From an uncultured Bacteroidales bacterium (GTDB taxonomy: Bacteria > Bacteroidota > Bacteroidia > Bacteroidales > JAFGXI01), in NCBI GenBank assembly GCA_947311115.1, contig CAMZKE010000015.1, positions 1-50,022 of the forward strand: DNA of 50,022 nucleotides. The letters are read 5' to 3'. Position numbers and translations under genes: made by a program. The notes below the pieces were generated by a model. It ran no database searches, was not told the origin of the DNA, and saw only the letters and a list, made by a program, of their open reading frames with translations. Below are positions 1 to 50,022 of this stretch, in pieces; positions within the stretch are counted from its first letter, which is position 1, and the number at the start of each line of letters is the position of its first letter.

Positions 1-79
1 TTAAGCCATTAAAACCTTTACGCATATCTACCGGCGATAGATAAAAATAATAAATGTGTTCTGTGCCCAATCCTAACAT
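1..79 (-). CDS. tnpB: IS66 family accessory protein TnpB, N-terminal fragment (runs off window)
   Basis: Minus-strand translation MLGLGTEHIYYFYLSPVDMRKGFNGL matches the IS66 TnpB N-terminal pattern (Y..pvDMRKGFdGL). Not in the ORF track because it is truncated. Confidence 0.8.
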   Translation of the reverse strand, partial: MLGLGTEHIYYFYLSPVDMRKGFNGL

Positions 80-157
80 AAATAATCTGTTTTTTATTAG
101 ATGCTAAAGTCAGACTAATTTTTGTTTGGTGCAATATGTACTTTACTGAACGCTTAC
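1..157 (-). mobile_element. IS66-family insertion sequence, partial; outer end at about 157
   Basis: TnpB start at 79. Minus-strand terminus GTAAGCGTTCAGTAAAGTAC begins at 157, and GTAAGCG resembles IS66-family inverted repeats. Confidence 0.7.
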
Positions 158-278
158 GCTAATTGTACTTTTTGTTGGTATGCTTGGCGATTATATTGGT
201 TTAGATTTAACCTTTAAAATAGCTGCAATTATCGCTTTTCTTGCCGTTCCTACAATTTACTTTTTACCTAAAGATTAG
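158..278 (+). pseudogene. MFS-type transporter C-terminal remnant
   Basis: In-frame LIVLFVGMLGDYIGLDLTFKIAAIIAFLAVPTIYFLPKD* (159-278) looks like the end of an MFS permease. No start; cut off exactly at the IS66-like terminus. Confidence 0.55.
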
Positions 279-374
279 TTTATATATTTTTTGAAATGAA
301 CTTTTTTGAAATATAGTTGTATTTATTGTGTAGTTCGAACTATTTAACAATTTTACGTACTAAAAAATTACATA

Positions 375-1523
375 ATGAAAACAATATATTTATTTTTATT
401 AATCTCATTAACAAGTTTTAACTTTGCTCAAGTGCAGATTAAATCATTTGCCGATAAAAAAGAATCGCAAAATTTTTATACAGAACAAGCGAAATTATGG
501 AAATCTGAAATTGATAAAAATCCTAAAAATGCCAATGCTTGGCAAAACTACTATAAAGCAATTAGATACAACTTTAAGGTTTATGATGTTAACTCTCAAA
601 AAGTATTAGATAATATTTTGGTTGATATGCAAAAAGTATTACCAAATTCGTTTGAGTATAATTATTTGATGTATTATAATTCTACAGATTGGAGTGAAAA
701 CATTGAATATATTGAAAAAGCATATAAAATTAATCCTAATAATGTTGAGCTATATCCGAGCCTAATTACATGCTTTGAGGTAACAAACCAAAAAGAAAAG
801 CGAAATGATATTTTAAAACGATGGTATAAATCAAATACTTTAGAAACCTGGAAATATTATTTAAATTATAACGCTTTAGCTTTTTTAGATTCAAATGCAA
901 TTATTTTTTCATCTGGTGACAACACTATTTATCCTAAATTATTACTACAGCAGGGAGGTAATATTAGAAAAGATGTTAAAGTTATAACTCTACCATTTAT
1001 TATTTACAACAATGGTTATTACTATAATTATATACTTAAAGAGCTTGATATTGATAATTTTAATGAAAAAAATATTGAAATTGATGAAAAATCGGATACT
1101 CCTAAATATTTACAAATGGCAATTGCTAAAATTAAATATATAATTGAAAATACAAACCGCCCAATTTATTTCGACTACAATTATTATCCTAAAATAACAC
1201 CTGCATTTAGCAAAAATCAGTATTTAGAGGGTGTTGTATATAAATATAGTAAAGAGCCATATAATAATATAGCTATTATAAAACGAAATTTTGAAAATAA
1301 TTATTTGTTAGATTATATAAAAACAGATATTGAAGTTATAAAATCGAATGTGCCGGAAGCTTATGGATATGGGTATATTATGCCATTAGATGTATTATAT
1401 AATTATTATAAAGATGCCAATAACACTTTTAAACAAGAGCAAACTAAACGGCTTATTTACAAAATTGGCAAAAAATGTGGTTTACTCGATAAAATAAAAA
1501 AAGTTTACGAATCTGAAAAATAA
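375..1523 (+). CDS. Secreted hypothetical protein, TPR-like N-terminus plus DUF2723-like GDN motif (paralog A)
   Basis: Signal peptide MKTIYLFLLISLTSFNFAQ; NPKNANAWQNYYKA; SSGDNTIYPKLLLQQGGNIRKDVKVITL. Confidence 0.6.
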   Translation: MKTIYLFLLISLTSFNFAQVQIKSFADKKESQNFYTEQAKLWKSEIDKNPKNANAWQNYYKAIRYNFKVYDVNSQKVLDNILVDMQKVLPNSFEYNYLMYYNSTDWSENIEYIEKAYKINPNNVELYPSLITCFEVTNQKEKRNDILKRWYKSNTLETWKYYLNYNALAFLDSNAIIFSSGDNTIYPKLLLQQGGNIRKDVKVITLPFIIYNNGYYYNYILKELDIDNFNEKNIEIDEKSDTPKYLQMAIAKIKYIIENTNRPIYFDYNYYPKITPAFSKNQYLEGVVYKYSKEPYNNIAIIKRNFENNYLLDYIKTDIEVIKSNVPEAYGYGYIMPLDVLYNYYKDANNTFKQEQTKRLIYKIGKKCGLLDKIKKVYESEK

Positions 1524-1528
1524 CACCT

Positions 1529-2686
1529 ATGAAATATACAATTATAATATTAATAATGATTGCAATAGTTGCAAAATCACAAAAATTAGAGCAAATACAA
1601 TCTATTGTTAATCAAACTAAAGATTCTGTTTTTTATAAAGAACAAGCTAAACTATGGGAAATAGAAACAAAAAAATCTTCAAAAAATGCAAATGCGTGGT
1701 TCAATTATTATAGAGCCGTTAAGTATGGTAATTATACTCGACATATCTATTCAAATAAGAATTTAATTACTATTATGGATAAAATGAAAACTGATATTCC
1801 TAATAGTTTTGTATATAATTATTTAATGTATTATAATGGTGGTAACAACAAAAAATATGCAAATTATTTGCTAAAAGCATATAAAATTGAACCTGAAAAC
1901 CCAATAGCATACCCATCGCTTGTAACATATTGTGATATTGTTGGAAATACAAAACTAAAAAATGAAGTTCTAATTCGGTGGTATAATTCAAATACTTATC
2001 CGGTGTGGAAATTGTATAATGCATATAATTCATTAATTGGCTTAGATAAAAACTCAATAATTATTAGTAATGGTGATAACAATGTATATGCTAAGCAATT
2101 ACTACAAGCAACTAAAAAGACACGAACAGATGTTAAACTGATTTTAATGTCGCTTTTATACATCGATAATTATTATCAAAAAACCTTAAAAGAGCTTAAA
2201 ATATCTGCCAAATTTGAAAATTTTAACCAATTTGCACAACAAAACACTAAAATTAATGGTCAAGAATTAATGAATTTATTATTAGCGAAACGTGTTGAAT
2301 ATATTGCTTCATCAATAAAAAATAAATCGGTATATATTGATAATTCGGGAATAGAACAAGTTGAAGAATATTTAAAAGATAAGTTATATTTAGAAGGAAT
2401 AGTCTATAAATTTTCAGAAAAAGAATATGATAACACAGCTAGAATGCAACAAAATTTTGAACAAAAGTATTTATTCGATTTTATTAAATTTAATTATAAG
2501 CCCTTGAATAAATACTCTTCGCAAAAATATGTAACCGGAAGTTATTTAACATTTTTAACCGAGCTTTACAATTTTTATAAATTAAGCTATGATATAAATA
2601 ACAAAATAAAAGTTGAGAAATTGCTAAAAATAATTGCTAAGAATATTGGTATTGAAACCGAGATACACAAATTAATTAATGAATAA
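1529..2686 (+). CDS. Secreted hypothetical protein, paralog B of the preceding gene
   Basis: Collinear similarity with 375-1523: KLWEIETKKSSKNANAWFNYYRA, NSFVYNYLMYYN, SNGDNNVYAKQLLQ, LYLEGIVYKFSEKEYDN. Confidence 0.65.
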   Translation: MKYTIIILIMIAIVAKSQKLEQIQSIVNQTKDSVFYKEQAKLWEIETKKSSKNANAWFNYYRAVKYGNYTRHIYSNKNLITIMDKMKTDIPNSFVYNYLMYYNGGNNKKYANYLLKAYKIEPENPIAYPSLVTYCDIVGNTKLKNEVLIRWYNSNTYPVWKLYNAYNSLIGLDKNSIIISNGDNNVYAKQLLQATKKTRTDVKLILMSLLYIDNYYQKTLKELKISAKFENFNQFAQQNTKINGQELMNLLLAKRVEYIASSIKNKSVYIDNSGIEQVEEYLKDKLYLEGIVYKFSEKEYDNTARMQQNFEQKYLFDFIKFNYKPLNKYSSQKYVTGSYLTFLTELYNFYKLSYDINNKIKVEKLLKIIAKNIGIETEIHKLINE

Positions 2687-3233
2687 AAAAAGTATCATAA
2701 TCAGCGATGAAGAATTATTAAAGCAATTTTGCGAAGGTAACACATTGGCTTTCGAAAATTTGTATAGCCGTTATTATGCAAAATTGCTTTACTTCATCAC
2801 ACAAATGCTTGGCAATACCGAAAATGCAAAAGACATATTACAAGAAGTATTTATTAAAATTGTAGAAAATAAATGTAAATTCGATTTTAATCGAAAATTT
2901 TCGGTTTGGATATACTCTATCGCAAGCAATATGTGTAAAAATAAATTTAAACATAATGCTGTAGTTAAAAAAGCTGCTAACGAAATTTTATATACTACAA
3001 GCAAAATAGAAGAAGTAAACACAACAATCAACGAAAAAAAAATAGCAATACGCAATGCAATTAAAAAGCTTGATATTAAACACAAACAAGTATTTATTTT
3101 AAGACACAGCTATTCGTTTAGCTTTAAAGAAATTGCTAATATTTTAGAAATATCAGAAGGAACCGTTAAATCAAGAATGTTTAATTGTATAAAAAAAATA
3201 TCGGAACAAAAAGAAATACAGGAGGTAAAATAA
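2679..3233 (+). CDS. RNA polymerase ECF-type sigma-70 factor
   Basis: Region 2 (AFENLYSRYYAKLLYFITQMLGNTENAKDILQEVFIKI) and region 4 (LDIKHKQVFILRHSYSFSFKEIANILEISEGTVKSRMF). Confidence 0.92.
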   Translation: MNKKSIIISDEELLKQFCEGNTLAFENLYSRYYAKLLYFITQMLGNTENAKDILQEVFIKIVENKCKFDFNRKFSVWIYSIASNMCKNKFKHNAVVKKAANEILYTTSKIEEVNTTINEKKIAIRNAIKKLDIKHKQVFILRHSYSFSFKEIANILEISEGTVKSRMFNCIKKISEQKEIQEVK

Positions 3234-3871
3234 TGGACGAAAAATTATTACATTTATTAGAAACAAAAAACTTTTCGCAGCTAACTGCTAATGAAAAACA
3301 ATTTGTATTACAAATTATTACAGAGCAAGAATATAATGAGCAACATAATATTTTATTAATTTCTTCAGAAATTATTGATGAAGATATAATGACAATCCCT
3401 ATCGATAAACAGCTGCTTTATAAAGTGCTAAAACAAAATAAAATCACATCTATTATTAACTACAAAGTGTCTTTAATAAAAATAGCTGCTGTATTTTTGG
3501 TTGCGATGGTTTCTTACCATATAGTTATGGCTCATATATACAACTCAAACCAACAAGAACCATTGGTTGTACACAATACCGATACAATTTATAAGATTGA
3601 AAAAGTTTATAATACTGATACTGTTTATCTAACCAAATATAAAACAAAAATTGTAAAAAAAGACTGCGATAAGTTAATTCCAAAAATTGCACAATCAACA
3701 TTTGATACGCAAATAAGTAAAGAAAAATTTGAGTATTACAAAAAGAAAATAGCATACGATTTACAAAACAATAAAACTCATAGAAAAGGGAAAAGTTTAA
3801 GTAATCAAACAAATATTTTTAGAGATACTCTATTTCCTGTTGAAGACAATGTTTTTGTTGGGCTGGAGTGA
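3233..3871 (+). CDS. Single-TM protein, possible anti-sigma factor
   Basis: RBS AGGAGG then TAATG overlap with the sigma stop, so start is 3233 rather than 3185. Central TM IIKIAAVFLVAMVSYHIVMAHIY-like; no recognised anti-sigma motif. Confidence 0.55.
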   Translation: MDEKLLHLLETKNFSQLTANEKQFVLQIITEQEYNEQHNILLISSEIIDEDIMTIPIDKQLLYKVLKQNKITSIINYKVSLIKIAAVFLVAMVSYHIVMAHIYNSNQQEPLVVHNTDTIYKIEKVYNTDTVYLTKYKTKIVKKDCDKLIPKIAQSTFDTQISKEKFEYYKKKIAYDLQNNKTHRKGKSLSNQTNIFRDTLFPVEDNVFVGLE

Positions 3872-3875
3872 TAAA

Positions 3876-4913
3876 TTATTTTTTAGGATTTAAAATTTTC
3901 ATTAACGTATCTGTTACATTTGTTGCAATAGTTTGTCTGCCTTTTTCCGCATAATGTTCCGTTGTCCAATCTTGGTCAATAAATTGTTCGTTTTCTACAC
4001 TGTTTAAGTTATCTACTACAGTTACGCCTTTTCTTTGGTAATAGTCAATTAATAATTTTCTATTATATTCTAGAAAATATAATATATCATTGCCTAATAA
4101 TTCTTTTGCACGTTGGGTATTCTCAGCCATTAAGTTAAATACTAATTTCCAATTTCTTTTTTTCGCAATTTCAACAATTTGGTCGAAATCTTTAATTCTT
4201 GGGCTTTTTAATGTATCTATTTGAAACGCATAGGCTTTTATGTAATGGCAAGTTAAATTTTTTAGTTCAAAATTTTTTGTTCCATCAGGATTTAGTACTC
4301 CTTTATGCCAAACATAACCTTCCCAATCTTTTAAATTATCAAAATCAAATTTAAAAGGTAAATTATATTTATCGTGTTTCCATTTATGTTTAAACTGTCG
4401 TTCTCTTTCTTTTTTTGTTTTAATATCATAAGCTTTAAACGATAACATAAACCTATTTATCAATGGTGGATAAGGTCGAAGTAATACTAAACTTTTTTGA
4501 ATAGCTGTTTCTAAGTCTGAATAAATCCATTGTGCATTAAACGACCTTAAATTTAAAGTAACTATGAGTGTTTTAAGTTTATTTGTTTTTGGAATATGAG
4601 AAATAAGTACTTTATATACATCAGCATGACTTGCAGGTTTTGTTATATCATAAATTTTTAATTTTGGGAAATTATCTGCAATAATTGTTGAAATCGCTCT
4701 TTTATCTTTATCATCGCCACGAACAGTGGTGTTTGATGATTCGCCTAAATATACTATATCTGCATTATCAGGTACTTTTCTTACTAAATTTATAATATCA
4801 GAATACTGTTGAATATCTTTTTCAAAAAAGTAAACTTTATATACGTAATTTGATACTACTAAAAATATTATTAAGTAGATAATTCTTATTATTATTTTTG
4901 TTATTATGCTCAT
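3876..4913 (-). CDS. Membrane-anchored SGNH/AlgX-like protein paired with MBOAT
   Basis: N-terminal TM; block I-like DIVYLGESSNTT; C-terminal DQDWTTEHYAEKGRQTIA; 2 nt from an MBOAT gene. Confidence 0.5.
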   Translation of the reverse strand: MSIITKIIIRIIYLIIFLVVSNYVYKVYFFEKDIQQYSDIINLVRKVPDNADIVYLGESSNTTVRGDDKDKRAISTIIADNFPKLKIYDITKPASHADVYKVLISHIPKTNKLKTLIVTLNLRSFNAQWIYSDLETAIQKSLVLLRPYPPLINRFMLSFKAYDIKTKKERERQFKHKWKHDKYNLPFKFDFDNLKDWEGYVWHKGVLNPDGTKNFELKNLTCHYIKAYAFQIDTLKSPRIKDFDQIVEIAKKRNWKLVFNLMAENTQRAKELLGNDILYFLEYNRKLLIDYYQRKGVTVVDNLNSVENEQFIDQDWTTEHYAEKGRQTIATNVTDTLMKILNPKK

Positions 4914-4915
4914 AA

Positions 4916-6331
4916 CTAGAATTGAAAATATATAAATGCGAAATTATCTACTCCGGCAAAAGCAATTATTGCAAAAATTAAAATGCTGTATAATGCCCAT
5001 CTGTATATACTATTTAATTTACTTATTGATTTATCAAACCTACTGTTGTACATAGCAATATCGCTAATTATGAATAAAATTAGAAAAATTACAGTAATAA
5101 TATTAATATTTAATGAGGATTTAATGTCGCGCGAAGTATCAAAAATATATGAAAAAATATTTAGTGCTTCTGCAAAACTTTGACTTCTAAAAAATACCCA
5201 TATTAAACTAATTAAAATAAATGTTTTTAATGATAAAAGTATATGTTTAAATGAAAAGTGAGAATCAATCTGTTTTATTTTAAATATACTGTTAAATAGT
5301 TTTTCTAACAAATAAAATAATCCGAACAATGTTCCCCAAATAATAAATGTTGTGTTTGCACCATGCCATATTCCACTTATAACAAAAACAATAAAAATAT
5401 TTAAAGCCCAACGATAAATTTTTACTCTATTACCCCCTAATGGATAATATAAATAATCTCTAAACCAAGTAGATAACGATATATGCCATCTTTGCCAAAA
5501 TTCTGAAATATTTCTTGCAAGATATGGTGTTTTAAAATTATTCATTAATTTAATCCCCATAATTAAAGCACTTCCAATGGCAATAAGCGAATATCCATAA
5601 AAATCGCTATAAATTTGAAATGAGTATAAAAATATTCCTATTAATATGTCTATTGAGCTATAATCTTGTGGAGTAAGATATATTTTGTCAACAATTGCAG
5701 AAATATTATCAGCAATAACCATTTTTATAAAAAGCCCATAAAGTATTAGTCTAAGTCCATTTACTAAATTATTGTATGAAAAATAATGTTTTTCTTTTAA
5801 TTGTGGTGTTAATCGAGAAAAACGCTCTATTGGTCCGGCAACTAACTGAGGAAAAAATGAAACATAAAGAGCAAAATATCCTAAATGTTTTTCGGCTTGT
5901 TGCTTCCCCAAATACACATCTATTGAATAACTTAGTGTTTGAAAAGTATAAAAACTAATACCAACCGGTAACAGAGCTTTCATTAAAGGAGGCTCAAATG
6001 AAATGCCAAAATTTGAAAATATAGATGTAATACTTTCTGAAGCAAAATTAAAATATTTAAAGGCAAATAAAAGTCCCAAATTTGTAACTAAACTAATGAT
6101 TAAATACGGTTTTCTATCCTTCTTATTCGGCAACTTTGCCATTTTTAGTCCACTATAATAATCAATTAATGTTGAAAAAATTATTAGAAAAATATACTCT
6201 ATTTTCCAACTCATATAAAAATAATAACTTGCTGCTAACAATAATATCCACCTATATTTATTAGGTGTAAGAAAATAACAAAATATAACTATTGGGAAAA
6301 ATATTAAAAAGTCTATTGTATTAAATAACAT
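4916..6331 (-). CDS. MBOAT family O-acyltransferase (AlgI/DltB-like)
   Basis: Polytopic; ARNISEFWQRWHISLSTWFRDYLYYPLGGNR...ISGIWHGANTTFIIWG is diagnostic. Confidence 0.95.
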   Translation of the reverse strand: MLFNTIDFLIFFPIVIFCYFLTPNKYRWILLLAASYYFYMSWKIEYIFLIIFSTLIDYYSGLKMAKLPNKKDRKPYLIISLVTNLGLLFAFKYFNFASESITSIFSNFGISFEPPLMKALLPVGISFYTFQTLSYSIDVYLGKQQAEKHLGYFALYVSFFPQLVAGPIERFSRLTPQLKEKHYFSYNNLVNGLRLILYGLFIKMVIADNISAIVDKIYLTPQDYSSIDILIGIFLYSFQIYSDFYGYSLIAIGSALIMGIKLMNNFKTPYLARNISEFWQRWHISLSTWFRDYLYYPLGGNRVKIYRWALNIFIVFVISGIWHGANTTFIIWGTLFGLFYLLEKLFNSIFKIKQIDSHFSFKHILLSLKTFILISLIWVFFRSQSFAEALNIFSYIFDTSRDIKSSLNINIITVIFLILFIISDIAMYNSRFDKSISKLNSIYRWALYSILIFAIIAFAGVDNFAFIYFQF

Positions 6332-6340
6332 TATCAGTAA

Positions 6341-6709
6341 TTAATTAACCCATTTACTCACAAAATATAACACTACTACAGCAAGTAAAACACTTATTAA
6401 AATATTAGCAATGCCGAAGAAATAGCTATGATGTTTTATTAACTCTATACTTTCGTAACTAAAAGTAGAGAAAGTGCTAAAACCTCCACAAAATCCGGTT
6501 ACTAAAAAAGCTTTAATACTACCAGATAAAGGTTCTTTTTCATGAAAATAATATAATAAAACTCCCAGAACTAAAGTCGCTAAAATATTTGATATTAATG
6601 TTCCTTCAGGATTAATTTTTGTAAAACGACTTGTTGTTAAATACGACACACCAAAACGAGCCATACTACCAAAACCTCCTCCTAAAAAAACTGCTAACCA
6701 AAGATTCAT
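6341..6709 (-). CDS. crcB: Fluoride efflux channel CrcB/FluC
   Basis: GGGFGSMARFGVSY...GTLISNILATLVLG...GFCGGFSTFSTFSYE. Confidence 0.95.
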   Translation of the reverse strand: MNLWLAVFLGGGFGSMARFGVSYLTTSRFTKINPEGTLISNILATLVLGVLLYYFHEKEPLSGSIKAFLVTGFCGGFSTFSTFSYESIELIKHHSYFFGIANILISVLLAVVVLYFVSKWVN

Positions 6710-6718
6710 GTGTTATTG

Positions 6719-7225
6719 TTATGCAAAAACTATTAAAATCTGATTTTTTTCTACTGCATCACCTTCGTCAACAGCTATTTCAATAATCTTACCGGTTGTT
6801 GGCGATTTTAAATTATTTTCCATTTTCATCGCTTCTAAAATCATTAAATTATCACCTTCTTTTACTTCTTGGCCTACATCTACTAATATTTTAAATACTA
6901 GACCCGGCATAGGTGCTTTAAGCTCGTTAACTTTCTTGGATGTTAAATTATCCATACCAAGTTTTTTCAAAAGAATATCTATTTCTGTATTTACTTTTGA
7001 AGTATAGTTTTGCCCGTTAATATTCAGTGTTACAGAATTATTTTCGTTATCTAACTCAACAACTTCAATGTTATACGATTTATTATTATGCAAAACGTGA
7101 TACGAACCTTCTTTAGATTCATGCACATCTAACTCAAAAGATTTACCATTTATTTCACCTTTATTTGCTTGTTTTTTATCAATAGAAATCTGAAATTCTT
7201 GTTCTGCAATATTAACTGTGTACAT
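6719..7225 (-). CDS. Biotin/lipoyl carrier protein (biotin-dependent decarboxylase/carboxylase gamma-like)
   Basis: C-terminal biotinyl motif LMILEAMKMENNLKSP. Start re-set to MYTVNIAEQ at 7225. Confidence 0.88.
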   Translation of the reverse strand: MYTVNIAEQEFQISIDKKQANKGEINGKSFELDVHESKEGSYHVLHNNKSYNIEVVELDNENNSVTLNINGQNYTSKVNTEIDILLKKLGMDNLTSKKVNELKAPMPGLVFKILVDVGQEVKEGDNLMILEAMKMENNLKSPTTGKIIEIAVDEGDAVEKNQILIVFA

Positions 7226-7286
7226 ATTTATTATTTTTTTGCCTAAATTACTAAATTTATACCGATTTTTGCAAAAAATATTTAAA

Positions 7287-8291
7287 ATGAAAAAAGTATC
7301 AAGTATATTATTTATTGCAGTTGTTTTATTGTTAATATCATGTAACAATAATAAGCAAAATTATTTTGCAAATAGTGGCGTAGCTCATGGAACATTTTAT
7401 AATATTCAATATCAATACACAAGCGATATACAAGACGACATTGAAGCACAAACACGAATTGTTGACACATCGCTTTCTACGTATATTCCAACATCAATAA
7501 TATCGCAAATAAATCAGGATAAAGAAAATGTTATTTTAGATTCACTTTTTACAAAAGTTTTTAATTGCGGCAAAGATGTTTATAAAAAAACCGATGGAGC
7601 TTTCGATATGACAGTTACACCAATTGTAAACGCTTGGGGTTTCGGTTTTACCGATTCAACTCACGTTGATAGTACCATAATTGATAGTTTATTACAATAT
7701 GTAGGTTTCGATATGATAAATATTGAAGACAACCATATTAAAAAAACAAAAAAAGGTATAATGCTTGACGGAAGTGCAATAGCAAAAGGCTTTTCAATTG
7801 ATTATGTTTCGGAGTATTTAGAAAGTTTAGGTGTAAAAAATTACCTTGTTGAAATAGGTGGAGAAGTACGAACAAAAGGAGTTAATAAAGAAGGTAAAAT
7901 TTGGACTGTTGGTATTGATAAACCAATTTTTGATGAATCGGCAAGTAATAGAGAATTACAAGAAATAATATCGCTAAAAAACACAAGTATTGCTACAAGC
8001 GGAAATTATCGCCAATTTTATTACAGAAACAATGTAATGTATTCGCATACAATTAATCCAAAAACAGGCTACCCTGTAGAGCATAGTATTTTAAGTGCCT
8101 CAGTAATTGCACCAAACTGTATGACTGCTGACGCTTACGCTACTGCATTTATGGTTTTAGGTGTAGATAAAGCATTAAACATTGCTAAAGAAGATTCAAC
8201 TTTAGAAACATATTTAATTTATCAGAATACTGATGGAGGTGTTTCGGTAATAATGACTGATGGGTTTAAAAAATATATTTTGAAAAACTAA
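7287..8291 (+). CDS. apbE: FAD:protein FMN transferase (ApbE family), predicted lipoprotein
   Basis: MKKVSSILFIAVVLLLISC lipobox; DGSAIAKGFSIDYVSEYLESLGVKNYLVEIGGEVRTKG; HTINPKTGYPV. Start re-set to 7287. Confidence 0.93.
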   Translation: MKKVSSILFIAVVLLLISCNNNKQNYFANSGVAHGTFYNIQYQYTSDIQDDIEAQTRIVDTSLSTYIPTSIISQINQDKENVILDSLFTKVFNCGKDVYKKTDGAFDMTVTPIVNAWGFGFTDSTHVDSTIIDSLLQYVGFDMINIEDNHIKKTKKGIMLDGSAIAKGFSIDYVSEYLESLGVKNYLVEIGGEVRTKGVNKEGKIWTVGIDKPIFDESASNRELQEIISLKNTSIATSGNYRQFYYRNNVMYSHTINPKTGYPVEHSILSASVIAPNCMTADAYATAFMVLGVDKALNIAKEDSTLETYLIYQNTDGGVSVIMTDGFKKYILKN

Positions 8292-8301
8292 TATCAATTT
8301 G

Positions 8302-8309
8302 TATATTTG
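8302..8309 (+). promoter_or_regulatory. Bacteroidota-type -7 element TATATTTG upstream of 8337 ORF
   Basis: Matches TAnnTTTG consensus, 28 nt before the ATG. Confidence 0.4.
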
Positions 8310-8336
8310 TTATAAACAACATTAAAACAACAAGTC

Positions 8337-8711
8337 ATGATAACTAGAATTTTTAATTCAGAAAAGGGCATTCTTGAATCTAAATTTGAAGGTGAAATTT
8401 CGATAAATGAAGTTACCGAATATATTTTATCGCTAAGTGAAGATAAAACTTTACCTAAAGTTTTAAAGATATTTACTGATGCTTCAAACGCTACTTTTGA
8501 TGAAAACGTAGTGCCTAATGATTTAAAAAAACTTGTTGAAGCAAATTATAAATCGCTTTCAGTTAGAGATTCAATTTACGATGCCTTTATCGTAAGCAAA
8601 CCAATAGAAATGGCTTTAGGTCAATTATATATGGAGTTTAGCAAATCTGAGAATTATTATTTCAATTTGTTTTCAACAAAAGAAGCTGCTGTTAAATGGC
8701 TAAATAGTTAA
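8337..8711 (+). CDS. Conserved hypothetical (STAS/SpoIIAA-like fold suspected)
   Basis: 124 aa; ITRIFNSEKGILESKFEGEISINEVTEYI. Confidence 0.4.
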   Translation: MITRIFNSEKGILESKFEGEISINEVTEYILSLSEDKTLPKVLKIFTDASNATFDENVVPNDLKKLVEANYKSLSVRDSIYDAFIVSKPIEMALGQLYMEFSKSENYYFNLFSTKEAAVKWLNS

Positions 8712-8735
8712 TACACATAAGTTTTTGTAAAAAAT

Positions 8736-8766
8736 AAAGCCACCAAATATAAAATTTGATGGCTTT
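8736..8766. terminator. Bidirectional terminator between convergent genes
   Basis: AAAGCCAcCAAATATAAAATTTGaTGGCTTT hairpin. Confidence 0.75.
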
Positions 8767-8785
8767 ATTATTATATAAAATTACT

Positions 8786-9607
8786 TTATTCCCAGTTTCC
8801 TGAGTTATTATTAGCTTCGGTTAACGAACCAACCTTAAGAGTATCGTAAATATCGAAAGGAGCAACATCAACAGCTTCAAAAACTTTTACCTTTACACCA
8901 CCGGTAGCAGTATCTCCTGTAATAATTGTACCGGCACCTAATTTAAATTCAATTTTATTGGTGTAAGGTATATATTTTAAAGAATCAATTGGGTAATTTT
9001 TAGGAAAAATAGAATCAAGTACAGCAACTTTAATAGTATCTCTAACCACAAATCCCATTTCAACAGCTCTTTCAGCCGTTAAAGTATCAGGCAGTTTACG
9101 TAAAATTATTCCAAGTTCAATAGCTTTTTGTTCTGTTAAAGTATCCTCGTTGTAGCTACCCATATTCCTCACAAGTAATAAAGAATCGTATTTTACAAAA
9201 TTTATTAATGAGTCAAAATTTCCTGTGAAATTTTTGTAGCGTTCTTTATATGCTACTTGAGCAGTTCTAATATCTTTTAATCTGGTTATTACTTTTGCAT
9301 ATCTTTTAGCTTTTTCTTTATTAAAAGCTATTGGTTTTGCAATTGAGTTGTAATCAACATAAGTAAATCCTACAATTAAAATTAATAAAACAGCTATAAT
9401 AGGAATTTTTAACTTTTTAATATTTGTTATCAATCCTACAGTAATTTTATCAGATAAATTTACAGCAGATTTTGACAATCCTACCATTCCGAACATATTA
9501 CCTACACCAACAAGCATTTTTAACAATCCAAAAAATACTGCAACAATCAAAGTAATAATTAATATTGCGTATGCAACATTTACCAATAAGCTTAATAAAA
9601 AGTCCAT
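8786..9607 (-). CDS. Conserved hypothetical membrane protein
   Basis: N-terminal TM segments then soluble domain with DTLTEQKAIELGIILRKLPDTLTAERAVEMGFVVRDTIKV repeats. Confidence 0.5.
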   Translation of the reverse strand: MDFLLSLLVNVAYAILIITLIVAVFFGLLKMLVGVGNMFGMVGLSKSAVNLSDKITVGLITNIKKLKIPIIAVLLILIVGFTYVDYNSIAKPIAFNKEKAKRYAKVITRLKDIRTAQVAYKERYKNFTGNFDSLINFVKYDSLLLVRNMGSYNEDTLTEQKAIELGIILRKLPDTLTAERAVEMGFVVRDTIKVAVLDSIFPKNYPIDSLKYIPYTNKIEFKLGAGTIITGDTATGGVKVKVFEAVDVAPFDIYDTLKVGSLTEANNNSGNWE

Positions 9608-9722
9608 TTTCTAAAATTTTTGTAAGTATGCAAATTTATAATAATTTCATAAATAATAATTCTTTATCTACAATTTTTTATCTTATTTTGAAAAATAATC
9701 GAAAATAAAACAAATTAAGGTA

Positions 9723-11135
9723 ATGTTGGAGGAGCATATTAAACAAAATATTTTACAAAATTTAGAATTTGAGCCAACATCAGACCAAAATAATTTTATA
9801 AATAAATTGTCAGAATTTATATTACCAACAAGTAAAACTTCTATTTTTTTACTTACCGGCTATGCAGGAACGGGAAAAACAACAGTAATAAGTGCATTTG
9901 TAAATACATTGAAAAAGTTTAAGCAAAAATCATTAATAATTACTCCAACAGGTAGAGCTGCAAAAGTTATTTCGGCATATTCTAAAAAACCTGCATACAC
10001 AATTCATAAAAAAATATATAGGCAAAAATCATCAAACGACGATTTTGGTAAGTTTTTATTAGGCGAAAATTTATATACAGATACAATGTTTATTGTTGAT
10101 GAAGCTTCAATGATATCAAATAATTCAGGAGGCTCAATTTTTGGCTCAGGCAGGTTGTTAGACGATTTAATAAAATTTGTTTTTTCTGGTGAAAGATGTA
10201 AATTAATAATTATTGGCGATGTTGCTCAACTTCCTCCGGTAAAATCTAATTTAAGCCCTGCATTAGATAAACAAGAGTTAGAAAGTTATGGTTTTGATGT
10301 TATACACGTAAATCTTACTCAAGTAGTAAGGCAAGCTCAACAATCGGGTATATTAAATAATGCCACAAATATACGTAGTAAAATTACGCTAAAAGAAACA
10401 GGCTTTCCTAAAATTGATGTTAATAATTATACCGATATTCATAAAGTTAGTGGAGAGAATTTAATTGAAGAAATAACTTCGTGTTATGATAATTTTGGGA
10501 GTGAAAATACTATTATCGTAACGCGTTCAAATAAGCGTGCCAACCTTTTTAATCAAGGTATAAGAAATTCTGTGTTATACCAAGAAGAAGAAATTTCTAC
10601 AGGCGATTATTTAATGATTGTAAAAAATAATTATTTTTGGTTAGAGCCTAATAAACGTACTGATTTTATTGCAAATGGCGATATTGTACGTATTACCAGA
10701 ATAGGAAAATATGAAGAACTTTATGGCTATAGATTTGCAAATATTGATGTACAATTTCTCGATTACCCCGAGCTTGAAATATCAACAAAAATAATTTTAG
10801 ATACCTTAAATATTGAAACAGCTTCGTTATCTAGCGAAGCAAATAAAGAGTTTTATTATAAAGTTGCAGAAGATTATGCTCATATAAAAAGCAAAAAGAA
10901 ACGCTTTGAAGAGATTAGAAAAAACCCTTATTTTAATGCCTTACAAGTTAAATTTGCTTACGCCGTAACTTGTCATAAAGCACAAGGTGGGCAATGGGAA
11001 AATGTTTTTATAGACCATGGGTATATTACTGATGATGATGCTAATACAGAGTTTCTACGATGGCTTTATACTGCATTTACTCGTGCTACTAAAAATTTAT
11101 ATTTGGTTAATTTTAAAAAAGAATTTTTCGAATAG
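9723..11135 (+). CDS. RecD/UvrD-like SF1 DNA helicase, AAA_30 type
   Basis: Walker A LLTGYAGTGKTTVISA; FIVDEASMIS; IIIGDVAQLPPV; C-terminal VTCHKAQGGQWENVFID, LYTAFTRATKNLYLV. Confidence 0.92.
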   Translation: MLEEHIKQNILQNLEFEPTSDQNNFINKLSEFILPTSKTSIFLLTGYAGTGKTTVISAFVNTLKKFKQKSLIITPTGRAAKVISAYSKKPAYTIHKKIYRQKSSNDDFGKFLLGENLYTDTMFIVDEASMISNNSGGSIFGSGRLLDDLIKFVFSGERCKLIIIGDVAQLPPVKSNLSPALDKQELESYGFDVIHVNLTQVVRQAQQSGILNNATNIRSKITLKETGFPKIDVNNYTDIHKVSGENLIEEITSCYDNFGSENTIIVTRSNKRANLFNQGIRNSVLYQEEEISTGDYLMIVKNNYFWLEPNKRTDFIANGDIVRITRIGKYEELYGYRFANIDVQFLDYPELEISTKIILDTLNIETASLSSEANKEFYYKVAEDYAHIKSKKKRFEEIRKNPYFNALQVKFAYAVTCHKAQGGQWENVFIDHGYITDDDANTEFLRWLYTAFTRATKNLYLVNFKKEFFE

Positions 11136-11155
11136 ATTCTATTATCATGAGTGTG

Positions 11156-12706
11156 TTATATTTTGATGCCAATAATTAAAATATCGTCAATTTGCTCAAA
11201 ATTTCCTTTCCATTCATTATGATAACTATCTAATAACTCTTTCTGTTGAGTCATAGTTTTATCTTTATTAGTAATTAAAAGCTCTTTTAAAGCTTTGGTT
11301 TTTAGCCTTTTTCCTTTTTTTCCACCAAATTGATCGGCATAGCCATCAGAAAACATATATAAAATATCCCCTTTGCTAAGTTTAAATTTATAAGAACTAA
11401 ATGTTTTCATTTTACTATAAATAGAAATAGGCATTTTGTCGGGTTTTATTTCGTAAAAACCTTCTAAACCTAACAGGTTGTCAAAATCTGTTAGGTTTCG
11501 TTTATCATTTGTAATTACATAAAGAGGGTTATTTGCTCCCGAAAATTGTAGTGTATTAGTCTCGTGGTCAACAGATATTATTGCCATATCCATACCGTCA
11601 TTTTGTTCACCTAGTTCTCCTTTTTGTTTTAATGAATGTATAATTTCTTTTCTTAAAACAGATAAAATTTCAGATGTATCAGTAATTAATTCTTTTTCAA
11701 CAATATCTCTTAACATTGAAGAGCCAAGCATACTCATAAATGCACCCGGAACGCCATGTCCTGTACAATCTACAGCAGCAACAATAGTTTTATTATTTAC
11801 ATTTGCCCACCAATAAAAATCTCCTGACACTTTATCTTTAGGTTTATATAAAATAAAATAGTCTGAAAAATATTTATTCAATAAATCATCTGTTGGTAAA
11901 ATTGCTTCTTGAAGTTTTGTTGCATAATTTATACTTTGGTTCACTTCTTCATGTTTTATTTCAAGCTGTTTTTTTGTTTTGTTTAATTCATCTCTTTGTG
12001 TAGTAATTTCCTCTATCAACTGTTTTAATTCCTCATTGTTTTCTGATAATACATTTTTTTGCCTATTAATTAATAGTTGCTGTATAAATGTTTTACGCGT
12101 ATATATTTCAATTAAATAATTACCAATAATAAGCGATAATGCAATTGTTATTAGAAAGAACATATTACTGTATAAATCTAATTGTGTAAGATTTTGTATA
12201 AATTTAGCAACAATAAAATAAGATACTATTGTAATAGTATAATTGAAAATCATATATACTACTCGTATTCTCATAGCTATGGCAGCAGTCATAATTAATG
12301 TAATTCCGACGTAATAATGGTTAAATGAGTATTCTTGAATTGTACTTGTATATAAAAGTAATATTACAGCAATATTTATTAATAAGTTGATGAATGTTGA
12401 AATATATTGGAAATTAGTGATAAAGAATTTATTCTTCTTTACAAAAATAAACCCAATAACACTAGGTAAAACAACCATAAAAAAACGTAATATCCATTTT
12501 GTTTTATATGTTTGTGGAGAGCTATAATAATCGAAAGCAAAATATGGAAAAGCGATAATAACTATTATAAATAATGTAAACTTAAAAATAGATATTGCTT
12601 CTTTATTATAATGATAAGAAAAATCTTTATTTTGATTTTTATCTAAATACGGAAGTTTAACGTATTTAATAAAAGATAATATACCCGTATATAATTTAGA
12701 TGTCAT
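11156..12706 (-). CDS. Membrane-bound SpoIIE-type PP2C serine phosphatase
   Basis: N-terminal TM region, coiled coil, then LYKPKDKVSGDFYWW...AAVDCTGHGVPGAFMSMLG...LQFSGANNPLYVI. Confidence 0.9.
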   Translation of the reverse strand: MTSKLYTGILSFIKYVKLPYLDKNQNKDFSYHYNKEAISIFKFTLFIIVIIAFPYFAFDYYSSPQTYKTKWILRFFMVVLPSVIGFIFVKKNKFFITNFQYISTFINLLINIAVILLLYTSTIQEYSFNHYYVGITLIMTAAIAMRIRVVYMIFNYTITIVSYFIVAKFIQNLTQLDLYSNMFFLITIALSLIIGNYLIEIYTRKTFIQQLLINRQKNVLSENNEELKQLIEEITTQRDELNKTKKQLEIKHEEVNQSINYATKLQEAILPTDDLLNKYFSDYFILYKPKDKVSGDFYWWANVNNKTIVAAVDCTGHGVPGAFMSMLGSSMLRDIVEKELITDTSEILSVLRKEIIHSLKQKGELGEQNDGMDMAIISVDHETNTLQFSGANNPLYVITNDKRNLTDFDNLLGLEGFYEIKPDKMPISIYSKMKTFSSYKFKLSKGDILYMFSDGYADQFGGKKGKRLKTKALKELLITNKDKTMTQQKELLDSYHNEWKGNFEQIDDILIIGIKI

Positions 12707-12890
12707 TATTATAAGCTAGCTTATTATTTATTGTTATATTTATTTAGGTATTAAATATAGAGATAATTGTCTTGTTTTCAAACTTTATTTATTACCGTAC
12801 ATTTTTATTATGTAATTTTCAAAATTTTATGACGTTTGTTTGATTAGTATAATATCACTAAATTGCAAGCAATTATAAAAACAAAATACA

Positions 12891-15083
12891 ATGAAAAAAA
12901 TTACATTTAGTATTATTATCTATTTATTAGTATTTGCGGGTGTTAATAAAATATTTTCACAAGTTAGTATTGGAGGAACTCCTGCTAGTTTTTCAAGAAA
13001 TATTGATTTATCAAGCATAGACAAGGTATATTTACAAGCACCAAGTTTATCTGAAATGGAAAAACAAGACGATTTTTCTGAAAAAAATGGAATAGAAAAA
13101 AGAATAGGTGTATCTGTTACAGCAGAGCTTTCGCCAAAAAATTCAGGTACATGGACAGAATTGAATAATGGTAGTAAAATTTGGCAATTAGAAATAATAT
13201 CGAAAGGAGCAAAAGCAATAGGTTTATACTATGATAAGTTTGAAATACCACGCGGAGGAAAGTTATTTATTTATTCTGAGGATAAAAAGCAATTACTTGG
13301 AGCATATACAAATATAAATAACCCTAAAAAACAAGAGTTTGCAACTGAATTTATTTATGGTGATAAGTTAATTCTAGAATATAATCAACCTGCTTTTGTT
13401 AAGCAAGAATTAAATATTTATATTGGTGAAATATCATATATTTATCGTGGAGTGGCAGGTTTTGATAAAAATACTAATTGGACAGAGCCTTCTGACGATT
13501 GCGAAGTAAATATAAATTGTACACCTGTTGGCGATAATTGGCAAGATGAGAAACGTGGTATTGCACGAATAGTTTTAAAAAATGGTTCTGATTATTTCTA
13601 TTGTACAGGAACACTTATAAATAATACAAATCAAGATTGTACGCCATATTTTTTAACAGCCTATCATTGTGGTGGCGATGCTTCTGCCGAAGACCATAAC
13701 CAATGGATGTTTTATTTTAATTATGAATCAAACAACTGTACAACTCCTTCAAACGAGCCAAGTTCTAATTCAATAACAGGCTGTACCGTTAAAACTACAA
13801 GCGATATTAGCGGAGGTACCGATTTACAACTTTTAGAATTAAACACAACACCTCCTCAAGGATATAACCCGTACTATAATGGATGGGATAGAAGTACATC
13901 AGCATCACCCTCAGGTGTAGGAATACATCATCCGGCAGGAAGTATAAAAAAGATTTCTACATACACCTCAAGTTTGCAAACAGGTACATATTCAGGTGCA
14001 GCAACAAATGTACATTGGAAAGTTAATTGGAGTTCAAACTCAAATGGTTGGGGCGTAACCGAAGGTGGTTCGTCCGGTTCACCAATATTTAATAATAGCG
14101 GATTAGTGGTAGGTACATTAACAGGTGGTTTAGCTTCGTGTAGTGCTCAAAATGACCCAGATTATTATGGAAAAATGGACAAACATTGGGCTTATGGAAA
14201 TCTTGAGACATATCTTGATCCTGCAAATACAGGTGTAACAAGTTTACAAGGAACAAATGTACCTTGTGGTAGTTCAACCGAAACTTGTGATACACTCGAT
14301 GTATTTGGTTTAACCACTTCTAACACTGCTATATATACTGTATCCGATAATAATGGAGGAGGTTATGTTACAGGTACAAATGGTTATGGAGATACTCAAA
14401 AAGCTAATTTTTATAGTGCATCATTAAGCTCAAATAATTTTTTAACAAGAGCAATATTTTTCTTCTACAAAGCTACATCAGGCACTAATCCTAATATTAC
14501 ATTTACTGCATATAATAGCAATTCAGGTACTCCAGGGAGTGTAATTACAAGTAAAACAGTTTCTTTATCAGATATTGTTAATGCAGTTGATAATTTTGCA
14601 GGAAGGTATGTTGTTGATTTTGTTAATACTCAAGTAAGTGGTGATTTCTTTATTGGTTTTTCTTGTGGATTAAATATGGCTAATGGCGATACTATTGCTG
14701 TAATTTCAACGCAAGATGGTGAAGTAGGAGCTGATATTTCTTGGGAAGAATACAATGGCAGTTGGGGTAAATTATCAGATTCTTGGAATATGAATTTAGC
14801 ACTTGCTATTTTCCCTGTAATGTGTCCTGATGCAAACTATGTTGATATAGTTGAAAACGAAAATAATGTATTTATATACCCAAACCCAACAAATAGTATT
14901 ATTAATATTAGTGGAATTAATAACTTTGAACAGTTGCAAATTTATGATATGCAAGGTAAACTTGTGAAAAATATTAATAATTATACAAATACAATAAATG
15001 TTAAAGGTTTATTAACTGGAAATTATATAATTAAAATTATTTCTGACAAAACTGTTATAACTAAAAAGCTTATAATTAAATAA
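12891..15083 (+). CDS. Secreted trypsin-like/lysyl-endopeptidase-like serine protease with T9SS type A sorting domain
   Basis: Triad context FLTAYHCGGDA, GTDLQLLEL, EGGSSGSPIFN; C-terminal YPNPTNSIINISG...NYIIKIISDKTVITKKLIIK. Confidence 0.88.
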   Translation: MKKITFSIIIYLLVFAGVNKIFSQVSIGGTPASFSRNIDLSSIDKVYLQAPSLSEMEKQDDFSEKNGIEKRIGVSVTAELSPKNSGTWTELNNGSKIWQLEIISKGAKAIGLYYDKFEIPRGGKLFIYSEDKKQLLGAYTNINNPKKQEFATEFIYGDKLILEYNQPAFVKQELNIYIGEISYIYRGVAGFDKNTNWTEPSDDCEVNINCTPVGDNWQDEKRGIARIVLKNGSDYFYCTGTLINNTNQDCTPYFLTAYHCGGDASAEDHNQWMFYFNYESNNCTTPSNEPSSNSITGCTVKTTSDISGGTDLQLLELNTTPPQGYNPYYNGWDRSTSASPSGVGIHHPAGSIKKISTYTSSLQTGTYSGAATNVHWKVNWSSNSNGWGVTEGGSSGSPIFNNSGLVVGTLTGGLASCSAQNDPDYYGKMDKHWAYGNLETYLDPANTGVTSLQGTNVPCGSSTETCDTLDVFGLTTSNTAIYTVSDNNGGGYVTGTNGYGDTQKANFYSASLSSNNFLTRAIFFFYKATSGTNPNITFTAYNSNSGTPGSVITSKTVSLSDIVNAVDNFAGRYVVDFVNTQVSGDFFIGFSCGLNMANGDTIAVISTQDGEVGADISWEEYNGSWGKLSDSWNMNLALAIFPVMCPDANYVDIVENENNVFIYPNPTNSIINISGINNFEQLQIYDMQGKLVKNINNYTNTINVKGLLTGNYIIKIISDKTVITKKLIIK

Positions 15084-15095
15084 TTATAAGCTTTT
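15064..15095 (+). terminator. Rho-independent-like hairpin overlapping the protease stop codon
   Basis: Perfect 15-bp arms AAAAGCTTATAATTA-aa-TAATTATAAGCTTTT. Confidence 0.65.
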
Positions 15096-15138
15096 GTGAA
15101 GTGTCTATATAAGTCTTACCCGAATTATTCGTATAGTG

Positions 15139-15195
15139 AACCCGCATTATTCATATACACACCCTGTCTAAAAAAACGTATGAATAATGCGAGTT
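15139..15195. repeat. MITE-like family 1, short copy (57 bp)
   Basis: AACCCGCATTATTCAT ... ATGAATAATGCGAGTT inverted ends. Confidence 0.75.
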
Positions 15196-15222
15196 AAATT
15201 ATCGGAACTGTTTTTTTGAATT

Positions 15223-17736
15223 TTATTTTGAATTTTCTAGTTTTTCGATTCGTTTTAGAAGTTCTTTATTTTGTTTAATTAGCATCTTAATTTCTTCGTC
15301 TTGTTTTATATTATCCTTTTTTAGTATATCAATATTAGCAATATTAGCTTTTAATTTCAAATTTTCTTTTTTTATAGCGTTAATATTTTTATTTAAACTA
15401 ATAATTTGCATTTGTTGATTTTCAACAGCTTCAAGTGTTTCAAAACCCATACGAGTCATATTAATACCGCCTTTTTCTTTTTTTGCAGATGTTAACCAAG
15501 GTAAGTGCTTATGTTTCTTTATAAATTTTTCAATACTAGGAATATCAAAATCTTTATTATAATTTTTATTGAAAACAAAATCAGGTTTATCGTAAATTGT
15601 TGGAGCTCCAATACCACCATAATAAATATCACCGGTAATTCGAGCATCGCCATCAACTGTTAACAATTTATCCGGTGTATTTGTATTTATTCCTACATAT
15701 CCACTTTTTAAAACAGTAAAAGCATTATGGGGTGTTAATATATTTCCGTCTGCAATAACAAATAAATCACTATTAATGTCAGTTGAATTTACAGGGGAAA
15801 ATACTTCGTTATAAGAACCTATAACAAACGAGCCGGCTGATGTAGCATTTGTGCCTATCCCAAATGAAGCTGTTCCATTACCTTGAGCATGAGTGCTAAT
15901 GCCTAAAGCAACAGATGCTTGGCCATCAGCAACAGTTGTTTCTCCAATAGCTAATGATGAGTTGCCGTTAGCAATTGTATTTGAACCCATTGCTATAGAT
16001 GAACTTCCAAATGCATTAGTTTGATGCCCCATACTAAAAGAAGCATCTCCTTGAGATAAAGTTATATAACCCATTGATACAGCAAATATTCCGGAAGCTT
16101 TTGTATGATAACCCATTGCAATAGCATCGTGATTTGTAGCATAACAAGAATCACCCATTGCTATTGAATGATACGAAGTAGCATGAGATAAATGTCCCAT
16201 TGCAATTGAAGCCTCGCCTGTTGCTTGTGTTTCTGTACCCATTGCGGTAGCATGGTCGCCCGATGCTAAAGTTGAAGAACCTAAAGCCAACGACGCAATT
16301 CCTGTTGCTTGTGTAGAATCGCCCATTGCAACAGATGTAAGTCCTGATGAAATTGTTTTGTAACCCATTGCAACACTCAAAGTGTCTTGTGCTTGAGTAT
16401 ATGCTCCTAATGCTAAAGATGCCACACCACTTGCTTTATTGTAAAAACCTAAAGCCATTGCTGATTCTGCACTTGCTGTATCGCCTTGCCCTAATACAAA
16501 AGAACCTTTTGCCAGAGCAGCAGATTCATGTCCAAAAGCATAAGTATTTGTGTCGGTGGCAATAACATGAGAACCAAAAGCGTAAGAATTTAAACCACTT
16601 GCAACAGAGCTATCACCTATTGATGTTGAGTTAAAGCCACGTGCAGTAGCTTTATAACCCATTGCTTGAGAAAAATCTCCTATACTCTTACTTTCAAAAC
16701 CTGTTGCCCAAGAATTTAGACCTACACTATCAGCACTTTCTATTATTACTCTACCTGTTAAAAATGCTTCTTTTAAAGGATACCATACCATACGTGCCTC
16801 TGATGGATTAATAACATAAGCTGTATCAGCAGCATAAATATTCATATAATTATCTGGTAAAGTTTTATCTAAGCGGTAACCACCTATTGCAAAGCCACCT
16901 TTATCGTTATTTGCTTTGTTGGTATTTTCTTCTTTAATATAAATGCGCACACTATCAGGTGTAACACGCATATACTCGTTTGTTACAGATTTATCCAACC
17001 TATAACCACCTATTGCAAAACCACCTTTATCGTTATTTGCATACATTCCATTATCATCTCTAACATAAACTCTAACACCACCATCATAAACTGCAAAAAT
17101 TGTTTGTCCGTCTTTGTTTTTTACTTCAAATAAAGGCAAAGTGTCGCTTACTGCACTGTCGCCCTGAACAACTAATTTACCCATTGGGTCTTCAATACCT
17201 ACTCCAACATTTTTTACATTTGTGTTATAAATATCGTCGCCATGAGCTGCCCACTTACTTGTATAGTTGCCTAGATAAACCTGTCCGCCATCGGTTAAAT
17301 AAAGCGTATCGTTACTAAAATTAAGTATCTGTTTATTTTGAATATCTTTTGCTAATAATGCAAAAGGTACAGATTTTAGTTGCGAGGTTCCTAAATCGGC
17401 ATAATTTGTACTGCCTGTTACATCAACTTCAAGTTTTATAAAGTATGGTCCGTTTATCCAATTTATATCTGAAAAAACATCAGATGTAGTTCCTTCACCA
17501 ATATTTAAATTTATTAAACCATATTGGTTTGTTGTTGGTGTAAAAGTTTCGGAATAAATATTTGTACCTGTTTGGCTTCCTTGCAAAATACTAATTTGCA
17601 CGCCAACAGGTTGGTTTGCCAATACATTACCTGAGCCATCTCTAACTACGGCTTGGTATTTAAAACTCTCGGGGGTCTGTGCAAATATGCTTATATTAAG
17701 TATAAGTGCAATAATAATTAATAGTGTTTTTTTCAT
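15223..17736 (-). CDS. Secreted protein with YadA/Hep_Hag-type head repeats and C-terminal coiled coil
   Basis: Signal MKKTLLIIIALILNISIFAQ; many repeats of the S.AMG..(T/S).ATG.AS.ALG type; GVNT/GINTNTPDKLLTVDGDARITG; coiled-coil end. Confidence 0.8.
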   Translation of the reverse strand: MKKTLLIIIALILNISIFAQTPESFKYQAVVRDGSGNVLANQPVGVQISILQGSQTGTNIYSETFTPTTNQYGLINLNIGEGTTSDVFSDINWINGPYFIKLEVDVTGSTNYADLGTSQLKSVPFALLAKDIQNKQILNFSNDTLYLTDGGQVYLGNYTSKWAAHGDDIYNTNVKNVGVGIEDPMGKLVVQGDSAVSDTLPLFEVKNKDGQTIFAVYDGGVRVYVRDDNGMYANNDKGGFAIGGYRLDKSVTNEYMRVTPDSVRIYIKEENTNKANNDKGGFAIGGYRLDKTLPDNYMNIYAADTAYVINPSEARMVWYPLKEAFLTGRVIIESADSVGLNSWATGFESKSIGDFSQAMGYKATARGFNSTSIGDSSVASGLNSYAFGSHVIATDTNTYAFGHESAALAKGSFVLGQGDTASAESAMALGFYNKASGVASLALGAYTQAQDTLSVAMGYKTISSGLTSVAMGDSTQATGIASLALGSSTLASGDHATAMGTETQATGEASIAMGHLSHATSYHSIAMGDSCYATNHDAIAMGYHTKASGIFAVSMGYITLSQGDASFSMGHQTNAFGSSSIAMGSNTIANGNSSLAIGETTVADGQASVALGISTHAQGNGTASFGIGTNATSAGSFVIGSYNEVFSPVNSTDINSDLFVIADGNILTPHNAFTVLKSGYVGINTNTPDKLLTVDGDARITGDIYYGGIGAPTIYDKPDFVFNKNYNKDFDIPSIEKFIKKHKHLPWLTSAKKEKGGINMTRMGFETLEAVENQQMQIISLNKNINAIKKENLKLKANIANIDILKKDNIKQDEEIKMLIKQNKELLKRIEKLENSK

Positions 17737-17800
17737 GATATATTTTGTTTTAAACAAAGTTAATTTATTAATCACTAATTACAAAGTAAAGTGCTTAAAA

Positions 17801-18535
17801 TTACAATATTATACCGTTAGTTACGGAATTAATTTCTGTGTTTAACAGCAGTTTTTCATTTCTATATTTTAAAAGTAGCTGAGCAATTGCTAACACATCT
17901 TTCTCACAATATTTAACAATTCTAGCTAAGTCATTTTCTTGATAATAAACTTTATAAACCTGACTGCCGTCAATATCATCTTTTGGTGTTGGAATATTAA
18001 AAATTGTAGTAAGTAAATCTAACGATGTGTACGACTTATAATCGCCAAACTTCCACATTTCCATTGTATCTAAATGCTTAACTTCCCATGGTTTTAAACC
18101 AGAAATATTAAGTATTTTAGGTAACTTTATGCCATTAAGCAACATTCTGCGAGCAATATATGGATAATCGAATTCCTTGCCATTATGAGCACATAAATAA
18201 TATTTATCTTTATTATAATGAGTATTTAACATTTCGGCAAAGGCTAAAAGTAATTCTTTTTCATCATCACCAAAAAACGATTTTAATCTAAATTCTTTTG
18301 TTCCATCTTTTTCACTAATAAAACCTGTTGAAATACAAACAATTTTTCCAAATTCAGCATAAATTCCGGCTTTACTATATATATCTTCTGATGTTTCATT
18401 ATCAGAAATTAATCGAGATGCTTTTTTTGTCCACAATTGTTTTTCTTTTTCAGATAACATTTCAAATTTAGGATATAATGGTACGGTTTCAATATCTAAA
18501 AATAGTATTTCGTTTAAATTTAGTTTATAGAACAT
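17801..18535 (-). CDS. PolB-like 3'-5' exonuclease
   Basis: ILFLDIETVPLYPKF (DxE), LCAHNGKEFDYPYIARRML, YCEKDVLAIAQLLLKY. Confidence 0.85.
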   Translation of the reverse strand: MFYKLNLNEILFLDIETVPLYPKFEMLSEKEKQLWTKKASRLISDNETSEDIYSKAGIYAEFGKIVCISTGFISEKDGTKEFRLKSFFGDDEKELLLAFAEMLNTHYNKDKYYLCAHNGKEFDYPYIARRMLLNGIKLPKILNISGLKPWEVKHLDTMEMWKFGDYKSYTSLDLLTTIFNIPTPKDDIDGSQVYKVYYQENDLARIVKYCEKDVLAIAQLLLKYRNEKLLLNTEINSVTNGIIL

Positions 18536-18550
18536 TTGGGTTTGTTTTAG

Positions 18551-19156
18551 TTATAAATTTTGCTTTATATGACTTTTTACTATATCAATTGCAACTTTGT
18601 TTTTTCCTCCTTGAGGAATAATTATATCGGCATATCGTTTACTAGGTTCAATAAATTGCAGATGCATTGGTTTAATTGTTTCGTGATATCTGTCCATAAT
18701 TACATCGACACCCCAGCCACGTTCAGTTATATCTCTGTTTATCACTCTTATAAGTCTATCGTCGGCATCAGCACTTACAAATATTTTTATATCAAATAAA
18801 TTTCTTAATTGTAAATTTGTTAGTACAAGAATTCCTTCTACAATTACCACTTTTTTAGGTGTAACAGTATTGGTTTCTTTAAGCCTTGTACAAGTTTTAT
18901 AGGAGTATGTTGGTTCTTCAATATTTTTTCCTTTTATTAAATCGAACAAATGTTTCGTAAGTAAATCAAACTCAATAGAATCAGGGTGGTCGAAATTAAT
19001 TTTTTTTCTATCTTCCATAGATAGATGTGAATTATCTCTATAGTAAGAATCTTGTGTTAAAACAGCTACTTCACCTTTTGGTAAACTTTCTATAATTTTT
19101 CTTACAACTGTTGTTTTTCCAGAGCCTGTTCCTCCTGCAATACCTATTACTAACAT
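18551..19156 (-). CDS. udk: Uridine kinase
   Basis: IGIAGGTGSGKTTVVRKI; DSYYRD; NFDHPDSIEFDLL; ITERGWGVDVIMDRYHETIKPMHLQFIEPSKRYADIIIPQGG. Confidence 0.96.
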   Translation of the reverse strand: MLVIGIAGGTGSGKTTVVRKIIESLPKGEVAVLTQDSYYRDNSHLSMEDRKKINFDHPDSIEFDLLTKHLFDLIKGKNIEEPTYSYKTCTRLKETNTVTPKKVVIVEGILVLTNLQLRNLFDIKIFVSADADDRLIRVINRDITERGWGVDVIMDRYHETIKPMHLQFIEPSKRYADIIIPQGGKNKVAIDIVKSHIKQNL

Positions 19157-19343
19157 TTTTATCTATTTTTTTAATTTACACTCTACTTAGAATGTTTAAA
19201 ATATAAAAACACCATTTTAGTTAAAAGCGAAAAAGGAATTTTTATTTTCTATAAAATTATGAATAATGTTTTAATGTTGCAATTTTTATCTTTTAAAGTA
19301 AATAAAAAATTAATGTAAAGAAGTGATAATCAACAACAATACA

Positions 19344-20108
19344 TTAAAATTTATCGAAAACGCCCATACCAAAAAGTGCAAAATCATATTTTACAGGGTC
19401 GTTTTTATCGAAATTTTTTAAATTATTAGTAAGCTCTTCTACTGCTTGCCAGTCGTTTTGTTTTCTGGTTAGTAATCCTAATTTTCGTGAAACATTACCT
19501 GAATGCACATCTAAGGGCATCATTAAAGCAGAAGATGGAATATCCCAAATGCCAAAGTCAACACCATTATTATCGTTTCTTACCATCCACCTTAGGTACA
19601 TATTTATTCGTTTTGCTGCCGATTTGTTTTCTACATTGGCAATATGTTTTGTTGTCCGTTTTGGATATTCTATTTCAAAAAATATATTTCTAAAATCAAT
19701 AAGAGTATTTCTAATATTTTTATGAGTATTAAACGATTTTTCAAATATTTTTTTTAGCCCTCCATGTTTTGTATAAATATTTTTAAGCGATTTTATAAAA
19801 AATATACAATCTTCGCCATTAAATGTACGATGCTTAAAATCTACAAGTCTATTTAAATCATTATCTGTATGATTTAGCACAAAATCAACGGGTGAATTAT
19901 CCATTAAATTAATAAGTTTAAGCGAATTATTAATTATCATTTTTCTATTCCCCCATGCTATTGTAGCTGCTAAGAAACCTGCAATTTCAATATTTTCTCT
20001 ATCAGAAAACATTCGTGGAATTTGAATAGGGTCAGTTTTAATAAACTCTTCTTTATTAAATTCTATATATTTTTGGTCTAATAATTCTTTTATATCTTGT
20101 TTATCCAT
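19344..20108 (-). CDS. TIGR02757 family protein
   Basis: FIKTDPIQIPRMFSDRENIEIAGFLAATIAWGNRKMIINN; SSALMMPLDVHSGNVSRKLGLLTRKQNDW. Start re-set to MDKQDIK; the longer start reads through a terminator hairpin. Confidence 0.85.
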   Translation of the reverse strand: MDKQDIKELLDQKYIEFNKEEFIKTDPIQIPRMFSDRENIEIAGFLAATIAWGNRKMIINNSLKLINLMDNSPVDFVLNHTDNDLNRLVDFKHRTFNGEDCIFFIKSLKNIYTKHGGLKKIFEKSFNTHKNIRNTLIDFRNIFFEIEYPKRTTKHIANVENKSAAKRINMYLRWMVRNDNNGVDFGIWDIPSSALMMPLDVHSGNVSRKLGLLTRKQNDWQAVEELTNNLKNFDKNDPVKYDFALFGMGVFDKF

Positions 20109-20121
20109 TTTGTGAAATAAT

Positions 20122-20144
20122 AAAGCTCGTATTAACGAGCTTTT
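20122..20144 (-). terminator. Terminator for the 20312-21007 gene
   Basis: AAAGCTCG-TATTAA-CGAGCTTT stem in the minus-strand direction. Confidence 0.65.
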
Positions 20145-20150
20145 CAATTA

Positions 20151-20272
20151 GAGTTTATCTAGAAAGTCCGATTTCTACGTTGTTGCTCAAAATCCAAATC
20201 CTCAAATACATTAGTATTCTGCGGTTTGAATTTCTCTCACGTCTTGAACTCGAACTTTCTAGCTCAAACTCT
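20151..20272. repeat. ~122-bp imperfect palindrome (hairpin-forming intergenic element)
   Basis: Left arm GAGTTTATCTAGAAAGTCCGA vs reverse complement of right arm GAGTTTGAGCTAGAAAGTTCGA; pairing continues to AATAC-atta-GTATT at the centre. Confidence 0.7.
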
Positions 20273-20311
20273 CTACTTTATGGACGGACTTTAATTAGTA
20301 ATATTTTATAA

Positions 20312-21007
20312 TTATAAGAAAAATCTTAACCCAACAGATATTGCTGTTACATCTAAACCTAAGCCAAAATCATTAGTTTTTGTTTTGTTTTCCCAATTTA
20401 CACCTGCTGTTGTACCTTCTGATTTTCTTGATAAACTTTGAAAGCTTAGTCCAGCCCATTTAGCTTCTAATGCACAACGGTCGTTTAAAAAATAATTAAA
20501 TCCAATACTTAATTGTGCTGCAAAACTAAAAATTTTGGTAGGGTCATCGTCCTCAGTACCTGTTCCTGCATTATTCAAACGTAAATCTTTACTTGAGCCC
20601 ATACCTATTGGTAAAGCAAATTCGGCAAAAGCAAAAGCGTGGTCACCGGTATTTTTATAATATCTAACAAAGGGTGAAATATAGAAAATTCCATCTTTTT
20701 GTATATTATCGAAAGTAGTATTGCCGGCACCTAATGCATCATACATTGTTGTTTTAGTAAAATCGTAACCAATACCTAAACCTGCACCAAGATTATCGTT
20801 AACCATATAACCAACTTCAGGTAAAAAGTTAAAACTAAAAGTTGAGTTATTTTTTGTGGTAGTAGTGGTATTTCCTGTAGTATTAGAGGTTTCTCCTGAA
20901 TTTGTTCCAAAACCTAATGAACCACCTGCAATAATTTTACCACCTTCAATTTGAGCATTAACACCTAGTGAAACTGCTACAATTACAATAAATAATAATT
21001 TTTTCAT
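20312..21007 (-). CDS. Outer membrane beta-barrel protein
   Basis: Signal peptide MKKLLFIVIVAVSLGVNAQ; alternating glycine-rich strands; terminal aromatic LRFFL. Confidence 0.8.
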   Translation of the reverse strand: MKKLLFIVIVAVSLGVNAQIEGGKIIAGGSLGFGTNSGETSNTTGNTTTTTKNNSTFSFNFLPEVGYMVNDNLGAGLGIGYDFTKTTMYDALGAGNTTFDNIQKDGIFYISPFVRYYKNTGDHAFAFAEFALPIGMGSSKDLRLNNAGTGTEDDDPTKIFSFAAQLSIGFNYFLNDRCALEAKWAGLSFQSLSRKSEGTTAGVNWENKTKTNDFGLGLDVTAISVGLRFFL

Positions 21008-21116
21008 TTGTATATTTTTAAAATTTAGTGTTACAAAGGTAATAAATTTATTTAGGACAAGTAAAAATAGTGAAGAAATAATTATTAAATAATAGTTTAT
21101 ACAAATTTAATTTACA

Positions 21117-21124
21117 TATATTTG
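21117..21124 (+). promoter_or_regulatory. Bacteroidota-type -7 element TATATTTG
   Basis: Matches TAnnTTTG, 27 nt upstream of the ATG at 21151. Confidence 0.45.
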
Positions 21125-21150
21125 TTGCTTAACTATAAAAAAATGTAAAA

Positions 21151-21792
21151 ATGAGTGAAGAAAAAACAAATGCAGGTCAAGGCTTAGGAATAGCTGGTTT
21201 TGTGTTAGGACTTATAGCCCTTATTATTTCGTTTATTCCGTGTTTAGGAATGTATGCATTAGTACCGGGTATTATTGCAATTATTTTAAGTGCAATTGGC
21301 TTTTCACAAGCAAACAAAAACAACGGTGCAAAAGGTTTAATTATTGCAGCTTTAGTAGTTTCTATATTAGGAACAATTATTGCCGGATGGCAATATTATG
21401 CAATTTCGCATGTAGCAAATACTTACGTTGATGCTTTAGAAAATTTTGACGATGAGTTTAAAGATGCTATGGAAGATATTGAAGAAGACGGTGCATTAGA
21501 TGCTTCTACTTTAGTATCAGGAACTGATGATATTCAAAAATATATTGATGAAGAAGACTATGACAACGTTATTGATATATACGAAAAAACTGTTGATAAG
21601 TACATTGATAACTTAAAAAACATGAGCGAAGGTAATTTAAATAATCTTGGCGAAAATATGGCTGCTGTAACAGTGGTAACAGCTGTAACTGTAAAAGTTG
21701 CTACTGCTGAACCTTTCTTTAGTGACGAGCAAAGAGAAAGATTTGAAAAAATACAGAAGAAGTATGACGATATGGAAAAAGAGAATGAGTAA
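21151..21792 (+). CDS. DUF4190-type membrane protein
   Basis: AGQGLGIAGFVLGLIALIISFIPCLGMYALVPGIIAIILSAIGFSQANK. Confidence 0.7.
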   Translation: MSEEKTNAGQGLGIAGFVLGLIALIISFIPCLGMYALVPGIIAIILSAIGFSQANKNNGAKGLIIAALVVSILGTIIAGWQYYAISHVANTYVDALENFDDEFKDAMEDIEEDGALDASTLVSGTDDIQKYIDEEDYDNVIDIYEKTVDKYIDNLKNMSEGNLNNLGENMAAVTVVTAVTVKVATAEPFFSDEQRERFEKIQKKYDDMEKENE

Positions 21793-21794
21793 TC

Positions 21795-22187
21795 ATGATT
21801 TTACAAAATAATATTTTTGTAAAAAATTATAAAATAATAAATTTATTATTTGCCGGAATATTTGGAATGGTTTTCCTTTATTCCGGCATTTTTTCTGCTC
21901 AAAAAAACAACCACCCTATTCCATCAGCATGTATTGTAAAACCTTGTGCTAGTACTGGCTTGTCTAGAGGTTTTTCCGAAATAATGAGACTTAATTTTAA
22001 CTCGGCTCAAAAATATAATAAAAACTCAATACCTATATTTATTTTCTTTTTATTTCAATTAATATTAAGATTAATTTTAGCCAAAATTTTAAACAAAAGA
22101 AATATTAAAACAATATTATTTAGCGATATAGCTTTCTCAGTTTTATTATATATTTATAGCTTTAGTGGTTTAGTTTTCGTAAATTAA
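21795..22187 (+). CDS. DUF2752-like small membrane protein
   Basis: IPSACIVKPCASTGLSRGFSEIMRLNFNSA resembles the DUF2752 CP.CGlTRaf..l..gd...A core. Confidence 0.65.
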   Translation: MILQNNIFVKNYKIINLLFAGIFGMVFLYSGIFSAQKNNHPIPSACIVKPCASTGLSRGFSEIMRLNFNSAQKYNKNSIPIFIFFLFQLILRLILAKILNKRNIKTILFSDIAFSVLLYIYSFSGLVFVN

Positions 22188-22240
22188 TTTGTGGCACAAA
22201 ATATGTTACACAATTTTGTATTTTTGCAAAAAATTACAGA

Positions 22241-23182
22241 ATGAGACACTACCTTTTTTTATTTTTTATTCTTTCATTACTTAATAATGCCGAAATAAAA
22301 TCGCAAAGTATTGATAGTTTAAGATATTGGAAAATAAAATCGGCAACAAATATTAATTTAACTCAAGGAGCTGTTTCTAACTGGACTGAGGGAGGCGAAA
22401 CATATATTTCTATTTTAGGTATATTAAAAACAGAAGCAAATTACAAAAAACAGAACTCGTCGTGGGACAATAACCTTGAGTTAAGATACGGAACCATGAT
22501 TGTTAGAGATGTATTAAAAAATAACAGAGTTGGAGTTATTCGTACTGACGATAGGATAGATTTATTTAGTACATATGGGTTAAAATTCTATAAAAATATA
22601 AATATGACTGTAATGGGAAACTTCCGTTCTCAATTTGTTGAAGGCTACGATTACCCAAACGATTCGGTTCCTGTTTCAGATTTTATGTCGCCAGCTAAAA
22701 TATATTTTGCATTTGGTTTTGAATATAAACGTAAAGATAATATAACTTTTATGCTATCGCCATTTACTATTAAAAACACATTAGTTGCATCATCAAAGGT
22801 TGACGAAACAAAATATGGATTAGAAAAAGGACATAGAGCTAAACGAGAAATAGGTTCATATTTAAAATTATTCTACAAAACTACATTATGGGATAACGTA
22901 ATTATGATTAATAAATTAATTATGTTTTCAAACTATTTAGAAAAACCTGAAAATATTGATTTCGATTATCAAGTAGATTTTAACATGAAAGTAAATACTT
23001 TTATACAAGCGTCATTACATTTTCATTTTATTTATGACGATAATATTGATATTCCGGTATATGATTACTCAACCGGAAAAAAGGTAAAAACAGGAGTAAC
23101 AAAAGGACTTCAGTTTAAAGAACTTTTATCAATTGGTTTTATTTATACTTTGCAGAATAAAACAAAACCGTTAGCAAAATAG
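22241..23182 (+). CDS. DUF3078 domain outer-membrane-associated protein
   Basis: YWKIKSATNINLTQGAVSNWTEGGETYISILGILKTEANYKK. Confidence 0.8.
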   Translation: MRHYLFLFFILSLLNNAEIKSQSIDSLRYWKIKSATNINLTQGAVSNWTEGGETYISILGILKTEANYKKQNSSWDNNLELRYGTMIVRDVLKNNRVGVIRTDDRIDLFSTYGLKFYKNINMTVMGNFRSQFVEGYDYPNDSVPVSDFMSPAKIYFAFGFEYKRKDNITFMLSPFTIKNTLVASSKVDETKYGLEKGHRAKREIGSYLKLFYKTTLWDNVIMINKLIMFSNYLEKPENIDFDYQVDFNMKVNTFIQASLHFHFIYDDNIDIPVYDYSTGKKVKTGVTKGLQFKELLSIGFIYTLQNKTKPLAK

Positions 23183-23429
23183 TAATACTATTTATAAATT
23201 ACTGAACTTCCGCACCCAATATAATCAATATATACAATAGTTTTAAAAATTATTGTCAGCGGTGGCTTTTTTTTACTTTTCAGCTACAGGGAAAGTAAAA
23301 GCCTTTCTGGCTTGAATACATATAATGCAAATTAGGAATTTCGGAATCTTACACAAAACCGTAGTAAAGACTTAATAAGTTGTAAATAAATGACTTATCA
23401 TAGCATTAAATATTGTTTTTCATAATTAT

Positions 23430-23460
23430 ACCTCGTTAGCTTACGGCGAGGATATTCATT
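23430..23460. repeat. Family 2 repeat, partial copy D
   Basis: ACCTCGTTAGCTTACGGCGAGGATATTCATT; matches the 3' hairpin of the 36208 copy. Confidence 0.6.
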
Positions 23461-23463
23461 ATA

Positions 23464-24231
23464 TTACCGAATAAAAACCATTTCATTATCTTTAGACATT
23501 TCATCAGAAAATGTATAATTATCGTAATCAAAAGCTTTTAAATATTCAGGGTTAGAGATATTGTTTTCTACAATAAACCTTGTCATTAAACCACGAGCAC
23601 GTTTGGCATAAATGGCTATTGTTTTATATTTACCAGCTTTTTCTTCTTTAAAAATTGGTGTAATAATTTCAGTTAAAATTTGTTTTTTATCAATAACTTT
23701 AAAGTATTCGTTCGATGCTAAATTAACTATAAATTCTGTTTTTGTTTTTTTAATATACTTATTTAGCTCGTTGGTTACATCTGTTTTCCAAAAATCGTAT
23801 AAATTATTACCTAATTCGTTTTTTAGTTTTGTTCCCATTTCTAAACGATGAGCTTGTATTAGGTCAAATGGTTTTAATAAACCATACATTCCTGATAGAA
23901 TGATAAGTTTCTTATTAAGTACTTGTAAAAGTTCTTTATTTAAACTTTTTGCATCTAAACCTTTATATGCATCACCAAAAAATAAATTTATTGCTACTTG
24001 CGAATTTTTAGAGTTATGATTTTTTTCCCAATCGTGATAACGAGTATAATTTAACCCAGCTAAATCATCGCTTAAGTTCATTAATTGCTTAATTTCTTCA
24101 ACAGATTTGCTTCTTAATTCGGTAATTAGTAGCTCTGTTTTATTTAGTAATAATGGCTTTGAAATAAGACTTGCATCTATTTTAATGCCTTGTTGTTGTA
24201 TTCTTTTTGCCGGAGATAATAGTATAATCAT
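23464..24231 (-). CDS. yaaA: Peroxide stress protein YaaA (DUF328/UPF0246)
   Basis: MIILLSPAKRIQQQ; AINLFFGDAYKGLDAKSL; LSGMYGLLKPFDLIQAHRLEMGTKL; KRARGLMTRFIVEN. Confidence 0.93.
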   Translation of the reverse strand: MIILLSPAKRIQQQGIKIDASLISKPLLLNKTELLITELRSKSVEEIKQLMNLSDDLAGLNYTRYHDWEKNHNSKNSQVAINLFFGDAYKGLDAKSLNKELLQVLNKKLIILSGMYGLLKPFDLIQAHRLEMGTKLKNELGNNLYDFWKTDVTNELNKYIKKTKTEFIVNLASNEYFKVIDKKQILTEIITPIFKEEKAGKYKTIAIYAKRARGLMTRFIVENNISNPEYLKAFDYDNYTFSDEMSKDNEMVFIR

Positions 24232-24315
24232 TGTTTTTTTATTCAAAGATACTTATTATTTTAATTTAGGCAAATTTGAGTTAAGCCGTATTATGAATGA
24301 AAAATTTTGTATTTT

Positions 24316-25563
24316 TTACTCATAACGTAAGGCTTCAATAGGGTCAAGTTTTGAAGCTTTTATTGCAGGATATATTCCTGAAAACAAACCAACTACAAAG
24401 CAAACTAATACTCCTCCAATTATCCAAACCCAAGGAATAATAAATGGGCCGTTTGTAAGTATTGATACAACATTACCCATTAAAATACCCAGTACAATAC
24501 CAACAGCACCTCCTATTTGCCCAATTAAAATTGCTTCAAACAAAAATTGTTGTTTTATTATACTTGCTTTTGCCCCAATAGCTTTTCTTATACCTATTTC
24601 TTTAGTTCGTTCGGTTACAGAAACAAGCATAATATTCATAAGTCCAATTGCTGCACCCATAAGGGTTATAAACCCTATAAAAGTTGCAGCCATTGTAACC
24701 GTACTCATATTTTCGATAAGCATATTTGCTAGATTATCGCTTTTTGAAATCTCAAAATTATTTTCATCAATTGTTTTTAATTTTCGCACTTTCCTAAAAG
24801 TTGCTTCTGCTTGTCCTATAGCAATATCTAGCATTTCGGCAGATAATGGCATAACTTGTATTTGGTATGAGAAATTTACACCGGCAAAACTACTTCGTAG
24901 GTTTGTAATCGGTATCAAACACATTTTATCAAAATTATTTCCCATACCTGAGCCTTTAGATTCTAATACACCTATTACTTTATACTTTAAATTTCCAACA
25001 GAAATTATTTTATTTAACGGTTTTTCATTTTTGAATATACTTTTTGCTAAGTCGCTGCCAATAACTACTATATTTTTAGAGTTTATAACTTCTTGTTCTG
25101 AGAAAGCACGTCCATTTTTTATTTCTAAACCTGAAGTGTAAATATAGTTTTCGTCGCTACCAACAACCGAAATATTTGGGTTTGATTTATACGATTTATA
25201 TTTTACTGTTGATGAGCCTGATGCTTTTACATTTATAGATACTTTAGATGGAAATTTGTATTTTTTTTTAAAATTAAGAGCATCTTTATATTTTATTGTT
25301 TCAAATGTTTTTGTATTCCTTTTATGTTTTGGACCTCCTTTTATACTTTTTAGTTTCCAATTATCTATTGTAAAAGTGTTTGAACCCATACTTGCAAACT
25401 GTGCACTTAGTGAGCCTTTAAGAGCATCAATGGCTGTTAATATACCTACAAGCGACATTATTCCAACAGCAATAATCATTACGGTTAAAATTGTTCTAAG
25501 TAAATTAGATTTTATTGAGTTTACAGCAATTTTGTAATTCTCTCTTATTAGGTATAGTTTCAT
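24316..25563 (-). CDS. MacB/FtsX-type ABC transporter permease
   Basis: [79 protein letters not shown]. Confidence 0.95.
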
Positions 25564-25594
25564 ATTTTTATTTTAAGGAAAAAACCTTAATTAT

Positions 25595-27955
25595 TTATAT
25601 ATCACCATAATCTGGCGTATCAGTACCATCAGAATTTTTATCACAATTCGTATCAACGGGCATATTTGCAGGTTTTTCAAATACGTCTTCTTTTGAATAG
25701 CCCAAAGTAGAATCGGCATATACTTTTGTCATATATTTTGCCCAAATTGGAAGAGCCATACTATGTCCACCACCAAGAGCTGTACTTCTAAAATGAATAC
25801 TTCGTTCTTCGCCTCCTACCCAGGCACCGGAAACCAAATGTGGTGTAATTCCCATAAACCAACCGTCAGAGTTATTATTTGTTGTTCCTGTTTTACCTGC
25901 TATATCGTTTGTTAAACCATATTTATATCTTATTCGTACTGAGGTTCCATATTGTACAACTCCACGCATAAGTTCAATCATTAAATATGCAGTTTGTTCA
26001 CTAATTGCTTCTTTGCGTTTAGGCTTAAATGTTGATATTAAATTGCCATTTTTATCTTCAATACGAGTTACAAAAATTGGTTGGGTATATACACCTCTGT
26101 CAGCAAAACTTGTATATGCACCAACAAGTTCATAAAGTGTTAATTCGGGTATTCCTACGCATATTGATGGATATGGGTCAATTGGACTTACAATACCCAT
26201 ATTTCTTGCAATTTTTATGGCAGCTTCAGGGCTGTAGTGTTTAAGTACCCATGCTGATATTTGATTCATTGAATGTGCTAAACCATATTTTAAGGTAATC
26301 ATTTTACCATTGGTTTTTTCTGTCCACTTTGCTGTAGAAAACTTTGGTGTGTATGGAGGTTGTCCATCAGGCATATCGAAAGTTACAGGCACGTTTGGTA
26401 CTTTTGTGCATGGCGAAAAACCATTTTGCATGGCAAGTGTGTAAATAAATGGTTTAAATGTAGAACCAACTTGACGTTTACCTTTTTTAACCATATCGTA
26501 TTGAAAATGTCTGTAGTTCATACCACCAACATAAGCTTTTACATAGCCGGTTATTGGGTCAACCGACATAAAACTTGCTCGTAAAAAATATTTATAATAA
26601 CGTATTGAGTCAAATGGAGTCATTACGGTATCAATATCTCCATTCCACGAAAAAACTTTCATTTTTACAGGTGTGTGAAAAATAATATCAATAGAATCTT
26701 TTGATTTTCCTGAACGTCTTAAATCAGCATATCTTGCACTTCGTTTTACCGATGCTTTCATAATTGCATCAATCTCTTTTTGTGATACATTCCATGCAAA
26801 TGGTGCTTTTTTACGTCCTTTTTGTTCTTTATCGAATTGCTTTTGCAAATAACCGCCCATATGTTCGGTTACTGCCTCCTCAGCATAGGTTTGCATTTTA
26901 TAATTTACGGTAGTGTAAATTCTTAATCCATCGGTATAAATATTATAATTTTCGCCATTGTCTTTGGTGTTTTTATTACACCATCCATAAAGAGGATTAT
27001 TTTCCCATTCTAAAGAATCTTCTCTATATTGTTCAGGATTCCAATAATTTTTACGATTCGGTTTATGGGCAGTTAATGTTGAACGTAAATATTCTCTAAA
27101 ATACTGAGCTATACCTTCTTTATGGTCTGCTCTGTGAAAATTTATTTCTAAAGGAACAACTTTTAACGAATCGTAAACTTGTTTTTCTAAATAACCATAT
27201 TTTACCATTTGTGATAAAACAACATTTCTTCGTTTTTGTGTTAACTCCTCTCTACGTAACGGATTAAATAATGCAGGATTTTTTGCCATTCCAACTAGCA
27301 TTGCTGCTTGCTCTATATTAAGTTCGGAAGGTTTTTCGTTAAAATATATTTGAGCTGCTGATTTTATTCCTACTGCTAAATTTAAAAAGTCGAATTTATT
27401 TAAATACATTGCAAGTATTTCGTCTTTTGTATAGTATTTTTCGAGTTTTACAGCAATTACCCATTCTTTAAATTTACGCATTGCAAGCTGAAATTTTGAT
27501 TGGTTTCTATCACGAGGGAAGAGCATTTTTGCTAATTGCTGGGTTATTGTACTTCCTCCACCGGAACTTTGGTCTTGACCTAAAACAGTTTTAAATATTA
27601 CACGACCTAAGCTTCTAAAATCAATACCTGAGTGTTCTAAAAAGCGTACATCTTCAGTAGCTATAAGGGCATTAATTACATTAGGCGATATTTCAGAATA
27701 ATTTACTTTGCTCCTGTTTTCTTTAAAATATGTACCTAATACTTTTCCATCTGAAGAGTAAACCTCGGTTGCTAAAACACTTTTTGGATTTGCTAATTCA
27801 TCAATACTAGGCATAAAACCTAATTGTCCTTGAGCTATTAAAAAAAATAAAGTAACAATTGTAATTATTGGTGTTAAAAATAATACCCATAAAATTATAG
27901 TTATTCTTCTAAATTTTTTCTTATAGTTTACCAATTTTTCTTCCTTATCCGCCAT
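25595..27955 (-). CDS. Penicillin-binding protein 1A (transglycosylase/transpeptidase)
   Basis: GT51 TEDVRFLEHSGIDFRSLGR, GGSTITQQLAKMLFPRD; transpeptidase GSTFKPFIY, SMNQISAW, AGKTGTTNNNSDGWFMG. Confidence 0.96.
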   Translation of the reverse strand: MADKEEKLVNYKKKFRRITIILWVLFLTPIITIVTLFFLIAQGQLGFMPSIDELANPKSVLATEVYSSDGKVLGTYFKENRSKVNYSEISPNVINALIATEDVRFLEHSGIDFRSLGRVIFKTVLGQDQSSGGGSTITQQLAKMLFPRDRNQSKFQLAMRKFKEWVIAVKLEKYYTKDEILAMYLNKFDFLNLAVGIKSAAQIYFNEKPSELNIEQAAMLVGMAKNPALFNPLRREELTQKRRNVVLSQMVKYGYLEKQVYDSLKVVPLEINFHRADHKEGIAQYFREYLRSTLTAHKPNRKNYWNPEQYREDSLEWENNPLYGWCNKNTKDNGENYNIYTDGLRIYTTVNYKMQTYAEEAVTEHMGGYLQKQFDKEQKGRKKAPFAWNVSQKEIDAIMKASVKRSARYADLRRSGKSKDSIDIIFHTPVKMKVFSWNGDIDTVMTPFDSIRYYKYFLRASFMSVDPITGYVKAYVGGMNYRHFQYDMVKKGKRQVGSTFKPFIYTLAMQNGFSPCTKVPNVPVTFDMPDGQPPYTPKFSTAKWTEKTNGKMITLKYGLAHSMNQISAWVLKHYSPEAAIKIARNMGIVSPIDPYPSICVGIPELTLYELVGAYTSFADRGVYTQPIFVTRIEDKNGNLISTFKPKRKEAISEQTAYLMIELMRGVVQYGTSVRIRYKYGLTNDIAGKTGTTNNNSDGWFMGITPHLVSGAWVGGEERSIHFRSTALGGGHSMALPIWAKYMTKVYADSTLGYSKEDVFEKPANMPVDTNCDKNSDGTDTPDYGDI

Positions 27956-28034
27956 TTTAAATTATTATTGCTATACAAAAATAGTAAAAATTATTTAGTA
28001 CTGCTTATTTGATTATTGTTTAACAAATTTTATT

Positions 28035-28173
28035 AACTCGCATTATTCATGTAATTTAATAAAAACTAGGTTAATTTATTTAAAACTAGGCAAATAATGC
28101 ATTTTGGGTTAACCATGATTAGTTATTACGGGTTTAATTGCTATATTGTTAATTTCTATGAATAATGCGGGTT
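28035..28173. repeat. MITE-like family 1, 139-bp copy
   Basis: AACTCGCATTATTCAT ... ATGAATAATGCGGGTT; TA on both sides of ACTCGC...GCGGGT. Confidence 0.8.
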
Positions 28174-28190
28174 AGCAATTTTTACAAAGC

Positions 28191-28940
28191 CTATTTGCGA
28201 TGAAACCATTTAGACAAAAAGCCTAAACCGTCTGTATCAGAACCTTCAAATAATAATGTAACAAAAAACATTTGATTTTTCATACTTTCAATTGAAGTTG
28301 TATATTGCGAATTGTCAGGAACAATCATATTATTTAAACCGGTAATAAACCTTGCCTCTATTGCAAATTTAAAATATTGTAAAAAAAAGTCAGTACCTAC
28401 ACCAATTTCAAAATTAACAACATGTCTATTAAGTCTAATCTTGGGTTTATCCTCTTCTTTAATCTTTTTTTGTGCGGCTAAATCAAATTTATAACTAAAG
28501 CCTGATACTATATATGCTCTAAAATTATTTACTCTTTTAGATTTTAGTTGAAGTAATACTGGGAAATCAAGATAAGTACTTTCAATTTGCATAATTTTTT
28601 CGTAAAATTGAGAACCATCATAAACAATATAACGCATATTTCGCTGCCCAAAATTTAAGCCCGGTAAAAACCTAACTCCCCAATATTTATTAAAATTATA
28701 GTTAACAACAATGTTAATATTAAAGCCCGGCATTGCTTGTCCTTCAACTGAATAAATTGAATCTAACTGAAAGAATTTGTCAGAGTTATGAATTAAAGCA
28801 TCGGTTTTATTAAAGCCAAGAGCCATACCAAAATGTAATTTTACAACATCATACTTTTTTAAATTTAAAGGTTTACTTCTTTGCGAAAATCCATTTAAAT
28901 TTGAAATTACAATTAATAATATGACAATATTTTTTTTCAA
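28191..28940 (-). CDS. porT: PorT-like T9SS/gliding outer membrane protein
   Basis: VVKLHFGMALGFNKTDALI...PGFNINIVVNYNFNKYWGVRFLPGLNFGQRNMRY...TYLDFPVLLQLKSKRVNNFRAY. Confidence 0.75.
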   Translation of the reverse strand: MKKNIVILLIVISNLNGFSQRSKPLNLKKYDVVKLHFGMALGFNKTDALIHNSDKFFQLDSIYSVEGQAMPGFNINIVVNYNFNKYWGVRFLPGLNFGQRNMRYIVYDGSQFYEKIMQIESTYLDFPVLLQLKSKRVNNFRAYIVSGFSYKFDLAAQKKIKEEDKPKIRLNRHVVNFEIGVGTDFFLQYFKFAIEARFITGLNNMIVPDNSQYTTSIESMKNQMFFVTLLFEGSDTDGLGFLSKWFHRK

Positions 28941-28997
28941 TATGCTATGTAAACTAATAATTTACGAAATTATTATTTTTTATAAGAAATATTATAA

Positions 28998-29033
28998 AAA
29001 AGCCTCAAACTTTATAAAAAGATTGAGACTTTT
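28998..29033. terminator. Terminator hairpin
   Basis: AAAGCCTCAAACTTT-ataa-AAGATTGAGACTTTT. Confidence 0.6.
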
Positions 29034-29041
29034 ATTTTTAT

Positions 29042-29114
29042 TCTGTTTGGGTTTAATTCACGTATAAAAGAATAGTGTTCCTAAACGATAGCTTATCCGC
29101 CTATTGCGAATAAA
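29042..29114. repeat. Family 2 repeat, copy C (lacks first hairpin)
   Basis: TCTGTTTGGGTTTAATTCACGTATAAAAGAATAGTGTTCCTAAACGATA matches the 36208 copy with a ~13-nt deletion. Confidence 0.75.
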
Positions 29115-29118
29115 TTTT

Positions 29119-29556
29119 TTACTCTTCAATAATGGTAATTTTTTCAATTTTATCACCTTGACGAATATCGTCGATTACTTCTAATCCATCGTAAACTTTA
29201 CCAAAACAAGTATGTACACCATCTAAATGTGATGTATTATTACGACTATGACATATAAAAAATTGAGAACCGCCGGTATTTTTACCTGCATGAGCCATTG
29301 AAAGCACACCTCTGTCATGATATTGGTTTCCACCACTGGTTTCACAATCAATTGAGTAACCTGGTCCGCCGGCACCTGTACCATCAGGGCAACCACCTTG
29401 TATTACAAAATCAGGCAAAACTCTATGAAAATTTAATCCATCGTAAAAACCTTCTTTTGATAATTTTACAAAATTCTTAACTGTATTTGGAGCATCATTA
29501 TCGTAAAACTCCACTTTCATCAAACCTTTTTCTGTTAGTATTTCAGCTTTTGTCAT
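29119..29556 (-). CDS. Cyclophilin-type peptidyl-prolyl cis-trans isomerase
   Basis: [59 protein letters not shown]. Confidence 0.96.
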
Positions 29557-29581
29557 CTGTATATATATTTAAATTATTTAA

Positions 29582-29672
29582 TTTGTTTGGTTTTAATTCC
29601 CAGTCTCTTGGTACGTAAAAAAATAGTATTCTAAAACGATATCTCTTTCGCTTGCGGTGAGGAGATTCATTT
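29582..29672. repeat. Family 2 repeat, copy B
   Basis: TTGTTTGGTTTTAATTCCCAGTCTCTTGGTACGT...AATAGTATTC.AAAACGATATCTCTTTCGCTTGCGGTGAGGAGATTCATTT. Confidence 0.8.
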
Positions 29673-29678
29673 GTAATT

Positions 29679-30521
29679 TTATTCGTCATCACCAAGTTCA
29701 GCATCTAAACCTTTATTATATTGGTCCATTGCCTTATAGCTCATACCCATACTAGAAAACCCACCGTCGTGGAAAAGATTTTGCATAGTAACTTTTTTGG
29801 TTAAATCTGAGAAAAGTGTTACACAATAATCAGCACATTCTAAAGCTGTTGCATTTCCAAGTGGTGACATACGCTCTGTAAAATCCATTAAACCATCAAT
29901 ACCTTTTACTCCACTACCTGCGGTTGTCATTGTTGGCGATTGCGATATAGTATTTATTCTTACTTTTTTATCTCTACCATAAATATAACCAAAACTACGT
30001 GCAATTGACTCTAACATAGCTTTTGCATCAGCCATATCGTTATAGCGGTATAACGAACGCTGGGCAGCTACATAAGATAATGCTACAACCGAACCCCATT
30101 CGTTTATTGCATCTTTTGTTCTACAAACTTGAAGTAATTTGTGAAACGAAAGAGCTGAAATATCTAGTGTTTTTTGGAAATAATCGTAGTTTACTTTATC
30201 GTAAGGTAAACCTTTTCTTACATTCAAAGACATACCAATTGAATGAAGAATAAAATCTATTTTACCGCCCAATATTTTTTGAGTTTCGTCAATTAAATTT
30301 TCTAAATCTGCAATACTTGTAGCATCAGCAGGAATTACAATAGAACCTGTTTTTTTTGCTAATTCATCTGTTTCGCCATAACGAATAGCTATTGGAGTGT
30401 TTGTTAATGTAAATATTGCTCCCTCTTCGTGAGCCTGTTCAGCTACTTTCCAAGCAATAGATTTATCGTTTAATGCTCCAAAAATAATACCTCTTTTACC
30501 TTTTAATAAGTTGTATGCCAT
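29679..30521 (-). CDS. fabI: Enoyl-[acyl-carrier-protein] reductase (NADH)
   Basis: LLKGKRGIIFGALNDKSIAWKVAEQAHEEGA; LSYVAAQRSLYRYNDMADAKAMLESIARSFG; FHDGGFSSMGM. Confidence 0.95.
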   Translation of the reverse strand: MAYNLLKGKRGIIFGALNDKSIAWKVAEQAHEEGAIFTLTNTPIAIRYGETDELAKKTGSIVIPADATSIADLENLIDETQKILGGKIDFILHSIGMSLNVRKGLPYDKVNYDYFQKTLDISALSFHKLLQVCRTKDAINEWGSVVALSYVAAQRSLYRYNDMADAKAMLESIARSFGYIYGRDKKVRINTISQSPTMTTAGSGVKGIDGLMDFTERMSPLGNATALECADYCVTLFSDLTKKVTMQNLFHDGGFSSMGMSYKAMDQYNKGLDAELGDDE

Positions 30522-30614
30522 AATATTAAATTAATGCTGTAAAGCATGTTTTGTGCAAAGATAAATAATATTAATTAGCTCGCAATAATAATGTAAATAT
30601 AAGATTATATAAAA

Positions 30615-31115
30615 TTACACAAATTCTACTTCTGATTGCCAAATACCATGAATATTACAGCCTATTATTACTTTAACTTTATCAGTGTTTTTTAATGGTG
30701 CGTAACAACTATTATAGCCTCTAATAACACCATTTGTGAATTCAATATTTTGAATTTCTTTATTATTTACAAATACTTTCATAAAATCAATCCAATGTTC
30801 ATTTTTAGTAGGGTGTATTATTCCATCAGAACCAACTGTAATAAATATTTGAGTAAATCCATTTTTATCAGCTTCACCAAAAGTTATTTCAGGAGTGTGT
30901 TTAAGTTCAAATTTTGTTGGGTTTTCAGGGTCGGCAAAAGTATTCTCTTGACGATTTACTATTAGTTTTTCTCTTTCTGATTTTTCAGGTTGTTTTTCCG
31001 GTACGGCGGCAACTGTTTTTGCTGTTTTATTTTCGCATGATGACAAAAGTCCAATACCAGAGGTAACTACAATTGTTGCAATTCCCATTGTTTTTAACAT
31101 TTCTAATCGTTTCAT
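30615..31115 (-). CDS. Superoxide reductase (neelaredoxin/desulfoferrodoxin family), predicted lipoprotein
   Basis: Fe-site motifs KHTPEITF, HPTKNEHWIDFMKVFVNN, GCNIHGIWQSE; N-terminal MKRLEMLKTMG...GIGLLSSC lipobox. Confidence 0.88.
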   Translation of the reverse strand: MKRLEMLKTMGIATIVVTSGIGLLSSCENKTAKTVAAVPEKQPEKSEREKLIVNRQENTFADPENPTKFELKHTPEITFGEADKNGFTQIFITVGSDGIIHPTKNEHWIDFMKVFVNNKEIQNIEFTNGVIRGYNSCYAPLKNTDKVKVIIGCNIHGIWQSEVEFV

Positions 31116-31181
31116 ATTTATATTTTTTTACAAATATATAAATTTATTTAGAATAAGTTTAAATAACAAGTGTAAAAAATA

Positions 31182-31577
31182 CTAAATATGTTTTCCTGCT
31201 AATTTATAATCAGGAGTTAAATAATAAATCTCTTTTACTTTTACCACAATAACACCTTTCACAATTTTTTGTGGTTTTAGAGTTAAAATCCAATTCTTTC
31301 CATCTTCAAATATTTTGCCTGAAGTATAGTGTGTTGCTTTTCCTTTTATTTGATATCCAACGCTATCCATCCACATAGCTATTGCAACATTTCCGTTTTG
31401 TTTTATATTTTGCAATGTTTTATTATGAAAAGTGTCGATTGTTAAAATGGTTTCGTCTCCAATTATTTTTTTCGATGCTATTGCTGAAACATTTGGTGTT
31501 CCATTTTCATCAACAGTAGAAATAGCCATTACAGGTACTTGTTCGAAAAACTCTTTTATTTCTTGTGGTATTATCAT
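31182..31577 (-). CDS. Pyridoxamine 5'-phosphate oxidase-like flavin-binding protein
   Basis: EFFEQVPVMAISTVDENGTPNVSAIASKKIIGDETILTIDTFHNKTLQNIKQNGNVAIAMW. Start re-set from 31598, which lies inside a repeat. Confidence 0.88.
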   Translation of the reverse strand: MIIPQEIKEFFEQVPVMAISTVDENGTPNVSAIASKKIIGDETILTIDTFHNKTLQNIKQNGNVAIAMWMDSVGYQIKGKATHYTSGKIFEDGKNWILTLKPQKIVKGVIVVKVKEIYYLTPDYKLAGKHI

Positions 31578-31589
31578 TTTAATCTGTTT

Positions 31590-31804
31590 AACCCGCATTA
31601 TTCATGTGATTTAGCAAAAAATGAAGTTAATTTATTTAAAACCAGACAAATAACGCAAAATGTAAATCACCAAAATTTGGATAATTAATTTTTTCATATA
31701 CATTTTCCTGATACTTCGTTGCAAACCATTTGCAGTATTCATATACAGCAGCATGGTTCGTCGCCTCATCTCAGAAAAAGAAAAATGCATGAATAATCCG
31801 GGTT
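31590..31804. repeat. MITE-like family 1, 215-bp composite copy
   Basis: AACCCGCATTATTCAT(G) ... (C)ATGAATAATCCGGGTT, TA on both sides; left part matches 28052-28107, right part matches 34441-34532 inverted. Confidence 0.82.
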
Positions 31805-31957
31805 ATACCAACTTGATATCAAAGTACGTTATATAGCGTATTTTGGTGTTGAGTTGGTATTATATTGATTTTTGATAGTGTTATTAAAAATATCAACATC
31901 GTATTAAATTCATTGAAAATTATTACTAATTTAGCAGCTGAATAGAACAATACACAA

Positions 31958-33121
31958 ATGAACAGAGCAAAATTAACACACAGATTATTATGGTATTTTA
32001 TTAAACATAGTTATGCTATATATTTACGAATTCTTTTTAAAGTTAAAGTAAAGTGGTATAACAAACCACCTAACAAAGACGGTTTTTTATTAGTTGCTAA
32101 TCACTCTAATAGGCACGACCCTTTTATTATTGGAGGATATTTATACACACCAGTAAATTATATGGCTAATGTTGATGGTGTTGATGGTTTTCAAAAGGCC
32201 TTTTCAACAAAAATTGGTTGCTTTAATATTAAAAAAGGAAGAGCTGATAAAAGTGCTTTTATAGAAGCAATAAACTTATTGAAAAATGGATATACAGTTG
32301 GTATTTTTCCAGAAGGAGATAGAAGTTGGCTTGGCGAAACGGCTGATTTTTCATCAGTTACAATATCATTGGCAAAAAAAACTAAAAAGCCTATTTTAAT
32401 GGCAAGATCAGAAGGTAATTATTTATCTTGCCCACGTTGGAGTGAAAAAGCCAGACGAGGTAATATTTTTATTGAGTTTGATGTAATTAGTAAAGATGAA
32501 ATAATAAAAATGAGTAAAGACGAAATTTACAAAAAAGTATATGATTTTATATCTACTGATGATTTTGAAAACGAAAAACTCTCAAAAATTAAATACAAAG
32601 GAAAAAACCTTGCTCTGGGTATAAATAATTTATTATGGCGATGCCCAAATTGCAATACCGAAGACCAAATAATTGGCGAAAGTGATAATATTATTTGTAA
32701 ATCGTGTAATACAAAATTTAAAATAGATGGAAATCTACGAGTTTATCACTCAGAAAATATTCTTACAGATAAAAAAATTAAGAATATTAAAGATTGGTAT
32801 AATTGGCAAATTAGCTTCATGAATAAAACTAATTTTGAACTATTAGAAGATAATGAAGTTGAATTTATAAAAGAAAAAGAAGAAAATAAGTGGGAATCTA
32901 TGGGGAAAGGAGTACTGCAACTATTAGAAAACGGAATAAAATGGAATGAGAATAATAATAATTACTCCTTATTTTTTGGATTAGATGAAATAATGAATAT
33001 TGTTGATAATTTTAATGAGTATTCAATACTTAACTTAAATACAGGTCGTTATCGCTTTTATACAAACAAAACTTGCAGTTATAAATGGACTAGCCAATTA
33101 AATGAATTAAAGAAAAAATAA
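31958..33121 (+). CDS. PlsC-like 1-acylglycerol-3-phosphate acyltransferase with C-terminal zinc ribbon
   Basis: VANHSNRHDPFIIG (HX4D); GIFPEGDRSW; CPNCNTEDQIIGESDNIICKSCNTKF. Confidence 0.85.
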   Translation: MNRAKLTHRLLWYFIKHSYAIYLRILFKVKVKWYNKPPNKDGFLLVANHSNRHDPFIIGGYLYTPVNYMANVDGVDGFQKAFSTKIGCFNIKKGRADKSAFIEAINLLKNGYTVGIFPEGDRSWLGETADFSSVTISLAKKTKKPILMARSEGNYLSCPRWSEKARRGNIFIEFDVISKDEIIKMSKDEIYKKVYDFISTDDFENEKLSKIKYKGKNLALGINNLLWRCPNCNTEDQIIGESDNIICKSCNTKFKIDGNLRVYHSENILTDKKIKNIKDWYNWQISFMNKTNFELLEDNEVEFIKEKEENKWESMGKGVLQLLENGIKWNENNNNYSLFFGLDEIMNIVDNFNEYSILNLNTGRYRFYTNKTCSYKWTSQLNELKKK

Positions 33122-33241
33122 CCAAACAAATGTTGTTAATAAAATATTGATAAAACATATTAACATTACGCAAATTACAAAATAAGTATTTTTACTTTTA
33201 TAAGTTGAAAATAAACTGTAAAAATTAAAATATAACATATA

Positions 33242-34363
33242 ATGAAATTTGTAATATCAAGTAGCGAATTATCTAAGCATTTGAACGCTGTTGCCAAAGT
33301 AATAAACAGTAAAAATACTTTGCCAATTTTAGATAATTTTTTATTTAAAATAGAAGGCAATACTCTAACAATAACAGGTTCTGATTTAGAAACTACGCTG
33401 ATAACAAAAATTGAATTAGATAACGTTGAAGGCGAGGGTGTAATTGCTGTAGAGGTTAATAAATTACTTAATTTATTAAGGTTATGGCCGGAATTACCAC
33501 TTTCGTTTAGCATTGATGAGGAAAAGAAAAATGTAAATATTACATCTGAAACAGGAAAATACTCACTTCCTTATATGGATGGTGATGAATTTCCTAAAAT
33601 ACCTGAATTTGAAGGTGAATATACAACTGTAAAATACACAGGTGATGTATTAGTATCTGGTATTGAAAAAACATTATTTGCTACTGCTGACGATGAGTTA
33701 AGGCCTGTGATGAATGGTATTTTCTTTGAAATAGAAGAAGGTAAAACTACTTTTGTTGCTTCTGATTCGCACAAACTTGTTCGTTATATTAGAACTGATG
33801 TTGATGCAAAATCTACTTCATCATTTATTTTACCAAAAAAACCTGCAGGAATATTAAAAAATTCATTATCGAAAGACGACATTATTATTGAAGTTAATTT
33901 TGATCAAAAAAATGCAGTATTTAAATATGATGAATTTACTTTAATTGCTCGCTTAGTTGAAGGCACTTACCCTAGTTATAACTCTGTAATACCAACTGAT
34001 TTACCAAACAAACTTTTGGTCGATAGATTAGCATTTTTAAATAAGCTTAAGCTCGTAACAGTATTAGCTAACCAGGCAAGTTTCTTAGTAAAATTAAAAG
34101 TAACTCCAAATAAATTATTTGTTTCTGCTCAAGATGTCGATTTTGCTAGTGCAGCTAATGAAGAAATAGATTGCCATTACGAAGGTGAAGATATGGAAAT
34201 CGGTTTTAAAGGTCCTTTCTTGCAAGATATTTTATCTAACTTATCATCAGCAGATGTGGTATTGCAATTACACGACTCTTCACGTGCAGGTATTTTAGTT
34301 CCTAACGAAACTGAAACAGAAGCGGAAGATGTATTAATGTTAATTATGCCGATGATGCTTTAA
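33242..34363 (+). CDS. dnaN: DNA polymerase III subunit beta (sliding clamp)
   Basis: MKFVISSSELSKHLNAVAKVINSKNTLPILDNFLFKIEGNTLTITGSDLETTL; ends LMLIMPMML. Confidence 0.97.
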   Translation: MKFVISSSELSKHLNAVAKVINSKNTLPILDNFLFKIEGNTLTITGSDLETTLITKIELDNVEGEGVIAVEVNKLLNLLRLWPELPLSFSIDEEKKNVNITSETGKYSLPYMDGDEFPKIPEFEGEYTTVKYTGDVLVSGIEKTLFATADDELRPVMNGIFFEIEEGKTTFVASDSHKLVRYIRTDVDAKSTSSFILPKKPAGILKNSLSKDDIIIEVNFDQKNAVFKYDEFTLIARLVEGTYPSYNSVIPTDLPNKLLVDRLAFLNKLKLVTVLANQASFLVKLKVTPNKLFVSAQDVDFASAANEEIDCHYEGEDMEIGFKGPFLQDILSNLSSADVVLQLHDSSRAGILVPNETETEAEDVLMLIMPMML

Positions 34364-34407
34364 ACTTCTTAGCTTTTAGAGCTTATAATTAAACTCAATA
34401 TATATTC

Positions 34408-34436
34408 AAGAAGGGCTATTATTATAGCCCTTCTTT
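34408..34436 (+). terminator. Terminator downstream of dnaN
   Basis: AAGAAGGGCTAT-tatt-ATAGCCCTTCTT-T. Confidence 0.8.
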
Positions 34437-34440
34437 CATT

Positions 34441-34532
34441 TAACCCATGTTATTCATACGTTCTTCTTTTTCTTATATGAGGCGACGAACCATTTAGCTG
34501 TATGAATACTGGAAATGGTTTGCAATAAAGTA
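34441..34532. repeat. MITE-like family 1, partial/one-ended copy
   Basis: TAACCCATGTTATTCATACG...GAGGCGACGAACCATTTAGCTGTATGAATACTGGAAATGGTTTGCAATAAAGTA; reverse complement aligns with 31709-31805. Confidence 0.75.
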
Positions 34533-34721
34533 GATGCGGTTATATTTTATAATCATATGATGGTTTAGTATAAATGTTCGTATTCAGATTTTAGTGTATA
34601 ACTGATTCTCATTAAAGATTTTTTTTGTTGAATAAATAATATCTAACTAATTAATTTTATCTCTAAAAAATAGTGAAATTATCAAAGCTATTTGTAGCTT
34701 TATTTTTATACTATAAAAAAT

Positions 34722-34756
34722 AAAAGCTTCTGATTTGTTTAAAATCAGAAGCTTAA
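34722..34756 (-). terminator. Terminator of tRNA-Cys
   Basis: AAGCTTCTGATTT-gttta-AAATCAGAAGCTT immediately 3' of the tRNA on the minus strand. Confidence 0.75.
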
Positions 34757-34768
34757 AAATACATTTTG

Positions 34769-34839
34769 AGGTCTCGAGCGGATTCGAACCGCTGTACGAG
34801 CTTTTGCAGAGCCCTACCTAACCGCTCGGCCACGAGACC
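34769..34839 (-). tRNA. tRNA-Cys (GCA)
   Basis: GGTCTCGTGGCCGAGCGGTTAGGTAGGGCTCTGCAAAAGCTCGTACAGCGGTTCGAATCCGCTCGAGACC+T: 7-bp acceptor, GGTTCGAATCC T-arm, anticodon GCA, U73; CCA not encoded. Confidence 0.95.
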
Positions 34840-34946
34840 AAAAGCGTTTGCAAAAGTAATACAATATTTTTAATAGTGCAAACAATTTTTTTTTAAATTT
34901 TAATAAAAATGCTAGTTAAAACTCTTTTTTATTCTCAAAAATAAAT

Positions 34947-34954
34947 TACATTTG
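34947..34954 (+). promoter_or_regulatory. -7 element TACATTTG upstream of rocD
   Basis: Matches TAnnTTTG; 45 nt before the ATG. Confidence 0.4.
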
Positions 34955-34998
34955 CGAAGTTTAAATTTATTGTAAATTAATGTTCTAAATTCTTAATT

Positions 34999-36207
34999 AT
35001 GAATACACAAGACTATATCGAAAGAGAGGGCAAATATGGTGCACATAACTATCATCCGCTTCCTGTTGTTTTAGAAAAAGGCGAAGGGATTTTTGTTTGG
35101 GATGTTGAAGGAAAAAAATATTACGATTTCCTTTCAGCTTATTCAGCTGTTAATCAAGGGCACTGCCACCCTAAAATTGTAAAAGCTTTAACAGATCAAG
35201 CTAAAGTATTAAATTTAACTTCACGTGCATTTTATTCTGCTGCATTAGGCGAGTACGAAGAGTATGTAACAAAATATTTTGGATACGATAAAGTATTACC
35301 AATGAATTCGGGTGCTGAAGCAGACGAAACAGCTTTAAAACTTTGTAGAAAATGGGGGTACGATGTAAAAGGAATAGAAGAAAATAAAGCAAAAATAATT
35401 GTATGTGATGGAAACTTCCATGGTCGTACAATAACTATTATATCAATGTCAACCGACCCTGAATCGTACAAAGGTTTTGGTCCATATACACCAGGCTTTG
35501 AGGTTGTACCTTATAACGATATTCCTGCATTAGAAAAAGCATTAGAAGACCCTAATGTAGCAGGCTTTTTGGTAGAGCCTATTCAAGGTGAAGCAGGAGT
35601 TTATGTTCCTGAAGATGGTTATTTAAAAGCAGCATACGATTTATGTAAAGCTAAAAATGTACTATTTATTGCTGATGAGGTTCAAACAGGAATTGCACGT
35701 ACAGGTAAACTATTAGCTGTTGACCATGAAGATGTTCATCCTGATATATTAATTTTAGGAAAAGCTATTTCTGGTGGTGTTTATCCTATTTCTGCCGTAT
35801 TAGCTGACGACGATATTATGCTAGCAATTAAACCCGGCGAGCATGGCTCTACATACGGAGGGAATCCGATGGCTGCAAAAGTTGCTATTGCTGCACTTGA
35901 GGTTGTTAAAGAAGAAAAACTTGCTGAAAACGCAGAGCGTTTAGGCAAAATTTTCAGAGATGAGCTAAGAAAAATTGATTCAGATATGATTGAATTAGTT
36001 AGAGGTAAAGGTTTATTAAATGCAGTAATTATTAAGCCTAAAAATGGTAAATTTGCGTGGGATGTATGTGTTGCAATGAAAGAAAATGGTCTTATTGCTA
36101 AACCAACTCACGACCATATTATTCGTTTTGCTCCACCTCTTGTAATTACTGAAGAACAAATTATGGAGGCTGTTGAAATAATTAAGAAAACTTTAGCTCA
36201 GTTTTAA
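34999..36207 (+). CDS. rocD: Ornithine--oxo-acid aminotransferase
   Basis: [93 protein letters not shown]. Confidence 0.96.
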
Positions 36208-36300
36208 TCTGTTTGGGTTTAATTCCCCGTCCCTTGGGACGTATAAAAGAATAGTATTCCATAACGATACCTCGTCCGCTTGCGGCGAGGAGATTCATTT
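36208..36300. repeat. Family 2 repeat, copy A (most complete)
   Basis: Contains CGTCCCTTGGGACG (36228-36241) and CCTCGTCCGCTTGCGGCGAGG (36270-36290); shared with 29582, 29042 and 23430 copies. Confidence 0.8.
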
Positions 36301-36318
36301 AATAGAGTTGAAAAAATA

Positions 36319-36357
36319 AAAAATAGCCATTAATTTAATTTTGATGGCTATTTTTTT
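36319..36357. terminator. Bidirectional terminator
   Basis: AAAATAGCCAT-TAATTTAATTTTG-ATGGCTATTTTTTT. Confidence 0.7.
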
Positions 36358-36851
36358 ATCCTTTTTACAGTGTCATTTCTATAAACGTACAAAGTCCACG
36401 GTGTTTTTCCCTCGTATATTCTCCATCTACCATGTTTTATACCATTCCTATATACTTCGTGTCGTTTAGCTTTAATATATAGCCAAGTACCATCTTTTTT
36501 ATCATTTTTATACTGTCCGGAAACGCATAGTTCACTTTTATTATTCCATTCTTGATAAATTCCATTTTTACGACCTAAGTTATTGTATATTTGTTTTTTA
36601 TATGTGTTTGAGTTGATGAAAAACTCGCGATAAACACCAACTGTTTTTCCATTATTTATATGTTTTATCCATGCAATTTTCGATGTGTCATCTTTATAAT
36701 ACGCATATTCATCATATCTAATTGAGTCGCCTTTAGTTTTAATAGTTACATCAAATAATTTAATTGTATCGTTATATGCTAAGCGTATAGTCTGCGATAA
36801 AACTAAGTTACTTATAAAGAAAATGACAATATTTAATATTAATTTCTTCAA
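36348..36851 (-). CDS. MORN-repeat-like secreted/periplasmic protein
   Basis: Signal peptide; NGKTVGVYREFF, LGRKNGIYQEWNNKSELCVSGQYKNDKKDGTWLYI, NGIKHGRWRIYEG. Confidence 0.75.
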   Translation of the reverse strand: MKKLILNIVIFFISNLVLSQTIRLAYNDTIKLFDVTIKTKGDSIRYDEYAYYKDDTSKIAWIKHINNGKTVGVYREFFINSNTYKKQIYNNLGRKNGIYQEWNNKSELCVSGQYKNDKKDGTWLYIKAKRHEVYRNGIKHGRWRIYEGKTPWTLYVYRNDTVKRIKK

Positions 36852-36859
36852 AAAATATG

Positions 36860-37402
36860 TTACATGAAAATTAAAAAAGCGAGAGGAATTAACGCTCCAA
36901 TAATTGCAAGAATTCCGCCTCTGCCTTTAATGCCGTGTTTACCTTTGTTTACAAATAAACCTGTAACAGCTAATAAAAATAAGGCAACAGCAAAAATGTC
37001 GGAGAAAATTGTCCACCAAATATTCGGATTGTAATGTAACTTATTAAAATGAAATAAAATTGGGCGTCTTGTCATTTCATCATAGTAACCCGAACCGGTA
37101 TTAACATCAACAATAAGACTTCCGCCTTTATAAAATATTTTTAAAATGTCTTTTTGAGGATAATAAAAGCTTTTATATAAATCTGCATCAACAAATTCTG
37201 CTAAAATTTGTTTAGCCTTTGCTTTATCAACTTTATCGGTAATAGGTGTAATTTTAATGTTTTCATGAGAAATACTGTAGTTAGGGTTCCAGTCGTTAAT
37301 ATGATTTATAGCAATACCGGATACTGCATAAATTATTGTCATACCAACAAAAAAGAATCCAAATTCGCGATGTATCCAACGATTTATTTTATGAAATTTC
37401 AT
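36860..37402 (-). CDS. PepSY-associated TM protein
   Basis: MKFHKINRWIHREFGFFFVGMTIIYAVSGIAINH; LHYNPNIWWTIFSDIFAVALFLLAVTGLFV. Confidence 0.8.
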   Translation of the reverse strand: MKFHKINRWIHREFGFFFVGMTIIYAVSGIAINHINDWNPNYSISHENIKITPITDKVDKAKAKQILAEFVDADLYKSFYYPQKDILKIFYKGGSLIVDVNTGSGYYDEMTRRPILFHFNKLHYNPNIWWTIFSDIFAVALFLLAVTGLFVNKGKHGIKGRGGILAIIGALIPLAFLIFM

Positions 37403-37545
37403 TTATTATATCTTTTGTTCGCAATTAGATGTTATTAATTGCAAATAGTTTAATTGAGTTGCAAAAATATTATTATTTATATGAAAACAAATAGTTATTG
37501 TTCGTTAATAATTTATAATATTAAAAATAAAATAAAATGCTTTGT

Positions 37546-37553
37546 TATATTTG
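37546..37553 (+). promoter_or_regulatory. -7 element TATATTTG upstream of tgt
   Basis: Matches TAnnTTTG, 19 nt upstream of the re-set start 37572. Confidence 0.45.
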
Positions 37554-37571
37554 CAAACAGTAAAATATATT

Positions 37572-38702
37572 ATGGAATTTTCGATAAAAGCAAAAGATAA
37601 AGCGTCAAAGGCTAGGGCAGGAGTTGTAAAAACTTCTCATGGTGAAATTCAAACACCAATATTTATGCCTGTAGGTACTGCGGGAACAGTAAAAGGAGTA
37701 CATCAGCATGAGCTTAGTGATGATATTAAAGCTCAAATAATTTTGGGCAATACATATCACTTGTATTTGCGACCCGGTATGGATATAATAAAGCAAGCAG
37801 GAGGTTTGCATAAATTTATGAACTGGGATAAACCTATTCTTACCGATAGTGGAGGGTATCAGGTTTTTTCGTTGTCGTCAAACCGTAAGTTAACCGATGA
37901 GGGTGCTTTGTTTAGTTCGCATATAGATGGTTCAAAACATTTGTTTACACCTGAGAATGTTGTTGATACACAGCGAATAATTGGCTCTGATATAATGATG
38001 GCTCTTGACGAGTGTACGCCTTATCCTTGCGATTATGAATACGCAAAAAAATCTATGCATTTAACCCATGCTTGGTTAAAACGGGGGGTGAAACATTTTA
38101 AAAATACAGAGTCTTTGTACGAACATTCGCAAACATATTTTCCAATAGTACAGGGTAGTGTTTACAAAGATTTACGAGTACAATCGGCTGAGTTTATCGC
38201 ATCGCAAGAAATGGAAGGTAATGCAATTGGTGGATTATCAGTTGGAGAACCGGTTGAGGATATGTATGAAATGTTAGAAATTGTAAATAATATACTTCCG
38301 CAAGATAAACCTCGCTATTTAATGGGAGTTGGTACTCCAATTAATATTTTAGAAGGTATTGCTCTGGGTACCGATATGTTTGATTGTGTTATGCCTACCA
38401 GAAATGGACGAAACGGTATGTTGTTTACTTCGGAAGGAATTATCAATATAAAAAATAAAAAATGGGAAGACGATTTTTCTAAATTAGATGAAAATGGAAC
38501 TTCGTATGTTGATAGTTTTTATACAAAAGCTTATGTAAAACATTTATTTAAAGCAAATGAATTATTAGGTTTACAAATTGCAAGTATTCATAATTTGGCT
38601 TTTTATTTGTGGCTTGTTGGCGAGGCTCGTAAGCATATTATTGATGGCGATTTTACTTCGTGGAAAAATATGATGCTTGTAAAACTAGGAACAAGATTAT
38701 AG
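37572..38702 (+). CDS. tgt: tRNA-guanine transglycosylase (queuine)
   Basis: GNTYHLYLRPGMDIIKQAGGLHKFMNWDKPILTDSGGYQVFSL; GGLSVGEP; YLMGVGTPINILEGIALGTDMFDCVMPTRNGRNG. N-terminal extension in the ORF track removed. Confidence 0.96.
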   Translation: MEFSIKAKDKASKARAGVVKTSHGEIQTPIFMPVGTAGTVKGVHQHELSDDIKAQIILGNTYHLYLRPGMDIIKQAGGLHKFMNWDKPILTDSGGYQVFSLSSNRKLTDEGALFSSHIDGSKHLFTPENVVDTQRIIGSDIMMALDECTPYPCDYEYAKKSMHLTHAWLKRGVKHFKNTESLYEHSQTYFPIVQGSVYKDLRVQSAEFIASQEMEGNAIGGLSVGEPVEDMYEMLEIVNNILPQDKPRYLMGVGTPINILEGIALGTDMFDCVMPTRNGRNGMLFTSEGIINIKNKKWEDDFSKLDENGTSYVDSFYTKAYVKHLFKANELLGLQIASIHNLAFYLWLVGEARKHIIDGDFTSWKNMMLVKLGTRL

Positions 38703-39782
38703 ATGCTAAAAAAAATTGACATATATATAATTAAGAAGTTTTTAGGGACTTTCTTTTTTTCAATATTTGTTTTTAGTTTTGTGATAATAATCTTTGATTT
38801 ATCACAAAAAATTGAAGATTTTATTGAGAAACAAGCTCCTGTAAATGCTATTATTTTTGATTATTATGTGAATTTTGTTCCATATTTTATAAATTTATTA
38901 TCACCTATATTTATTTTTATAGCAGTTATTTTATTCACATCTAAATTAGCATCAAATACCGAAATTATTGCTATATTAAGCTCAGGTACAAGTTATTTGC
39001 GATTATTACGTCCATATTTTATTTCTGCATTATTATTGGCAGGCTTGTCCTTTGCACTTACAAATTATATTATTCCTAAAGCTAATGTAAAGCGTTTGGC
39101 CTTTGAAGAACAATATTATAGGTCAATAAATAGAAATTGGGATAGAAATATTCATAAGCAAATTGAACCAGGTTTGTATATTTACATGGAAAGCTATTCG
39201 GTTGAAAGTGATATTGGCTATAAATTTTCGATGGAGCGTTTTGTTGGTGATTCGTTGCAATCTAAATTACTTTCCGATTTTATTCAGTGGGATACAACTC
39301 TTGGCAAATGGAAAATACATAATTACGTTATTCGCGATTTTAAAAATGGTAAAGAGTTTTTAACTAAAGGTAATGTTATTGATACTACCTTAAGTATTGT
39401 ACCTTTCGATTTTAAAGAAAGAGATAATTATATTGAAACAATGAACCTTAATGAGTTAAATTCATACATAGAAAAGAAAAAACTGCAAGGTGCAGAGAAT
39501 ATTGCTCAATTACTTATTTATAAATATCAGCGTTTAGCCTCACCTTTTGCTGCATTTATTCTTACATTAATAGGTGTAGCATTGTCATCACGTAAAGTAA
39601 GAGGTGGAATAGGTGCTCATATGGGCTTTGGTATGTTGTTAAGTGCAACATATATTTTGTTTACACAAATTTCAAATAATTTAGCAATAGGTAGTGGCTT
39701 AAATCCAATTTTTGCTGTTTGGATTCCAAATATCTCTTTTTTGCTTATTGGAATTTATTTGTTTTACAAAGCACCGAAATAA
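38703..39782 (+). CDS. LptF/LptG family LPS export permease
   Basis: LKKIDIYIIKKFLGTFFFSIFVFSFVIIIFDLSQKIEDFI; ASNTEIIAILSSGTSYLRLLRPYF; late GIGAHMGFGMLLSATYILF. Confidence 0.93.
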   Translation: MLKKIDIYIIKKFLGTFFFSIFVFSFVIIIFDLSQKIEDFIEKQAPVNAIIFDYYVNFVPYFINLLSPIFIFIAVILFTSKLASNTEIIAILSSGTSYLRLLRPYFISALLLAGLSFALTNYIIPKANVKRLAFEEQYYRSINRNWDRNIHKQIEPGLYIYMESYSVESDIGYKFSMERFVGDSLQSKLLSDFIQWDTTLGKWKIHNYVIRDFKNGKEFLTKGNVIDTTLSIVPFDFKERDNYIETMNLNELNSYIEKKKLQGAENIAQLLIYKYQRLASPFAAFILTLIGVALSSRKVRGGIGAHMGFGMLLSATYILFTQISNNLAIGSGLNPIFAVWIPNISFLLIGIYLFYKAPK

Positions 39783-39827
39783 TTTATATAGCTAATTTGG
39801 TGTTGTTAAAAAGTTCAATTCTAAAGC

Positions 39828-40916
39828 TTAATAAATAACCATAATTTTTCCTGATTTAGTATATTCTACATTCATATAACTTTTATATTTTACTAAATAA
39901 ACGTACAAGCCGGGTTTTGCAATTTTGTGTCCATATACTTCACCATTCCAACTCGCATTTTTATCGGTTGTAGAAAATATTATATGACCATATCTATCAT
40001 AAACTTCGAATTTGTAGCCATCATCAATAATACCTGAATGTGAAAAACTAAATTCATCATTTATTCCGTCACCGTCAGGAGTAAAAGCGTCAGGCGAGTA
40101 GAAACTGAAATTTTCGATAACACTCACTATTTTCTCAGAAGTATCTGTACAACCAAATTCAGATATTGAAATTAATTTAACATTATAATCACCAATAGAG
40201 TCAAAAGTGTGAAAAGCTTCGTATAAATTAGATGTGTCGCCATCATCAAACAACCAATAAGCCTCAGTTGCATAACTAGATAGGTTCTCAAAAAACACCT
40301 CAGCCTTTATGTCTTTAACAATATCGGGGCTTGGATTGAATCTTGATGTAGGTTTTTTATATACTTCAATAGTATTTTTAAGAGTATCAGTATTTACGCA
40401 TGTTTTATTCCCATGAGTCTCTTTTACTGTTAAAGTAACTTTAAAAATCCCATCAGTTTTATATATGTATAATGGGTTTTTTTCTTGCGATATTCCATCA
40501 TCTCCAAAATTCCAAAGGTAAGTTTTGTTTGTGTTTTCATATATTTCGTCATTAAAATTTACTTTTAATGGCTTGCATCCTGCTGTAATATCAGACTTTG
40601 GAGAGAATTCAGGTAGCTTGTAAACATTTATTTTTGTTACATTAGATGCTCTTGCTCCGCCTGCATCGGTTAACGTAAGGTTTAAAATATAAGTGCTATC
40701 CGGAATAACAAAGAATGGAGGCGAAACAACTGTGCCATCATCTAGGTTAAACTGATATGGAGGAACTCCATTTGATATATCAGTTGTAACTAAAACTTGT
40801 TCACCCGGACATACGGTATCAGTATTAACATGTATTTGAAACGATATGTCAGCTCTGTTTTGAGCAAATAAACTTAAGCTATATGCTAAAATTGCAGATA
40901 ATAAAAAAAATCTCAT
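39828..40916 (-). CDS. PKD-domain secreted protein with gliding-motility-associated (T9SS type B) C-terminal domain
   Basis: YLWNFGDDGISQEKNPLYIYKTDGIFKVTL; YSPDAFTPDGDGINDEFSF...YDRYGHIIFST...WNGEVYGHKIAKPGLYVYLVKYK. Confidence 0.9.
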   Translation of the reverse strand: MRFFLLSAILAYSLSLFAQNRADISFQIHVNTDTVCPGEQVLVTTDISNGVPPYQFNLDDGTVVSPPFFVIPDSTYILNLTLTDAGGARASNVTKINVYKLPEFSPKSDITAGCKPLKVNFNDEIYENTNKTYLWNFGDDGISQEKNPLYIYKTDGIFKVTLTVKETHGNKTCVNTDTLKNTIEVYKKPTSRFNPSPDIVKDIKAEVFFENLSSYATEAYWLFDDGDTSNLYEAFHTFDSIGDYNVKLISISEFGCTDTSEKIVSVIENFSFYSPDAFTPDGDGINDEFSFSHSGIIDDGYKFEVYDRYGHIIFSTTDKNASWNGEVYGHKIAKPGLYVYLVKYKSYMNVEYTKSGKIMVIY

Positions 40917-41272
40917 AATGGTGGTAGTAAAAAATAAAATGCAAAAATATTATAAAAATCGAATAAATTACTATAAAAAAATATAAAGTAATAAAATTAC
41001 GTATTTATACGTACAGACTGCAAAGTAGCGATAAGCTTGCTAATGAATATTAATGTTTTTTGTATGTTTGATAAAGTTTTAATTAGTGATAAACATCTGT
41101 AAGAAGTGATAAGATTTATATTTTTATTAATATTGAGTTTTTTTGTCTACAGGTTAATAATTGTTAAATTTTATTTAGCTTAGTAAATATGAACTACTTT
41201 TATGCTTAAAAAGTAGCTGTTGTTATTGTATTATTTAGTACTTTAGCGAAATTTTTTAAACCAAATAGATAA

Positions 41273-42736
41273 ATGTCGTTTATTGAAGATAGAATTGTGA
41301 GTGAGGGTTTAACTTTTGATGATGTGCTTTTAGTACCTGCTTATTCAGAGGTTATACCGCGAGATACTGATACATCAACTCAGTTTACTAAAAATATTAG
41401 AATTAATGTTCCAATAGTGTCTGCAGCTATGGATACAGTAACCGAGTCGGCTTTGGCTATGGCTATTGCACGAGAAGGAGGTATTGGCGTAATTCATAAA
41501 AATATGAGTATTGCAGCCCAAGCTAAGGAGGTTAAAAAAGTAAAAAGGGCTGAAAATGGAATGATTTACGACCCTATAACAATAAATCCGACACAGACAG
41601 TTGGCGATGCCCTTGCTTTAATGAAAGAGTTTAGAATTGGAGGTATTCCTGTTGTTGAAAATCATAAATTAGTTGGTATTGTTACAAATCGTGATTTACG
41701 TTTTCAAGAAGATTTTGAAAGACAAATTACAGAGGTAATGACTTCCGAATTGATTACTACATCGCTAGGTACAACATTAGAGCAAGCTGCAAAAATTCTG
41801 GAAGAGCATAGGATAGAGAAATTACCGGTTGTTGACGAAGATTTTAAAATAAAAGGCTTGTTAACATACAAAGATATTTTTAAAGCTAAAGATCGTCCAA
41901 ATGCGTGTAAAGACGAAAAAGGTCGTTTGCGTGTTGCTGCAGGAGTTGGTGTTACACACGATACAATAGAAAGGGTAGATGCTCTTGTAAGTGCTGATGT
42001 AGATGCAATTGTTATTGATACAGCACATGGGCATAGCAAAGGAGTTATTGATATGCTTAAAGTAGTTAAAAATAAATATCCTAATTTAGATGTAATTGTA
42101 GGTAATATTGCTACCGGAGCTGCAGCGAAAGCCTTAGTTGAAGCTGGTGCAGATGCTGTTAAAGTTGGTATTGGTCCAGGGTCAATATGTACAACACGTA
42201 TTATTGCCGGAGTTGGAGTTCCTCAGTTGTCGGCTATATATAATGTAGCAAAAGCGGTTGAAGGTACAGGTATTCCTGTAATTGCTGATGGTGGTTTACG
42301 TTATTCAGGCGATATTGTAAAAGCACTTGCAGCCGGTGGCGACTCAGTTATGGTTGGCTCTTTGCTTGCCGGTGTAGAAGAATCTCCGGGCGAAACAATT
42401 ATTTTTCAAGGACGAAAATTCAAATCATATAGAGGTATGGGCTCGGTTGAGGCTATGCAGCAAGGATCAAAAGATAGATATTTTCAAGATGTTGAAGATG
42501 ATATTAGTAAATTAGTACCGGAAGGAATTGCAGCTCGTGTTCCATTTAAAGGAACATTGTCGGAGGTTGTTTATCAGCTTGTAGGCGGCTTACGTGCAGG
42601 TATGGGGTATTGTGGCTCTAAAACTATTACTAAATTACACAATGCTCAATTTACTAAAATTACAAATTCTGGTATGAACGAGAGCCACCCGCACGATGTG
42701 GCAATAACTCGCGAAGCACCAAATTATAGTAGATAA
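41273..42736 (+). CDS. guaB: Inosine-5'-monophosphate dehydrogenase
   Basis: [18 protein letters not shown] domains; [40 protein letters not shown]. Confidence 0.98.
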
Positions 42737-42771
42737 TTTTTTAATATACGATAAATATAATATTTAATAAG

Positions 42772-44736
42772 ATGAAAAGATTAAGTTTAATTGCGTTGTT
42801 TTTAATTTTTTATACAGTTGTTTCTTTTGCACAAAAAGCAAATAATGATGACGATAAAGTGTTAATGACTATTGGTAATACAAAAGTAACCAAAGGTGAG
42901 TTTTCAAGAATTTATCATAAAAATAATTCAAATTCCGATGTTAAATCGGTAAACGAATACTTAACATTATTCGAAAATTTTAAGCTGAAAGTTATTGAAG
43001 CCGAAAATCAAGGTCTTGATACTTTGAAAAAGTTTAAACGTGAGTTAGATGGTTATATAAGACAATTGGAGAAGCCTTATTTTACTGATAGTACAGTTGA
43101 TGAGAGGTTAATAAAAGAAGCATACGAAAGAAGTAAATACGATGTAAGAGTATCACATATTTTATTAAAAGTTAAACCTGATGCAATACCCGCTGATACG
43201 CTAAAAGCTTATAAAAAAATGAAGTCAATTTTAGCATCAATAAATAGTGGTAAAATAACATTTGAAGAGGCAGCAAAAAAGAATTCGGTTGATACATATA
43301 CCGCTGTTAAAGGTGGTGATTTAGGCTATTTTACAGTTTTTCAGATGGTATATAATTTCGAGTCGGCAGCATATAATACTGAGGTAGGTAAGATGTCAAA
43401 AATTTTTAGAACAAAATTTGGCTATCATATACTTAAGGTAACAGATAAACGTCCTGCATTTGGTGAAGTAAAAGTTGCTCATATAATGATTGCAGTGCCT
43501 TCAAATGCTGATGATAAAACCAAAAAAGAAGCAGTAGACAAAGTTAATGACATTTATGCTCAGTTACAAAAAGGTTCGGATTTCGCAGAGCTTGCAAAAA
43601 AATATTCAGATGATAAAGGTTCAGCAACAAAAGGTGGTGAGCTAAGTTGGTTTGGTACAGGAAGAATGGTTCCTGAGTTTGAGATAGCTGCCTTTGGTTT
43701 AAAAAATAAAGGTGATTATACAAAACCTGTAAAAACATCGTTTGGTTGGCATATTATTAAACTTATAGATAAAAAAGAGCCAAAATCTTTAGAAGACCAA
43801 AAAGAATATGTTAAAAGTAAATTGTCGAAAGATGCTCGTGCAAAACAAAGTAGAACTGCTGTTATTAAACGATTGGCAAAAGAGTATAACCGAAAAGTAT
43901 TTAATAAAGAGTTAAAAGTGTTGTTTAAATACTACGATAACAAAGCATTAGATAATGTGAAATTAAATGATTCAATAGCTAAAACATACACAAATGTGTT
44001 AATGACCCTTGGCGATACAACTATTTACGTAAAAGATTTTGCTCATTATTTAAGACGATTTGCTGGAAAGGATGTTCGTGTAGATAATCCTGACATATTT
44101 GTTTATAATAAATTTAAGCACTATTCTGACGATGTTGTAATTGCTTACGAAAGAACAAAATTAGCTGAAAAATATCCCGATTTTAAATATCTTGTAAAAG
44201 AGTATCACGATGGTATTTTGCTTTTTGATTTAACCGATAAAATGGTTTGGAGTAAGGCTGTTAAAGATTCTGCAGGTTTAGCCGAGTTTTATAATAAAAC
44301 GAAAAATAAATATATGTGGGGCGATAGACTTGATGTAAGCTTATACACAGTTCCTGTAAAGTATTATAAAAAATCATTAAAAATCGCTAAAAAATCATTA
44401 CCTGCAACCGATGCTTATAATGAGTTAAATAAATTGGCAAAAAAGGATACATCAGCAATATTTGTTGTAGAAGATGTGAAATTATCAAGAGGAGATAATG
44501 AAAAAATAGACAATGCAGGTGTTGAAAAAGGAATAGTTGAATTAGAAAATGCCGATGGTGTCGTAAAATACGCATACATAAAAGGTAAATTAGCTCCTAT
44601 GCCAAAGGAACTTAACGAAATTAAAGGCTTAATGACAGCTGATTATCAAAATTTCTTGGAAAAAGAATGGATTAAAGAATTGAGAAATAAATATAAAATT
44701 GAAGTTAATAAGGATGTTTTAAATTCAATTAAATAA
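42772..44736 (+). CDS. Periplasmic PpiC/parvulin-type peptidyl-prolyl isomerase (two PPIase domains)
   Basis: Signal peptide; VSHILLKVKPD...YFTVFQMVYNFESAAYNTEVGKMSKIFRTKFGYHILKV and a second VAHIMIAV...GGELSWFGTGRMVPEFEIAAF...TSFGWHIIKLID. Confidence 0.93.
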   Translation: MKRLSLIALFLIFYTVVSFAQKANNDDDKVLMTIGNTKVTKGEFSRIYHKNNSNSDVKSVNEYLTLFENFKLKVIEAENQGLDTLKKFKRELDGYIRQLEKPYFTDSTVDERLIKEAYERSKYDVRVSHILLKVKPDAIPADTLKAYKKMKSILASINSGKITFEEAAKKNSVDTYTAVKGGDLGYFTVFQMVYNFESAAYNTEVGKMSKIFRTKFGYHILKVTDKRPAFGEVKVAHIMIAVPSNADDKTKKEAVDKVNDIYAQLQKGSDFAELAKKYSDDKGSATKGGELSWFGTGRMVPEFEIAAFGLKNKGDYTKPVKTSFGWHIIKLIDKKEPKSLEDQKEYVKSKLSKDARAKQSRTAVIKRLAKEYNRKVFNKELKVLFKYYDNKALDNVKLNDSIAKTYTNVLMTLGDTTIYVKDFAHYLRRFAGKDVRVDNPDIFVYNKFKHYSDDVVIAYERTKLAEKYPDFKYLVKEYHDGILLFDLTDKMVWSKAVKDSAGLAEFYNKTKNKYMWGDRLDVSLYTVPVKYYKKSLKIAKKSLPATDAYNELNKLAKKDTSAIFVVEDVKLSRGDNEKIDNAGVEKGIVELENADGVVKYAYIKGKLAPMPKELNEIKGLMTADYQNFLEKEWIKELRNKYKIEVNKDVLNSIK

Positions 44737-44783
44737 TTTCAATAAATTAATAGTGTTATTAAATAGTTTCAGTTAATAACACT

Positions 44784-45647
44784 TTGCAAACTTTTGTAAT
44801 GATATATAAATCTATTTTATCAATAATATTTGCTTTATTTGTAATAGTATCGTGTAAAACTAACGAATCTGATAGGCATAAAAGCAAACCTTTAGCCATG
44901 GTTAACGACTATTATTTATATAAAGAAAATATATATATACCTGAAAATATAATTGATACCAATGGATTTGTTAAATCATTTGTTGATAATTGGGTTCAAG
45001 ATAAATTAATATATAAAGAAGCTAAAAAAAACTTGCCAAATACAACTAAAAATGAATTTAGTAATTTAATAGAAGAATATAAAAATCAGTTGTATGTAAA
45101 TGCCTATAAAGAGTTGTATATTAAACAGAAACTCGATACTGTTGTATCAAACTCAGAAATAGAAAAATATTATAATATCAATATTGGTAGGTATAAATTA
45201 TCTGATATTATTATAAAAGCAATTTATATAAAAATACCTAGAAATGCACCTAAAGTTTATAAGGTTAGAAATTGGTTAAAATCGAATAAAACTATTGATA
45301 CGGAAAAACTAAATACTTATTGTGCGCAATACTCTGATAAGTTTGATGATTTTCAAGGAGCTTGGATTTTATTTGATGATGTCTTTAAGTTTTTTCCAAG
45401 AAAAGTATCAAAGCCTAGTTCTGTTTTAAAATACAAATCATTGTTTGAAACAAGGGATAGCACATATATTTATTATATTGATGTTGATGAATATAAATTA
45501 AAAAATGATACAACTCCTGTTGTTTTTGTGAAAAATGAAATAATTGATGATATAATAAAACAACGTAAAAAAGACTTGATTAAAACAATGAAGCTGAATC
45601 TTTATGAAGATGCAAAAAATAAAAACGAAATAGTATATTATAACTAA
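44784..45647 (+). CDS. Predicted lipoprotein related to the SurA/PpiC chaperones, lacking clear parvulin motifs
   Basis: FALFVIVSC lipobox; FVDNWVQDKLIYKEAKKNLP; embedded between two PpiC genes. Confidence 0.65.
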   Translation: MQTFVMIYKSILSIIFALFVIVSCKTNESDRHKSKPLAMVNDYYLYKENIYIPENIIDTNGFVKSFVDNWVQDKLIYKEAKKNLPNTTKNEFSNLIEEYKNQLYVNAYKELYIKQKLDTVVSNSEIEKYYNINIGRYKLSDIIIKAIYIKIPRNAPKVYKVRNWLKSNKTIDTEKLNTYCAQYSDKFDDFQGAWILFDDVFKFFPRKVSKPSSVLKYKSLFETRDSTYIYYIDVDEYKLKNDTTPVVFVKNEIIDDIIKQRKKDLIKTMKLNLYEDAKNKNEIVYYN

Positions 45648-45656
45648 AAAAATATA

Positions 45657-47000
45657 ATGAAGAAATTAATATTAGTATTAACAATTATTGCATCAATAAG
45701 TGTATTTGCACAACCAAAAGGAGAGCCAATAGATAAAATTATTGCTGTAGTTGGCAAAAATATTATAATGCAATCTGATGTTGAAAATCAATACCTTCAA
45801 TACAAATCGCAAGGCGTAGTTTACAATGGAGATTTAAAATGTAAAATATTTGAAGATTTATTGTTTAGTAAATTATTATTAAATCAGGCTCAATTAGATA
45901 GCATTGAAATTACTGAAGCAGAAATTGCTGACAATTTAAATAGAAGAATACGGTATTTTGTTTCTCAAATTGGTTCGGAAGAAAAACTTGAGGAGTTTTA
46001 CGGTAAATCTATAGCTGATATTAAACTCGAATTTAAAGATATGTTAAAAGAGCAAATGCTTGTAGAACGTATGCAAAGTAAATTAACTACCGATGTTAAA
46101 GTTACACCTTCTGAAATTAGAAAATTTTACGATAATATACCCAAAGATAGTTTGCCAAAAATAGAAACAACATATAAGTTTCAACAAATTGTTGTAATTC
46201 CAAAAATAAGTGAAAAAGAAAAACTTGCGGTCAAAGAACGACTAAGAGATTTTAAAGAAAGAATAAAAAATGGAACAAAGTTTTCTGCATTAGCAGTAAT
46301 GTATTCAGAAGATCCCGGCTCGGCAAAAAAAGGAGGCGAACTTGGCTTTGTTGGTCGTACAGATTTAGTCCCTTCTTTTGCTGCAGTAGCATTTAAACTT
46401 AAAAAACCAGGCCAAGTTTCTCGTATCGTTGAATCAGAGTATGGCTTTCATATTATTCAATTAATTGAACAAAAAGGAGAGAAAATAAATGTTCGTCATA
46501 TACTTTTAAAACCAAAAGTATCCTACGAAGAGTTTGAAAAAGCTCAATTACGAATAGATTCGTTACGAAATATTGTTTTGGCAGATACCATTACTTTTGC
46601 AGAAGCGGCTAAAAGATACTCCGATGATAAAGAAACAAGGTATAATGGTGGTTATATTATTAACCCGCGTACAGCAACAAATACCTTTACCGAAGAACAA
46701 ATTGATGCCGCTTTAGCATATAATTTAAAAGGCTTATCTGTTGGAGATATTACTCGTTCGTTTCGTACAAAAAATATGAAAGACCAAGATGTAATGAAAT
46801 TTGTTAAAATATCGGAGAAAACAAAACCACATATCGCAACTATAAAATCTGATTATAAAATTATTCAAGATATGTGTATTGCCGATAAAAAACAGAAACA
46901 GATTAAAAAATGGGTGAAAGACAAACAACGTAATACTTATATTAAAATTGATAAATCATTTATTGGTTGCGATTTTGAGTCTAAAGGTTGGGTAAAATAG
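45657..47000 (+). CDS. surA: SurA-like periplasmic chaperone / PPIase
   Basis: IDKIIAVVGKNIIMQSDVENQY; YSEDPGSAKKGGELGFVGRTDLVPSFAAVAFKLKKPGQVSRIVESEYGFHIIQLIE; second domain VRHILLKPKV. Confidence 0.9.
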   Translation: MKKLILVLTIIASISVFAQPKGEPIDKIIAVVGKNIIMQSDVENQYLQYKSQGVVYNGDLKCKIFEDLLFSKLLLNQAQLDSIEITEAEIADNLNRRIRYFVSQIGSEEKLEEFYGKSIADIKLEFKDMLKEQMLVERMQSKLTTDVKVTPSEIRKFYDNIPKDSLPKIETTYKFQQIVVIPKISEKEKLAVKERLRDFKERIKNGTKFSALAVMYSEDPGSAKKGGELGFVGRTDLVPSFAAVAFKLKKPGQVSRIVESEYGFHIIQLIEQKGEKINVRHILLKPKVSYEEFEKAQLRIDSLRNIVLADTITFAEAAKRYSDDKETRYNGGYIINPRTATNTFTEEQIDAALAYNLKGLSVGDITRSFRTKNMKDQDVMKFVKISEKTKPHIATIKSDYKIIQDMCIADKKQKQIKKWVKDKQRNTYIKIDKSFIGCDFESKGWVK

Positions 47001-47015
47001 TTAAAATATAATATA

Positions 47016-47981
47016 ATGGTAAGTTTTAATTCAGATAAAGAAGCAATAGATTCGTTAAAAGATAAATATAATCTGTTAACAAAAGAAATAAGTAAAGTTA
47101 TTGTTGGTCAAGACGATATTATAAAAGAAGTACTTATTTCAATTTTTGGAAAAGGACATTGTTTACTTATTGGTGTGCCGGGACTTGCCAAAACATTACT
47201 TGTAACAACAATTTCGGAAGTGTTGGGCTTAGATTTTAAACGAATACAGTTTACTCCGGATTTAATGCCTTCTGATATTATTGGAACAGAAATTTTAGGC
47301 TCCGATAGAAGTTTTAAATTTATTAAAGGTCCAATTTTTTCTAATTTTATTCTTGCCGATGAAATAAATCGTACACCGCCTAAAACTCAGGCTGCTTTAC
47401 TAGAGGCAATGCAAGAAAAATCGGTTACAACAGCAGGTAAAACATTTGAATTGTCAAAGCCTTTTTTTGTACTTGCCACACAAAATCCTATTGAGCAAGA
47501 AGGTACATATCCACTACCCGAAGCTCAGCTAGACCGTTTTATGTTTAATATTATTTTAGATTATCCTAGCGTTAAAGAAGAACTTGATATTGTAAAAAAT
47601 ACTACATCAGATTTAAATACAGAGGTAAACAAAATACTTACAGCCGAAGAAATTTTATTTTATCAAAATTTGGTGAGAAAAGTACCTGTAAACAATAATA
47701 TTATTGAATATGCAGTAAATCTTGTAAATAAAACCAGACCAAATAGAGAATTAGCTACCGATGAGGTAAACAAATATTTAAGCTGGGGAGCAGGTCCACG
47801 AGCATCACAATTTTTAATTATCGGAGCTAAGGTACATGCCGTAATTAATGCTAAGTATTCGCCTGATATTGAGGATGTAAAAGCTATTGCAATTCCTGTT
47901 TTACGCCATCGTATAGTTAAAAATTATAAAGCTGACGCTGATGGTGTTACAATTGAAAATATTATTAAACGATTACTCTAA
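47016..47981 (+). CDS. MoxR-family AAA ATPase
   Basis: GKGHCLLIGVPGLAKTLLVTTISEVLGLDFKRIQFTPDLMPSDIIGTEIL; LADEINRTPPKTQAALLEAMQEKSVT. Confidence 0.96.
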   Translation: MVSFNSDKEAIDSLKDKYNLLTKEISKVIVGQDDIIKEVLISIFGKGHCLLIGVPGLAKTLLVTTISEVLGLDFKRIQFTPDLMPSDIIGTEILGSDRSFKFIKGPIFSNFILADEINRTPPKTQAALLEAMQEKSVTTAGKTFELSKPFFVLATQNPIEQEGTYPLPEAQLDRFMFNIILDYPSVKEELDIVKNTTSDLNTEVNKILTAEEILFYQNLVRKVPVNNNIIEYAVNLVNKTRPNRELATDEVNKYLSWGAGPRASQFLIIGAKVHAVINAKYSPDIEDVKAIAIPVLRHRIVKNYKADADGVTIENIIKRLL

Positions 47982-48088
47982 ATAATAGTTTTATCATATA
48001 TTAACATAGCAAAGTAATAATAATAGTATTTTGCATATTTTGTTCCATTTTTATTTTGTACTTTTAGCTAAAATAAATTTATTTAACT

Positions 48089-48370
48089 ATGACAAAAGAA
48101 AAACTAAAAGATAAAAATTCAGAATCTTTAAACGAATCAATTAGTAAAAACAAAATTTTGATTTTACATAACGACGAAGTTAATACATTCGATTTTGTTA
48201 TTGATTCTTTGGTTGATATTTGTGAACACGATGAAATACAAGCAGAGCAGTGTGCTGTTATTACACATCATAAAGGTAAATGTGATGTTAAAAAAGCTGC
48301 TTTTGAAGTTTTAAAACCTATGAAAGATAAATTATCAAGCAAAGGTTTAAACGTAACTATTGAAGATTAA
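48089..48370 (+). CDS. clpS: ATP-dependent Clp protease adaptor ClpS
   Basis: KILILHNDEVNTFDFVIDSLVDICEHDEIQAEQCAVITHHKGKCDVKKA. Confidence 0.9.
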   Translation: MTKEKLKDKNSESLNESISKNKILILHNDEVNTFDFVIDSLVDICEHDEIQAEQCAVITHHKGKCDVKKAAFEVLKPMKDKLSSKGLNVTIED

Positions 48371-48382
48371 GTATTTAACAGA

Positions 48383-48844
48383 ATGACAGTTTTTGTAATT
48401 ATATTATTAATTTTACTTGGAATAGCTTTAATTTTATTAGAGTTTTTGGTAATTCCGGGTACAACATTATCAGCTATAGGTGGTTTTTTGTTTGTAGCTA
48501 GCGGAGTTTATTTAAGTTATAAGTATTACGGAAACAATATTGGTCATATAACAATTGCATTAGTTGCGGTAACTATAGTTGTTGCCTTTGTATATGCTCT
48601 AAGGTCAGGTACTTGGAAAAAAGCAATGCTAAAATCAGAGATTACAGGAGTTGTAAATACATTTGAAAGCGATAAAATTAATGTTGGGGATAAGGGCGTA
48701 ACACTGTCGCGATTAGCACCAATGGGAAAAGTTGTTGTTAACGATATTGTTGTTGAAGCAAAATCGATAAACGATTTTATTGACCCTAAAACAGAAATTG
48801 AAATAGTAAAAGTAGAACAAAATAGAGTAATAGTAAGAACATAA
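48383..48844 (+). CDS. NfeD-like membrane protein (short form)
   Basis: TM segments then OB-like GDKGVTLSRLAPMGKVVVNDIVVEAKSINDFIDPKTEIEIVKVEQNRVIVR. Confidence 0.88.
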   Translation: MTVFVIILLILLGIALILLEFLVIPGTTLSAIGGFLFVASGVYLSYKYYGNNIGHITIALVAVTIVVAFVYALRSGTWKKAMLKSEITGVVNTFESDKINVGDKGVTLSRLAPMGKVVVNDIVVEAKSINDFIDPKTEIEIVKVEQNRVIVRT

Positions 48845-48857
48845 AAACAAATAAAGT

Positions 48858-49835
48858 ATGGATTATTCAGTATTATTATTTTCAGTAATAGGTAGTGTAG
48901 TTGCATTAGTAGTGCTTCTATATTTTATACCAATAGGATTATGGTTTCAGGCATTAGTTTCTAATGTTAATATTTCGTTATTGCAGTTGGTTTTTATGCG
49001 TTGGCGTAAAGTTCCACCATCAGTTATAGTTCGTGCAATGATTGAAGCACATAAAGCTGGTTTGCAGACAGTTTTACGTAACGATTTAGAAGCTCATTAT
49101 CTTGCAGGTGGAAATATTCAACGAGTTGTTCATGCTCTTGTATCAGCTTCAAAAGCAAATATTGAACTAGACTTTAGAATGGCTACAGCTATAGATTTGG
49201 CAGGTAGAGATGTTTTTGAAGCAGTTCAAATGTCGGTAAATCCGAAGGTAATTAACACTCCTCCTGTAACTGCGGTTGCTATGGATGGTATACAGTTAGT
49301 ATGTAAAGCAAGAGTTACTGTACGTGCAAATATTAAGCAGTTAGTAGGTGGTGCAGGCGAAGAAACTATTCTTGCTAGGGTAGGAGAGGGTGTTGTGTCC
49401 TCAATTGGTTCGGCCGATTCGCATAAAAAAGTATTAGAAAATCCTGATTCAATTTCAAAAGTAGTACTGTCTAAAGGTTTAGATTCTGGTACTGCATTCG
49501 AAATTTTATCTATTGATATTGCCGATATTGATATTGGAAAAAATATTGGTGCTGTATTACAAACAGACCAAGCTGATGCTGACCTTAAAGTAGCGCAAGC
49601 AAAGGCCGAAGAGCGTAGAGCAATGGCTGTTGCAAAAGAACAGGAAATGAAAGCACTTGCACAAGAAATGAAAGCACATGTAATTGAGGCAGAGGCACAG
49701 GTGCCAAAGGCTATGGCTCAAGCTTTTATTGATGGTAATTTAGGAATAATGGATTATTACAAGATGAAAAATATTCAGGCAGATACCGAAATGAGAGGTT
49801 CTATTTCTAAACCTTCAGGTAAATCTAAAAAGTAA
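48858..49835 (+). CDS. floA: Flotillin-like protein FloA (UPF0365)
   Basis: [74 protein letters not shown]; adjacent to nfeD. Confidence 0.96.
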
Positions 49836-49857
49836 TTTTTTAAATGAAAATATTTTT

Positions 49858-49886
49858 AAACCTCATTATTTTTAATAGTGAGGTTT
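49858..49886 (+). terminator. Terminator downstream of floA
   Basis: AAACCTCATTATT-ttt-AATAGTGAGGTTT followed by GTTTTTT. Confidence 0.75.
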
Positions 49887-49921
49887 GTTTTTTATAATAA
49901 TAGCTATAACCCGGATTATAC

Positions 49922-50004
49922 GTAAGCGTTCGGCAAAGCACGTACATATATTATTTCAAAGGTGTAAGCGTTCGGCAAAGCACGTACATATATTATTTCA
50001 AAGG
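49922..50004 (+). repeat. Tandem 41-bp repeat resembling an IS66-family terminus
   Basis: GTAAGCGTTCGGCAAAGCACGTACATATATTATTTCAAAGG at 49922-49962 and identically at 49964-50004; first 20 nt differ at 3 positions from the left-edge terminus. Confidence 0.85.
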
Positions 50005-50022
50005 CGACCAATTTTGAGGTAA

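Follow-up and report, generated by a model that had tools for sequence, protein, structure and literature searches.

A 91-nt intergenic repeat of an uncultured Bacteroidales bacterium is very probably a non-autonomous IS200-type element

Introduction

Several kinds of short palindromic elements are related to single-strand transposition. IS608 and ISDra2 carry subterminal imperfect hairpins and insert 3' of a short fixed motif, with a strong preference for the base that follows it (TTAC|C and TTGAT|G, respectively), cleavage positions being set by guide complementarity (PMC5934647); both insert into the lagging-strand template (PMC6006769). PATEs of Haloquadratum walsbyi are short and transposase-free, lack terminal inverted repeats, cause no target duplication, and have near-terminal palindromes matching IS605-type elements. 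Since the IS200-type transposases of H. walsbyi are nearly all pseudogenes, PATE mobilisation is hard to explain (PMC3119063). REP/BIME and CGTC-/GTAG-tagged repeats, in turn, are extragenic, palindromic and of high copy number (PMC3733652).

Here we characterize a repeat from a window of 50,022 nt (contig CAMZKE010000015.1, positions 1 to 50,022) of the draft genome of an uncultured Bacteroidales bacterium. The element is the same kind of thing as the Haloquadratum PATEs, sharing every PATE trait listed above, including the transposase puzzle. Unlike PATEs, it is bacterial and forms one mostly homogeneous 91-nt family of about 100 copies, for which IS200-subgroup ends, the target TTTAA and an orientation bias are shown. 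With IS608 and ISDra2 it has in common the imperfect subterminal hairpins, the fixed motif with a preferred +1 base and the lagging-strand-template bias, and a guide-cleavage complementarity like theirs is predicted; it differs from both in having neither tnpA nor tnpB and in using TTTAA followed by T. It resembles REP/BIME in being extragenic, palindromic and abundant, but consists of a two-hairpin 91-nt unit with IS200 ends and has neither an unpaired tag nor RAYT linkage.

Results and Discussion

Copies and scope of the repeat family

The 3.53-Mb assembly contains at least 102 copies, 52 forward and 50 reverse, as detected with a 20-nt left-end pattern (at most three mismatches); the reversed control pattern gives no match across the same 3.53 Mb. 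The four window copies proposed by the first-pass annotation do form one family in an nhmmer profile search of 1.25 Mb of the genome, with matches at 36204-36298 (8e-32), 29578-29670 (1.9e-21), 29039-29114 (2.2e-12) and 23405-23458 (1.3e-7, right half only). Their delimitation is as follows.

36208..36298, + strand: complete 91-nt element, very probably non-autonomous and IS200-type, TCTG...GATTCAT (boundaries in 90 copies; empty sites)
29582..29670, + strand: older copy in the interval from the PPIase start to the fabI stop (nhmmer 1.9e-21)
29042..29118, + strand: decayed copy downstream of PPIase, right end approximate (nhmmer 2.2e-12; alignment)
23405..23459, + strand: right-half remnant adjoining the yaaA stop (nhmmer 1.3e-7)

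The copy at 29042 has lost its left hairpin by deletion, and its right hairpin is decayed. Within the family, divergence from the consensus is zero in 14 copies and at most 2% in 40, but up to 35% in others, which indicates a recent spread over older waves. On the order-wide scale, a strict search with the exact two-end pattern recovered the element only in the source genome and in the relative G003. A looser relative of similar size occurs in G017 (L038), and the same-genus genome G001 contains no copies. A known RNA family was rejected as candidate, as Rfam on the window gave nothing but a tRNA, and searches of open-access papers yielded no report of the family in Bacteroidales. At the contig end, the window also holds two perfect 41-nt tandem copies of GTAAGCGTTCGGCAAAGCACGTACATATATTATTTCAAAGG (49922-50004).

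Structure of the element

Among 90 well-preserved copies, the element is about 91 nt long, has TTTAA as its 5' neighbour, starts with TCTG and ends with GATTCAT, followed by T. Flanking conservation drops abruptly beyond the left border TTTAA|TCTG and the right border GATTCAT(T)|. The window copy is composed of the following parts.

36203..36207, + strand: target and left cleavage motif TTTAA, its TAA being the rocD stop (98-100% conserved in 90 copies; sequence)
36221..36224, + strand: AATT, predicted as left guide by its complementarity to the TTAA of the target (inspection, IS608 rule, PMC5934647)
36228..36241, + strand: left-end hairpin CGTCC-CTTG-GGACG (fold, pair counts)
36266..36269, + strand: GATA, predicted as right guide by its complementarity to TCAT and located at the right-hairpin foot (inspection, IS608 analogy)
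36270..36290, + strand: right-end hairpin CCTCG-T-CCG-CTTG-CGG-CGAGG with a bulged T (fold, pair counts, cross-species alignment)
36295..36299, + strand: right cleavage motif TCAT plus preferred +1 T (98%), exact end uncertain by 1 nt

Both hairpins quoted in the first-pass annotation are thus present, by fold and by sequence, and a spacer of about 28 nt separates them. Their conservation, on which that annotation had staked its reading, is evident: in 88 distinct copies the stems are kept, with 92.7% of cells forming standard pairs versus 43-60% when partners are slid, and two-sided changes occur in 9 of the 16 stem pairs. For the window copy, DNA folding gives a z-score of -2.4. By inspection, AATT is complementary to TTAA and GATA to TCAT, the predicted left guide lying 3 nt off the hairpin foot. 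Inspection likewise reveals no terminal inverted repeats, TCTGTTTGGG being unlike the reverse complement of the right terminus ATGAATCTCC. With 91 nt, the element is too short to encode a transposase.

Relationship to intact IS200 elements

In other bacteria, the two ends of the repeat flank intact IS200/IS605 TnpA genes, which identifies it as an IS200 derivative without tnpA, that is, a PATE. The element of Bacteroidales GH49 (G009; L039/L198) consists of TTTTAA|TCTCTTTGGGTTTAATTCCC plus hairpin, a TnpA ORF, and a right hairpin built in the same way. Both ends are also shared by intact elements of Paludibacter sp. UBA6032 (L230), Bacteroidetes Cfx3-09 (L233, L235) and others, whose right end, GATACCnCGTCCGCTTGCGGCGnGGAGATTCAT, hardly differs from that of the repeat; the Paludibacter UBA6032 and Cfx3-09 elements have the TTTAA flank and a left end GGG...AATTCCC. 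Looser relatives were found in further phyla. The TnpAs of the intact elements score above the NCBIfam IS200/IS605 and Pfam Y1_Tnp cut-offs, and the GH49 protein also matches solved transposases, including that of IS608. Between elements, the inner stem of the right hairpin varies in a compensatory manner (CCG/CGG, GGG/CCC, CAG/CTG, ATG/CAT, ACC/GGT). Hence the repeat is close to the IS200 elements of Cfx3-09 (L233), Paludibacter UBA6032 (L230) and GH49 (L198) at both ends and in its TTTAA flank, and differs in that these carry tnpA between the ends where the repeat has only its short spacer.

We therefore consider it very probable that an insertion sequence of the IS200 subgroup (IS200/IS605 family) gave rise to the repeat, a non-autonomous derivative whose left and right ends are joined, whose tnpA is gone, and which would have been moved in trans. 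A mobile element had been among the options of the first-pass annotation. A shorter fusion of left and right ends, about 50 nt with a single hairpin (TTTAATCTTTAGGGTTTAATTCCCCGCTGCTTGCGGCGAGGAGATTCATT), was observed at L041 (G039:C53:13096-13146), with one exact match in G039.

The same annotation had favoured a 3'-UTR repeat comparable in placement to REP/BIME. Mobilisation of a REP/BIME would have been the work of a RAYT transposase domesticated by the host, and the genome does contain two RAYT-like Y1 genes (L032 and L034, both below the curated NCBIfam cut-off) besides a repeat with the extragenic, palindromic, high-copy habit of REPs. However, the repeat flanks neither of the RAYT-like genes: no family copy lies near L032 or L034, and the palindrome following L032, AGACCTAACAGGTTTTTAAAACCTGTTAGGTCT, is a different one with genome copies of its own. 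Nor does the consensus show an unpaired GTAG or CGTC tag at a hairpin foot, CGTC occurring only within the stem, and the ends match IS200 elements instead. RAYT-gene distance, the separate REP of L032 and the IS200-type ends speak against a REP/RAYT origin, which we reject as highly improbable; as the primary explanation, the REP/BIME-like reading lacks support. With L032 having its own palindrome, the RAYT-like genes are poor candidates for the mobiliser, too.

L032 itself, with the RAYT-like Y1 gene followed by AGACCTAACAGGTTTTTAAAACCTGTTAGGTCT (1234-1297, minus strand) and copies of the latter elsewhere, including window 11468-11496, probably represents a REP/RAYT pair in the same genome. 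The second RAYT-like Y1 gene, L034 (1483-3096), lies directly upstream of an ORF that, read from its sequence, is putatively cas1-like.

Insertion sites and orientation

Empty sites were identified with a second interspersed repeat family as yardstick. In the window, this family occupies 28026-28183 and 31581-31805 / 34441-34532; its core CCCGCATTATTCATG has 57 matches in 1.25 Mb. Where the element interrupts this background (C137, C20), the empty sites join at TTTAA with no target duplication. Paralogous pairs (C36/C109, C21/C61, C11/C49) show the same join, again without duplication, and several orthologous loci of the same-genus genome G001 are devoid of the element. At the right end, empty sites disagree by one T (1 nt). 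Given the +1 base preference in the IS608 literature, we prefer TTTAA|T with the element ending at TCAT.

The leading strand is G-rich and carries the sequence of the lagging-strand template. Replication direction was approximated by third-codon-position GC skew. By this proxy, 66 of 91 copies have the element's top strand on the G-rich strand (permutation p 0.0002), with concordance rising to 42/50 at a skew of at least 0.1 and to 19/20 at 0.2 or more, against 52% for the intergenic TTTAA null. Neighbouring copies agree in orientation in 28 of 35 pairs. Orientation relative to whole-sequence GC skew (60/103, p 0.21) and to gene strand bias (p 0.28) is not significant. The observed direction is the expected one, as the G-rich leading strand corresponds to the lagging-strand-template sequence. 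Thus, by third-codon skew alone of the three proxies, the orientation pattern matches lagging-strand-template insertion as in IS608.

An insertion preference for hairpin loops was rejected as weak, with only 3 of 90 copies in such loops versus about 1% of control sites. In C36, C46 and C150 of G000, copies reside in loops of palindromes resembling rho-independent terminators.

Unlike copy number, ends, homology, insertion site and orientation, the steps from TnpA binding to pasting are what we infer. A Y1 HUH transposase (TnpA), specific for single strands and acting in trans, would bind both hairpins, and pairing of the guides AATT and GATA with TTAA and TCAT would set the cut positions. The top strand would then be excised as a single-stranded circle and integrate on the 3' side of a TTTAA that lies open in the lagging-strand template.

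Placement relative to genes

Placement statistics refer to 1.25 Mb around the copies, with intergenic TTTAA sites as the null and gene calls by a home-made caller. Not a single copy falls inside a predicted gene, compared with 12,147 of the 15,023 TTTAA sites. A stop codon lies within 15 nt of 31 of 84 copies, where 18.6 are expected (p 0.002), and the left end coincides exactly with a TAA stop in 8 cases versus 2.4 (p 0.003). Copies are overrepresented between convergent genes (19 versus 9.2 expected, p 0.001); fewer than expected come within 30 nt of a gene start (9 versus 24.8). Among 924 genes, 93 (10%) end in TTTAA.

The first-pass annotation was right about placement 3' of genes, and placement relative to stops is indeed non-random, with an enrichment of only 1.7-fold over intergenic TTTAA. 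The gap after the rocD stop, however, is 0 nt instead of 1 nt, the element starting at 36208 directly after TTTAA. Right ends do lie near the stops of yaaA, PPIase and fabI, at a distance of up to about 8 nt. The identities of these three genes are supported by Pfam, and the rocD product gives a match to the class-III aminotransferases. One further feature belongs to the rocD locus.

36318..36356, + strand: terminator-like hairpin that follows the element but does not belong to it

These data bear on the proposal that selection for mRNA stability or for transcription termination maintains the repeat as a 3'-UTR element of the host. The excess of copies near stops and between convergent genes is in line with it, as are the retention of the hairpins across copies and the right hairpin, which is followed by AGATTCATTT and appears terminator-like, in one orientation only, in a loose scan. 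Yet rocD possesses a terminator-like hairpin separate from the element, G001 has no copies, and it is transposons that are marked by sharp ends, strand bias, empty sites and a fixed target motif; the stop bias, moreover, can be explained by target choice and purging. We regard selection as a 3'-UTR element as very unlikely. The proximity to stops is genuine but modest, and for an IS200 derivative its simplest account is largely that the target TTTAA contains TAA and that copies breaking genes or gene starts, as harmful insertions, were lost.

The mobilising enzyme, missing or unassembled

Draft assemblies can lose multicopy insertion sequences. Y1 searches of the genome assembly, a draft from which such a multicopy element may be lost, reveal no intact cognate tnpA. 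In view of the 14 consensus-identical copies, the mobilising enzyme is either missing or unassembled. Candidates for an autonomous copy were rejected: the left-end-only copies at C4 and C72 are followed by an ordinary gene and by another repeat, respectively, not by tnpA. An IS200-type TnpA at C81 is a fragment covering 48-56 positions, with flanks devoid of the element ends, and a TnpA encoded in the relative G003 (L291) lacks the repeat ends of that genome at its flanks. Other Y1 matches comprise the RAYT-like genes and one doubtful weak match at C28.

Two scenarios extend the IS200 derivation. The repeats may be relics of an insertion sequence that is extinct in the lineage, with no current mobility. 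This is compatible with our main explanation and seems a real possibility, though short of an even chance: no cognate tnpA was found in the assembly and some copies have diverged by up to 35%, but so many copies identical or nearly identical to the consensus imply recent spread. Alternatively, about 100 copies in a genome that has no cognate IS200 transposase could point to a still-active mini-transposon, cross-mobilised by another enzyme (e.g., a Y1 protein of the host's RAYT-like type) or by a transposase that arrived briefly with another element, the surviving copies now serving as 3'-UTR elements. We consider this unlikely.

Conclusions

As a derivative of IS200 ends, the repeat raises the question of what moved such recent copies if no cognate TnpA is present. 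A conspicuous intergenic repeat is explained, very probably, as the footprint of a transposon and not as a regulatory REP. The archaeal PATEs thereby gain a counterpart in bacteria whose ends are sharp, whose target is defined and which has inserted about 100 times in a single genome, where single-strand transposition at replication forks would be recorded as an orientation pattern.
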